From the NCBI GenBank assembly GCA_009760855.2, contig WPIO01000037.1, positions 786,001 to 850,000 of the forward strand: a stretch of DNA of 64,000 nucleotides, in the 5' to 3' direction. This DNA comes from Cristatella mucedo (taxonomy: Eukaryota > Bryozoa > Phylactolaemata > Cristatellidae). The position numbers and the translations under genes are program-made. A model generated the notes under the pieces. It worked only from the letters and a program-made list of their open reading frames with translations. It made no database searches and had not been told where the DNA came from. Of this stretch, positions 1 through 64,000 are shown one piece after another; within the stretch, counting starts at the first letter, position 1; the number at the start of each line of letters is the position of its first letter.

Positions 1-245
1 GCTCTTTTCAAGACTCGAGCACACGATCTGGATCGTGTAGAGCAAGCACCTTATCCCTGGTCAAAGACCAAGGGACGGGGTTTAATGGAGTCCGATTCAG
101 CAGGCTCATTTATAAAGCGGCAGAAGAGCCTTGATTGCTGTCGACACCGCCGGCATCGGGCAATAAAGGATCGCCCAATGCAGGACTCCAACGCAGGCCG
201 CGGATCGTAATGAGCCCCAACTTACCCCTGGGCTCCAGGTCCAGG
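1..245 (-). mobile_element. Degenerate SINE family A copies (two partial, adjacent)
   Basis: Positions about 1-75 contain the inverted tRNA-like head (ACTCGAGCACACGATC, then CACCTTATCCCTGG). Positions about 112-245 contain the inverted body (GCGGCAGAAGAGCC) and a second head. Both are diverged from the consensus in the intact copies. The first may be cut by the window edge. Confidence 0.55.
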
Positions 246-391
246 TTTTATCCAGAAAGAACGCTTCACAGCAATTTAGAAATGCAAGAAGAAGAGCGCT
301 GCGAAATGTCCGAGTCTTGCAGTGGGCAATGCCGGCTGCCGAAGCACAGCGATTCCTACTCGCTTGGAAGGGTGCAAACGCATTTCGGTTG

Positions 392-412
392 CCCCCCCCC
401 CCCCCCCCCCCC
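392..412. repeat. Poly-C run
   Basis: A run of about 21 C. Shorter C runs also occur near 12061-12070, 53900, 54893 and 61315. Confidence 0.9.
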
Positions 413-959
413 GCGGTCGCTCTCTATCTGCTAATGACTGATCAGTGATCGGTCATTAGCTTCTCGGCCGGGCTCACAAAGTGTAGTCGCCAGTAACGAG
501 CATTCTCCTAGCATGACGGTAGCAGACGAACACACTTCCAAAGCGATCGACGCGGTGCCGTTCAGCGCTCCGCTCGCCCGTCAAGGCGTGGCACGAATGG
601 TCGCTAGTCCAGCACCGCCGCCGGCTGGGCGATGACCCGAAGCGAACGTCCGTCTTGCCGCCGCCGCGACAGCAGATGCTGTTGCCGCCGCCGCGGGCTA
701 GGATCTCTTGTAGATCCCGGCAGTGCTCCAAAAGCTTGCAATACTCTGGGACATCGTAGGTCATCGCGATTAGTCAATTTCGTCGCTGAAATGTGGCAGC
801 TCACGCCGCAAGGGCAAGTCAGGAAATGGCGACTCGGCGAGGATACCCACCCAGAGATGGTCAAAAAATGGTCCGATCTCTGGCAGTTGCACGCAGCAGT
901 CGTAGTCCGGGCAGGAGCAGCTGACATAAAGAGATGCAGCGAGAATCTCCAGAGACGCG
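413..959. other. Unassigned sequence
   Basis: Mixed-composition sequence with no recognisable exon, transposon domain or repeat. It is GC-rich around 600-700. Confidence 0.5.
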
Positions 960-1762
<803 letters not shown>

Positions 1763-2115
1763 CCTCTGTCGCCCTTGGTTGTCTGTCGGCGTGTCTCCTG
1801 CAAGAACTCATTCATTGCTCAGCTGTGGTATTCAATTCAGAATTATAAAGCATTTCTAAGCGTCTATTTTATGATATGCTTATACTATCTTTGTAGCTTC
1901 CCACAACCATAAGTAGTTGTGATTACGTAATGTTAGAGCGCTATTGATAATAATACTAGCGGTAAACTATGAACCGTGCCTGAGAGAACTAATTCTCTCT
2001 ACAGGCAGTTTACATGGAATGCACAATTTCAGAACGCTTTTCATACACAAAGCACAATTGAAGTGGCTAGAGCAAGGTTGTTGGAAGAAACCAGGGTACT
2101 CATTTCTTCACTATA

Positions 2116-2365
2116 ATGTATCTCAGTCTGTTACTCCACAAAGACATGCTTGTTGCTCAGATTTTTCTATATCCCACTCGAATCTCAAGCGGCTTTCGGT
2201 AGCCATCATACTTCGTCTCACGAAACATAGTGAAAGTGAGAAGCATAGCTGAGTAAGAAAGGCAGATAAGGTAGTGAGCGGTAAAGAAGTAGCAACTCAG
2301 AATGGCTGGAAAGGGTGTGCCACAGCCGGCAGTACAAAATAGAGGTCATGGCGTAGGAGTCGTGG
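2116..2365 (+). repeat. Interspersed repeat family R3, copy 1
   Basis: It starts AATGTATCTCAGTCTGTTAC and contains TCGGTAGCCATCATACTTCG, GTGAGAAGCATAGCTGAGTA and AGGTAGTGAGCGGTAAAGAA. The order and spacing match about 8622-8895 in the same orientation. It is an unclassified dispersed repeat with no coding signal. Confidence 0.55.
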
Positions 2366-3821
2366 AAGTGAGTTCTACTGTCCAGGACCTGCAGAGCAAA
2401 AGCTTCTGTCACCAATGGTCAGGGTAATGGAACAGCTAATTTATTATCCAAAGAGGATCCACCGCGGGCACGAGGGTGAAGGTGAAAGTGGTGCAGCAGT
2501 TCAACTACGTGTTTCCTGAATGTATTTACCAGTTGCTGTCCAGTCTCCATCGCCCGTTCATGTCAAAGACACTGGAGCGAGTTGTGGCAGACCATTTGAA
2601 CTCTTATACTGAGACATCAAACCTAGAAATTAAGTTCTAGTCTGGATTTAGAGCTAATCACTCCCTAGAGTCAGTGTTTCTTAGGATGTATAATGACCTT
2701 CTCAGGAGTGCAGACTTGGGTAAAGTCTCTCTGCTCGCTCTGTTTGATCTTTCGGTAGCTTTCAGTAGCTTTCGGTAGCTTTCGGTAGCTCTCGATGCTA
2801 TTGATCGTAAAGTCCTTCTTGAGCGTTATGCATCTCGCCCGGGCATCACTGGCACTGCACTTCAATAGTTCAGGTCCAGTCTCAGAGGGAGAATCCAGAC
2901 TATTGATGTGAACGGAGAAAGATCATCAGTGGAATCACTGAAGTACGAGAGCACCTCAGGGCTCCGTGCTCGGTCGGCTTCTTTTCACAGTCTATACTCT
3001 CGCTCTTGCCGATGTGATCGCCAAGCACAGTGTAGGCTTTCACTTCTATGCAGATGACCCTCAGTTGTACGTTCGCTTTGATTCCTACCAGCGATCGAGC
3101 TCGTCGAATTCTCTACACTGCCTTGCTGCACGTATTGATGACACCTGCCCATTGATGGCAGCCAAATTTCTTAAATTGAACGACGACAAAACCAACCTAC
3201 TAGTTATGAGAAAACCAAGTGTGATTGAGAAATTGGAAAACCTAACGCTCAAAATCGGCTCCGCCAGCATGTCTCATGTTGAATCTGCACATAATCTAGG
3301 TGTCCTGCTCCAATGTGACCTATAACTAGTTGACCATAACAACTTCACAGTCAAGTCCGCCTTTTTTCATCTGCACATCATTGCTAAAATGTGGGCTTGT
3401 TGAGACAGGAACAGCACATCCAAATTGGTCCATGCATTTGCGACCTCCCGTCTTGACTTGTGTAATACACTGCTTGATGGTTTACCGGCATGTGCAATCA
3501 GGCGCTTACAGCTGGTGCAAAACTCTGCAGCTAGGCTTGTCTGTCGTGAGCGTCGCAGTTTCCACATCACACCACTTCTCGCCGACCTGCACTAGCTCCC
3601 AATCATTCAGCGTATCGACTTGAAAGGTTTTATCACTTACTTTTAGGTCCCTTCCTTCTCTGGCTCCGGCCTATCTATCAGAACTACTCCCCATGAGGGG
3701 AGGAATCGTAAAACCCGCTGTTCTGTTCCGCTGTTCCGCTGTGCTGTTCTGACTCGAATCGTTCAGCCTTCGATTTAGATATCTTACCTCGTACGAACCT
3801 CAAAACCGTCGGAAACCGTGC

Positions 3822-5512
3822 TGTTGTGTTTGTGCGGGCAGTTGCGCACAGATCAAGACGGCTCAGGCAAATGCTGTTTATTAAAGGAAACCCAGGATCG
3901 GGCCACCACGGCCAACACGCTGGCCTGGAAGCAACTGCTGCCAGTGGGTCCGCTGTCTCTACCGGAAGAGTTCGGTGGGTGGATAAGCCAGGCGGACCCA
4001 ACATCCTCTCTTCCCAACTGTGGCTGACTGAGCATCGGTCGGCTTCTAGAAGCTACGTGTTACCTGCTTGTAGGAAGCACACCAAACCATGGCCTTTGGT
4101 GACCAGCTGGATGAGTAGGCCACCAGCTTTAAGCCACCGGTGTGGCATAGCCAGAGCCCTTCTCTCACAACCAGGGATTAGGCTCGTGCCTCCTCACTCT
4201 GCCGCCCGGGTGTGGAATGTCTCCGTCGTCTAGGCGGCTGCTTGCACATCGCCGGCTCTTCTTGCCAACATAGCAGCTTCGACAGCACTCACCGGCTTCA
4301 TAGCAGGGCCAACCGGCGTCGTAGTCGCAGCACCGACCGGCGTCGTAGTATAGCCGGCTAGCATCGTAGCAACACATCCTGGCGTTGACGTCGCAGCGCT
4401 AACCGGCGTAGCAACACTGACCGTTGTCGGCGTGGCAGTGCTGACCGTCGTAGCAGCACTAGCCAGAGCAACCGTGCTGACCGATGCTGCAGCACTGACC
4501 GTCGTAGCACCTGGCGGCGTCGCACCTGGCTTGTCGTCGTCGAAGTGCTGACCGTAGTCGCAGCCGTCTCGTTGCCCGTCATCAGTACCGTCTCGGTGAC
4601 CTCCACCACTGCTGCCCTCTCGCGGAACTCTGCGGTCGTCTGGCAGCGAGCAGTTTCGTTGACGGGCGTCTTTCGGGCCGCCACCTCGTGGGCCCGTGCC
4701 ACCGCGTCCGCCAGTGCCATCGTGTCCGGCTCCTTGCGGATCGCCATTTCGAGGACCGCTAGCACTTCGTGGGCTGCAACATCCTCTGCCTCCTCGAAAG
4801 CCGCCGACTGCGAGGCAGCCAATACTTCAAAGGGCACAGCCACAGGCTGCTGCTCCACCGTCGCTGCCGTCTGCTGCTGCTCTGGCCCCGTCCTGACAGG
4901 CACTTGTGGCACAGACATATTAGACGGCAGAAAATTTGTCCCGTTACTAAAGCTTGTATAAAAGCTCTTACAAATGCGACTCGAACAGGAACATCCACCG
5001 CAAATGTAGCAAACCTCAGGCACAGAGGCAGAGGAAAGAGGAAGAATCCTCCTGACAAGTGCTACAAGGTCCTGTAGCTGGAGTTCGGCCGGTTTACGTG
5101 GAGCTACCACCAGCTTGAGCATGGAATACAACTTAACCGGAAGGATGCTTATAAGCACTGCCTTTCGTCGGGTCTCCTCTGAAATGTCTCTCTGAAATTT
5201 CTCCTCACACATGCTCTCAGCAATTGCGACGTAGTCTGCATACGTCTGCTCCCCAGACGCTGGCTGAGCTCTCGTACCAGATCGATTCGCGTTCCAAGCA
5301 GCGTGTTCTTCGAATCCCATTCTCGCCGCCACTGTTATGTTTGTGCGGGCAGTCGCTCGCAGATCAAGACGGCTCAGGCAGATGCCTTTGATTTCGGAAA
5401 CGTGGAACCGTGCCGCACGGCCAGCACGCGGGCCTGGAAGCAACTGCTGCCAGTGGGTCCCCTATCTCTACCGGAAGAGCTCGGTGGGTGGATAAGCCAG
5501 GCGGACCGAGCA
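3822..5512 (-). mobile_element. Complete short LTR retrotransposon (TRIM-like, gag-only), nested in a LINE
   Basis: Two direct repeats, 3822-4003 (182 bp) and 5333-5512 (180 bp), start TG and end CA. They are flanked by a perfect 5-bp target duplication CGTGC (3817-3821 and 5513-5517). In minus orientation a primer-binding site lies one base inside the 5' LTR (5331 downward: TGGCGGCGAGAATGGGATTC). Its complement has the exact geometry of a tRNA 3' end with CCA and closely resembles eukaryotic tRNA-Ser(GCU). A polypurine tract, GGGAAGAGGA, abuts the 3' LTR (4004-4013). The interior is only about 1.33 kb, carries a gag-like frame and shows no protease, RT, RNase H or integrase, so the element is non-autonomous. 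It interrupts a plus-strand LINE whose sequence resumes at 5513. Confidence 0.87.
4358..5320 (-). CDS. Gag-like ORF of the TRIM-like LTR element (320 aa)
   Basis: The ATG at 5318-5320 lies within the primer-binding region, 12 bp inside the LTR edge. Residues about 20-90 (from ASGEQTYADYVAIAES through the RRKAVLISILPV region to the LVALVRRI region) look like the helical capsid-type segment of LTR-retrotransposon Gag proteins. A Cys cluster (CYICGGCSCSSRIC) occupies the zinc-knuckle position but lacks the His of the CCHC pattern. The Ala/Thr/Glu-rich middle and Arg/Leu-rich C-terminus come from a degenerate tandem region (about 4230-4560, CTGACCGTCGTAGCA-like units) and may not be native. The frame is open, but whether it is expressed is unknown. 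Confidence 0.55.
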   Translation of the reverse strand: MGFEEHAAWNANRSGTRAQPASGEQTYADYVAIAESMCEEKFQRDISEETRRKAVLISILPVKLYSMLKLVVAPRKPAELQLQDLVALVRRILPLSSASVPEVCYICGGCSCSSRICKSFYTSFSNGTNFLPSNMSVPQVPVRTGPEQQQTAATVEQQPVAVPFEVLAASQSAAFEEAEDVAAHEVLAVLEMAIRKEPDTMALADAVARAHEVAARKTPVNETARCQTTAEFRERAAVVEVTETVLMTGNETAATTVSTSTTTSQVRRRQVLRRSVLQHRSARLLWLVLLRRSALPRRQRSVLLRRLALRRQRQDVLLRC

Positions 5513-5696
5513 CGTGCCTTTAGTTCCTGTGCTCCCAAAGTCTGGAACTCACTACCGATACACGTCAGAACGTCCCCTGAAGTGACGACATTTAAAGGAA
5601 GGTTAAAACGCACCTGTTTGTTTTATAGCATTTGGTGGGTCTTTATGGTTTGTTCTTTGTGTGTATGTACCTGCTTACACTAAGCCTGCTGCTTGT

Positions 5697-5866
5697 TATG
5701 GCACACTAGGTAAGGCGGTTGCTTTTACGACCTCGGTCCCGAGGTCGTGGGTTCGATTCCTGCGGTGGGCGATTCTTTATCGCCACTGCAAGCGGTGGTG
5801 ATAGCCGTAAAGGCTCTTCTGTCGCTATACAAAAAGAGGCTGTTTAATCAGCTAGGATTTTTTTTT
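5697..5866 (+). mobile_element. SINE family A copy (tRNA-derived), near-intact
   Basis: The tRNA-like head has an A-box-like TGGCACACTAGG and a perfect B box GGTTCGATTCC, the internal RNA polymerase III promoter. The body (CGCCACTGCAAGCGGTGG, then GGCTCTTCTGTCGC) is followed by a tail ending GCTGTTTAATCAGCTAGG plus a T run. It is nearly identical to the copy at about 31774-31945. It is inserted in the 3' UTR of the LINE at 2440-5968. Confidence 0.8.
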
Positions 5867-5999
5867 ACCATCAATGATTTGTTGATGCTTTCTACGCAGT
5901 ATCTGTAAAGTGCCTAGAGAGAGATTAAGCTCTCTGAGGACGCTCTACAAATGTATTGTTATCCTTTCCTGAAGGAGCCAAGTGGTGGCGGGCTTTGTT

Positions 6000-7350
6000 G
6001 GTCAGCGTAAGAGCTTCCTCTGTATCCATTGATTAACAGAGAGCCATTGAAGCTCCTTCAGGAAAGGAGACAGGTGGTCCTTGACCTCTGGAATTTGTTC
6101 AGAAGCGGAGCAGCCATATTCATAGCCAGTTGCGGTGGCCTAGTGGCTCTTTCGGTAGCTCAGACAAAATGGCCGAGTGCGATGACCTAGCCGAGATCGA
6201 ACCAGAAAGAAAATTAAATTGTCTGAAAGCCACTGCGCTAGATAGTCCCTAATTCTAGATAGGGCCTGGATGTGATTGCTAGCTGTGGGAGCAAAGTTCT
6301 TAGAGAAATCTTCAAAAAGTAGCCAGCTGTCAAAGACGACGCCTAAATTCCGAGCATACGGTGACAGTCACAAACAGCATCACCTATCAAAGAGCAAAGT
6401 CTTCTAGTCCAGCCACACTCTTGAGGTGTCCCTACGAGTAGCAATCCGATTTTTGTCGTTAAGTTTGAGGAAATTAGCCGTCATCGTTGATCGAATGTCT
6501 CCAAGACTAGCATTCAGTTTATCAGTCGTTAAAGTAGATTCCGACGGTTTAAATGACAAATACAGCTAAGTGTAGCCAGATAGAAGTGACAGCCGATTCC
6601 ATGGGCTCGAACCACCTTTCCCAGAGGTTCAGTATAAATGAAGAACAGCAAAGGACCGAGGACAGACCCTTTTTGGATTTCACAGGTGAATAGCCTGGAG
6701 GGTGAGACCTGACCACCACACGACACCGATTACACGCGACTGGACGACTGCGATTTGAACCATGCCTGTGCCTCTTCTGTCAGACCAATAGTTGTTCTCA
6801 GTCGTTCAAGTAGGATTTCATGTCAATAGTGTCGCAGGCAGCTGAAAGATCCAACATCGCCAGGGCAGTGACATCCCGCGATCGTTACTGCATAGGATAT
6901 CATTGGTTAGAAGGACGAGAGCAGTTTCAGTGGAGTGGTGTCGCTTGAATCCCGATGGAAAATTTTCTGACAAGTTATTCTATTTATGTGTGCTACCAGC
7001 TGCTTAACGACATTTTTTTAAATCCTTGACAAAAAAGAAACAAAGAAAACTATGCTATAGTTTGCTAGGAGCCATGAATCTAATCCAGGCTTAAAGTATC
7101 GGTCTAAAAATGGCCGACATGAAGGACTTGGGTACAACTTCGGTTTCCTGTGAAGCATTATAAATCTCAGCTATGGCTGAGCTAAGTTTTTCTGCCAGTG
7201 AGGGCCAGAGAGGGAATGGTAGAGAGTCTTCTTGGAGACGTGGTAGTTTTACTAGACCTTATTAGGAAAGCTAGATCTCACGTAAAAACCTCATTAAAGG
7301 AAGGTCACCGATTGTGACACAACGATTGCTTTAGTCAGAGGCGGCATTAA
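6000..7350 (-). mobile_element. Decayed CR1/L2-like LINE, minus strand
   Basis: Minus-strand fragments in RT order: a region near 6900 resembling the RT start (HHSTETALVLLTNDIL), KGSVLGPLLFFIYTEPLGKV (about 6600-6670) with HGIGCHFY, FLKLNDKNRIATR (about 6430-6480) and a C-terminal FLKELQWLSV region (about 6020-6060). Many stops. It lies tail-to-tail with the plus-strand LINE ending at 5968. Confidence 0.65.
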
Positions 7351-7639
7351 GGAGTCACGAATGTGTGCAGCATTGTTTCAGTGAAATAGACTAAAAACTT
7401 GTCACCATTAACAAAATTTCATTCTGGAACTCTGAAAACTCCTCCATAAACAAGGTCAGACGGCGAGACGGGAAGGAGGTCGTTGGATCGAAGAAGTGAG
7501 AGGAGCAATCTTTTTTATGGGGAACTGTTTGCAACTGAAAAACAGCTTTGGCCCACGCGAAAAACTGCAGGTCCTGCAGCCAAGCGATTCGAGAACAACA
7601 GTAGCCCGCCAAGCACCTTGCCAGACCGCGAGGACTGAA

Positions 7640-7978
7640 AGACCCTGTGGGTTGGTCTCGGGTACATTTAAAAAGAACTTAAAACGCACCGATTTAGGAC
7701 AGCATTTAGTGGGTCCCTGTGATTCGTCTCTTATGTGCTTATGCGTAATGACACTGTGCATGCTGCCGCGAACCACACTTGCATGCTGACCCTATGCATG
7801 TCACTCCTAACCATGTTGTTCATGTTGTTTATCAAGCATGATATTACTCATCATTCAATCGCGTTTCCCTTTGCAGCTAAATATAAAGCAAATATAAATA
7901 TAAAGCAAATATAAAGAGCCTAGAAAGAGATTGAAGTTCTCTGAGGGCGCCTTATCAAGTGTATTATTTTATTATTTT
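7640..7978 (+). mobile_element. LINE 3' end
   Basis: A C-terminal fragment (ACATTTAAAAAGAACTTAAA encoding a TFKKNLK-type motif) is followed by a 3' UTR shared with two other copies (GCATGCTGACCCTATGCATG, CATGTTGTTTATCAAGCATG). It has the terminal stem region GCCTAGAAAGAGATTGAAG, GGGCGCCTTATCAAGTG and a TTATTTTATT tail. A short internal duplication (AAATATAAAGCAAATATAAA) occurs just before the end. Confidence 0.7.
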
Positions 7979-7979
7979 A

Positions 7980-8620
7980 CACAGCCATAGATCAGAACAG
8001 GGCTTCAGCCGTATATCGGTCAGTGGAAACGCATCTAGCTCCGCATGGACAGCCTGATCGCGGATGGTAAGTATCCCCATAGTTTTTAGTGAGCAAAAAA
8101 TTAACCGGCACAAGTTAAGAGGCCGTCCAACTCCTGCCAGTTGACCGATTAGGCGCGGCGGGCCTGCAGCGAGGTTTAGGGTTTTCCGGCCAACGTCACC
8201 TGCTGATCCAGATATAATGTTCATTTACTGGCGGTTTAATGCTCTCGGGCGAAGCATCAACTGCGTGACGCCGACTAAGTGGCTTGCATGCTTGGCAACA
8301 TGTAGCCGAGTCGGCAGACGCCGCGCCTACTGATTTTTATTGAAAGCTTGGTAGCGGCAGATGGTTGACTTGTCGTCACATCAGGCTGAGGCGCGGCGAG
8401 TGTGTTAGTATCGCAGCGAATGCTAATTAGCTATTTAAGATTTCGCATCTTAGGTTTGATAGCCGAATGGTCGACCGGGCGAATGCAGGATGCAGGGATG
8501 TTCTTACTGAAAAACGCCGAAAAGGTCCGCCGGTCGGTATAGAATAATGGATGGCGACATTGCACCTTATGCTAAGCAGGTCCTGTTTTGAGTGGCATAG
8601 CAGAGGACAGCTCATGCACA
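7980..8620. other. Unassigned sequence
   Basis: No coding or transposon signature seen. Short open frames are within chance expectation. Confidence 0.5.
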
Positions 8621-8621
8621 A

Positions 8622-8900
8622 ATGTAATGTATCTCCGTCTGTAACTCCACAAAGTCATAAAGACCATGTGGGTGTTACGCAGGAGAGTTTTGTATAGCGC
8701 ACTCACAGCCTAAGCAGCTTTCGGTACGCATTCGGTAGCCAACAGATTTTGTCTCACGTAACAAAGAAAAAGTGGGAAGCATAGCAGAGTCAGGAGAGCA
8801 GTTGAGGTAGTGAGTAGCATGCCAGTAGCAGCTCAGGACCGCTGAAAAGAATGAGCCATAGTCGGCAGTAGGAGAGTAGTTGTCGTTGCGTAAGAAACAT
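8622..8900 (+). repeat. Interspersed repeat family R3, copy 2
   Basis: AATGTATCTCCGTCTGTAAC, GAAGCATAGCAGAGTCAGGA and GGTAGTGAGTAGCATGCCAG correspond in order to the copy at 2116. A central stretch (CATGTGGGTGTTACGCAGGA) is also shared in reverse with about 44190. Confidence 0.55.
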
Positions 8901-8954
8901 AGCGACGATATCAGTTGAATACCCGAAGATATGACGAAGACGTTAGGTAGAGAT

Positions 8955-9636
8955 GAGCCCGATGGCGGTAATCCAGGTTACCAAATTTCCGCAAGTGGAA
9001 TTGAAATTAATAATTTTTTGCGGATAGCTGCTCTAAAAATTATAGCGTTTTGAAGTCAAAAACGCCGTTGACCAGATTCAGGAGCAGCGCCGTCAGAATT
9101 ACGTCGAAGCAATCTGAAGAACTATGTGCGAAAGAGCTCGATGAAAGGATGCACGCTATGGTAAGCCATAATAGTGATATAAAAGATGTTAGAAATGACG
9201 CTCTTAACAACGCAATGAAACGGATGTGAAAGTTCTTGGAAAAATTTCTCGAGAACTTCATTACCACCCGCTAGTCTGAAAAGGTTATGCAGGAGGTCCG
9301 GAATCGCTAACTGCTCCGGGCGTGCAGATACGCTCCGTGTGGCGCCCGAAGAAGGCACCAGTGGTTGTCCCCAAATCAGCCGTTAATCTTGAGCTATTTC
9401 TCGAAAAAAATAGGCTCAATTTTCGTAATCGAGCCCTGGATCTGGTCAGCCACTGCGCACTTGCACAATAGAAATCATCGTTTTCGAAATCACTGTCATT
9501 CTGCTGGCGAATAGAACTCAACGAGCCCGACATTTTTTAGCCTATTTGCATATAATTTGGACCAATATTCAGGCAGCTATCACAGTCCGTGCACACCCGG
9601 GTTACCATGATAACCCAGGTTACTGCCATCAGGCTC
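8955..9636. mobile_element. 682-bp TIR-bounded element (possible DNA transposon remnant)
   Basis: A 25-bp terminal inverted repeat matches at 20 of 25 positions: 8955-8979 (GAGCCCGATGGCGGTAATCC...) and the reverse complement of 9612-9636 (GAGCCTGATGGCAGTAACCT...). The interior is AT-richer and has minus-strand open frames (9285-9533, then 9122-9358 and 9040-9267 in other frames) that look like one frameshifted small protein with no recognised domain. No target-site duplication is clear. Confidence 0.45.
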
Positions 9637-9869
9637 AGGTCCACGCAGCACGAAGTCGTCCGAGGCCGCTCTCTAGCGCGTAAGGAAGGGATTATTTAAC
9701 CGACGGTCGGGCAGGCGCGGTGAGGAAATGCTCAAGTTCGCGACTGGGATACGTCAAAACGCGCTCGCTGATCAATGGCACTTCCGCTTTTGGCTTCTCT
9801 TTTGCCTTGAACCTTCAAGCACGGAGCTATCTGCTATTATTGTACACCTATGCAGAGCTGAGCACGCGA

Positions 9870-9990
9870 TTCTGGTTTGGCCAAATGGCTAAGGGTCTCT
9901 TACTCAGGTCAAGGTGAATGCATTTGATGACCAAGGTCGTGGGCTCGAGCGCCGTGGCATATGTGACGCACCTGAATAGAGATTAAGTCC
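9870..9990 (+). mobile_element. SINE family B copy, tail-truncated
   Basis: The head (GGTTTGGCCAAATGGCTAAG), the B-box region (CGTGGGCTCGAGCGCC) and the start of the tail (GACGCACCTGAATAGAGATT) are present. The sequence then changes to LINE RT sequence, so the tail is truncated or the copy is embedded. Confidence 0.55.
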
Positions 9991-10660
9991 TGATGCATTT
10001 GTGACATCCCGTCTTGACTTCTGTAACTCACTACTTGCTAGCCTACCAGTCTGAGCGCTCAGGCGCTTACAGCTGATGTCGTGAGCGGCGCAGTTGCTAC
10101 ATCTCACCACTTCTCGCCAACCTGCACTGGCTCCAGGTGAAGCAGCGCATCGACTTCAAGGTTTTGTCACTCAAGTTCAGGTCCCTCCTTCATTCTTTGG
10201 CTCCAGCCCACCTATCAGATCTACTCCCCCGCCAGGCTAAGCATCGTACCACCGCTTTTCCGGAATCTAATCGTTTACCTATACTTCGTACGAACCAAGT
10301 TCTTTGGAGACCGTGCCTTTAGTTCGTATGCTCCCAAAGCCTGGAATTCACTCCCGACCTGCGTCACATCTGAATTGTCCACATTTAAAAAGAAACTAAA
10401 ACGCATTTATTTATGGCTCCCTGCGATTCTTACTTTATGTGCTTATGCGTGCTGACACTGTGCATGCTACCACTAATTATAGTTGCATGCTGACCCTAGG
10501 ATGAATGTCACCCCTGACCAGGCTATTCTTGTTGTTTATCGAGCAAGATACCGCTAACCATTCGATCGTGCTTCTTTTGCAGCAAATGTAATGTGCCTTG
10601 AAAGAGATTGAGTTCTCGGAGGGCGATTTATCAGACGTATTATTATTATTATTATATTCT
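9990..10660 (+). mobile_element. LINE RT C-terminus and 3' end
   Basis: It encodes TSRLDFCNSLLASLP-like and LHWLQVKQRIDFKVLSLKF-like segments (about 9995-10175) and an AWNSLP-type segment with TFKKKLKR (about 10320-10410). The shared 3' UTR ends GCCTTGAAAGAGATTGAG and a (TTA)n tail at about 10636-10650. Joined directly to it (10655-10685) is a fragment resembling the tail of SINE family B, then the AT microsatellite. Confidence 0.7.
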
Positions 10661-10683
10661 CTTAAGGCGCAATACAAATGGAT

Positions 10684-10721
10684 TACATATATATATATAT
10701 ATATCATATATATATATATAT

Positions 10722-10806
<85 letters not shown>
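10684..10806. repeat. AT microsatellite
   Basis: About 120 bp of AT with interruptions (CATATAT, CCTATAT, GTATAT). It begins exactly where a fragment resembling the SINE family B tail ends (TTAAGGCGCAATACAAATGG) and stops just downstream of the collagen-like gene. Confidence 0.9.
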
Positions 10807-10929
10807 TATCTCACGCGGCGGGAAGCTGGCCACTGAATGGGCTGGCAGGAAACGCAGCTTCTCGGGGCGTCTCGAGCCGCCGGCGGCTTTTTGCCAAGCG
10901 GTCACTTTGTATCGTGTACCATTGTATCG

Positions 10930-11055
10930 AACAACTGTATTCGTATCGCGAGCATCCAGAGCGGCATCGCGGCTGAGCACTAAGTGCGCGCAGCAGAGAA
11001 CGCAAACTGGCCACATCGTCGGCCTAAAGCCAACGTCAACCGCCGAATTTTAAGT
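10930..11055 (-). other. Likely 3' UTR of the collagen-like gene
   Basis: Downstream of the TAG on the minus strand I find no canonical AATAAA before the AT microsatellite at 10806. The nearest variant poly(A) hexamer is AATACA at 10936-10941, about 115 nt after the stop. The true 3' end cannot be fixed from sequence alone. Confidence 0.3.
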
Positions 11056-11243
11056 CTACGCATCCGATAGGAGAGCGGTGGCGTCCGGCTCGGACGCGGA
11101 TGCCGCCCGTCGCCTCCTGGCGCGGATAGCTAGCAGACCCACTGCGGCCACACAGGCTACTGTCATGACCGCCGCCCAAGCTGCCATTCCGGTCACGAGC
11201 GGGCCGTTGTAGCTGCTCGCCGCCGCCGCTGCTGCCGGTGCGC
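11056..11243 (-). CDS. Exon 12: juxtamembrane, transmembrane helix, cytoplasmic tail, stop
   Basis: The acceptor (GTCTTGTCATTGTAG) ends at 11244; the TAG stop is at 11056-11058. The exon encodes an Ala-rich stalk, then a hydrophobic helix of about 25 residues (about 4019-4043), then RARRRR and a 22-residue tail ending ALLSDA. The hydrophobic segment followed by a basic cluster is a classical single-pass, type I stop-transfer. The tail contains DATALL, fitting the acidic dileucine sorting pattern [DE]xxxL[LI]. No PDZ ligand or tyrosine motif is visible. Support comes from the matching phase-1 acceptor and the coherent topology with the exon 1 signal peptide. Confidence 0.82.
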
Positions 11244-12140
11244 CTACAATGACAAGACGCGGCGCCGCGCGGTGGGCGGCTGGCGGCGGGAGGCTGCACG
11301 GCGGCGAGGAGCCTGAGGCCGCACGGCGGCCCCGCATCCTCCGCAATGCTCCGCACGCCCGAGGCGCGTGCGCCGCGCCGCGCCCCTCGCCGCTGGCTAT
11401 ATACCTATATCCGCGGACTTTCCGAACGCCGTCAAGTCCAGACACTGGTAGCTGCCGACCGTGTTGATGCAGATCTTGGGCGAAGGACAGTTCTGATCCA
11501 CGAACGTCCTGCTCGCGCACTCGTTTCGGTCTGCAAGGAAGAGCGCCGTGAAAAGCTGAGGCGTCAACGTGCGCAGCGCGCTGCTTCCGGCTCGGAGCCG
11601 CCGGAGCCGTGCACTTCCGGCGGCTGCGGGCAGCCAGCGCAACGAGCGCTCAACGCGTCGGCGTCGGGCGGGCGCCTTACCTTCGCAGCCGACCATGTCG
11701 GTGAGCAGCTGGAAGCCGGTGCGGCACGAGCAGCTGGCCACGCCCTTTCCGGGGTCGGTGCAAATGTGTTCACAGCCGCCGTTGGCGACGCTGCACGCGT
11801 TCTGGTAGACGCACTGCGTTCCGTTCAGCGGCTTAATGACCTGGGCCTGGCCGACGGCGGTGGAGCAGTAGCACTCATACTTGGAATCGTGGTCGTAATA
11901 TCCGCAAGTGACGTCGCCGGCTGAAAGAGAAATGTAACTAAGGCGACGTCGGTAGGCGCCGCCGCCGCCGGCCGCCGCCGCCTCTCAGGGCTACTAGCGT
12001 TGCGCAAGGTGCGCCGCCGTCTCCTGCTCCTCCTGCGCAGCACATCGCCCGACCTTTGACCCGACAACACCCCCCCCCCGCCGCCTCAGCGAAGCCGCCG
12101 CCACTGCTACGTACGTACGCCCGCCCGCCCTCTCGGTCAC

Positions 12141-12177
<37 letters not shown>

Positions 12178-15100
12178 CGAGAGTAAAGGCGTGGGGGCGG
12201 GGCGAGGCGAGGCGAGGCGAGGCGTGCAGAGTGCGAGCCGCCGGCCACTCACCGAAGCACCCTCCGGTGGCTTTCACGAGCGCCGCCTGTCCCGTCGAAC
12301 GGCACGAGCAGCCGGCGGCGTTGGGGCAGGCGCCGATGTAGGCGATGCTGAGCGGGAAGCCGTCGCAGCTCTGCGCGAGCACCTGGCGCGAGTAGACGGC
12401 CAGCGCTCCCGTTTTTTGCATCGTGGCCGGGCAGTTGCAGTAGTAGCCGCCCGGCGTGTTGACGCATTCGTTCGAGCACTGGGCGCTGCCCTCGCGACAC
12501 TCGTCGATATCTGCGAGCGAGCGAACGACGAGCGGGGTCGAGGACAAGTCGTCGCTCGACGGCGACAGCGGACGCGAAAGGACGCGGCCGCTCGGCGGCC
12601 ACGACGGCGGCGGCATCTTCCGGCGGCCGCCGAGCGGAGGAGCTGCGACGGAGGAGCTGCGGCCGCGCGCGCGGGCGACGGGGGGCGGGGCGACGGCGGG
12701 GCGGGGCGGGGCGGGTTGAAGGGAAGCGCGTGCGCGGCGCTCGCTCGCGCCCACCTTCGCACACGTAGTCCCCGAACAGCCTGTAGCCGTTGCGGCAGCT
12801 GCAGTTGAAGCTGCCGTTCGTGTTCGTGCACAGCTGATCGCACTTGCCGTTGGCCACCGCGCACTCGTTGACGTCCGTGCAGTTGGTTCCGTTGAGCAGC
12901 ACCAGGCTCAGCTTGACCGTGCAGTAGCACAGCTTGGCGCCGACGTACTGGTCGCAGTACAGCGACCCGGCTGCGGGCGGCGGCAACGCGGCGATGCGAG
13001 ATAGATCCGTCGTCCGCGTTTCGCTCGCGCGCCCCCCCCCCCTCGAGACGGCCGCAGCTCGCAAAGGGGCGGCGCCGGGAGGGCGAGCGGGCGGGCGGCG
13101 TGCAAAGCTGGCTCGCCCCGAGCGGCTCGGAGAGACTCGCGCGACGACGGGAGACTCGCTTGGCGGGCGGGGGCCTGGTGTCTGAGCGGGGCCTGAGCGC
13201 GCGACGCCGCGGGCACTGGCCGCTGGCGGCGAGCGCGCCGGAAGTGTCGGAGCTGCGGCTGCAGGCGAGACTCACCGTCGCAGTCCTTGTCCGTGAAGTT
13301 GGTCTGTCCCACGTAGCTGAGACCGGCGTCGCAGGCGCAGTAGTAGCCGCCCAGCGTGTTGACGCAGCGGTTCGAGCAGCCGCCGTTGTTCACCAGACAC
13401 TCGTTCTTGTCGTCCGCCGCCTTGCCCGCGTCGCCGGTGGCTCCGCGCAGGCCCTGCGGTCCCGAGCTGCCCCGGTCGCCCTTGGCGCCAGCGTCGCCTT
13501 TCGGTCCGGCGGCGCCGGTCGGGCCGGCCGCTCCGGCGCTGCCCGTCGCGCCGGCGCTGCCCTGGTCGCCCTTGGCGCCAGCGTCGCCCTTCTGGCCGCT
13601 CGGGCCGGCCGGACCCTGGGCGCCGGCGGGACCCGGCGCGCCCGGCGCGCCGGTCGAGCCGGCGACGCCCGGCGCGCCGTTGGCGCCGTTGGCTCCGGTG
13701 CTGCCGGCCGCGCCCTTCGCACCGGTCGCACCGACCGGGCCCGGAGCGCCGATGGCGCCGGCCGCTCCGGCGGCTCCCGGGCTGCCCGCGTCGCCCTTGT
13801 CGCCCTTCGCTCCGTTGAGGCCGGCGTCTCCTCGCGAGCCCGGCGCGCCCGGCGCCCCTTGGTCGCCCTTGGCGCCGGCGACGCCCTGGACGCCCGGGTT
13901 GCCCTTGTCTCCTTGCGCGCCCTGACTTCCCGGCGTGCCCTGCGGGCCTGTCGAGCCCGTCGCGCCGTTGATGCCCGGCTGGCCGTCGTTTCCCGGGGTT
14001 CCGGCTTGGCCCGTCGGTCCCTCTTCGCCGGCCGGTCCTTGCGGTCCGGCCTCGCCGCGCGCGCCGGTCGCTCCGTCGTTGCCGCGAGCGCCCGTCGGTC
14101 CTTGCGGTCCGCTGCTTCCGGTCCAGCCTTGCGCGCCGCTGGCGCCGTCGTTGCCACTTCGGCCCGGGGCTCCCGGAGCGCCCGTGGCGCCCGTAGTGCC
14201 CGTAGCGCCGTTGGCGCCGGCCGCGCCAGTCTGGCCGGCGGCTCCGGTGGCGCCGGCCGCGCCGCTGGCGCCGGCCGCGCCGGTCTGGCCGGTGGCTCCG
14301 TTGGCGCCGGTCGCTCCTGCGTCGCCTTTCGGCCCTTGCGGTCCGGTCGCACCGGCGGTGCCGGCGGCTCCTATTGAACGAAGAGGGATTGATGAAAGAT
14401 ATGTGCGCAATTAGACCTGTTAAAGGACGCCTCCTACGGAGCGCCAAGCGGGCGAACTTGGATCTCCTTTTCCTAGGCACGTGGCGGCGCAAGCTGCAGA
14501 GGGCGACCGCGTCAATAGGGGGTTGCGTGGAGCGCGCCGAGCGCACCGCAGGAACGCACAAATGGCTGCCAGCTTAAGATGGCTACCGTGTTGTGCAACC
14601 CAACGACGAGGAGGGAGTCGCTTGATCGATAGAGGAGCCACAAGCTAGCGTGCGGCGCATGCACGTCTTACCGTCACGCCCGCTGGCTCCGACGGCGCCT
14701 GGGGAGCCCGCGGCACCGGCGGCGCCATCCTGGCCGCGGTCGCCTTTGTCGCCTTTCTGGCCCGCGCTGCCCGCGTCGCCGTGCTCGCCCTTCGGGCCCT
14801 GCTGACCCGTCGCTCCCTGAGAGCCCGTCTGGCCGGTGGCTCCGGCGGCGCCGGCGGCTCCGGCGGCGCCGGCGACTCCGGCGGCGCCGGTGGCTCCTGC
14901 GTCGCCTGAGATCGAAACGCGAGTCTGGCTAAGCGTCGCGGCGCAACGGCGCGTCGCGGAGGAGCGGCGGCAAGCAGGAGAGCGCTCGCTCCAAGCGATA
15001 CTAAATGTAATCCGGACGTCCGGGCAGCGCAGCGAGCAGCGAGGCGAGAGCGCGTCGCCATCGCTTCGGCGGCTCCTGGCCGTGCGCTGCAGCCCGGAAG

Positions 15101-18100
15101 CTCGGAAGATTCGGCCTTCGCTCCGAAATTCGAAGTCGAGTCGAAGCACGACGGGTTTCGCGCCGTTTGGGCCCTGCCCGCCGTCTTTCTAGCGTTCACC
15201 CGACCTGTCGGCAGTGGCGTAACTAATTACCTTTGTCGCCCTTATCTCCCCGAGCGCCCGGGCCGCCCGCGGCGCCGGTCGCGCCCGGCGCGCCCTGGTC
15301 GCCCTTGGCGCCGGTGGCCCCAACCGCTCCGCTCGCGCCCGTGGCGCCCGGCGCTCCGGTGGCGCCCGTGGAGCCGTTGGTGCCGTTGGCGCCGGCAAGT
15401 CCCGCCGGACCGGTGGGTCCGGCGGCGCCCGCTGCGCCGTCGCTGCCTCGGTCGCCTTTCACTCCTGCGTCGCCTTTAGCGCCAGTGGCGCCAGCCGCTC
15501 CGTCGCGGCCTGCAAACGAAAAAGAGCGTCACTAGACGTCACGTCCGCCGGCCTCGCGCCGCCGCCGCCGCGGCTGCTGGCCTCCGCTCGGCGTTCGAGA
15601 GCTCGATGGGCGGGAGCGGTGTCGGGGGCGGTGGGTAATGCGCTCACCGTTGGCTCCGGCACTGCCGGTGGCGCCGGCCGGTCCCTGCGCGCCGGTCGCT
15701 CCCTGCGCGCCGGTCGCTCCTGCCGCTCCGGCGGCGCCGTCCGCCCCGCGGTCGCCCTTGGCGGCCGCGGCGCCGGGCGCGCCCGGCGAGCCCGCGTCTC
15801 CCTTCGGTCCTGCTGGTCCGGTGGCGCCGTCCAGCCCTCGGGCGCCCTGCTGGCCGGCGGCGCCCGTCGCTCCGTCGTGCCCGTTGGCGCCGTCGCTTCC
15901 TCGGGCGCCCTGCGGGCCGGTGGCGCCGCTCGCGCCGCTCGCGCCGTCCCGGCCGGCGGCGCCGGCCGCTCCCGTCTGTCCCGGCTGCCCGGTGGCGCCC
16001 GCGGCTCCGGTCGCGCCGGCCGCTCCGCTTTGGCCGCTCGCGCCGTCCTGTCCGCGATCGCCCTTGTCACCCTTAGCGCCCGCGGTTCCGGGCACACCGG
16101 CTGCTCCGGCTGCGCCGGTCTGGCCCGGCGCACCCTGAGCGCCCGAGGCGCCCGCGGCTCCCGACGCGCCCTGAAGGCCGCTCGGACCCTGCGGACCCGT
16201 GGCGCCGGCGGGTCCGGTCGCGCCGGCCGCACCCGGCGCGCCCATGTCGCCCTGCTGACCCGCATCGCCCTTGAGGCCGTTGACTCCCGGAGCTCCGTCG
16301 CGTCCAGTGGCGCCTTGCGCGCCAGTCGCGCCGCTGGCTCCCTGCGCTCCGTTCGCGCCGGCCGCTCCTTTCGCTCCGGTCGCGCCCGGCTGACCGCTGG
16401 CGCCCGCCGGTCCGGTGGAACCAGCGCTTCCGGCGGCACCAGTCGCACCGGTCTCGCCGGCTGCACCGCCGGCTCCCGGCGCTCCGGCCGCCCCGCTGGC
16501 TCCGGTGGCGCCCGGCGCTCCGTTCTGTCCGTCGCTGCCGCGGTCGCCCTTGTCGCCTTTGCTTCCGGTCTGTCCGTCTCGTCCTGCCTCGCCGGCGTCG
16601 CCCTTGGCCCCGGCCGCTCCGCTGGCGCCGGCCTCTCCTTTCTGGCCCTGAACACCTTGCGCTCCGGTCGGACCGGCGGCGCCTGGCAGGCCGGTCGGAC
16701 CGGTCGCACCCTGAGATCCGGGTCCTCCGTCGCGTCCGGCCTGTCCCTGAGGTCCGGCGGCGCCCGCGGCTCCCGTCGGCCCGGCGGCGCCCGGCGCACC
16801 CGGCTCTCCGCTGGCGCCGCTGGCGCCGCTTTGCCCGGGTGCGCCCGTCGCGCCCGCAGCTCCGGCGACGCCCGTGCTGCCCCGCTCGCCGACATCGCCC
16901 TTGGCACCCGGAGCGCCGGCGGCGCCCGTCGCGCCGGCGGCGCCTGCGGCGCCAGGTGCTCCCGGCGCTCCGCTCGCTCCCGCGGCGCCGGTGGCTCCGG
17001 AAGCTCCGGGCGTTCCGGCCTGTCCGTCGTAGCCGCGTTCTCCCTTCTGTCCCGGAGCGCCGGCAGCGCCGGCCGCGCCGGCCGCTCCTTGCGCTCCGGG
17101 CGCGCCCGTCGCGCCCGAGGAGCCTGTCGCTCCGGTTTGACCTGAAAGACGGAACGGCCTGAAGTCGTCGCGGCTGCGGCACGATTTTGGCACGCGGCTC
17201 GCGCGCACTTCGGCAGCCGCACAGATAGACCCCACCGATTCGCTAGCTGGAGTGGACCTCTTGGAAAAGGGGAATGGAAAAGGGAAAAGGAAAAGGAAAA
17301 AGGAAAAGGGAAGAGGAAAAGGGAAAAGGGGAAAGGAAAAGGAAAAGGAAAAGAGGAGCGGTAGGGGAAGGCAAACGCGAACGGTGAAACGCACCGTCGG
17401 AGCTGAAAATCAATGGACGCCATCGTCGAGACGGCAGGTTCGAAAGTAACGAACTCTGATACCAAAATGGCGGATCCGAAGCGATTTCGGGAGCGACTCG
17501 CTCGCTCGCGAAAGGAAAGGCAGACGAAGAAACAACGCAACTCTTTTCCGTCACCCCTAAGGGCTGTGCCTGCGCGGACAGGCGTGCCCGCTCAGCGGGC
17601 CGCTCACTCACCGGCCGCTCCCGGTCGTCCGTCGGCGCCTGCGTCGCCCTTCTGACCGGCCGCGCCGCTGGCTCCCTGAAGTCCGGCGGCGCCGTCTGCC
17701 CCTCGATCGCCCTTGGCTCCGGGTGATCCCGCGGCACCTGCTGCGCCGCTGACTCCCGGAGCGCCAGCCGAGCCCGTCGCTCCGGTCGCACCCGCCGCGC
17801 CGTCGTTGCCGCGATCGCCCTTGGTGCCCGGCTGTCCGGCCTCGCCTTGCGCTCCGTTCGCGCCGGCAGCGCCGGCCGCACCGGACGCTCCGTCGGCGCC
17901 TCGGTCGCCCTTTTCGCCGGCATCGCCCTTGGCGCCCGTCGCGCCGGTCTGACCCTGCGGGCCCGCGCCGCCCTGCGGTCCGGTCGCGCCGGCCTGTCCG
18001 TCGCGTCCGGGCGCGCCGGCTGCACCGGTCGCGCCGGAAGCGCCTGCGGGTCCGGCGGCCCCGGTGGCACCGGTGCCGCCGGGAGCTCCGGCGGCGCCGG

Positions 18101-21100
18101 GCTGGCCCGGGGCTCCTGCCGCTCCGCTCACGCCCTGCAGTCCGGTGGTTCCAGCGCTGCCGGCGGCACCTGAGGCGCCCGCAGCGCCCGTGTCGCCCCG
18201 GCTACCCTTGTCGCCCGTGCTTCCGGAGGCACCCGTCTGACCGGTCTGACCGTTGGCTCCTTGGTCGCCGGTGCGACCCGCCACGCCGCTGTCGCCTCTG
18301 TCACCTTTCGGTCCGACCTGACCCGACGCCCCAACGGCCCCCGGGGCACCCGGTGCGCCCGCCTCACCGTCGCGACCGTTCAAGCCAGCGGCACCCGCGG
18401 CGCCGGTCGGTCCGGCTGCGCCCGTCGCGCCGTCGGTTCCGTTCTTTCCCGGGGCGCCGTCGTGGCCGGCGGCGCCCTGGTCTCCCTTGGCTCCGCTGGC
18501 GCCCGCGGCGCCGGTTGCTCCGCTGGAGCCGGCGGCGCCAAGCGCTCCGGGCTGACCGTCGTTGCCTCTAGCGCCAGTGTCGCCGCGATCTCCCTTGGCG
18601 CCTGCCGGGCCGGCCGCACCCGTTGGGCCGGCGAGGCCGGTCGCTCCGGCGGCTCCCGTGGCGCCGGCCGCGCCGGCGGCTCCGGCCGCGCCAGTCGCTC
18701 CGTCGGCGCCGCGCGCTCCAGTCTGGCCGGTCGCTCCCGGCTGACCCTGGTCGCCCTTGGCAGCGCTGGCGCCGTCCCTTCCGGCAGGTCCGGGCGCTCC
18801 TTGGGCACCCGGAGTTCCGTCGCGGCCATCCCTGCCGGCTGGTCCGGTGGGTCCTGCTGCGCCGGCCGGTCCGACTGGGCCAGTCAGTCCGGTCGCTCCG
18901 CTAGCTCCATTGACGCCGTCCCGGCCAGCCGCACCGGCCGATCCGGCGGCACCCTGTTCGCCCTTGCTGCCAGGCAGACCGTCGTTTCCGCGAGCGCCCG
19001 CGGCGCCGTCGTTGCCTCGAGCGCCGGTGGCGCCCGGCGCTCCGGGGGCACCCGGACTTCCGGCGGCTCCCTGCGCTCCGGTGGCTCCGTCGCGTCCGTC
19101 GAGGCCGTTCACTCCCGGAAGACCTGCGCTTCCAGGCGCGCCCTGAGCTCCGGTGGCTCCCGGCTGTCCCGCACTGCCGGCGTCGCCCTTCGATCCGGGC
19201 CCTCCGTCCCTGCCCGGCGCTCCGGGAGCGCCGGTCTGGCCCTCCGCTCCCGGCCGACCGTCGTTGCCATGCGGGCCGGTCGCGCCGGCCGGTCCAGCTG
19301 AGCCAGGCAGGCCATCCTGGCCGCGGTCTCCCTTGGCGCCCGCCAGTCCGGTGGCTCCGGCCGCGCCCGCCGCTCCGCTGGCGCCTGGCGCTCCCGCCGC
19401 GCCCGCCGCACCCGGGCTTCCTGTCGCCCCATCTGCGCCGCGGCTGCCGGTCGCGCCGGTCGCACCAGCGGCTCCCGGCGCTCCGTTCAAGCCGCTCGCT
19501 CCGTCGTGGCCGGCAGCGCCGGCATCTCCGCGCTCGCCCTTGGCGCCGGCCGCTCCCTGCTGGCCTTGCGCACCGGACGCGCCGGTCTGACCTGTCGCCC
19601 CGGCGACGCCCGGCGCTCCGCTGGCGCCCGAATCGCCTCGGTCGCCCTTTGCGCCGGCCGCTCCCGTCGCGCCGGTCAGGCCTTGAGCGCCCGGCGCTCC
19701 GGCCGCACCGGTGGCGCCGACGTCGCCTTTGCTGCCGGCGGCGCCGGTGGCACCCTGCAGTCCCGTCTCACCCGCTGCTCCGGTCGCTCCAGCCGATCCG
19801 GGGCTGCCGGTGGCTCCCGGAGAGCCTGCGGCTCCCGGAGTGCCGGTGGCGCCGTTGGCGCCGGCAGCTCCAGTCTGGCCAGCCTCTCCGTGGGCGCCTC
19901 TCTGTCCGTCCAGGCCCGGAGTGCCGGCGGCGCCGGTCGCGCCGTCTCGGCCGGCGGCTCCCTGCGCCCCCTGGTCGCCCTTCGGCCCCGCCAGTCCCGT
20001 AGGACCAGCAGGACCGGTGCCGCCGTTGGCGCCGTCTCTGCCTGCCGCACCGGGAGCGCCGGTCTGACCCGTGGCTCCGGCGCTGCCTGGAGCTCCCACG
20101 CCTCCCGTCTGACCTGGCGAACCTGTTTGACCCGGCTGACCGACGGCGCCCGGCTGGCCTGGCCTTCCGTCGGCACCGCTCGCACCGCTCGCTCCGGCGG
20201 CTCCCTGGTCGCCTCGGTCGCCTTTAGGTCCAGCGGCACCGGTCTGGCCCGCCGCTCCGGTCTGTCCCGTCGAGCCTGCCGCACCGGCGACTCCCTGGTC
20301 GCCTTTGTCTCCCCTGTCACCGGTGCTTCCTGGCGCACCTGCAAACGTATGTTTAGGCGCTTGCGGTCAGTGCTGGCAAAGTCTACTGCCGGCAGCCGGG
20401 AGCCTGCGAAAAGGCAGCCGATGGCAGTATGGGGGCGGGGCTAAAACGTGAGCTCGCGAGGCCGTTCGCTGAGCCGCTTGCTTACCCTTTGCACCTGCAG
20501 CGCCCGTCTCGCCGGACGCTCCCGTCTGTCCCGGCGAACCCTGGGCTCCGGTCTGGCCCGGCGCCCCGATCTGGCCCGGCGCACCAGCTGCGCCGTCGCG
20601 ACCGCTGGTCCCGGAGGCACCCTGCAAGCCCATGCTGCCCGGCGAGCCGGTCGCGCCGTCCCTGCCCGGAGTTCCGTTGAGGCCCGTGCTGCCGGCAGGT
20701 CCTTGGGCGCCGTCGACTCCGCGATCGCCCTTCGGTCCTGTGGCTCCGGCTGCGCCGGCGGCGCCGCTCTCGCCCTTCTGTCCGCTGGCGCCGGTCGCTC
20801 CGCTGGCGCCAGTCTCGCCCGTGGCGCCGGTCGCTCCGTCGCTCCCGGAGGTGCCCTGCCAGCCGGTGGCACCCGCCTGGCCGGGCGCACCTGGCGCTCC
20901 GTCTCTGCCCGGCAAACCGGGCGCTCCGTCGTGGCCCGTCGGTCCCTGCACTCCCGGGGCGCCGGCGGCTCCCGCTTCGCCGGCCGCGCCGTCTCGGCCC
21001 GGATTTCCCGCTGAGCCTGTCGGTCCGGCATTGCCCTGGTCGCCTTTCGGTCCGGCGGCCCCGCTGTCGCCTCGCGCTCCGGCGTCGCCTCTGTCGCCCT

Positions 21101-24100
21101 TAACTCCTTGCTGCCCGTTCGCTCCTGACGCTCCGGTGGCGCCGGAGGCTCCGCTCGAGCCCGCCGGTCCGGGCGCGCCGGTGCTCCCCGGCGCGCCGGC
21201 GTCTCCCGTGCGGCCCGCAGCACCAGCGCTTCCGGCGGCCCCTGGGCTGCCCGTAGCGCCGGCTGCGCCGGGGCTGCCTTGATCTCCCTTGGTGCCCTGT
21301 AAGCCTTGATCGCCCTTGGCGCCGCTGCTGCCCGGAGCACCTGCGTCACCCTGGCTGCCCTTAGGTCCGACGGGTCCCTGAAGCCCGGTGGCACCGAGCG
21401 CGCCCGGTTCGCCGCGGTCGCCCCTTTCGCCCTTCTGGCCAGTCGCTCCGTCGACACCCGGCGCTCCGCCGGCACCTGGCGCTCCCGCTGCGCCATCGTG
21501 GCCATCTCGACCGGGTGTGCCGATATCGCCCTTGCTGCCTTTAGGGCCCACGTTGCCACGCCCTCCCTGCGGGCCGCTCTCTCCCTTGGCGCCCGGCTCT
21601 CCAGCAGGTCCTTGGCTCCCGGTTGCGCCAGGGGCACCCGTGGCTCCGTTGGTCCCATTGAACCCGTCGTTTCCACGAGCTCCCGGCGCACCCGCCGGTC
21701 CAGCGGCGCCAGTGGCGCCGGGCGCTCCGCTCGTGCCAGCGATTCCGGTCGGCCCGGCTGCGCCGGCAGCGCCGGCGGCACCCGGTGCACCGCTGGCCCC
21801 GCTCTGACCAGGCGCGCCGGCGACCCCGTCGGCTCCTCGATCTCCCTTCGGTCCGGTGGCTCCGGACATCCCGTCCCGACCCGGAGCTCCGTCGTGGCCG
21901 CTGGTCCCAGTGTCTCCTTTCTGACCGGCCAGACCGGTGGCACCCGTGGCACCGGCGGCGCCAGGACCTCCTTCGCTGCCGCGATCGCCCTTGGCACCGG
22001 CGGCGCCCGCCAAACCTGTGGCGCCCTGTGCTCCCGTCTGCCCGGCCGCGCCGGGCAGACCTTGACTTCCGGAGGTGCCCGCGTCACCCTTGGCACCGAC
22101 GTCGCCTCGGTCGCCTTTCTGTCCCGGCGCACCGGTCGCTCCGCTGCTGCCTTGCGATCCAGTCTGTCCGGCAGCGCCGGCAGCCCCGGTGGCACCGGTC
22201 GGTCCGCAGGCGCCGGTCACACCGGTGGCGCCGGTCACTCCGGCGCCTCCTCGATCGCCTTTCGCGCCAGCGGCTCCGCTCAGGCCGCTGGCTCCGGTGG
22301 CGCCCTGCGTGCCCGTCGCTCCGTCGCTGCCGCGGTCGCCCTTGGAACCGCTGGCGCCGGTGTCACCCGTCCGACCGGAACTGCCTTGTTGTCCGGCGGC
22401 TCCCGAAGCACCGGTCTGTCCCGGAGCACCGGCTGCACCGGGTGTGCCGTCGCGACCGGCCGAGCCAGCCTCTCCGGTCACGCCGTCACGTCCCTGGCTT
22501 CCGGTTGGACCTTGCGGACCGGTGGCACCCGGCGCTCCAGGTGCACCGTTGTTTCCTGGCGCGCCCGTGGCGCCTGCCGTTCCAGACTGGCCTGTCTGTC
22601 CCGTGGCTCCGGCAGCGCCCCTGTCTCCTTGAATGCCCGGTGCACCGGTCGCTCCGGCTGCGCCGTTTGAGCCGTCGCTGCCGCGGTCTCCCTTCAGACC
22701 CTGTTGGCCCGGTGTGCCCGTGGCGCCATTGGCTCCTACCGGACCCGTGGAGCCGTCGCTGCCTCGGTCGCCCTTCTCACCCTGCAAGCCGGTGGCTCCT
22801 GCCGCACCGTCCCGGCCTGCGGCGCCCGTCTGTCCCGATGCTCCTTGCAAGCCAGGGGCACCTGTCTGGCCCGGTTGGCCGTCCGAACCGCTGGCTCCCT
22901 GCGTTCCGTCGTTGCCTCGAGCGCCGGCGTCGCCTTTGGCGCCGACGGCACCGGAAGCTCCGGCGTCGCCCTTTTGGCCAGTGGCTCCTTGGACGCCTGG
23001 AGCACCCGCTGCGCCCTGCAAGCCCTGCGCTCCGGTGGCGCCGGCAGCGCCGGTCTGACCGGTGGCCCCGTCGCGGCCGTCTGCACCCTTGCTGCCGTCT
23101 GCTCCGTCGCGACCGGAACCACCCGTTGCTCCACTGGCTCCGGGAGCGCCGGGCGCACCGGCGTCCCCGCGAGCTCCTGCGGCGCCCGAGGCGCCGTCGC
23201 GGCCGTCGTGGCCAGCCGGACCAGGAGAGCCAGTTGCCCCGGAGGCGCCGGTCTGGCCTGGACGGCCGTCCGCTCCGTCAGAGCCTCGGTCGCCCTTGGC
23301 TCCGGGAGCGCCATTTTCTCCGGCGGCTCCGTCCTTTCCGTTCTGTCCCGCGGCTCCCTGAGCTCCGGCCGCGCCGGTCGCGCCGGTCGCGCCGTCGTTG
23401 CCCCGCGAGCCGCTGGCACCGGTCTGGCCCGACGCTCCCGTTGGGCCAGCGGCGCCATTCAGGCCGTCGCGGCCCGGCGCGCCGGTGCTACCCTGGTCGC
23501 CCGTCTGTCCCTGAGCTCCGGCAGCGCCGTTAAGGCCTCTGTCGCCCTGCGATCCACTGTCTCCACGGTCGCCCTTGGCACCCTGGTCGCCTTTCGGTCC
23601 GATGGCGCCCGTGGCTCCGGCAGCGCCGGTGGCGCCATCTCGACCGTTGGCTCCGGAGGCACCTGAGCTTCCGGTCTCTCCCTTCGCCCCAGGCGCGCCA
23701 GCTGATCCCTGGCTGCCCGTGGCTCCTGTCTGGCCGGCTGCGCCAGCTTCGCCCTTGGCTCCGTCGCGTCCTGCAGCTCCGTCGGCGCCGCTCTGGCCGC
23801 GGTCGCCCTTGGCGCCCGACGCGCCCTGCAAGCCCGAGTCGCCGCGCTCGCCCTTCTGGCCGTCTCGGCCGTTCTGGCCTGGCGTTCCAGTTGGGCCGGC
23901 AGCTCCGGTCGGGCCGGTTTCGCCGGTCAAGCCCGCAACGCCGGCGGCGCCGGCGTTTCCTGTCGGGCCTTGCGCTCCGCTCTGGCCCGGCCCGCCGTTC
24001 TCGCCCTTCTCGCCCTTCTCGCCGTGCAAGCCGGCGTCGCCCTTGGCACCGGCGGCTCCGGGCGCGCCCGTGCCGCCGAGAGCACCGGTGGCTCCGGAGC

Positions 24101-26121
24101 TGCCCGTCTCGCCTTTGGAGCCCGCTGCGCCTTGCGGCCCCGTGTCGCCGGCCGAGCCCTTAGCGCCGACTGCGCCGCTGTCGCCGCGCTCGCCTTTCTG
24201 CCCGTTCGCTCCTGCCGAACCAGTCTGTCCCTGCTCTCCGCTCTGTCCGCTGCTGCCGCGGTCGCCCTGGCTGCCCTTGTCTCCGGCAGCACCTCGGTCG
24301 CCGGTATCACCCCGGTCGCCCTTCTGCCCGGTGTCGCCCTTGGCACCCGCAGCGCCGTCCTTACCGGGCTGACCGTCGTTGCCTCTCGCTCCCGGAGCGC
24401 CCGCGTCACCGTGGTCGCCTTTGTCACCACTCTGGCCGGTGGGACCTTGGCTGCCGCTGACTCCTGCTTCACCTTTCTGGCCAGCGGCGCCGGCGGCTCC
24501 ATTCGCTCCATCTCGGCCAGCTGCGCCGGTCTGTCCAGTTGCACCCTGGACGCCCTGAGCGCCCGGTGCGCCGAGGTCACCTGTCGAACCACTGCTGCCG
24601 GTGTCACCCTTGTCGCCCCGGCTTCCTGCGTCGCCCTTCTGCCCAGAAGCTCCGGTCAATCCAGCGGGTCCGATGCCTCCGGTCTGCCCCGCGTCACCCT
24701 GAGACCCCCTGCTGCCCTGCGCACCCGAGGCACCCTGCTCTCCTTTCGGTCCTGTAGATCCGGCGGCGCCGTGAACGCCCTGATCGCCTCGGTCGCCCTT
24801 GGCTCCAGCCGAACCGCTTGCGCCAGTATCGCCCTTGTCGCCATTGCTGCCGTCGCGGCCGCTGGCGCCCGAAGCTCCGCGGTCGCCGATCTGCCCCTTG
24901 TCGCCCTTGGCTCCACTGTCGCCGGCCGGGCCGGTCTGACCGGGTGATCCAGCCGCTCCACTTACTCCCGGCTGGCCGGTCTGACCGGCAGAGCCGCTGG
25001 CACCGGCGGGGCCCCTGTCACCCGTATCACCCTTTGCACCTGAAGCGCCATCGCTGCCCCGGGCTCCATCGCGTCCCGTCGGACCCTGCGGACCGATGGG
25101 TCCGACGTTGCCTTGGTCGCCTTTTGAGCCGGTGGCTCCCGGGACACCGCTATCACCCTGCGGACCCTTGGCTCCGGCGTTACCCGTCTGCCCTTGGCTG
25201 CCGGTGGGCCCTATCGGTCCTGGCTTTCCGTCAGTTCCCTGATCGCCCTTGGCTCCGCTCGATCCGGGCTGGCCGGCCACTCCTGGCTCGCCTTTGCTGC
25301 CAGCGTTGCCAGTGGCACCAGCCGGGCCGGTAGCGCCCTGCGGGCCGACCGAACCCGTGGCACCCGGCCGGCCGGCGTCGCCCGATGCACCCTTGGCCCC
25401 GCTTGAGCCTGTCGGGCCCGGGCCACCCAGATCGCCCTTGGCTCCTTTCGCTCCCGGGGCGCCGCTCGCTCCCATCGGACCGGTGCGGCCCGGCGCTCCA
25501 TTCGCACCGGCCGTCTGCCATCCAGCGCTACCGGGCTCGCCCTTCTGTCCTCTAGGTCCGGTGGGCCCAGCTGGAGCCCGAGCTGGCACTGGCGCAGGCG
25601 CCGGTGCGGAGCTGCCCCAGCTGAGGGCCGGAGCTGGCACTGGCGCAGGCGCCGGTGCGGAGCTGCCCCAGCTGAGGGCCGGAACTGGCGGCGCAGGCGC
25701 CGGTGCGGAGCCGCCAGAGTCGGACCACGAAAACCAGTTGTTGGCACTCGAACTTGATGATCCTACGAAGGAAAATGGCTGCCGCTGTTAACAGCAGTTA
25801 ACCTGTTAACAGCCAGGTTACACAGGTTCGAGGTCTACCGAGAAGCTAGAAGTAGCATCGGCAGCCATTTCGGCGGCCGAGGCCCTATCGATTGCCGGGG
25901 GAGAGGGGAGGGGGCCGCATCGATGGCGGCTGCTATCGCAACTTCGTCGTTCGGCCGCCATCGGGAGTCATCGGGAGTTGGCCAGCGCACCTAGCGAAGC
26001 AGCCTTTGAATCGCTCCTAGCGTGGCACCAGGCAAGCGGTCGACGCGCTACACGTACCGACGGCGACGCCTATCGAGCCGATCAGGGCCGATGCCAGCAG
26101 CGCCACCCTCGCGATCGTCAT
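11056..26121 (-). CDS. Giant membrane-anchored collagen-like protein with EGF stalk (12 coding exons, 4065 aa)
   Basis: Joining 26058-26121, 20486-25762, 17612-20338, 15648-17141, 15231-15509, 14672-14905, 13276-14370, 12755-12970, 12253-12510, 11681-11920, 11405-11530 and 11056-11243 on the minus strand gives 12,198 nt, an ATG, one terminal TAG and no internal stop. Every junction is GT-AG and phase 1. Layout: signal peptide 1 to about 22; Ser then Pro/Ala-rich linker to 86; Gly-X-Y rod about 87-3676, with one visible break (about 102-107); EGF-like and 4-Cys modules 3680-4003; transmembrane helix about 4019-4043; RARRRR stop-transfer; 22-residue tail. Collagen rods form trimers and EGF repeats form stiff, often calcium-bound stalks. 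I infer a type I surface protein projecting a long rod. No fibrillar COLF1, C1q or NC1 domain is visible. I do not recognise a named family. The function (adhesion, cuticle or matrix anchoring) is open. Confidence 0.88.
11405..11530 (-). CDS. Exon 11: truncated fifth EGF
   Basis: This 126-nt exon covers residues 3962-4003. Its acceptor (CTCTTCCTTGCAG) ends at 11531. The proposed donor GTATAT starts at 11404, immediately before an in-frame TAG that would otherwise end the protein. It encodes DRNECASRTFVDQNCPSP, then CINTVGSYQC, a calcium-binding EGF start with only the first four cysteines. The last two cysteines and their loop are missing, and the exon ends in FGKSADI. If exon 12 were not spliced on, read-through of the donor would give a secreted form ending three codons later (GI-stop). 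Confidence 0.78.
11681..11920 (-). CDS. Exon 10: 4-Cys mini-module and fourth EGF
   Basis: This 240-nt exon covers residues 3882-3961. Its acceptor (TTTCTCTTTCAG) ends at 11921 and its donor GTAAGG starts at 11680. It begins with a four-cysteine segment spaced C-x10-C-x-C-x17-C and ending NGTQC (a sequon, as in exon 8). An EGF domain follows: CSVANGGCEHIC, then CSCRTGFQLL and a closing VGCE. It lacks the D-x-D/N-E-C start and the central Asn signature, so it is probably not a calcium-binding EGF. Confidence 0.86.
12143..12172. repeat. GA microsatellite in intron 9
   Basis: Fifteen GA units between exons 9 and 10 of the collagen-like gene, followed by a GGCGA tandem run (about 12203-12222). 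Confidence 0.85.
12253..12510 (-). CDS. Exon 9: third calcium-binding EGF and 4-Cys mini-module
   Basis: This 258-nt exon covers residues 3796-3881. Its acceptor (TCGCTCGCAG) ends at 12511 and its donor GTGAGT starts at 12252. It opens DIDECREGSAQCSNEC and CVNTPGGYYCNC, a calcium-binding EGF with a long final loop closing at QSC. A second cysteine cluster spaced C-x5-C-x-C-x14-C ends the exon (GGCF). Exon length and phase are symmetric. Confidence 0.86.
12755..12970 (-). CDS. Exon 8: 4-Cys mini-module and second calcium-binding EGF
   Basis: This 216-nt exon covers residues 3724-3795. Its acceptor (CGCCCGCAG) ends at 12971 and its donor GTGGGC starts at 12754 (weaker than the others but GT). 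The first half has four cysteines spaced C-x8-C-x-C-x13-C and ends NGTNC, which contains an N-glycosylation sequon. The second half is a complete calcium-binding EGF: DVNECAVANGKCDQLC followed by CTNTNGSFNCSC and a last cysteine at DYVC. Exons 8 to 10 all contain a comparable short 4-Cys segment next to an EGF. Confidence 0.86.
13276..14370 (-). CDS. Exon 7: end of Gly-X-Y rod and first calcium-binding EGF domain
   Basis: This 1095-nt exon covers residues 3359-3723. Its acceptor (TTCGTTCAATAG) ends at 14371 and its donor GTGAGT starts at 13275. Gly-X-Y continues to about residue 3676. The sequence then passes directly into DKNECLVNNGGCSNRC and CVNTLGGYYCAC, a six-cysteine EGF domain (Cys 3683, 3690, 3694, 3703, 3705, 3722). 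The D-x-N-E-C start and the C-x-N-x4-Y-x-C-x-C core match the calcium-binding EGF consensus, including the Asn beta-hydroxylation signature. The rod-to-stalk boundary lies inside an exon, with no intron at the domain junction. Confidence 0.88.
14672..14905 (-). CDS. Exon 6: Gly-X-Y rod, residues 3281-3358
   Basis: This 234-nt exon has its acceptor (TTTCGATCTCAG) ending at 14906 and its donor GTAAGA starting at 14671. It encodes 78 residues (26 triplets) of unbroken Gly-X-Y. Like exon 5 it is an intact number of triplets and is symmetric in phase 1, so it is a candidate cassette exon. Confidence 0.85.
15231..15509 (-). CDS. Exon 5: Gly-X-Y rod, residues 3188-3280
   Basis: This 279-nt exon has its acceptor (TTTTTCGTTTGCAG) ending at 15510 and its donor GTAATT starting at 15230. 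It encodes 93 residues of unbroken Gly-X-Y, beginning GRDGAAGATGAKGDAG and ending in KGD-type triplets. The length is a multiple of 9, so it is a whole number of Gly-X-Y triplets and could be skipped without breaking frame or repeat register. Confidence 0.85.
15648..17141 (-). CDS. Exon 4: Gly-X-Y rod, residues 2690-3187
   Basis: This 1494-nt exon has its acceptor (CCGTCTTTCAG) ending at 17142 and its donor GTGAGC starting at 15647. All of it is Gly-X-Y in register. Ala and Thr dominate X and Y. One tyrosine-containing triplet (GYD) occurs near the start. I see no RGD here, in contrast to exons 2 and 3. Confidence 0.87.
17612..20338 (-). CDS. Exon 3: Gly-X-Y rod, residues 1781-2689
   Basis: This 2727-nt exon has an acceptor CGTTTGCAG ending at 20339 and a donor GTGAGT starting at 17611. 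It is entirely Gly-X-Y with no cysteine and no break that I can see. The first residues are GAPGSTGDRGDKGDQ, continuing the repeat register of exon 2 exactly. It contains several RGD tripeptides and frequent KGD/KGE pairs. The following intron (17142-17611, 470 nt, the longest in the coding region) contains a purine-rich GGAAAA-type low-complexity tract at about 17264-17355. Confidence 0.88.
20486..25762 (-). CDS. Exon 2: linker plus first 1.7 kb-residue block of Gly-X-Y rod
   Basis: One 5277-nt exon encodes residues 22-1780 plus the first base of 1781. The acceptor (TTTTCCTTCGTAG) ends at 25763 and the donor GTAAGC starts at 20485. Residues 22-40 are Ser/Asn/Trp-rich. Residues 41-86 are a Pro/Ala-rich linker built from tandem copies of a PALSWGSSAPAPAPV-like unit. 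Gly-X-Y starts at Gly87 and runs to the exon end. The only break I see is GWQTAG at about 102-107. X is very often Ala; Y is often Thr, Ala, Pro, Ser, Asp, Gln or Lys. KGD/KGE and RGD triplet pairs recur. The single cysteine of the rod is Cys1207 (codon 22206-22208). Reading the opposite strand gives long Pro/Ala-rich shadow frames, which I do not regard as genes. Confidence 0.88.
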
Positions 26122-26135
26122 GGTCGCTATCGCCA
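26058..26135 (-). CDS. Exon 1: start codon and signal peptide (coding 26058-26121)
   Basis: The ATG is at 26119-26121. It opens MTIAR followed by a hydrophobic stretch (VALLASALIGSIGVAVG), a typical short n-region and h-region. The donor GTACGTG lies right after the first base of codon 22 (intron starts at 26057), so the exon ends in phase 1 and exon 2 supplies GA to complete a Gly. A good acceptor (pyrimidine-rich tract, then TTTTTGCAG) ends at 26136, so the exon probably starts at 26135 with 14 nt of 5' UTR, implying an upstream non-coding exon. Start choice: the exon 2 frame has a stop (near 25786) just upstream of its acceptor, so the N-terminus must come from another exon, and this one fits in phase and content. 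Confidence 0.8.
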
Positions 26136-26572
26136 CTGCAAAAATGCGACCGAGTAGAGATTAAATGAGCATTAGACACGTGACAGCGCGAGAGCGCGAT
26201 CCTCGTCCCTGCCTCCGAGCCCAGCCCTCGAGCCCGTCGGATTCGAGCGACGGCTCCGACGACGCGCCGCCGGGGATGGACAGCGCCGCCGCCGAGTCTT
26301 GAGCGCGCGCCGACGAAGTCGAGTCGCGCCAGCCGCGCGTGCCGCAGGAGCTTCTCGTTCGCTCGCTGACAGCGGCGCTCGCGCGCTGGCTCGGGCGAAG
26401 CGCTCGCGTGCGGACAGGCGAGCCGAAAAGCTCTTCGGCCGGCGCGAGCCAGCTCCGAGCTCGCCATCCTGCTTTGGGCGCCGCGGTTGCGTCGATTGCC
26501 GCCGCGGCGCCTCTCCGTCGACGGAAGCCTCGCGCCGCCGCTGCCTGAGAGGCGGCGATCCGATCGAGTGAG

Positions 26573-26628
26573 CGAGAGCCGACGCCGGGCGGCGCCAGCT
26601 CGCGGGCGCCGCCCGGCGTCGGCTCTCG
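26573..26628. repeat. Perfect 24-bp inverted repeat, 8-nt loop
   Basis: Arms 26573-26596 and 26605-26628 are exact reverse complements, rich in GCCGACGCCGGGCGGCGCC, with loop AGCTCGCG. A hairpin this stable in transcribed RNA or single-stranded DNA would be hard to open. It lies within the putative 5' intron or promoter region. Confidence 0.8.
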
Positions 26629-26659
26629 GCAGGCTCGCCGCCGCTGCGCGGGCCCCCCA

Positions 26660-26706
<47 letters not shown>
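26660..26706. repeat. GGC trinucleotide repeat upstream of the collagen-like gene
   Basis: About 15 GGC units in the CpG-rich putative 5' UTR intron of the minus-strand gene. A 24-bp perfect hairpin lies about 35 bp away. Confidence 0.85.
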
Positions 26707-26709
<3 letters not shown>

Positions 26710-27266
26710 TGCAAAGCGCTTCGGCGTGCGCCTGCGGTTACGAGGGAGACGACGGCTGACAGCTCGCTTGCTCGGAGCGGCGCGCGACTACGACTCGGGC
26801 AGGCAGCCGGCGGCTTACGTACGGCTCGGCTCCGCGGCGGCCGCCTGGCGCGCACGCGGCCGCTTCTTAACCGGAAGAGCGGACGCGAGCGAGCGCCGGA
26901 GAGTCAGCTGCTGCTCCGGAGGGCGTCCGCATGAGCCCGCCAGCGCGCGCGAACGCCTGGGCAAGACCTACGCTCGCTCGCTCGCGGCGGCGGCGGCGGC
27001 GCGCTTTGAGCCGCCGCCGCCGCGAGCGAGCGGCGCGAACCCGTCATCAGCGCTCGACGAGGGCCTCGCAGGAGAGCGAGGGGCGCGCGCGAGCACGCGC
27101 GAATGGCTCGCGTGCCTCCTCGACTCCTGCGCCGATCTCTGTGCTGCTCTCGCCGCTCCAGCGCGTCGACGGGTGCAGTCGCCGGCGGCGGCGGCACGAG
27201 CGATCGCACGCGGCGAGCGGCGGCGGCGCGTCGGGGCGCCGTAGGACGCCCAGCGGTGGCACTCAC

Positions 27267-27395
27267 GTCAGGCGGCGACGCTGCAGTGGGTCAAGACGAT
27301 GACGCAACGTGACGAGGATCGGTTCCGTCCCAGACGGGGTGTAGCGTTGCTCGCAAGATGTAGCGTCTACCGCGCCCGGCGGAGACCGAGTAACT
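27267..27395 (-). other. Candidate non-coding first exon (5' UTR)
   Basis: Exon 1 has a good acceptor just before the ATG, so an upstream exon is expected. A strong donor, GTGAGT, starts at 27266 on the minus strand, 129 nt downstream of the predicted start site at 27395. This would leave a 1131-nt 5' UTR intron (26136-27266). Other GT donors exist in this GC-rich stretch, for example a GTAAGC at about 26815. Confidence 0.3.
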
Positions 27396-27427
27396 GAATC
27401 CCGCAAACGCCGTCCGTCGTATTTAAA
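27392..27427 (-). promoter_or_regulatory. Candidate TATA/initiator core promoter of the collagen-like gene
   Basis: On the minus strand TTTAAATA (27420-27427) lies 32 nt upstream of the A of an initiator-like TCAGTT (27392-27397), the standard TATA-to-start spacing. The predicted start site is about 27395. It lies inside a CpG-rich block, 1.27 kb upstream of the ATG. The TATA-like sequence is nearly palindromic and could also serve the plus strand, where I find no gene. This is inference from motif spacing only. Confidence 0.35.
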
Positions 27428-27576
27428 CCGGCTCTTGTCGAAGGGGCTCGGCTCGGCTGTGCGTCAGCTCCGTGCTCGCGGCAGACGCCGTTGGAGGGGA
27501 TTAAGAAGCAAGATTAATACGATGCCTATCATCAATCACATAACCCTCTCTCCGAAAACCTAACGCCCTTCCGCCT

Positions 27577-27668
27577 CTCTCTCTCTCTCTCTCTCTCTCT
27601 CGCTTGCTCGCTCGCTCTCTCTCTCTCTATCCCTCCCTCTCTCTATCTCTCTCTCCCCCTCTATCTCC
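27577..27668. repeat. CT-rich tract
   Basis: CT repeats with CGCTTGCTCGCTCGCT and CCCTCC interruptions, about 180 bp upstream of the candidate start site of the minus-strand gene. On the gene's strand this is a GAGA-type purine tract, which in some animals marks promoters. Confidence 0.75.
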
Positions 27669-28412
27669 AGAATGACTCCTCCTTTTCCTCCTCTTCAGAC
27701 AATCTCTGGACGCAGCGAGCCGCTGCGATCATTGCCCTCGCAGCCCGCCGAGCGCGCGGTATTGGGCGGCGCTGCCGCGGTACCTCGCGCCGGTCGGGTG
27801 TTGGGTCTCGCTACGCCGTCGCACCAGCGTCTCAAACCAATTGGAAGCCTCCGACGAGCGGCCATTATGCCATCGTTACGAACTGACCGCAGCCAATGAA
27901 CCAAAGGCGGCCTTCGCTGGCTGCGCCGCGGCGGAGGCATTTGCGCACTGACCGCTCTCTTCGGGGGAAAAAAGGCTTTTCGGCGGCCGCCGCCGCTTGT
28001 CACGACGGGCCGAAGGAATGCGAAAGCGTGACACCGCTTATTTGGCGTTCGACTTGCACCGGGTGCGACAACCGACGACCGAGAGCTTCGGCGACGCTAC
28101 CATTGGCCTGTCGTCTCAGAAGTGTCGCCGGCGGTGTCCAACCGTGGCCGTCCCCGCCTACCGCAGGACTGCCGGGCGCACCGGACGAGAGGAAAAAAGA
28201 AAACTTCCGAGTAGTCCCTACTTTTGGCAGTGACACTCGTGGACATGGACCGAGCGGAACCTGCCGGCTAAGGCGGCCAGCGTCCTCCGCTGACCGCCGT
28301 CGCAGCTTCTGCCCGCCGCCGACGCCGCCTGCTAGAGACTGCGGCTCCACCAAGCGGCGGCTCCACGAGCCGGCTCTGTAGCTCCTTGAGCGGCTTCAAA
28401 GCAGAGTGCTAG

Positions 28413-28442
28413 TCGGCCGAGTGCTGCGCAGCACTCGGCCGA
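28413..28442. repeat. Perfect 30-bp palindrome
   Basis: TCGGCCGAGTGCTGC followed directly by its reverse complement, with no spacer. It lies in the CpG-rich stretch upstream of the gene. Confidence 0.85.
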
Positions 28443-29204
28443 GCTTGCCGCACCACTGGCCCGCAGCGAACGCTCGCCGCGCGCGCCGAGAGCGCTCAAT
28501 GCGCCGGCGACTGCCTCTCCCCTTCCGGACGAGGACGCCGTAAACGAGGCCGTCGAGACGAGGCGGCAGCGGCGGAGGCGGCGCGAGAGAGCGCACGCGA
28601 GCGTCCGACGAACGCTACGACGAGCTCGCCGCTCGGTCGTCTCTGGCACCCGCGGCGGCGGCGGCGACGGTCGGGCTCGGGCGCCGCGCGGCCTATAGCA
28701 TCAGCGCCGCCGATCGACGAGGCCCGGCAACCACGCGCTGCGGCGAGCGCTCGTGGCGAGCGCTCGCGCGCGATCGACCGAGCTAGGATGCAGCGTCATA
28801 AGCTACCACAGAGCGAGCGTCGCGTAGCTGGATCGCCCTATACAGTCGCTGACCGAGGGGAGATAATCTCGCACGAACGCAGAGACCGGCGGAGCGAGCG
28901 AACCGAGCGAGCCCTCTCGCCGCGCCGACTCCGGCTTGTCGGTTGAGCTCGTCCTCGCAGAGCGACTCGCCGACGGTCGCCGCTCTGGCGGTGCGAGCGC
29001 GATCGATGATTTTGAACGCGCCTTTCACAGTCTGGAAGCCGCAGAGCGAACTCCACGCCATCGCAGCAGGCGTTTAATAAGTGAAATAAGCTGTTCTCTC
29101 CCCCCATTCGTTCCCTGAAGAGGACCGGCGGGCGCGAGGTTGCCATGGCAACGGCGTTTACGCGGTTTCCCGATTGCAAGAAAGTCAGCTGACTTTTACC
29201 AGCC

Positions 29205-29335
29205 CCATTTGCATAGCGGCAGAAGAGCCTTTAGTGGCTATCCCTATCGCTTGCAGTTGGCAATAAAGGATCGCCTACTGCAGGAATCGAGCCCGCGACA
29301 TCGGTCGTGAAGAGCGAGCACGTTGCTTTTTATCG
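29205..29335 (-). mobile_element. Degenerate SINE family A copy
   Basis: The inverted body (GCGGCAGAAGAGCCTTTAG) and an inverted B-box region (GGAATCGAGCCCGCGAC) match the family A consensus in reverse. The A-box end is eroded. Confidence 0.65.
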
Positions 29336-30381
29336 TGGCCCTTAAACAGATAACAAGCCGAAGCTTTAGTCGGTTTTAATTCACAAGTAGAGTGAGCGTA
29401 GCTGCGTAGGACATGCTTTGTTAATTGACCGCATTAGAACCAAAGAGCGTCAGCGAGACGTTGCGATTGCTCTGCAAAATCATCAGAACTAGACGACTGT
29501 ATGGCAGGCTGGCTTCGCGGAACGCGCGATTGAGTCAGAGCGCTGTTCGAGTTAATTCTGGGCGAAGGCACTTTTTGCAGCCTTTCGATGTTCAAGGCCT
29601 AAGCGAAGAAGGAGGAAAGCGGAGGAGGATACACTCCATTCAAAATATCCAAGTCGGCGGGCAATGCCACCCGGGCGGCTGCCGGCGTCGCCGTCCGCCG
29701 CCCCATCGGCCCCCCTGCGACCGACGCGGCGGCCTCCGCGTCGGAAAATCCGCCCAAGGAGAAGGACGAAGGATCAGCAAAGGACGCGGCTGCCGCTGGT
29801 TTCGTGGGAGCCTGGGCTCCGATGTCGAACCAAGCCCGACGGGCTTGCGTAAGCTCCGCTAGCTCAAATTGCGTCATCGGCCTTGACCGATGCCCACGGC
29901 TCAGATGAAACGGCCAGCGGCGGGAGCGGCAGGCGAACGTGCGGCCGCGGCAACGCTCGACCTTATTGGAGCGCTCTGCACGTTTAACCCCGCCCTGCCC
30001 CGCCCCGCCCCGCCCCCCGGGGCCAGCTGCGCAGCTACGAGTGCTCACTCTGGCGCGACGCTTCGCGAAGCAGTGAGCAGGCCGTGGCACCGATCCGTGT
30101 TCGTTTGCGTTGTTAATTCGTTTTGCTTCTTAGGCGATCCGATGCCCAGGGTCGCAGTTGTGCAATTTGTCGTAAACCTCTGCTGCTTGAAGATGTATCA
30201 CGACGGAGTGTGCGGACCGCCCGAGTCTCTTGAAGATCGTGTCAGACTACACATCTCCATGTACAGTACCATGTACAGTAGTTTTCCAACAGCAAGTAAC
30301 CTCTTCCGCTCTAAAATATGCGATGCTCATCCTAGTTTTACAAGAGCACAGGTTTTTTATTTCATATATGTATATATACGT

Positions 30382-30387
<6 letters not shown>
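29336..30387. other. Unassigned sequence
   Basis: A moderately GC-rich part (29640-30060) with open frames but no domain, and a CCCCGCC run near 29995-30020. No gene can be supported. Confidence 0.45.
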
Positions 30388-30438
<51 letters not shown>

Positions 30439-30590
30439 CCCCACTCAGGTATACTCTCTGTCTTTCTCTCTCTTCTCTTTGTGTGTGTCTCTCTCGCCCA
30501 CTCCGCCACTCTATCTCTCTCTCTCTTTTTCCCACTCTGGTATTCTCTCGCTCTCTCTTACCCACTCTGCCTCTCTCTGTAACGGGAGAA
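30388..30590. repeat. AT microsatellite followed by CT-rich tract
   Basis: About 47 bp of AT (30388-30434), then about 130 bp of CT-rich sequence (30455-30590) with a repeated CCCACTCTG motif. Confidence 0.85.
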
Positions 30591-30913
30591 CCCATTCGGC
30601 AACGGTCTAGATTAAGCCCTAGCGGTCACTAACAACTGGCAGATGTCAAGCGCGTTGTTACGGGCAACAGCATGGCGTCGCTGTTTTTATGGCAGCCTCC
30701 GGACGGATTGATCCTCTTACCCCTCCTCCCCCCACTCTCAGTCCATCCGAGCGTCTACCGTCAGCCTGCAGACGGCCGCAACGCCTACATTGGACGCTTG
30801 GATGGAGGCGTTGATGCGCGCGAAGGATCGTGCGTTCTAGGACGGCGGCGCGGCTCACGCGCGTAGCTAATACATTAAGTGTGAGGGAGCACGAAGCTTC
30901 GAGCTTTCGTTGG

Positions 30914-30955
30914 CTGCTGCTGCTGCTCCTGCTGCTGATGCTGCTGCTGGTGTCG
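30914..30955. repeat. CTG-rich trinucleotide repeat
   Basis: Imperfect CTG units with CTC and ATG interruptions. There is no supporting gene around it. Confidence 0.75.
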
Positions 30956-31496
30956 GCTGCCGCCGCCGGTAGGTAGCTGCGAGCGAGCACGATAGCGAGA
31001 CGGCGGTGCATTGGCGGCGCCGCAGCTCGCTGGCGGCGGCCCCGCGAAATGTCTCAAGAGCACTATACTCCGGACGCGAGCACCTGCACGAGAGAAAGCT
31101 TGGCGCTAATCGATGCCGAGCGAGCTGAATGCAACGCGAGCCTGGGCGGAACGCTGCGACTAAGCCGGCTGCAGCCAGCCGAAAAAAATGGGGGCTTAAC
31201 CTCGTTGCGGCCGGAGGCGAATCTGCGCGAAATGTGAGTACATGCGAATATATGTTATGTGCTAAATAATCGTGGCCAGTTTCTAAAATGAGAAGCTGTG
31301 CAAGGCATTTGACTCTTGGAGCCTTGACGGTTCAGCAGCACTTAAAGCTAGTGCTTTCCGGCCGTGGGCGCTGCTCCGCCCGTCCGATGTCGCTCTCTCT
31401 CTCTCACTCGGGGCTGCGCTTATGTAACCCCTATATCCACAAGCGTAGAAGCGAAACTTTTGCTATGCTTTTTTGGCAGATTTGAGCCCGTTCTTA

Positions 31497-31655
31497 ATAA
31501 ATATACTTCACGCGTACGAGGCTCTAAGAGAACCCTGTCTGTCCATTCAGGCGCTCTACACAGGCACGCCTCTGGACTCGAGCTCGCGACCTTGTGACCT
31601 TGGTCCGAAAAGGCGTGCACCTTACCCCTGAGCCAAGCCCGGGAGGAATTTTTGA
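31497..31655 (-). mobile_element. Degenerate SINE family B copy
   Basis: The inverted tail (GAGGCTCTAAGAGAACC, then CCATTCAGGCGCTCTACACA), ACTCGAGCTCGCGACC and CACCTTACCCCTGAGCCAAG are present. There is a family B layout but considerable divergence. Confidence 0.55.
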
Positions 31656-31773
31656 ATTGCGACGATTAAAATAGCTTCTTTTCCCGAATCGCGAAGCCAA
31701 CGGATTCACCCTGCCATTCACCTCTGCGAACTGCTGCACACATAGGCGCAGCATTCGACGACCAAGTGAGCCG

Positions 31774-31947
31774 TGATGGCACACTAGGTAAGGCGGTTGC
31801 TTTCACGACCTCAATCCCGAGGTCGTGGGTTCGATTCCTGCGGTGGGCGACTCTTTATCGCCACTGCAAGCGGTGGTGAGAGCCGCAAAGGCTCTTCTGT
31901 CGCTGTGCAAGAAAAAAGCTGTTTAATCAGCTGGGATTTTTTTTTAA
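31774..31947 (+). mobile_element. SINE family A copy (tRNA-derived), near-intact
   Basis: It has the same A box (TGGCACACTAGG), B box (GGTTCGATTCC), body and T-rich end as the 5697 copy, with only scattered substitutions, so this is a relatively young insertion. It is followed within about 20 bp by a long CAG repeat. Confidence 0.8.
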
Positions 31948-31966
31948 GTCGGCATTCGAACTCTTC

Positions 31967-31991
31967 AGCAGCAGCAGCAGCAGCAGCAGCC

Positions 31992-32048
<57 letters not shown>
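31967..32048. repeat. CAG trinucleotide repeat
   Basis: About 26 CAG units with two CCG interruptions, starting about 20 bp after the T-run of a SINE family A copy. Open frames (poly-Ala and similar) on both strands are not supported as genes. Confidence 0.9.
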
Positions 32049-32110
32049 GTCGCCGATCCCTTATTTCTCTCTGCGAGCGAGCGAGCGCGCTGCGAAAGCG
32101 GCCGACGCGA

Positions 32111-32161
32111 CGGCCGAACGCGACGACGGCGGCGTCTCGTCGTCGTCGTCGCGTTCGGCCG
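32111..32161. repeat. Perfect 18-bp inverted repeat with 15-nt loop
   Basis: CGGCCGAACGCGACGACG at 32111-32128 is exactly inverted at 32144-32161. It can form a GC-rich hairpin just after the CAG repeat. Confidence 0.8.
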
Positions 32162-32169
32162 AATAAATG

Positions 32170-33228
32170 CGATGGCTGCCACCAGAATAAGCCAATCGTT
32201 ACTTCACTTCTCGTCAGAGTGGAGATGCGTGTCTAGATACTGCAGGTACACGGTCGGTGCGCGCAGGTACGCGGATGTTTGGTAGGGAGTATGCCATTAA
32301 GAAAGGGAGCAGCCCAGTGCTGAGCTCACCAGGAGACCGGAAGAGTCTGGGAGGCGTTGGTAGGCAGGCTTAAGTGGGCGAGGCCGACGGCTCGCCGTCC
32401 GCTCCAGACACGCCCCCCTTTGCCGAGTTCATTCGAGGGGTACCGATGTGCACTGCACACCAGTCTACGTGCGTGCCAATTCTGTAGCGTGCATACGCAG
32501 GTCTATACGTTATATCGACAGCTTATGTACTGTGTACATACAGATAAATACCAAGATGTGCGGTATTTACTGCACGTACGTTTGGAGGGACCGAAACTTA
32601 CTGGGCTGAAAGTGTAAAGATTTGTTGATCGAAACCGGCGTCGAAGATTTACTTTAATTATGTACGGCGTCACGCAGTGCAGACTGGAATCCTACTTATC
32701 TACTCACAGATTGCATTACGCAAATTGCAGATGCTTTCTTCGGGCATTCCACAGCATTTTTCTCACTCAATGGTGTCACGCAACCAGATAATTTAAAAAT
32801 GGCAATAATAATAAGAATTTTACAGCACTCAAAGATAAGTAAATTTCAATGTGGGGCACTTTACATACGCTGGAAGGGTAGCGTCTCTGTTTACATGCAT
32901 CCGTAAGAAGTGCAATCGCAGATTGCCGAGTTTTTGGTTTGCGTTCCATTTAAGGCCTCGACTGTGGCGTCGCATCGCTCGCATAAGACGCAGCGGAAGT
33001 GAGCGAGCGTTACAGCAACGCGCGCTCACTGCAACTCGAGGCCACGCGTCGCACATGAGTGTCAGACGTGTAGCACGTATTATTTGTCCTTCGCGCAAGC
33101 GCCCTAGGGATATCCCTGTGCCCGTAGATGTCTTCTCGCGACTTTGTGGCACAAAACGACCGGAGCAGACCTTCCGCAATCCCCGCGTGCATTCCTGTTC
33201 ACACCAGCGGACTGTATCCATACACCGG
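32170..33228. other. Unassigned sequence
   Basis: No repeat family or coding signal recognised. Confidence 0.45.
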
Positions 33229-33348
<120 letters not shown>

Positions 33349-33349
33349 C

Positions 33350-34650
33350 CGGCTTGAGATCGTTGAATTTTTTATTTGAGCAGTCTTGGCGATTGATATA
33401 TTATTACTTTACCTAACATAAGTATTAACGGACTGCACAATCGGCCGTGTCCACTGCGATAGTTGGCTGGACCTTGGGATTCGCGTTAATAGCACCATCA
33501 ACGCGCTGACGCAGCATGGCTCCGACACCCGTTCGCGCTAGCTATTGCTAAGCAGTCTCACCGGTGGTCTGGTTTTTGGAGTTCTTCATTAGAGAGCTGC
33601 AGTTATCTCGTGGCAATAGGGGAACTTTGTTGCTTGTTGAGAGATGAATCGGTGAACGCTAGAAAAAAGCAGCAGACTGCGTAGTTTCAAGTTAAATCTT
33701 TAGCGCTACGATCGCATACCGATGCGCAACTGCCAAACGCAGAAGCGAGGACGACCCCGAAAGACCTTGCGCTTCGCAAGCGCCGAAAACTTGACCGCTA
33801 CGCGCCCGCCGAAGCGCAGCGATACTTCGGCGCGCGCGCGTCCCGCGCTGCTCACGAGAATCGCCGCGCGCGAGGCGCGCAGCAATTGGCGCGCCGGTCC
33901 CAGCCGGCGTCGGGCGCGGTATTTAGAATGAGAGCTCGGGTCGTGCGAAGCTGCCTGCGCGGCTCGCGGCTTCGCCAACCGTCAGCGCCCGTCCGATAAC
34001 CGAATGCCAAGACTGCGCCGCCGCGATACGTGCGAGAGACTGCGGTCGCCATACTTAGCGACGGTCCCAGCTGACTGACTCGTTTGCTTAATCGGGGCCC
34101 CCGGTCGATTGAGCGAGCTCCTTCAGTTTTTGATTAAGAGCAAGTCGAACGCCGGAATGATGGCCGCTGACACAGCAATGGCGGCGGCACCCCGCTGCTG
34201 GCGCGGGACTAAGCCGCGCGGGGCGTGAGCAGCGTCCAGGGGGCCTGCCGCCGGCGTGCCGCGCTCAGCGAGGCTCGGAGAGCGCCCATCAGGAAAGCCT
34301 GGCGTTTGCAACGCACCGGGGGGCGACAATCTCGGTCACGACAATTCGCGACGAGTCGCTCGGACTCCGCGTTTGGCGGAGGAGGGCGCGCCACAGCAAC
34401 GCGCTATATTTGAACCGCGGTAGCAGTCGCCGCGCCCCGATAACGCATGCCCGTTTTCACTTGGGAAGGCGTGCAGACAGCCGTGATTTTCCAACGGGGC
34501 TAGGAGCCGCCGAGCGCTGAGTCGAAGCTGAATGGATTACCAGCGACAGACGTTGGGACGCAGCAGTCGCCGCCCCTCCTCCTCAGGATCTCGAACCACG
34601 CCCAGCCACGCCTTCTTAAGTGTCAGTCCTCGTAAAGTCGAGCCAATGAC
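33350..34650. other. Unassigned, with GC-rich middle
   Basis: 33700-34600 is CpG-rich and could be a promoter-like island. No exon with good splice sites and a recognisable domain was found. Confidence 0.4.
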
Positions 34651-34654
34651 ACTT

Positions 34655-35017
<363 letters not shown>

Positions 35018-35018
<1 letters not shown>

Positions 35019-35145
35019 CTTAATTCATGTGTACAGAGCCCTGAGAAAACTTAATCTCTATTCAGGCGCTTTACATGCGCCTCAGGGCTCGAGACCTTGG
35101 ACTTTGGGCGACACCTTAACCACTGGGCCAAACCAGCTCGGTCAC
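35018..35145 (-). mobile_element. SINE family B copy (tRNA head, LINE-like tail)
   Basis: The inverted tail (CAGAGCCCTGAGAAAACTTA, then CTCTATTCAGGCGCTTTACA) resembles the LINE 3' ends in this window. An inverted B-box-like CTCGAGACC and an A-box end (TTAACCACTGGGCCAAACC) follow. The tail end abuts an AT microsatellite ending at about 35016. Confidence 0.65.
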
Positions 35146-35184
35146 TTGTAAAGTAAAAGTAAAGGCTAGCCGATCTAACGCCAC

Positions 35185-35335
35185 ATTTGATATGGCGTCA
35201 GAAGAGCCTTAACAGCAATCACTGCCGCTTTCAATGGGCAATATGGGATCGCCCACTGCGAGACTCGAACCCACGATCTTGGTCATGAAAAGCGGGTGCC
35301 TTACCTCCTGGGCGAAGACCCAAGTAGCCATCTCC
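35185..35335 (-). mobile_element. Degenerate SINE family A copy
   Basis: The inverted GTCAGAAGAGCCTTAACAGC body, GGATCGCCCACTGCGAGA and inverted B box (ACTCGAACCCACGATC) are followed by an A-box-like end (CCTTACCTCCTGGGC). It lies directly beside a SINE family B copy in the same orientation. Confidence 0.7.
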
Positions 35336-35881
35336 TTGCATGCGGGTCAGGGATCTGTAAAGAAGCGTGTAAAGTAAATTGATTTATATACGCACATATA
35401 TACCTAGATATAAAAGTACAGCGAGCCCATGCTTATAGACTCTGCTTACTGCGCTGAGAACAGGTAGCGACCTGAATGCTGGAGTCGACGGCACACAGCC
35501 CTTTGTGACGCAAACTCTGACATCTGAACTTTGAGGCATTTATTTTTATTTTTGAGACTCTCTTTTCTGCCTCTTCCGGATTATTTGAGTTCGCCACTAC
35601 CTGTTGGAACTAACTATGTATCGCAACCACGATGCATGGCTGCGTCGCAGCGCTTTTAGGCTAACGCCGCCGCCGTCTGTCGAGCTGCGATTGGTGTCGG
35701 AAAACAGTTTAGCTTAACATAAATTCACTTCCGTCAAAGCCACAGGACAAGCGCGGCGAGAGGTGTGCAAAGCTAGCCTCTCCTTGCGGTCAAGGACGCC
35801 GCCGCCGAGTCGCTGTCAGGGATGCACTGGCTGTGGCTCGCGGCTCGACTGAGTGCGCCGCTGACGCTGACACGCGCCAAG

Positions 35882-36018
<137 letters not shown>

Positions 36019-36461
36019 CTATAGGGCTCGGCGCACAGTTTGGCGAATCCTCCCGACCAGCTGCCACGCGAGATCGCGAGCCGAAGTTTGCCCTGATTCG
36101 GTTAAACTGTCAAGCACCCTTTCCGGAGTTTTCCAACACTTCTGGGCCGCATCAATCCACACGCTCCAGCCGTGGACGCTTCAAGAGCGGCAGCTCCAAT
36201 CTAGCTTGATGCTAACGAGAAGTTTTTCTAAGGTCATCAGTCACCAGCTCGGTAATGAAGGTCAACGTAACGCATTTGAAGCGCTCTCTAGCGGCATGCT
36301 CTAAAGCGAAGTGCTGGTCCGTATAGTTCTCTGTCTTCTTCACGCAATTTACGAGCCTCCTTCCCGAGATTCGGACTCAACTTCGCTTGGCTGGCCGTAT
36401 CATCAAGACCTGTGAAGCGAGCTCGGCACGCCAATTAATTGACTCGCTGTGTGGGTGGTGC

Positions 36462-36669
36462 GGTGTGTGGGCGGTGCGAAACAATCTCCATCTTTAACCT
36501 TTGCGAATCAATCGCGAAGGTCTATTCCCTTACCGAGATGAAAATGAACGCTCTGGTGCGGCATTTTCCTGTTCGTCTCGCGGCCAGGCCAAGCGGCACA
36601 ATCGCCGCTTCAGCAGAGCTGCTGAGTAAGGTGTGTGGGCGGTGCGAAACAATCTCCATCTTTAACCTT
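36462..36669. repeat. Direct repeat pair of 40 bp
   Basis: The same 40 bp (GGTGTGTGGGCGGTGCGAAA, then CAATCTCCATCTTTAACCTT) occurs at 36462-36501 and 36630-36669 with no mismatch, spaced 168 bp. It could be a recent duplication or short terminal repeats of a small insertion. Confidence 0.75.
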
Positions 36670-36849
36670 GACCCTTGTCGAGCCCCCTAAGATCTGAAAA
36701 TGACGAGCGCACTTCCTGCATTAGTATGGTAAATCATCCGGTGGGGGCCATAAATTTAGAAAAGTTGTGTTTATTTAACATTTAAATAAATACTGTTTAA
36801 GTATACAGGCGCAGCTTTTACGTTTATTTGTGCGGGCACATACTCAAAT

Positions 36850-37005
36850 TCACACAGCTGCAGTGACACATGCCCACACGCACGCACGCACGCACCCGCG
36901 CGCACGAGCACACACGCGCATACACACGCACACGCACACACACGCACACACACACATACACACACACACACACACGCGCGCGCGCGAAAACACACACACA
37001 TGCAT
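36850..37005. repeat. CA/CACG low-complexity tract
   Basis: Imperfect CA, CACG and CGCG units. Adjacent to the minus-strand LINE 3' end at 37018. Confidence 0.85.
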
Positions 37006-37017
37006 ACACTCGTAAAA

Positions 37018-37480
37018 AAAATAGGTCTTTTGCATGGCACCCTGAGAGAATTAAATCTCTTTCAAGGTACTTTACAACTCTCCGCAAGAGAATTAATCAA
37101 TCAAGGGTTAATGACATGGGCCCATCGTACTTAGTCAAGATTGCAAAAGGCCAGCATGCAAAGGCACTCTAGAATGCACTCGGGACCACCGTTTAGTGTG
37201 AACCCTGGTTAGTAAAGTTTGCTAAATCATGGACAGGTAAGCAAGCAAAACACACAAGCAAAAATGAAACAGCTCACCGGGGCAAATGAAAAGAGCGAAA
37301 CAGATGCGTCTTTAACTGAGACTTGAATGATGCAATGTTACAAACGCCCTATTGTTATTATTATTATTATTATTATTTTAAAGTCATTTCGCGTAGCGGC
37401 AGGAGCCGGAAGCAAGTTCCAGAGTTTCAGTACATTTGAACTGAAGGCCCAATCACCGAAAAATATTTCAATTCAGTGCG
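37018..37480 (-). mobile_element. LINE C-terminus and 3' end, minus strand
   Basis: Minus strand: a region resembling FGDRAFSSNVLKLWNLLP with frameshifts (about 37395-37460), a (TTA)n block (about 37350-37376), a FKSQLKTHLFR-like segment (about 37290-37330), and the terminal stem (GTAAAGTACCTTGAAAGAG in reverse) at about 37030-37075. The trinucleotide block sits inside former coding sequence. Confidence 0.6.
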
Positions 37481-37849
37481 AGAGACGGTGAGACGAGTGG
37501 AAGCCGAGGATCGGGTGGTGTGACGTGCGAGAGCAAGTGACTGAAGTAGCCACGAGGTTGCACTGGTCGCTTCATGCGAGCGAGCGAGTGCAGCAATCGG
37601 TCAACCTTTCGCATACAAGCGCGCATTAGCGAGAGCACATTTTGGGGGATTTTTCTTTTATCCTTAAAGAACTCAATGTATGCTGTCGTACGACTCCCGA
37701 AACGTTAAACTTGTTGACTATTAGGAATAGCCCATACTGTCAAGTTTGAAACATGGAAATATCGAACCTGTTCAACTTTGAAAGACCGTGAGTCCACTTC
37801 GCTGTTTTTAGCCAAGAAGCTCTGCTAAACGGTAGCGAAAACCGGTATA

Positions 37850-38024
37850 CAGTCTACTCCGCGTATAAGAATATCGGATATAGGAAAACTCCGCTTATAA
37901 GAACAGCGGTTCCGCGTCCCAGATTTACTCTAGCTATAGTCTCACTCCGCACATAGGAACACTCCGCCTATAAGAATGGCCATTTGCAGACCCAATCGTA
38001 TTCTTTCTTATAAGCGGTCAACTG
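37850..38024. mobile_element. 175-bp MITE with pogo/Tigger-like ends
   Basis: The left end CAGTCTACTCCGCGTATAAG and the reverse complement of the right end (CAGTTGACCGCTTATAAG) form imperfect terminal inverted repeats flanked by TA (37848-37849 and 38025-38026). TA duplication and a CAGT-GAC start with repeated TATAAGAA blocks are typical of pogo/Tigger-type Tc1/mariner elements. There is no coding capacity, so it is a non-autonomous MITE. Confidence 0.65.
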
Positions 38025-38611
38025 TACCACGTGACTCCAAAGACGGCTGACGGAGGTTTTATGGCTCGATGCTCACAAAGATTTACCACTGCTCTGCAAA
38101 TCAAATGTGATGCCGGAAAAGACCTATAAAGGAATGGTGTGTTTTTGTTCTACTGCACTTATTTCCCTCAAACCAGCAACACTGAAGCCTAACCAAAACT
38201 CATCACGTAATTCTGAAGCAAACAATAATTAACGTTAGTTCTAATTTTGAATTTTTAGCTCACTAATTAATAGCAATCCACTTTCTTGCAAACTTGACAT
38301 GGCAGAGTCGTGTATTCTTTTTTCTCATGCTTTTAAATTTACGCGGCCAGAATCCTGAATGAGCCATTAGACTTGCAGACTTTCATGTGTAAGTTCACCT
38401 GTATAGCTGGATACCTAGACACAGTTGTATACCTGAATCAAGATCGAGTCGGGCTGTAATAGCCCGCAAGTCTGAGCCAGGCAGTGACTCGTAACTGAGC
38501 CATTGAAGCGTTGTCATGCTAAATACACCTGACTAGGGCCGTCCTTGAGATTACTTACTATTCCGTTTGTCATATCAGGGAGAATCGAGTCTGTCGGGTT
38601 TAGTTCAACGG

Positions 38612-38748
38612 GAACGTGATAGGCCAGGGGGTAAGGTCCTTGCTCTTCAAGATTGAGGTCGTGCGTTCGAATCCTGCAATCCTGTATCGCCAGCCGCAAG
38701 CGGTAATGATAGCCTTGAAGGCTCGCCTGCCGCTAGACAAATGAAACG
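38612..38748 (+). mobile_element. Degenerate SINE family A copy
   Basis: An A-box-like GATAGGCCAGGGGGTAAGG and B-box-like GCGTTCGAATCC are followed by the diagnostic body (GCCGCAAGCGGTAATGATAG, then GGCTCGCCTGCCGC). About 15-20 bp appear deleted between head and body compared with the intact copies. Confidence 0.65.
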
Positions 38749-38800
38749 GTTATACCGGCTCATCTTTAGATAGAGTATACAAAGACATCTGGGTAATGGT

Positions 38801-38842
38801 TAGTGTGTGTGCGTGTGAGTGTGTGTGTGCGTGTGTGTGTGT
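38801..38842. repeat. GT-rich microsatellite
   Basis: Imperfect GT with GCGT units, about 55 bp downstream of a SINE family A copy. Confidence 0.8.
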
Positions 38843-38849
38843 TATGCTA

Positions 38850-40330
38850 TGGCTGGTGGCGTACAGATACAGGTATAACCCTTCAACTTTGGAGTTTACT
38901 GCACTGCAGTTACGTTTCCTCGAGCTGCATTTGTTGCGAAGGACTTTGGCTCAGTCAGTAGTCACAACAGTTCGTTGGTTACACCACGCTACTGTCGCCG
39001 ATGTCTCTCCCTACGCTACCGTCGCCGCTTCGATCGGTCGATCGCTGGCTTTTCCATCCAGGACCGATGACCGATAGATAATCCCGAGGGTGGGATGAGA
39101 GACTCGTGACTAACTGCCGATTAAGGATTCCTCTACGGCGGGGAATCGGCAGAGCGGCAGACTGGACGACCAATCTGCCAATCACAAGCTATTCCGGATT
39201 GTATAATCTTAATTTTCTTCATACGCCAATTGATGAATGACTGGCAAGAGGCAATATACATCTGCCGGGGTTCAGACTAATGCATTCTTTAACTCAAGAA
39301 GCCGAATCCCCTGCCTATGCCGCACAGTGCGCCGCGCACGGGCGTCGCGTCGGATTCCGAGGGCTGGGTCATCGGCGGAACTACATTGAAGCCAACTGCC
39401 GACGGCAGCATAGATTAACTTATTTAAGACCTAGGGCACGGGTTCGTGCCTGTCGGTGCGCCGCGACTAACCGGCCGCCATTCTTCTACACCACCCGCGT
39501 GCACGCTCCCGGACGTCGTCCGGCGGGAGCTTGCGCATGATTGATGGGACGGGCGGGTAGCGCGGCGGCCGACGCGGCGTGCGCACTGGAGGATTGCAGT
39601 CGCTAGACTAAACGCCCAGGCGACGATCTCTGGAATGAAAAGCAAATTAGATTCGGGGGCGTTTCGATGTCGGCGCGCCGAGCCGCCGCTGCGCGCACGC
39701 GCAGAGCAGCGGCGGCAGCGTCTCGACGCACGAGCTGGGCGGTCGACATCGCGGCCGGCGCTCAAGCGCCCGCCGCGCGAGCCCACGAGGCCCACGAGGC
39801 CCACGAGGCCTGAGTAGTACCGGAACCGCGTCGCCGGCGGCCGTCTTGTTCGGGCTCACTACGGTTACATGGACAGAAAGTGAAAGTACGCAAAGGGCTT
39901 CACGCCGTTTCACGCATGCGGCAGCTAGGGCGCGGCTGAAAGAACAGGCGAAACCTTCGGCCGAGGCCAAGTGCAGCAGAGCGCAAGCGGAAGCGTGGAG
40001 GCGGAAGCCATTTCCGCACTTGTTCACTTTCTTAGCTCGTTCGCGCAGGAAGTTGGATGAATATGTTTAAACTATGCGGCAGGCACTTAATGCGAACCAG
40101 CTCAGTCCAATAGGTGACTGCCGTCTTTTGTCACAGACCCTTGAGCTTTATCGTAGCAAAACAGTAGGTGCGTCAAGAACAGATTGAATAAGAGTAAGTG
40201 CAACATAAAAGCAGATAAAAATGGCGTCACCGGAAAAGGCCGGTGACGGTACGGCTAGCTAGCTAGGCAAAGCAACTCAGTTAAAATAGCCAAGAAAATT
40301 TAAGTACCAGATCTAATTATTTGATAGTGA
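38850..40330. other. Unassigned sequence with GC-rich block 39300-40020
   Basis: A short tandem GAGGCCCAC repeat occurs at about 39786-39810. Open frames lack domains. Confidence 0.4.
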
Positions 40331-40334
40331 CAGC

Positions 40335-40405
40335 TTATTGGTAAAGTTCCTGGAAAGAGATTCTGCACTCTGATGGTGCTATACGATTGTACTGTTATAA
40401 CTATT
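40335..40405 (+). mobile_element. LINE 3' terminal fragment
   Basis: GTAAAGTTCCTGGAAAGAGA and GATGGTGCTATACGATTG match the terminal stem region of the other LINE copies, followed by an AT-rich tail. No coding part is recognisable upstream. Confidence 0.45.
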
Positions 40406-41704
40406 TTTATTAAGTAATTTTTTTAAGCTGCACTGCTTTAGTTCAATATGGCGAACCTGAAGACGCCATCGTGCACTTTTTTCATTGGCCCTTTGCCAAC
40501 TGCAGCTCGCCATCTTTCCTGTTCCGTGGGGATTCTTTTAAAAATAGTTCGCTAGCTGGGCTGCCTGCTGCGCACGGGCACATGCAGCTTGATTATTTAT
40601 CGCTCTAAGCTTGCATACAAGGGAAAGTTGAATTGCTTAAGCGGTGGACGGTGCAGATGTCACAGATGCGACTCCACCTCGATCGAGGCGATTGGGCCAC
40701 TGCACTTTGGTCCGCAAGCCTCTTGGCCGTTGAATGTTGGATAGTAAACTTGTCGAACGATAGAGCGGATCCGAAAGTTTATATGCTCATGTACGGACGT
40801 GATGACATATTCTCGCAAGCCGAGTGCCAAAGCGAGAGCGCGGACGCCACACTATTGTTACAATCGATCGCTGTGAATTTGATAACCGGGCCGTTGCTAG
40901 CGCACTTACATTATATTATAGCGTACTGGCAAAGACGCCACTTCATGCGATGGTCACGAGGTTCTCCAAGGCGGCGGCCAGCCGCATTTGCACTGCAGTT
41001 GTAGCTTGAGTTATCGCCGCGAACAGCACCGAAAGCTTGCCGACGAGCAAAATCAAGAGTTTATTTCACCTACACACGGAGAGCAGGGCGAAGCACGACG
41101 CTTCTTCGCTCCTCTCGCCCACCGGAGTCCTCGCGTCTCCACCGTCACAGCGATCACCGATAGCACGTCCCGACCGCATACCACATCGAGTGTCACAGCC
41201 CACTCGTACAACGATCAGGGACAGTGTCATCAATTAAATGAAACCACAGCAGTCACGACGCTCGTTGGTCACGTAATGATCCTCGAACGAGCTCTCTTTC
41301 CACGAGTTGGCTGCGTCCAATAGTCGCACGTGAATGCCACCTGTTTACTGTGAAGTAAAATAAACAAGGGTCACAAGAAAGTTTACCGAGTACTGAGAGC
41401 TACTCAATCGCCTTTGCTTGTAAATAATGGGCGTAGAAAGAGTCTGCCGAAACTCCTTAAAGATTTCTCCCAGTAAGCCTTCGCATTTGTTTTTTTACGT
41501 CGAATTCGTTTTAATATATTGATACCGTGAACACACCTCCCCGCGCTAGCGAGCGGTCTTGAGGACTCCCGGTGAGATGCGATCTTTCACCTCACCTTTC
41601 TTCGTAATATCTTTCGGGTATTCCGCTGAGTTGGGTCCGCTGTAACGTGACAGCGTACTACGTCGGCGGAACTCAACGAAGAACAGCGGACCCAATAATA
41701 TGCT
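40406..41704. other. Unassigned sequence
   Basis: No repeat family recognised. A 12-bp inverted pair, TGGGTCCGCTGT and ACAGCGGACCCA, lies at about 41634-41645 and 41683-41694. Confidence 0.4.
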
Positions 41705-41965
41705 TTCAGATTCTGTCTGTAGGCCACCGAGGTAGGTAGTCACTAATATTGGATAGGGATCGGACCTAATGGTTTGCTGTGGAGGAAGGTCTCTTACAGA
41801 AGATTCCTCTAGGCAGCTTTCAAAGACAATACCTAAATTCCGAGCACACGGCAACCGTTACGCAACAGCTTCACCTATTGGAAGAGCAAATTCTTTTAGT
41901 CCAGCCACAAGAGTTCTCATTCTTTCAGTCCATGCGGTCTGACAAGGTGGGTGGCGAGGTTGTTT
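41705..41965 (-). mobile_element. LINE RT fragment, minus strand
   Basis: The segment with CTAAATTCCGAGCACACGGC and CAGCTTCACCTATTGGAAGA parallels about 6320-6420 of the minus-strand LINE. On the minus strand it reads RT-like ARNLGIVFESCLEE. Fragment only. Confidence 0.55.
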
Positions 41966-42089
41966 GTGATTCGTTCTTGTTGTTCTTCTTAAATCGTTGG
42001 CTATACGACATGCTATTTCTCTCATGGGCCATCGATTGAATCAGTTGCAACCATCTCTCCACCAAAGACCGTGCCTCTCGCCGTTGCAC

Positions 42090-44112
42090 TCCGCCGACCT
42101 TCTTCTGGCTGTCTTACCTTATCAACGGAAGAATTTTCTGAGTTCCTCAAAAAAATATTGGTGTGCAACAGGTCGTTACGAATTGCAGAAGATTTCAAAA
42201 TTCCCTCACAGTGACAATCATAGCAACAGCCAGGTTCTTTTCTTTCTTGACTGTCTGGAGAACTTCGGCTTGGTGCAACACGTTAATCATACCACTGTCG
42301 TCGGTAGCCGTATTCTAAATTTGGTTATCGCTAAGGATGTCCGCCCACTGCCCTTGTTGTGTGCTCGCTTACCATCCCGGATCATTGCTCAGTCTCGTTT
42401 ACTGTTCCGGCTTGGCTTCGCGTACAGGGTTCGCGGCAAGTTTGTCCAGCGACACAGCTTGAACAACATTGACCAGGAGAAATGTTTTTAATCTGTCTGT
42501 GAGGCAGGTCTTCCTGATTTGCACCCAGACTCGGCCGAGAGCCTTGACACCCTCACTGATGCCGTGAACAGGAAACTCAGGAGTGCTCGTGACGAGCAAG
42601 CTCTCTATATTATGTCCGCGTACAGATTTGTGGAGATTACTTTCGATTTACCAACAAACTTCAACAAATATGTGGTGTTAACCATAGGCTTTAACGCCTC
42701 TATAAGAACTTTGGGTCTGATGAGCATAAAAAAGCCAGGGCTTCTTCTTGCACTCGAATACCGAAGTCTTATGAGTCAGACCCATAAAAGATTTAGAAAA
42801 AATTAAAGATTTGCTAGCTAATTCTGAGAGGTCCCGCTCCTCAGGTATTATGATCTCAGCCTGCAGGTTTTCAGCCTTCTTCACTAAAAGAAGTGCGCAC
42901 ATTCGTGCCGTGAAACTGATCTCCTCCGGGTTACCAATGACATCCTATGCAGCAACGATAACGGAAATATCCATGCCTAGTGCTTTTAGATCTATTAGCC
43001 CCCTTCGACAGTATCGATCAAGATATCCTACTTGAACGATCCATAACAACAATCGGTCTGGCGGACGAGATATTGGCGTGGTTTAAATCGAACTTGTCCG
43101 GTCGTGTCCAATCCATGTGTCGTGTGGGGGTCAGGTCGCAATCATGAGACCAGTCACCTGTGAAGTTACCCAAGGGTGCGTCCTCGGTCCCTTGCTGTCC
43201 TCCATTTATACTCAACCTCTGGGGAAAAAGTGATTGAGGCCCATGGAATCGGCTTCGAAATCTGATTCAACCACTGATAAACTAAAAGTTTGCCTTGCAG
43301 ACACTCGATCCTGGATGACGACAAATTACCTTTAACTTAACGACGATAAAGCGGAACTTATGCTCTTAGGACATCCCAGGCATGTGGCTGGACTAGAAGA
43401 CTTTGCTCTTCTGATAGGTGATGCAGTTGCGCGACGGTAACCATGTGCTTGGAATTGAGGTGTCGCCTTTGACAGCTGACTATATTTTGAACGTTTCACT
43501 GAGAAGACTTCCTCCTTAGCTAGCCATCAAGTCCGATCTAAATCTAAGATTAGGGACTGTCTACCACGGCGGCATGCAAACAAATTAACTAATTCCTTGG
43601 TTCTGTCTAGGCTAGATTATTGCAATTTCATTTTGGCTGGGCTACTGAAAAAAATCACTAGGCCACTGCAGTTGGTGATTTATAAAGCTGCGAAGTTTGC
43701 AAATCTCCGGAATTTGATCATTTGTCTACTTTGCTGAAAGAGCTTGGGTGACTGCCAGTTGATCAACGGATACAGAGTAAAGTTCTTACGTCGATCTGCA
43801 AGGCCCGGCACGTCTTGGCTCCTTCATACATAGCTGAACTGCCGCACCAGTTTCAGCCTCCTTCAGACCTTAGGTCCTGTAAGGACAATAAATTAGCTGC
43901 TCCATACCTGTGCTTAAAAAAGACTGTTATATATAGAAGCTTTCACTCTGCAGGTCCTAGATGGAACTCACTTCCACAATTCTTACGGAACGCCATTTGT
44001 TCTCCTGCTGTCGACTGCGGCACAGCCTTTCCAGCAGCCCTAAGCTGCCACTGCCGTGCTAATCACTACCTTAACTGCTCTTCTGACTCAGCCATGCTTC
44101 TCACATTCTAAT
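42090..44112 (+). mobile_element. CR1/L2-like LINE fragment (endonuclease C-terminus plus RT)
   Basis: Plus strand: the end of the endonuclease domain (FFLDCLENFGLVQHV, then RILNLVIAKDV, about 42240-42340), an RT thumb-to-finger remnant, GSVLGP-like and YTQPLGKK near 43150-43230, TTNYL and LNDDKAELMLLG at about 43320-43370, SRLDYCNFILAGL at about 43605-43645, and PSYIAELPHQFQPP to RWNSLPQFLRNA at 43815-43990. It has several frameshifts and stops. This is the longest LINE remnant in the right half. Confidence 0.7.
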
Positions 44113-44124
44113 TGTTGCGCGAGA

Positions 44125-44290
44125 TGAAGGCTTGGCTACCAAATGCGTACCCAAAGTCACTTAGCTTAGAGTGAGCCACAGAAAACTCCTACGTAAAACT
44201 CACATAGTCTTTGTGGCATTGTGGAGTAGCAGACTGACGCATATTATATTACATCACCTCAGTCTGCTCGCAAGGACAGCTGGGCAATTG
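44125..44290 (-). repeat. Interspersed repeat family R3, copy 3 (inverted)
   Basis: ACCAAATGCGTACCCAAAGT, GAAAACTCCTACGTAAAACT and CTTTGTGGCATTGTGGAGTA are the diverged reverse complement of about 8630-8740. Confidence 0.5.
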
Positions 44291-45061
44291 GTGGTGCTTC
44301 TCTTAATATATCTCTCTAGCTGATGCTGTTTCTGCAAGCAAACCCGAACAGCCTTTTCTGTTCAAAGGTCAAGCTCACACAACGGCGGCGCAATAGGCGA
44401 GAGTATACCACCAGGCCGGAGTAGACCTGGTGTTAAAACGGCCTAATCCACTTTATACCCCAGAGGTATATTATGGTCTTCGCCACTTTGTACCCCTCTT
44501 GGTCAAATTATGCCACGTCAAATCAATAGTTTTGAGCGATATACATACGAATCTTCACGTGATGGCTTACAAATCCGCGCCGGCGGCGACTCTGGCACCT
44601 CATTCTCTGCTGTCTCCCGTCCTAATCTTAAGGCACTCTTTTACTCAAATTACTCACCCACATCGTCTTTTCCAAAAACTGTTCCTTAAGTCGGAATGTT
44701 GGCTACCGTGTGCGCGCCGAAAGCTCCTTCACGCTGTAGAAAACTCTCCAGCATAGCAAGGCACCTAGTCATTGTAACTCGGCGCCGTTACAGACGGCGA
44801 AACAAGTAAATACTGCGCAATTGTGAGCGGACCTTGATTCAGTAAGGAATCTTGAAAACCAGCGATTCCCTTTCCAGTTGTAGAAGCAGCTACTCGTGTC
44901 TCACTTCCGGTGCGAGATTTTCGCTGTTCGGCTGTAAATCCACGAAACAGCGAGTGGCTTTCCAAGTTTCCCTTTGCTTCAGCTCGCATTTTCCGGCTTA
45001 ATTCTCGAGTTGTATGCGTCCCGGTATTTTCAATTGGAGATCGTCGGTGATCGATCCTGTG

Positions 45062-45136
45062 GCTCGGTAGGACCGAGGCTCACGAGCTCGGTAGGACCGA
45101 GGCTCACGAGCTCGGTAGGACCGAGGCTCACGAGCT
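45062..45136. repeat. 24-bp tandem repeat, 3 copies
   Basis: CTCGGTAGGACCGAGGCTCA plus CGAG is repeated three times. Each unit contains a small hairpin (CTCGGT-AGG-ACCGAG). Confidence 0.85.
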
Positions 45137-45334
45137 CGCAGCTCCCGCACTCTCTTCCGTGCCGCCTGCGCTCTAGCCTGTAGCGATGCCGCTCCGCTGG
45201 CACCGCTAATGACGACAGCAGTTCACGCTTTTCGACAGCAGCAGGAAGAAGGGCGAGGAGTATAAGCTAATCCAAGGACCGGGTAAGTAAGGACGGCCTC
45301 TGGCTGTCTGCTGCCATGATCTCAGTGTCGATCG

Positions 45335-45800
45335 TTGATTTACATTGCAGCGTTTCAGAATCTCCTCGCGCCGATGCGTTCTCAAGTGCCTCTATTTCAA
45401 CTAAACATGAGCAAACCACTTGTCTACAAAGCTAGACGACCGCACCAAGTCACACGTGATCGTAAACAACTAGACTGGTTACCAATTGAAAAGCGGAACC
45501 AAAAATCCGGCACCTGCATTCAAGGCCCGCAACAGCTTTGCGCGCTCCTACCTATCTCAGCTATTAACTGACGTTGTATCTACTAGTATGTTGAGATCAT
45601 CTGATCCTCTTACCCTGGCTATCCCATTTTTTAGACCAGAGGCTGTAGGTGATCATTCCTTTTGCTCATTTGGCTCTAGATTTTGGAATTTCCTTTAACA
45701 TTCTCTTTGTGCAGATGCTTTAGTCTATTACCACAGCTCTGACTGCCTCCGAAAGCTGATTTAATTGATCAAGTTGAAAAATCTCACTTTCATGTATATT
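45335..45800 (+). mobile_element. LINE RT C-terminal fragment
   Basis: It reads DRKQLDWLPIEKRNQ at about 45460-45505, then ARNSFARSYLSQLLTDV and FCSFGSRFWNFLP to 45700, matching the conserved LINE C-terminal layout with frameshifts. It lies inside the TIR-bounded segment 44401-46057. Confidence 0.6.
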
Positions 45801-46587
45801 CTTTTTTTAAATATCGGAGCAAGTTCTTTGTCGGATATCAGCTGAAATTGGTTGCAAATAATCCCTGTCTGGAGAATCGCCACTGAACAATTAACAATAA
45901 TTAAAATAGTTTAAATTAAAAGAGTTTAAGAATTTCGTGCTCTGCGTATACTTCTTTCAGATGGGGTATATTCTGGCCTGGAGGAGTGTAGTTTGGTCTA
46001 GCATACTTTACACCCCGGGTACAAAGTGACCAAGGCCGTTTTAATCCGGGTATACTCTGGGCGGAATGTACTATGGCCTGTTACACCGGGATGTCAAAGT
46101 GCATGGACGCAGTGCTGCAGCATCCACCTCGCGGAGCAGTACAAGCAATGGCGCACTGATGTGGTTAGGCCACAGCTTCACATCCGTCTTTCGGCCTAAG
46201 TACGCATTCGATGGCTGGATGCTTGAGTCTCCGTTGGACGTACGCAGGAGCCAACGTTTTTGAACGAAGGGGCCAGAGCCAGACGAACAGCGGGCCCATT
46301 AACGCACTTTCATACTAACCGGTTTGTGTCAGCCAGCGCAGCGACTCGCGCTAGCGTGGACTCCAGAGACTTGCAACAAGCAGCGGCTATGTCTGCACGG
46401 CCTTCCGGCGTAAACCAATGACCACATTCAAGCATAACTAGGATGGTATATTTTTGAAGGGGTTTTGAATTCGTTTCCTGCAAGATATCTACGTATTCAG
46501 CCCGATCAAGAAGCTTGCCCAAACAAGTGCGGGCGAACTATTTTCTGCGAACTCAGTGTGTAAATATATATATATATATATATATAA

Positions 46588-46720
46588 TTCATTTGTATAG
46601 CGCCCCAAGATAACTCAATCTCTATTCAGGCGCTTCACATATGCCTCGGGGCTCGAGCCCGCGACCTCAGCCAGACCTTGGTCGGGACGAGTACCTTAAC
46701 CGCTGGACCAAACCAGCTTG
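46588..46720 (-). mobile_element. SINE family B copy
   Basis: The inverted tail (GTATAGCGCCCCAAGATAAC, then CTCTATTCAGGCGCTTCACA), GGGGCTCGAGCCCGCGACC and CCTTAACCGCTGGACCAAAC are present. It is preceded immediately by an AT microsatellite (46567-46587). Confidence 0.7.
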
Positions 46721-48534
46721 GCCTACGTTGTCTATCGATGTTGAGGCTCACCTTGGATTTTGGAATAGGTGCCGTAAAGCCGGAAATAATTCCCGAGCCT
46801 GACGGGACACATGCATTATTTTGGCGTCTATTTTGCGTGATGCCAATTCCGCGAGCTCTGATGGCGCTGAAACGGCGGCTAAATCAGCCAGACTACGACA
46901 CTGATGTTCATCGCTCGTGGTTTTTTGAATTATGGCGATAAGGAACCGATAATGCGATAGTCTATGGTCAGGGCCGCATAAAAGCCGAAGCTCGAGATAG
47001 AAGCGGAGGCGGACTCGCTGTGTGTACATGTTGCCGTACGGACGCTCGTCTTCGCTGCCGCGCTCCGCTACCGTCGGCATTCGTGCGAGCGCGTTGGCGC
47101 TGTCGGCGCCTACACGTTGCTGGCCGCGATACCGGTATTCGTGCGCGCGCGTCGGCCGCGGCGGCTATCGCCGCGCTACGAGCGCTGCTATTGCGGACTT
47201 GTTCTGCCAATACGCGGAAGCCACTGCCGTCGCCGCCGCCGCACGGTTCCCTTTGAAACAGCGCCGGTATTGACAGGTATGGCCAGAGAGCAATATTTAT
47301 TTATTATTTATACACTTGACCTCCTTCTGTCCTGGTATACGTCTCGCACTCCAGTGCGATGCGTGCTGTCGACGCTCAGCGCAACTGACGTCGAAACGTC
47401 GTACGCATTCGGACGTTCGGACTTCGCGTCAGCGCCATTCCTGGAGCACTTAGCCAAATGGCGCGAGCACTGCAACGACGCGACGGCTCACATACCAAAC
47501 TTGAATCGTTGTAGCGCGGTGTCCGTCCAGGCGAACTGTCCTGCTCGCTGCGTAGCAAGAAGTGGCCGAATTACGAGACCGCTGTCAGCGTTGGCAAGCC
47601 GGTATAAAGCGGCAGAGCAGAACGGCTGTCCCAAGCGCCGGATACAGTTTTAAGGGCGACTTTCCCGGCTTGCTGCGTAACAAGTGGTGGACAAATAGCG
47701 AGCCCGCTCGCAGCTGTGGGGCTCCTGCCTGGCCGGTATAGGAAATAATCAGCTGGTGCAGGCAATATAGCTCCTCTTAGCCTGTGGCCACAGTACGACA
47801 GCGCCTAGTTTGAGAATAACTTGTGAAGGGCTTACGCCTACTTAGGTTAGATTGGGCTCCATAATAGCCCATTACGAAAGCTCGTCGGGTGACTCGCCAG
47901 TGCCCTACCCGTTATGTCGGCCTGGCAACTGTCCGCGGCCAGCTTCCACTCGACAGCCATCTTTTGTGGAGCATCGCCTTGGTGCTAGTGCGCCTCCTCG
48001 GGGTGCCTGAGACTGCTGCAGCTGCTGCTGACAGTCGCCTGCTGGGCCGCCACGCTCCTGCATCTCGCTTTCTCTGCTGCGATAGCCGGATGCTCGCGGG
48101 GCACGTCTCATTGCAGCCAGGGTGGAGCCGGCATGACTGAGCACTACGCAGCATCTTCGCTGAAGGTAGAGCCGGCATGATTGAGCCGCCTTGACCTTGA
48201 TACTGAACATAGTCGCTGCGCTCGCGCGCGGGAGTGTTGGCCCGCTCGAGGCTCACTCGTGCTCGGGCTTGAGAGGGTGCGTTCGTGGGTGCGAGTGCGC
48301 TCGAGCGCACGCGTGCGGCTACAAGCGTGTGAATTGGCTCTGTCGGCCGTGCTTTGATATTGGTGTCCGGCTCCTCGTAGTGACATTTTGCTCGCTAGAT
48401 CGTTGCATTAGTTCCATGCTTTCGTCAGACCACTTTCAGCTACTTACTACTGAAAAAAAATTTGAGCGTGATTGGCTTAGGGAACCGCAGCCAAGTGAAG
48501 TTACGAATGTGTGAGATCCCTCTAGACATCCTTG
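46721..48534. other. Unassigned sequence with GC-rich part 46980-47250
   Basis: No recognisable exon. Open frames across the GC-rich part show no domain. Confidence 0.4.
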
Positions 48535-48755
48535 CGAACGCTTGTGCGTGCTGACACTGTGCATGCTGCCACTAACCATACTTGCATGCTGACCCTGTGC
48601 ATGTCACCCCTAACCATGTTATTCATGTTGTTTATCAAGCATGATATTACTCACCATTCAATCGCGTTTCCCTTTGCAGCAAATGTAAAGCGCCTAGAAT
48701 GAGATTGAGTTCTCTGAGGGCGCTTTATCAAGTGCATTATTATTATTATAACTTA
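48535..48755 (+). mobile_element. LINE 3' UTR copy
   Basis: It is nearly identical to the 3' UTRs at about 7735-7978 and 10445-10660 (GCATGCTGACCCTGTGCATG, CATGTTGTTTATCAAGCATG, GCGCCTAGAATGAGATTGAG) and ends in (TTA)n. The copy is 5'-truncated, as is usual for LINE insertions. Confidence 0.75.
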
Positions 48756-49115
48756 TGTCCGATCTACACTGGTTACTCATCTAGCAGCGCATCGACTTTA
48801 AGGGCCTTCTTACTCACTGCTTTGTCGCCTCATTCTCTTGCTCCGGCCTACTCGTCTGGAATACTTACTCCTCGGCCCACCTTTCCTCTTACGACCCGCT
48901 CTTCTGGCAGTCATCGCTTAACTGTGACTCTGGCTAACCTTAGATCCTTACTAGACCGTGCCTTCGGTTCGTATGCCCCAAAAGACCGGATCTCACTAAA
49001 GACTGACATCGTAACATACCCGGACTTGATAGCATTTAAAAAGCTACAGAGCCACATAATTGTCCAAGCGTTTGCACCGACCTTGTCGATTGCGCACATA
49101 TACTTACGAGGGCTT
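48756..49115 (+). mobile_element. LINE C-terminal fragment
   Basis: It begins with DLHWLLI-like sequence (about 48756-48800), then IDFKGLLTHCFV-like and LAPAYSSGILTP segments and a diverged C-terminal domain with FGSYAPK (about 48960-48985). It directly follows another LINE 3' end, so two insertions are stacked. Confidence 0.55.
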
Positions 49116-49254
49116 CCATTATTCGTATTATTGTGAACTGTTTTCTGTACATTCATCCTTTTCAGCGTAATGTACGTCACGTGCCTGAAAAGTACCGTAG
49201 TTCTTTTAGGTGGCCACACTACCCCCGGGTTTTAGCCCAAGGGAGGATGTTCAC

Positions 49255-49375
49255 ACTTTCATGAACCTGTTCGTGAGTTCGAGTCCTGCAGCTGGCGATC
49301 TTGAATTGCCCACTGCAAGCGATGGTAATAGCCGTTAAGGCTCTTATGTCGGAATGTAAATGAGACTTAAATCAG
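49255..49375 (+). mobile_element. Degenerate SINE family A copy
   Basis: A B-box-like GAGTTCGAGTCCTGCAG is followed by the conserved body (CCCACTGCAAGCGATGGTAA, then GCCGTTAAGGCTCTTATGTC). The 5' head is poorly preserved. Confidence 0.6.
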
Positions 49376-51204
49376 GTAACTCCTGCATAAATATTGTAAT
49401 ATTCACCTAAGTAACAGGTTTCAATTTATTTTTGTCATTGGGTATACAGTGTGTTTTCCTGATCACACATGCCTAAAATAAAAAGAAAATCGCTAAATGT
49501 TTTCACACAAACTTTGCGGCTGAGGTCAGGGGAATACAAATTATGAAATGTTTCGTTTTATTTGGCACGGTGAGGACGGCAGGTTTTCACGCATAGCACG
49601 CATTGAGCCGATGTCCGAATTTATGAGCTTTAGGGACGTAACGGTATGGATTCAAAGGCGAAGTCAGGAGATGGCAGGGGTGGCTCTGCTACCACTGCCA
49701 CCTACCAGGCCAGGTGTGGCAGCTGCCACCCCTGGCCTAGTAGGTGAGAGCCGAGTCTGACACCCGGTCGGGCGGCCGAGCTTTCGCGGCGGTTGCCCCC
49801 TTGGTGATTTTTCAGGCTGCATGACGCCCGAATTCGCTGAGGGGACGCCCCACAGATCCCCCTTTGAAGGGGTTCTCTGCTCCAGGCCCCCCGTGCCACC
49901 CTAATGCTCCAATCCTGGCTTCAACTCTGTATGGATTAGTATTAATTGAAGTGTAGCAGTACAGGTGCCTTAAGTGAAAATTTTAGTTTACAATATTGCA
50001 GAGCAAGAGATTAGTGAAAGAGTTGGATTTGATTGGCATGGCACAAGAGGTTTCCTGCATCCATTGCATGCACTTTCCTAGTTTTGTGGACGATCAGAGC
50101 AGAGAAGAGCGAAAAGGGTACAACGTGAAAAGGTCTCCTAATATGAGCGAGGCCAGCAAGAAACATACTTCGACACGCCTGTCGGGGATCAAGACCAATT
50201 GTTAGCACCTCATTTCACATTCAAACGCTTTTAGAGAACTCTTGAAGGTAATTTAAACAACTGCCGCTCGCTAGATAAAATATCTTGCACAATATTAGGT
50301 AATATGGGAAGCACACATTTTTAATATACTTATATGACCCTCGTGCTTTTACTGGCTGACACAAGGGAGAAGAGAGAGAGAGAGCAGTGAAGTTTGCTAC
50401 GCCAAGACTTTGGCTATAACCGAGTGACAGCGCCGCCAGCAACTGCTACATCTGCATTGTCGATCCTTCCAAACGTCGAGCTGGCAAGAGCCTCCGAGCA
50501 TCATGTATCCACGCATTCCTTTATCCGTCGTCGCATTAGCCCTGAGCTTTCCGTCACGTCACCGCACCTGCGGAAAGGGGTCGTCAGGAGAAAGCAGAAA
50601 GTTGGACAGCGAGGAATATATTGCAGATCTAGATTCCACTTTCGCAGATGTGGCTGAGGAGAGAAAGCCGTACTCCCTGACGAGAAACGCCTCGGCAATG
50701 CGATCGGAGGCCGTGGTCTTACCAAGTCCAGCGTTGAGCTTCTGACGTCTACGCTTGATGAGTAGAACTTGTTGGAAGGAAGTACAAAAGTGACAGATCG
50801 TCGAAACCGCCACCGAGTCTTTCCAACTTCTTCAGTCGGCAAGATTGACTGCATCACTTCTGCATCGCTCTGGCCGGTCCATTTGAAGCTATTTGAGTCA
50901 CATGTAAATCCGAGTGAATATAGCGCCGAGTGCTAAGACACTTCATCCACTCGCCTCAAAGTCGAGCCGCTTCATAGCGGGACCGATTACCCGCCTCTCC
51001 CTTTAGCTCATTTTGTGCGCTTCTCAAAGAGTACTGACTGCACCAGTGTCAGTACATAGCGGAGCACCTAGAAGTGTATGGCGACTGTGGCTTTGAGGTC
51101 ATTGGAAACCTATTAACCGTGTCATTGCTGATGGTCACCCGAGGTGGTTTCTCGACGTTTCCCAGTCTTAATCGCCTACGGGGACAGCCGGGACGCTAAG
51201 GAGC
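49376..51204. other. Unassigned sequence
   Basis: It contains a complex hairpin-prone stretch near 49675-49745 (CAGGGGTGGC with GCCACCCCTG, and CCTACCAGGCC with GGCCTAGTAGG). No coding signal. Confidence 0.4.
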
Positions 51205-51292
51205 ACAATCACAAATGTAGCGCCTAGAAAGAGATTGAGTTCCCTGAGGGCGCTTTATCAAGTGCATTATTATTAATTTTATTATTTTCACA
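51205..51292 (+). mobile_element. LINE 3' terminal fragment
   Basis: GTAGCGCCTAGAAAGAGATT, CCTGAGGGCGCTTTATCAAG and a TTATTATTAATTTTATTATT tail: only the last 80-90 bp of the LINE 3' end. Confidence 0.65.
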
Positions 51293-51409
51293 ACAGCGAC
51301 TGGACGATGAGCGCCAGGTTCTCTGTCTGGAAGAGTGGTAGCAAGAAAGAGTCACTGGTTGGGCACAGAGCGTTGGATTGTGCCAACGCCGACATTTTGC
51401 CAAGTTCGG

Positions 51410-51965
51410 CCTCATCAAGCCATCCGCCCCTGCTCTAGACAATAAGTCGCCGGCTTTCAAGTAGCTTAAAGATGTCTTACCACAGCTGTCTCAGGCAAAG
51501 GTTGAAACTAGCGTCTTATATAGACACCAGACGAAGAAGACTGTAGAGTGCGACGAAGACGTCAAGAATCTGAACACGTCGAAGAAAGTGGCTCGGAACA
51601 ATATCGTTTCAGCGGTTCGTGGCTATCTAGGCAGTCAGAAGTCTAGGCGATCACGGCTGAAAACTCTGAGCAGGTGGTTCAAGCTCGCCCTCATCAAGCC
51701 ATCCGTCCCTGCTCTAGACAGTAAGTCGCCGGCTTTCAAGTAGCTTAACGATGTCTTATCGCAGCTGCCTCAGGCAAAGGTTGAACCTGGTGTCTTATTT
51801 GGACACTAGAGGAAGAAAATTGTAGAGTGACGAAGACGCCAAGAATCTGAACACGTCGAAGAAAGTGGCTCGGAACAATATCGTTGCAGCGGTTCGTGGC
51901 TATCTAGGCAGTCTGAAGTCACGGCAATCACGGCTGAAAACTCTGAGCAGGTGGTTCAAGCTCTC
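51410..51965. repeat. Tandem duplication of about 279 bp
   Basis: Copy 1 starts CTCATCAAGCCATCCGCCCC at about 51411 and copy 2 starts CTCATCAAGCCATCCGTCCC at about 51690. The copies share AAGTCGCCGGCTTTCAAGTA, ATCTGAACACGTCGAAGAAA and ACGGCTGAAAACTCTGAGCA with few differences. A coding-like AEG origin is possible, but both copies carry stops in all frames. Confidence 0.8.
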
Positions 51966-52469
51966 ATTAATACTATGCCAGCATGGGAGGCGGAATTTCC
52001 AACAGAGTCCGAAGCCGTGGCGCTCATCTCAGGTAATTTGAAGGAGTACAGTGGAGCTTAATTAGAGGAGCAAGGTTATCACCGGGATATGCTAGACTTT
52101 TTAAGTTCGTAAGCAATAACAGTGTAACAGAACCAGGGTGGGTTGACTATTTGGGGGGCTTCTTCGAGTTAGCGACTTGCAGTATAGCCAAAAACCTAAG
52201 CATTTCTAATTCCTTTTGAGTGGTCCTTTTTTGTCTGACTTCAGAGTAAACACATGTTAATCTGGATTCATTATGTGTTCTTTATGGCTAAATTTGAACC
52301 AGGAGACGCGAACTACCAGTTTTCTCATCGAAAATATGTCAATTTCAAGTTAACCTCTGTCCTAGTTACAAGAGAAATGTTTGCATGGTATAATGAGCCT
52401 TTTCTATACTCCTAAAGCGTAAGCCATTGGGAAATAACACCGACTACCACGGGAAACAAAATGGGGCTA

Positions 52470-52796
52470 CATAGTATAATAGCAGCAGAGGCACCTCGAT
52501 CAGAGTCACGGTGGGTGGCACGAACGTCCTCCGTTCTATAATAGCAGATGAGGCACCTCGATCAGAGTTACGGAGGGGGCACACGCATGTCCTCCGTTAT
52601 ATAATAGCAGATGAGGCACCTCGATCGGAGTCACAGCGGTGGGGGCACGCATGTCCTCCGTTATATAATAGCAGATGAGGCACCTCGATTGGAGTCACGG
52701 CGGTAGGGGGCACGCATGTCCTCCGTTATATAATAGCAGATGAGGCACCTTGATTGCATTGACGTGGGAGGCAGGCATGTTCTCCGTTATATAAAA
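52470..52796. repeat. 62-65-bp tandem repeat, 5 copies
   Basis: GGCACCTCGAT recurs at 52490, 52552, 52615, 52679 and 52744. Each unit contains ATAATAGCAGATGAGGCACC and ATGTCCTCCGTTATATAATA. The period drifts 62, 63, 64, 65 from left to right because of small indels in the G-rich part. Confidence 0.85.
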
Positions 52797-52839
52797 GATA
52801 AAGCCCAGTCTTGCTTCGCGAAAGGCCTGCTGAGTTCGC

Positions 52840-53595
52840 TCGGTAGCTTAGTTGTGAACGCTCTCAGGATTGCAGATGTGAGCCACGCGACTTCGGTCAA
52901 GAGGGGACATGAGCACTATTTGTACTTTCTTCACCCGAGTTTAAGGTTCAGAGGTTAAGGTGCCGATGAAGACTCTTCCACGCCGTCTGCAGGTACTCCG
53001 GGATCTGACAGCCTGCGGGAGCGTGACACACGTCACGTGCCAGGTTTGTCTGTCGTGATTGTCGCAGGTGCCACATCACGAAACTTCTCGCCGAAATCTG
53101 CACTGGCTCTCTAGCAAGGGGCGCATCCATTTCTAGGTCTTAACACAAGGATTGGCTGGCAGGATCTTTCATTCTCTCGCTCCAGCCTAATATCAGAGCC
53201 ACTCCCCAATCAAGCAAGGCAGATCTTACCGATACCGATATATCGATACCGCCTGATCTTATGGCCCTAATCCTTTAGCTGTGCCTCGAGCAAATCTGAA
53301 GTCGCTTGGAGGCCGTGCCTTTAGTTCGTGTGCTCCCAGAGCCTGGAACTCACTCCCTCTGGACGCCACTACATTCCCTGAATTGACGTCATTTAAAACA
53401 AAGCTTCATACAGACATCTTCCTCAAATCATTCGCTCGGTCCCTGTTGATTGTCTTGTGTGTGCTTATGTGTGCTAGCCGTGTTTTTCGTATTATTACAA
53501 ACCATATCGACACGCTTCCTTTACAGAGAACGCAAATTGCTTAGACAAGTATTTAGTTCATCTAGGGTGCTATGCAAATCTATTTTTAGTATTAT
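52840..53595 (+). mobile_element. LINE RT C-terminus, plus strand
   Basis: Segments equivalent to RRLQVLRDLTACGSV (about 52985-53020), LHWLSSKGRIHF (about 53100-53135) and GGRAFSSCAPRAWNSLPLDA (53305-53370) with TSFKTKLHTDIFLKS (to 53425). A degenerate 3' UTR runs to about 53595 with a TATTATTATG tail. Confidence 0.6.
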
Positions 53596-53599
53596 TATG

Positions 53600-54649
<1,050 letters not shown>

Positions 54650-55694
54650 ATAGGCAGACGCAGCGACTCGCTCTTCCGACCAAACGTCAACGGAGGCTTC
54701 GATTGCAGCTAAATCAGCATCCAAGCAGCCTCCCGTCACCGGTTGCATTATGCATTCGACGTCTGCACTTTGCCTTCCTTTGGCCTTCCCCTTCCCCATT
54801 GGCCCTCGGCCTTTCGTACTCGAGCCTCCTCCAGCGCTGCTTCGAGAGCGGTTCGCCTGCCTGAGATAGATCATGTTGGCGGTCAAATTGAGCCCCCCCC
54901 CCGCTCGTTCGAGCCAGCGCGACAGATAGTCGGCGAGTCGCCTTCATTGGATGGCGCCGAAAAATGAATGGAATGGTATTTCATGTCGCCAACACGCACT
55001 CCACAGAACTTCGACCTGGTGCCGACGTAAGTCGCGACACAGCCTAGGTCGCCGTCGAGGTTAAGACGCTGCCGGCTAAACCGGTTACTGGTCGTGTGCA
55101 CACGATAGTCGTGCATAAATCAGACTCGCGGCGCTGCGCCTAAAATGAGCACAGATCGGCGCCGGCCGTTTGTCCGTCGGTGCCGTGGACTGACAAGTGG
55201 GACCGAACGAGGAGGCCGGATGCAGGGGGCAGGCGGTAAGGCTGGCGCTTGTAGTTAACAGATGGACAACTACAGAACCGCACATTGCTGCACCGGTCAA
55301 TGCAAGGCTCAACGGATCAGCAAAAAAAGTGGGGCTTCGGAGTGCTGCCTGCGAGGGTCTCCCCCACCCCGCCCTCGACCATCGGAGGCCCGGAGGCGAG
55401 CCAGCAGTCAGCCTTGACTTTCCCCGCCAGTCGGCCTGACAGATGGCGTGGCGGACTAGCAAGCATGGATCGTAAACGTAGATAAGCGACAGCGATGATC
55501 AACTAGCCTCCAGAAACCGGCTATAGTCACATAGTTTGCAAGAAACGTCAAGATATCTTCGCGTGCTGCAGCACACCTTTTGCCGTACTCTTGGGCAGAG
55601 CAGTTCTCTAAATAGACATAAGCACGCTAGCAGCCATCGCGATATTATGGACAACGAGCGAACAGGCGACCGTGGTACCATGGCCGCCGCCCTA

Positions 55695-55807
55695 GTTTGG
55701 CCCATGGATAATGTGCTCCCTTGTACAAGCCAAGGTCTTAGGCTCGAGCCCTGTGACACATACGAAGCGCCTGAATAGAGATCGATTTCTCTTAGGGAGC
55801 TATACAA

Positions 55808-55813
<6 letters not shown>
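55695..55813 (+). mobile_element. SINE family B copy
   Basis: An A-box-like TTTGGCCCATGGATAATGTG and B-box-like TAGGCTCGAGCCCTGTGAC are followed by the LINE-like tail (GAAGCGCCTGAATAGAGATC, then TCTCTTAGGGAGCTATACAA), which runs directly into the AT tract at 55815-55880. Confidence 0.7.

Positions 55814-55814
<1 letters not shown>

Positions 55815-55880
<66 letters not shown>
55815..55880. repeat. AT microsatellite at SINE B tail
   Basis: About 65 bp of AT continuing directly from the SINE family B tail (TATACAAAAAATTATATATA). Confidence 0.9.
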
Positions 55881-55881
<1 letters not shown>

Positions 55882-56034
55882 TTTTTATGGACAACCTGCA
55901 CATCGGGGTATCAGGTAGCAAAGATAAGTGCAGCTATTCGGCAGAGCATCACAGCTAGCTTTAGTCTTTGTTCTGAGCCTCTGCCATTTCGTAGTAACAG
56001 CACTAAATAAACCCGATCCACGTACATTATAGGA

Positions 56035-56165
56035 ATAAATCGCTTTGCATAGCACCCTAAGAGAACTAAATCTCAATCCAGGCTCTTCACAACTAGCTGC
56101 AAGAAAATCAATAACCAAGGGCTAAATAACACGCAACGCATTACACTTAGAAAAATATGCAGAAG
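56035..56165 (-). mobile_element. LINE 3' terminal fragment, minus strand
   Basis: TTTGCATAGCACCCTAAGAG and the following 100 bp parallel the minus-strand copy at about 37030-37120, including CAATAACCAAGGGCTAAATA beyond the terminal stem. Confidence 0.5.
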
Positions 56166-56169
56166 CAAA

Positions 56170-57440
56170 CAAGTGTCAAGCATAGATCATAATGAAAAAT
56201 CAAGCTCTGACGACACTCTGGGCCTCGTTCATTTGGATCCTTAGTACGTACGTTGTTAGTACTCTTTCCTCAGTATTTTTGCGAAACACGGCTAAACAAG
56301 TCGGTGGCTCTGAATTGATCCGACTGAGGTTGGTCGGCACTCCGAAGAAAAAGCCAAGTGCGGTCAATGCATGACAAAAGCAGGCCACATTATTGCTTAG
56401 ACGGGTAACGCGCTATCGTCATAATTTGGATGATCGACCCGGCGGCCAAAGCCTTGGAGCCAACAAAGCAGGCGTCTTTCGATTTGGCGGGACATGTCAT
56501 GGACGGGTTGGTGGACACATCCACGAGATATTCTGGCCAATGTGGACAGACAAGTGGCATGGCCGTCTTGCGTCAGCAAGGAGTCGTTAACGACGATAGC
56601 TTGACTATTCATGACAGCGCGAGATTGCACTTGCTGCGCGCCTTGCATACTCTCTGGCCGCGGTAAGCGACGAGCCGGCGGCCAATAGAGGCTCGCGACC
56701 TGACCAAGCTTCGATAGACTTTGGGTAAAATATGTCTAGTCTCCATCGAAACGGCCGGAAGAGGTTGTTTTGGCGGCCACGTGATGGCCGTAAGCTCTTG
56801 GGACGGAAACTCGGACGGCAGCGTCTAGAGTTTCGTGTAGGAATTCGCATGGCCAGCCCGCAAGCGGATGCGGCCCGCATTAGGTAAACAGGACCCGGAT
56901 GATGCCAGGTGATTTCGTCACGCCTGCGAACAAGCTGACTGCGAGCTGGCTGCGGCAGCGAGCTGGCTTCGGCAGCGCTGCAGGCCCTGGGTACGCAGCG
57001 AGATTTCCGGCCGCCGCCGCGGCCGCCATTGCACAGGTCTCGCCGCCATGACGCAGGTCGCTCGTCGGAGTCCGGCCACTTTCTGACAAGGCAGTGCAAG
57101 CGCGCTAACATGCGGTCTTTTCCCCCACGGCAACGATATGCTCAAGCTAGCCTAGGATTTCCCAGGAAGCTTTTCTCGTGGAGCGTCAGTTCACCGCGAA
57201 GCTCCTATCTGCTGCCAAAGACGTTCAGGTCACTGCGGCGTTTCACTATAGCGTCGTGGACAGCTCGTTTAATTATGTGCAAAAGTCCCATAGGACACGA
57301 ACCGTGTGACCGCGAGCTACGAAGCTCGCCAGCCGGCCGTGCCCGATATCGGGAAGTCAGGAGTGCACTCCCTCTACCGGGTGCACCTATTAGCTTCCGC
57401 AGGTATCACCGGCGTGAGACATTAAAGGTCAATGCTGGTT
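56170..57440. other. Unassigned sequence
   Basis: No domain or repeat recognised. Short open frames only. Confidence 0.4.
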
Positions 57441-57444
57441 TAAC

Positions 57445-57590
57445 AGCCTCATTGGTGTAGCGGCAGAAGAGCCTAAATAGCTATCAACACCGCCTGAAGT
57501 GGGCAATATAGAATCGCCCACTGCAGGTCTCGAACCCGCGACCTGGGTCTTGAAGAGCGAGCACGTTACCTGATGAGCTAAGACCCACAT
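57445..57590 (-). mobile_element. Degenerate SINE family A copy
   Basis: The inverted body (GCGGCAGAAGAGCCTAAATA), the inverted B box (GGTCTCGAACCCGCGACC) and the inverted A-box end (GTTACCTGATGAGCTAAGAC) are all recognisable. Confidence 0.7.
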
Positions 57591-57689
57591 TGTTTCAGGT
57601 TCGAAGAGATTGGGTTACGTCTCAGTGCCTGTGTATGCAATGAAATACGGCGATAGCATTTTCACGGCCGATTTAGGAAACTGTAGCTA

Positions 57690-58328
57690 GAGGATGTATT
57701 CGCGAGAGTGGATGTGTTCGCGAGAGGATGTCTACGAGAGAGTGGATGTGTTCGCGAGAGGATGTCTCCGAAAGAGTGGATGTGTTCGCGAGAGGATGTC
57801 TCCGAGAGAGTGGATGTGTTCGCGAGAGGATGTCTCCGAGAGAGTGGATGTGTTCGCGAGAGATGGATGATGTGTTCGCGAGAGGATGTCTCCGAGAGAG
57901 TGGATGTGTTCGCGAGAGGATGTCTCCGAGAGAGTGGATGTGTTCGCGAGAGGATGTCTCCGAGAGTGGATGTGTTCGCGAGAGGATGTCTCCGAGAGTG
58001 GATGTGTTCGCGAGAGGATGTCTCCGAGAGTGGATGTGTTCGCGAGAGGATGTCTCCGAGAGGATGTGTTCGCCGAGAGTGGAGAGTGTGTTCGCGAGAG
58101 GATGTCTCCGAGAGTGATGTGTTGAGAGGATGTTCGCGAGAGGATGTCTCCGAGAGTGGATGTGTTCGCGAGAGGATCCGAGAGTGGATGTGTTCGCGAG
58201 ATGTCTCCGAGAGTGGATGTGTTCGCGAGAGGATGTCTCCGAGAGTGGATGTGTTCGCGAGAGGATGTCTCCGAGAGTGGATGTGTTCGCGAGAGGATGT
58301 CTCCGAGAGTGGATGTGTTCGCGAAAGT
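57690..58328. repeat. 34/32-bp minisatellite, about 19 units
   Basis: The unit GTGGATGTGTTCGCGAGAGG plus ATGTCTCCGAGA(GA). Left copies are mostly 34 bp with GAGAGAGTGG; right copies are 32 bp with GAGAGTGG. Partial and rearranged units occur at about 57862, 58070-58130 and 58178. Frames stay open on both strands because the unit lacks stops. I do not call a gene. Confidence 0.9.
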
Positions 58329-58539
58329 GACATCAAAGCGACCAACAAAGCGACGTTCGACCCGTTCGACTGAAGGAAAAGGACACTCAGCAGCTTTCCG
58401 ATCTTTCGCCTGAAACTGCGGCAAGTCCTAGGGCGACCGCGCGCACCGCATGCGAGCAGCTGTAGTCTTTCTCCAAGGTCCGCAACTTGAACAAGCCACT
58501 CCCGATTATGTCTACTGCAATCGATAGGCTGCGACCTTG

Positions 58540-58605
58540 GCTTGGCCCACCGGTGCTCACCTTTAACGACCGAGGTCGTGTCCTCGTGCCCTGCGGGTGG
58601 GCACC
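58540..58605 (+). mobile_element. Very degenerate SINE head (family A-like)
   Basis: A short tRNA-head-like stretch (CTTTAACGACCGAGGTCGTG, then CCCTGCGGGTGGGCA) resembles the head of family A. No body is recognisable. Confidence 0.3.
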
Positions 58606-59539
58606 TCTTAGGATACTATTCCGGTGAGATGTATCTGGGTTTGTTCAAAGTGCACGGTCACGGGAGCTTGCGTCGTGGCACGCTGCCTAGTAAGCAAGGC
58701 ATCGACGTACTTTGCTTGCAGCCGAGTCATGGCTGCAGCTGACAGGACGGTGCCACTGTCGCCAACGCAAAGGAGTCGTGCAGCCACAGCAGCTGCGGTC
58801 CGCAGGGAGCGCTGGTGCCAAAGTAGAATAGGCCGCTTAGCCTCGTTAGCCGCTGTATCATCACCGGTAGCTTGGCAAGAGTGTCAGCTCAGTGTCGGCA
58901 ACGTCAGCCGCAGGCCGCATCGGCTTGCGGCTGAGGTTAGCACTGTAAGCTGTATCCGGTACTGGTTGAATCCGGCCGCCATCTAATGGTGGCCAGAGAC
59001 GACGTGTCGAGGTGTTCGAGTTTTCACATCGCCACTAGTAGCAGAGCAACGAGCGGCAGTCTAGAAAGCCTACGAAGCACCCAGCTTGGCTGTTCGAAGA
59101 GAGCTTTCCAGAGGTGTGCGATCGATCAATCGCCTGCCTTTCCAGGTTGTCTATCGATGCAACATCTTCATTTGCGTCAATGCGAACGCAAATACTGCTG
59201 AGATTATCACGACTGGCAGCCTCCGGTAGATTCCGCGCATGCCTAGCATTTTCTAGCTAATAGACGGCGGCGGGGGACTGGCAAAGGCACTGCGAGATCG
59301 ACAATCTGTCTGCATTGACAGTGCGTCTACGACAGACCGCCCGAACGCGAGCCTCCCAGACGGCGAAAATCTAAGAATGGCCTGCCTGGCGAGTGGCATC
59401 CTCCTCAAAGGCGTACACCGCTGCAACAAGGTGATAACGTTGCAACGGTTTTACTTGACATTGCTAGATGAGCTGTTCAAGAATTGACCTCCTGACAATT
59501 TGTAAAGGGCGGAACAGTGAGCCTTCAAGCAGGCCAAGG

Positions 59540-60195
59540 TACGACAAGGTTCACGCATTGGTGACGCCCAGCCTAAACTTCTCTACACCTGTCGTTCTGG
59601 CAGTCCGTCTTGCCTGCACGACCAGACATTTATATTTGTGCAAAACTCTGCAGCTACGCGTGCCTGCCTGCAAACGTCGAAACTGCCATTTCACGCTTAC
59701 CGGCCTAGACTGGCTTCCCGTCAAGCAGTGCATCGACTTCACGGTTCTGTCTCTCGCTCACTGTTGGGTCCCTCATTCTCTTGCTCCAAATAGCTTATCC
59801 GAAGCGCTTCATAGTCAGGCTTCACATTGCTCAAGCCGCTCACGTCTGACTCAAGCCGTAGGTCAAAGTCAGGGCCCCAACAAACCTCACAACCTTTGCT
59901 GAGACCGTGCAGCAGTTGGTGGTCTACCAAAGACTAAAATTCGCTCCCGACTGACGTCACGACCTCCCTGTCATGACTATACTAGAAAAAGGCCATAAGG
60001 AGAGCTGCTCCTAACGGTGTTTTCTCCGTTCTTACGCATTTTCCTGTATGTGCTTATGCGTGGTGACGTTGTGCACTAACCATCACTAGCAAAGTGATGC
60101 TGCTTCTTTTCCAACGCATGCAAAGTGTCTAGAAAGATGTCTAGCAATAATCTCATGGCACTAAGCAAATGTCATATTATTATGTTCATTATTGT
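59540..60195 (+). mobile_element. LINE RT C-terminus and 3' end
   Basis: It contains KTLQLRVPACKRRNCHFTL and LDWLPVKQCIDFTVLSLA (about 59640-59760), HSLAPNSLSEALHSQ, then a frameshifted WNSLP-equivalent and a 3' UTR ending CAAAGTGTCTAGAAAGATGT with an ATTATTATG tail. Confidence 0.6.
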
Positions 60196-60199
60196 AAAA

Positions 60200-60940
60200 A
60201 CTCTCAGCATTACTGACATTGCACAGGCAATTAATTTTGTGGTGAACACTATGTCAGAGCCTTGCTCAATACAATAAAATCTATGCTTACTCGCACGTCA
60301 TAAGCGGCCTCCCCAATATCCGTCATCAGATCGCGTGCCTTTGGTACGTTTCCCACTAGCTGGCGATACACGACGGTCGCATCAGCTCAGTACGCTGACA
60401 AGAGTGAACGCTTATTAGAAGGTCGGCTTGTATTTCTTGAGCCACCACTCCCTCCGGAAATCGTGGGCATATGCCTCGAGTGATATACACGAGGAGCAAC
60501 TCCTGAAAGAGACAGGGCGCATTGGTATGATAGCATTCCTCATCCTCCTCTAACTGATAGCTAGGCGGCGGCTGCATTACCGGCTGGAGCTAAACTGCTC
60601 CATGCTTGGCTGCAAGTCGTGGACAGTTATCATTCACGCTGGCAAGATCATAGACACGCTCCGGTCAGATTCAAAGTACAAATTAGGGAGAGGATACCCC
60701 TTACAAGTCTGTCCCCTGTCCCCTTGCGGGCAGATTCGGATCGGTTGTCTGGATTTGATCGCCTCAGAAGCTCCGCCTGAGAACACTCACAGAGAAATAG
60801 CTCACAAAGCGTCAGGCGAAGCGTCAGGGCGCAGGCGCAGCGATATCTGGGATATAGTAGCGATATCTGGGAGTGAGCAAGTGCGAGAGCGACACTCGCT
60901 GGACACCGTGGACTACGTGCAAATTCAACTGGAGACATGC
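60200..60940. other. Unassigned sequence
   Basis: Nothing recognised apart from a small direct repeat (GCGATATCTGGGATATAGTA, then GCGATATCTGGGA) at about 60839-60872. Confidence 0.4.
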
Positions 60941-60944
60941 TGGC

Positions 60945-61335
60945 AGAGCTGATTTGTGAGCGTTATACTTTCCAATGCTGTATCGCACTTGGTTTTCCCA
61001 TACGTGGTAAGTTAGTTTTATCATTGTTCAATTTAAGAAAGTTTGCTGCCATCCGTGTGCGGATTTCATCAATACATGCAGCAAGGGAGTTGAGATAATT
61101 CGACGTGCTGGAGGGCTGGAAGGAATCAAAGCAAAGGATTCGACCGATTGTCATCTGCACAGAAGTGAAAGCCTAGATTGTGCCCGGCAATCATATCGGC
61201 AAGAGGGAGAGTATAAACCGTGAAAAGAATCAGACCAAGCACAGATCGCTGAGGTATCCCATAGTTCAGAGGTTCCCCGGATGATCTGTATGACCTGCAG
61301 GCCTATCAGGTTGCCCCCCCCCCCCGCTGCGAGCC
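60945..61335 (-). mobile_element. LINE RT fragment, minus strand
   Basis: Minus strand: RSVLGLILFTVYTLPLADM-type sequence (about 61190-61250), a degenerate FHF-ADD site (about 61150-61175) and NSLAACIDEIRTRMAANFL with KLNNDKTNL (about 61000-61095). The segment parallels 2966-3230 of the plus-strand LINE. Confidence 0.6.
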
Positions 61336-62619
61336 AAACGCCACTGCGAACCTCGAGCAGCACAGCGGAGTGGACCGGTAAGTTAAGATCGGACGGTCAA
61401 GATATATTTTTTCTGACAGGAAAATCAGCATCTTTGATGTGTCGCATTAGCAGCTCAGTTCACACTTCACCTCGGTGAAAGTCGCCGAAAGCAGAGAGTA
61501 CTGCGTACGCAGAAAGCAGAGCAGTGCGAAAGCAGAGCAGTGCGTACGCAGCGAGCACCGGAGAGCGAGCGGCCGAAGAGCCGCCACAGCTAACTGCTGC
61601 CGCCGCAGCGTTCCGGCGTCTGGCCGGGTGGATTCGTATAAAGTAAGGCAACACGCAAAGACAATTGGCATACGACTTCCTTTTTAAATGCTGGATACGA
61701 GAGATCGCGCTAGCAAGCCTTTTTATCGCATGTTCGCCGCGTTTCGCACGCGGCGCCTCGCTCGCTACGAAGAGCGTGTGCTCCATCGGCTCCGGCTCTG
61801 ATGCCGCACGCATCGACGTCGCCGCCTATTCACCTCGGCGCGAACAGAATTGATACGCCCGCGACGGCAGCTGCGGCGCGCGAAGCCTGCACGCGCCGCC
61901 TTGCGCGTCGTCGTCTGCTCGGCAACTTCGCAAAGGATTCGCTCGGCCAGCCTAGTGGGAGCGCCGGCGGTGAGGCTCATGAGTGCACCCTGCCGCGCTC
62001 GCGCGCGGCCGCAGAAGCGTCAGCTGACGCGCGCGCTAGGGGCGTGTCACGTGAGCAATGCGCTCCATTGAACCTGCCTGCATCGCGCTGAGGAGGGAGC
62101 TGCGCCGGACCACACAGCGGCAACCCAACATGGTGGTGCCAGCCCCCACGCGGCGGCGGCGGCCGCGCTGCTAGCTCTAGAAGCGTCGATTTTGCCCATT
62201 GCTTGCGCTTTCGCTTTTCTTGCCGAGACCTCTCTGCGCCATGCGGTCGCTCACGTGCGTGGCACGGCTGCCTGGCGATCGTCGCCAGCGTTCTTCTGAG
62301 GCTCAACCCTCTAGCGCTAAGTCCGGCGGCCGATCGAAGATATGATACTCGTGAATATCTCTCAATCTCCCTGCCGGGCGGGCTCGTTTGAGTCTCGCGG
62401 TGTGCAGCATAAGTCCGTATCCATTCACTAACCATCGGCCTAGTTAACTCAGCGGCTATCGAAATGCTGCGATTAAATCTGCAAGTGATAGCGTGAACCG
62501 GGCTTTAGCGGGGTTCGCCTTTCGACAAAATCTCGCCTACCAACTGCAGTGGTGGTCAGGCTAGGTGTCAGTGCATAGCCACACTAAGCCAGGTTTATGT
62601 ATAAACATAAATATATACA
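61336..62619. other. Unassigned, CpG-rich 61480-62170
   Basis: Short direct repeats of GCAGAGCAGTGCG and GTACGCAG units occur at about 61500-61550. No exon supported. Confidence 0.4.
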
Positions 62620-62778
62620 TATAATTCATTTGCATATCGCCCTAAGAGAACTTAATCTCTATTCCGGTGCTTCACGCATGCCACAACGCTCGAGCCCACG
62701 ACCTTGGCCATAAAATACTTTCACCTTGACCTTGGAAGGGCGAGCACCTTAACCGCTAGGCCAAACCAGCTCGATTAA
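62620..62778 (-). mobile_element. SINE family B copy with internal duplication
   Basis: The inverted tail (CATATCGCCCTAAGAGAAC, then CTCTATTCCGGTGCTTCACG), CGCTCGAGCCCACGACC and CCTTAACCGCTAGGCCAAAC are present. A short duplicated stretch containing two CACCTT/GACCTTGG motifs lengthens the head region. AT-rich ATAAATATATACATATAATT lies next to the tail. Confidence 0.65.
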
Positions 62779-62779
62779 G

Positions 62780-64000
62780 CCGCGTTTATACGGTAAGTCT
62801 TGCTTCCTTCCTGCTTCTGTCCTACTTAAGTCTTTGTGAGTATGTCACAATTAATAGGGGCTATCCAAGACTTAACGAAGACCCAATGAAGACACAGCGA
62901 GCCAAACGAGGTTCTACTTTTTGGCCAAGACTCGGGCAAGACTTAGCAAACGACCAATCGTAAGCCCTATCGAGGGCACGCCTTTTTCATCACTTTAAAA
63001 AGCACTGCGGATAACGAGCAATTCGGTTGCTCGACGCGCTTCCCATGCTTGTACGCAGCCGAGTAAACGTCAGCACCTTTCTTTTTTGCATCTTCTGTGC
63101 TTGTTCAAGCAAGTCGCACACAGCGGCAGCCAACTTCAATTCCCCGGAGGTGCATTTCGGAGGGCCATTTCCCACCTCCCCAACAAAGGCAATTTTCCCG
63201 GGATCACCCGGGATGCAGAGCGAGTAGGAAGCAAGACTTGGAGGAAGACTGGCAGTGCAAATTTCCTTCAAGAAGGAACGCCGAAGTAGGACAGAAACGG
63301 GTAGGAAGCAAGACTAACGATTCACGTCCTTGACCGCGTCAGCAATGCCATCGGCTCTCCTTTGCCCTTTACGCCATTGACGTCGGTTTTGAATTATTCC
63401 TACTTCAAGGAACTCTAGTCGCCGCGCAGGCGGTCCGGCTTCAGCGTCGAAAACCAATGGCTGCACGTGCGTCCGTCGTCGTCGAAGGGAAGCGCCGATC
63501 AAGCCGCCGAGAGCGCGGCTGCTTTTTCGCGAAGCTGCGCCCTCTGCAGGCTCAGCCTCACTGAGGCCATCCTGCTATTTGTCGAGCTGCCTGGCAAGGG
63601 TGATACAGGGTCACGGTACGAGCCCTCCGTTAAATCGCATCGTACGCTGAGCGGTAAGTGTAGTTTAAAAGTGCCATTCACGCTGTCATATTTCGCGATT
63701 CCAGGATCGCTACGGCATTCACCGACACTCGAATAGGAACGACTGGCGGCGGGTGAAGGCGAAGGAGAGCGCGATCACTACCGACAGGTGCGCGCGTGCA
63801 TGCGCGCGACCTTACGCAGGGCGCGGATGCTGCGGGCAGGCGGCAGCTGAACGGGCGACGAGCCCAACATTGCACTGGTGCGTTCTCATGTGGCCAGTGA
63901 GATCACCGCGGTTGGCTACCGCGCCGATGTAACTACGTACGTGTGTAAGTATCGCTGGCTACAAGCATACGAGTATTAAAGAGTGTCACCAAAGAGGTCG
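62780..64000. other. Unassigned sequence
   Basis: No gene or mobile element recognised. TAGGAAGCAAGACT occurs twice (about 63225 and 63302), a short direct repeat. Confidence 0.4.

Follow-up and report, generated by a model that had tools for sequence, protein, structure and literature searches.

A putative C-terminally anchored collagen with a micrometre-scale predicted rod and an EGF-containing stalk in the bryozoan Cristatella mucedo

A gene in the window, by which we mean the whole 64,000-nucleotide stretch of DNA analysed, probably encodes a single-pass type I membrane collagen that is anchored by its C-terminus and holds a rod of about 1 micrometre off the cell, linking the epithelium to the outer matrix. 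Several observations argue for this reading: the chain is open, with phase-1 introns and rod exons whose lengths are multiples of 9; the rod is near-perfect and strongly enriched in charge pairs; stalk and helix are conserved; a relative (P0001) is continuous from rod to tail; a paralogue (C5) holds rod and first EGF domain in one exon; and structure prediction returns EGF folds and a helix.

Gene layout and the Gly-X-Y rod

The collagen gene runs on the minus strand from 26121 to 11056, and its 12 exons join into 4065 residues (Table 1). The preliminary description had proposed 12 GT-AG exons in one frame giving a product of this length, and the model was borne out: every one of the 11 introns starts with GT, ends with AG and lies in phase 1, with lengths of 138-470 bases. 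All four exons that fall entirely within the rod, E3-E6, measure a multiple of 9 bases. The linker of exon 2 contains three imperfect 17-residue repeats of 51 bases each at 25566-25715 (Tandem Repeats Finder). An Rfam scan gave no match, and a Pfam scan of 20 neighbouring open frames returned a single weak reverse transcriptase.

Table 1. Features of the collagen gene and its paralogue; rod and helix coordinates derive from the exon table
Feature	Position	Strand	Content
Exon 1	26058..26121	-	Start codon and putative signal peptide, residues 1-21; 64 bases
Exon 2	20486..25762	-	Pro/Ala linker, then first part of the rod
Exon 3	17612..20338	-	Rod, 2727 bases
Exon 4	15648..17141	-	Rod, 1494 bases
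Exon 5	15231..15509	-	Rod, 279 bases
Exon 6	14672..14905	-	Rod, 234 bases
Exon 7	13276..14370	-	End of rod and EGF domain 1 together (Pfam)
Exon 8	12755..12970	-	4-cysteine module M1 and EGF domain 2
Exon 9	12253..12510	-	EGF domain 3 and 4-cysteine module M2
Exon 10	11681..11920	-	4-cysteine module M3 and EGF domain 4
Exon 11	11405..11530	-	Cut-short calcium-type EGF, 4 cysteines
Exon 12	11056..11243	-	Juxtamembrane linker, predicted transmembrane helix, basic cytoplasmic tail, stop
Gly-X-Y rod	13418..25568, introns included	-	Residues 87-3676
Transmembrane helix	11125..11196	-	About residues 4020-4043; hydrophobicity and predicted helix
C5 paralogue	G000:C5, 536190-539185	-	Stalk 45.7% identical to the collagen protein

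The rod comprises 1196 triplets, confirming the earlier estimate of about 1195 triplets and about 3590 residues; 1194 of them carry Gly, and in the other two (residues 2306 and 3149) Gly is replaced by Ala. It is broken by a single short interruption near residue 105, after which 1189 triplets, including both substitutions, run in register. Gly is encoded by all four of its codons (GGC 611, GGA 361, GGT 183, GGG 56) and just one 15-residue word is repeated, being found twice; thus the rod does not reflect a simple repeat in the DNA. Given these varied codons and few repeated words, a copied-repeat or assembly artefact is unlikely. Tandem Repeats Finder reported many short imperfect arrays within the rod, for example of 9, 18 and 27 bases. 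At 1196 x 3 x 0.286 nm, the rod would extend for about 1 micrometre.

Charge pairs of the Lys/Arg-Gly-Asp/Glu type stabilise triple helices. K-G-D/E occurs 92 times in the rod, whereas 2000 shuffles of the triplets gave 14.4 +/- 3.4 (maximum 26); RGD occurs 20 times, against 6.7 +/- 2.4 in the same control (maximum 17). The charge autocorrelation peaks at 90, 276 and 228 residues (0.092, 0.088 and 0.077, respectively; two standard errors, 0.033). Periods of 228 and 231 are close to the 234-residue period of fibrils, 234 itself is outside the 12 highest, and we base no conclusion on these values.

Stalk, membrane helix and relatives

Between rod and helix lies a stalk with 40 cysteines, in the order EGF1/M1/EGF2/EGF3/M2/M3/EGF4/cut-short EGF. 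The preliminary description had called it an EGF stalk; four EGF domains are indeed present, but three 4-cysteine modules and a cut-short EGF stand among them, and the stalk is not a run of plain EGF repeats. The 4065 residues contain only two hydrophobic stretches, defined as 19-residue windows over 1.6 (windows starting at 1-7 and 4017-4028), and the calls of signal peptide and helix rest on this hydrophobicity and on the layout. The basic tail has 22 residues, with RARRRR and no cysteine. Since the stalk cysteines and six N-glycosylation sequons are N-terminal to the helix and RARRRR is on its opposite side, the distribution argues for type I topology.

From 22 sequences, structure prediction of the stalk recovered EGF folds together with a helix spanning stalk residues 341-374 (block pLDDT 64-87), and the model was poor at modules M1-M3; with 4 sequences, mean pLDDT was 34. 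In a Foldseek search with the stalk model, the best PDB matches were EGF proteins, with low TM-scores, at most 0.21 over the query among the matches listed.

Three relatives, P0001, P0002 and P0003, have the same order of EGF domains and 4-cysteine modules, the cut-short last EGF and the helix. P0001 is 73% identical (76% over stalk and helix); a single frame, running across the places of five introns of the collagen gene, holds its 37 rod triplets, stalk, helix and tail, and it thereby shares the rod end and the conserved tail as well. Its rod is likewise Thr-rich and Pro-poor, with 12 Thr and 2 Pro at the 37 Y positions. P0002 is 66% identical (67% over stalk and helix) and has stalk and helix in common with the collagen protein. 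P0003, a protein of the bryozoan Watersipora subatra annotated 'matrilin-2-like', is about 40% identical over stalk and helix, and its database model has three triplets ahead of the EGFs; among the candidates scored, those sharing most words, it is the sole named relative covering at least 90% of the stalk query. Judged by these sequences, the anchoring half of the protein, stalk and helix, is conserved across other species. The order first described, from signal peptide through linker, rod, EGF stalk and helix to basic tail, is therefore supported, with the relatives backing its stalk-helix-tail half and P0001 the fusion to a rod. No orthologue rod beyond 37 triplets was seen among the relatives found.

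More distant matches were partial. Named molluscs, the annelid Ridgeia and the brachiopod Lingula gave EGF matches only to parts of the query (P0004, P0006, P0015 and P0017 were read among these). A full-length search returned 1104 matches, among which those listed were mostly fibrillins and other EGF proteins by name, with a Collagen domain in 0 of 120; the name MUA-3 also occurs among the hits. In scans of genome and viral contigs, 63 bacterial-titled records and 1 viral record match parts of the stalk.

Within the same genome, the end of the rod and EGF1 likewise share an exon in the C5 paralogue, where four phase-1 stalk introns lie at places matching those of the collagen gene. Its rod is short and Pro-rich, with 32 triplets in the exon seen and Pro at 50% of Y positions. 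As joined, it lacks a matching helix and has a different hydrophobic C-terminus instead. Thus, neither helix anchoring nor great rod length is established as a family trait. We propose a C-terminally anchored collagen/EGF family with the order rod, EGF1/M1/EGF2/EGF3/M2/M3/EGF4/cut-short EGF and helix: it would be complete in the collagen protein and P0001, represented by stalk and helix in P0002 and P0003, and by rod and stalk without the helix in C5.

Proposed assembly and alternative readings

The likely function is that of a micrometre-long surface rod built from the membrane outwards, connecting the epithelium to the outer matrix. Stalk and small-residue helix would gather three chains in the membrane, and the triple helix would then zip from the membrane-proximal C-end towards the distal N-end; secreted collagens zip in this direction. 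Lys/Arg-Gly-Asp/Glu pairs would stabilise the Pro-poor rod, perhaps with help from sugars on Y-position Thr. It may reach from the epithelial surface to an outer matrix, which in a bryozoan would be the ectocyst, place, tissue and partner being our guess.

The rod might instead leave the cell. If the protein were a membrane-anchored precursor, its stalk and helix would act like a C-propeptide, and a protease would cut the Ala/Ser-rich linker to turn the rod into a free matrix collagen. A flexible juxtamembrane linker of this composition, APAAAAAASSYNGP, does lie between stalk and helix, and mammalian membrane collagens are shed. Further giant Thr-rich, Pro-poor collagens are present elsewhere in the genome (no comparable stalk was found beside those fetched), and a basic site directly precedes the rod in 5 of 9 giant collagen rods by pattern, with RERR and QKR added by eye, so collagens that are cut and released may be common. 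However, the protein has no dibasic or furin-type site outside its tail, which favours long-term residence on the cell, and the juxtamembrane linker differs among relatives. We regard release as possible but less likely.

Anchoring at the C-terminus leaves the other end of the chain to be considered. What backs the 64 bases of exon 1 is their frame, splice site and hydrophobicity; none of the relatives found covers this exon, and the 1379 bases upstream of the gene contain neither TATA[AT]A nor CCAAT. The true N-terminus could accordingly differ, for example if the chain opened with a signal anchor or carried another domain upstream, but the signal-peptide shape, an in-frame stop codon just upstream of the ATG (13 codons between) and the correct phase-1 join make this improbable.

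It is very improbable that a collagen gene and a neighbouring gene for an EGF membrane protein have been wrongly joined. Introns 7-11 are short and four of the five are open in at least one frame, so that the joins rest on splice sites and relatives; yet the end of the rod and the first EGF share exon 7, as they share one exon in the C5 paralogue, and in P0001 a single frame extends from the rod to the tail. That the gene is a decaying or unexpressed copy, as the two Gly-to-Ala changes and the lack of AATAAA or ATTAAA closer than about 645 bases past the stop codon might hint, is hardly credible: no stop interrupts its 4065 codons, all but two of the 1196 triplets and every splice site are intact, and its stalk is conserved with P0001.

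Returning to the type I membrane collagen, we tentatively suggest that it belongs to a lineage-specific class whose age may equal that of Bryozoa and whose chains trimerise at the membrane, which takes over this role from the C-propeptide. Rods of tens of triplets may have grown to more than a thousand, tying the epithelium at micrometre length to a Thr-rich coat built from the genome's other giant collagens. Anchoring by the C-terminus would offer a test of whether a membrane can stand in for the C-propeptide in starting a triple helix. If the reading is true, the protein would also be a micrometre-scale molecular ruler on the cell surface and could help to explain how such animals attach their outer coat; together with the Pro-poor, Thr-rich giants, it points to collagens in an animal whose chemistry does not follow the Pro/hydroxyproline rule.

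Comparison with known collagens and receptors

The preliminary description had found the architecture unusual and recognised no named family for it. None of the families tested fits, but the protein is no orphan, given P0001, P0002 and the Watersipora relative. The Pfam scan covered its 411 C-terminal and 218 N-terminal residues. No COLF1 match, as in a fibrillar collagen, and no C4 match, as in collagen IV, was found in the 411 C-terminal residues. The matrilin name of P0003 does not carry over, as no von Willebrand A domain occurs in the scanned parts or among the listed Pfam domains of P0003. CCBE1 is secreted, with EGF preceding collagen; here the rod comes first and the helix last.

The MACIT collagens XIII, XXIII and XXV are type II proteins; each has three collagen domains with interruptions, and their C-terminal motif is conserved and contains Cys (PMC4678570). 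The collagen protein resembles them in combining a membrane anchor with an extracellular rod, but its N-terminus is signal-peptide-like, its Cys-rich stalk is N-terminal of the helix, its rod has one short interruption, and its tail is cysteine-free.

The bacterial surface collagens Scl1 and Scl2 have a similar layout, with a distal N-terminus, a rod and a C-terminal anchor. Their NCBIfam model also picks up the Gly-X-Y of P0001, but with a score of 63 bits where the cut-off is 325, and LPXTG is absent from both the collagen protein and P0001. Nematode epidermis-cuticle receptors of the MUA-3 type are long type I proteins with EGF repeats that tie epithelium to outer matrix, and are without a collagen rod. 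The rods of annelid cuticle collagens are very long and poor in Pro, with Thr at Y positions, and include a 2.4 micrometre Thr-glycosylated rod in the cuticle; we know of none that is membrane-anchored. The membrane collagens known to us are type II and far shorter. On its sequence features, the collagen protein is a variant of membrane collagen that lies outside every named family tested.

Gene structure and rod

A gene of 12 exons with GT-AG sites and a single product of 4065 residues had been proposed in the preliminary description, and this is borne out for the window gene, a putative C-terminally anchored giant collagen. Its introns (138-470 bases each) are GT-AG in 11 of 11 cases and phase 1 in 11 of 11, and an in-frame stop lies upstream of the ATG, with 13 codons between them. 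All four rod-only exons are multiples of nine bases. Because phase 1 is uniform, each internal exon amounts to a complete module, an arrangement that would suit growth of the gene by exon duplication.

The proposed Gly-X-Y rod of about 3590 residues likewise holds: it occupies residues 87-3676, where 1194 triplets have their Gly, two have Ala in its place and the register is briefly interrupted once, and a Pfam search with 218 N-terminal residues returned Collagen. Position X carries 44.3% Ala and 7.5% Pro; position Y carries 22.1% Ala, 18.9% Thr and 12.1% Pro; and the triplet composition of the whole rod contains no GPP. Charge pairs are strongly enriched, with 92 K-G-D/E observed vs 14.4 +/- 3.4 expected and 20 RGD vs 6.7 +/- 2.4 (2000 triplet shuffles). 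Pairs of these types stabilise triple helices, and their enrichment would offset the low Pro of the rod. There is a single cysteine, residue 1207. At a collagen triple helix rise of 0.286 nm per residue, the rod would be ~1.03 micrometres long. An excerpt of PMC4450265 gives 1014 residues as the limit of the fibrillar collagen domain; the window rod has ~3590 and is not of the fibrillar type.

A 51-base repeat (three copies, 92% matches) encodes the Pro/Ala/Trp linker ahead of the rod, its copy number perhaps varying between individuals. Elsewhere in the window are a minisatellite with units of ~16, 32 or 34 bases, open in several frames, and a reverse transcriptase fragment that we take to be LINE-like by motif; its RVT_1 match (6.5e-5) reaches 23.2 bits against a cut-off of 29.6.

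Coordinates of features in the window and in other contigs of the same genome (G000)
Feature	Sequence	Position	Strand
Window gene	window	26121-11056	minus
51-base linker repeat	window	25566-25715	
Reverse transcriptase fragment	window	2942-3322	plus
Minisatellite	window	57689-58329	
Stalk paralogue	C5	536190-539185	minus
Hydrophobic C-terminal end of paralogue	C5	536190-536650	
Collagen frames L080, L081	C66	6896376-6906246	
Five long collagen frames	C331	~806-1046 kb	minus

Stalk, helix and relatives

The EGF-type stalk described earlier is borne out, but it is more than a row of EGF repeats. By our count its 40 cysteines divide into 24 in four complete EGF domains, 12 in three 4-cysteine modules (M1-M3) and 4 in a final EGF that stops at cysteine four. 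Pfam assigned EGF-type domains to the 411 C-terminal residues (FXa_inhibition 5.7e-21, EGF_CA 1.8e-19), and the calcium-type pattern C-x-[DN]-x4-[FY]-x-C-x-C is present in EGF 1-3. The three modules share the form C-C-x-C-C, which matched no Pfam family. A predicted transmembrane helix at about residues 4020-4043 is followed by a 22-residue tail starting RARRRR. In a structure prediction run with 22 sequences (mean pLDDT 64.9), several EGFs and the helix were modelled well and M1-M3 poorly; the best PDB matches were EGF proteins (including NEL, Notch and LDL receptor), with low TM-scores over the whole query.

Among 22 proteins matched in one search and 90 in another, only P0001, P0002 and P0003 covered at least 90% of the query, with 76%, 67% and 40% identity to the window protein over stalk and helix; seven of the matched sequences were inspected. 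P0001 (503 residues, 12,651-base contig, source tag 'lgn') runs unbroken from rod through stalk and helix to tail across the places of five window-gene introns, and thus fits a spliced transcript; of its 37 visible rod triplets, 12 carry Thr and 2 carry Pro in the Y position, and its tail shares the end ALLSDA with the window protein. P0002 (source 'jgi') spans the stalk and the helix. P0003, from the bryozoan Watersipora subatra and annotated matrilin-2-like, has three triplets and then stalk and helix as in the window protein. The EGF stalk also has matches in four contigs (L001, L014, L017, L045) of one record titled as a Klebsiella pneumoniae MAG, a bin that is therefore probably misnamed or mixed.

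Paralogue and other giant collagens of the genome

The own-genome assembly comprises 572 Mb in 688 contigs. A search of it with the last 89 residues gave three matches, two in the window gene and one on C5, and C5 was the sole match in a stalk profile scan of 11 stretches totalling 218 kb, part of which was masked. With the window gene as guide, five C5 exons were joined: one holding the rod end and EGF1, followed by four that encode the stalk. Each of the three middle exons (219/264/264 bases vs 216/258/240 in the window gene) has a length divisible by three, and their phase-1 joins coincide in place with those of the window gene. Identity is 45.7% with the window stalk and 36.1% with P0003. 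The rod exon seen has 32 triplets (Y 50% Pro, no Thr), which makes the visible rod of the window gene more than thirty times as long; an exon just upstream may hold a few more triplets, and there may be additional exons at greater distance. No helix was found in the five-exon join at the place of the window-gene helix. Read on, the last exon ends in a hydrophobic stretch with neither helix nor basic tail; this may represent a signal for a lipid anchor, or the frame may have been mis-read close to a run of G.

With 150 candidates scored out of 1510, the genome holds at least 149 matches to collagen. In all eight long rods measured, on C66, C331 and C62, Thr fills 24-65% of Y, where other collagens carry hydroxyproline; the highest values, 65.2 and 64.5%, are both on C66. 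There, frames L080 and L081 (686 and 408 triplets, Thr in ~65% of Y, Pro 2% or less in X or Y) overlap with one reading-frame shift, either an indel or an assembly error. The five C331 frames, of 1270-1319 codons, are likely a tandem family. A basic site [RK]x[RK]R lies 25 residues or fewer before five of the eight rods; of the others, C331b has QKR, and none was found within 25 residues in two C66b frames. C62c, outside the eight measured, has RERR. Furin-like RYKR, RHRR, RQRR and RERR occur shortly ahead of the rod in long C66 and C62 frames, as do RQRR or QKR in two C331 frames inspected. These giant collagens thus appear to differ in type from the window protein and to be secreted or cut. 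Nematode cuticle collagens similarly have a furin-like site shortly ahead of the rod, and annelid cuticle collagens resemble the Thr-rich giants.

Topology and comparison with membrane collagens

The topology of the window protein is argued from its two hydrophobic stretches and from the placing of the cysteines and sequons on one side, opposite the basic tail. Trimerisation would then occur next to the membrane, the triple helix would zip from C to N, and the rod would stand on the cell. In a phylactolaemate bryozoan, one natural partner would be the outer cuticle (ectocyst), described as gelatinous or encrusted in an excerpt of PMC10952699. The rod may stay on the cell or be shed; staying is favoured, because the protein has no dibasic site outside the tail.

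Titles and abstract starts of the papers listed, with most subscription journals outside coverage, yielded as a weak negative no fitting type I, membrane-anchored or C-terminally anchored EGF-bearing collagen. We rate the window gene as a new form of membrane-anchored collagen. Whereas the MACIT (collagens XIII, XXIII and XXV) are type II by class criterion, as stated in an excerpt of PMC4678570, the window protein is argued to be type I.
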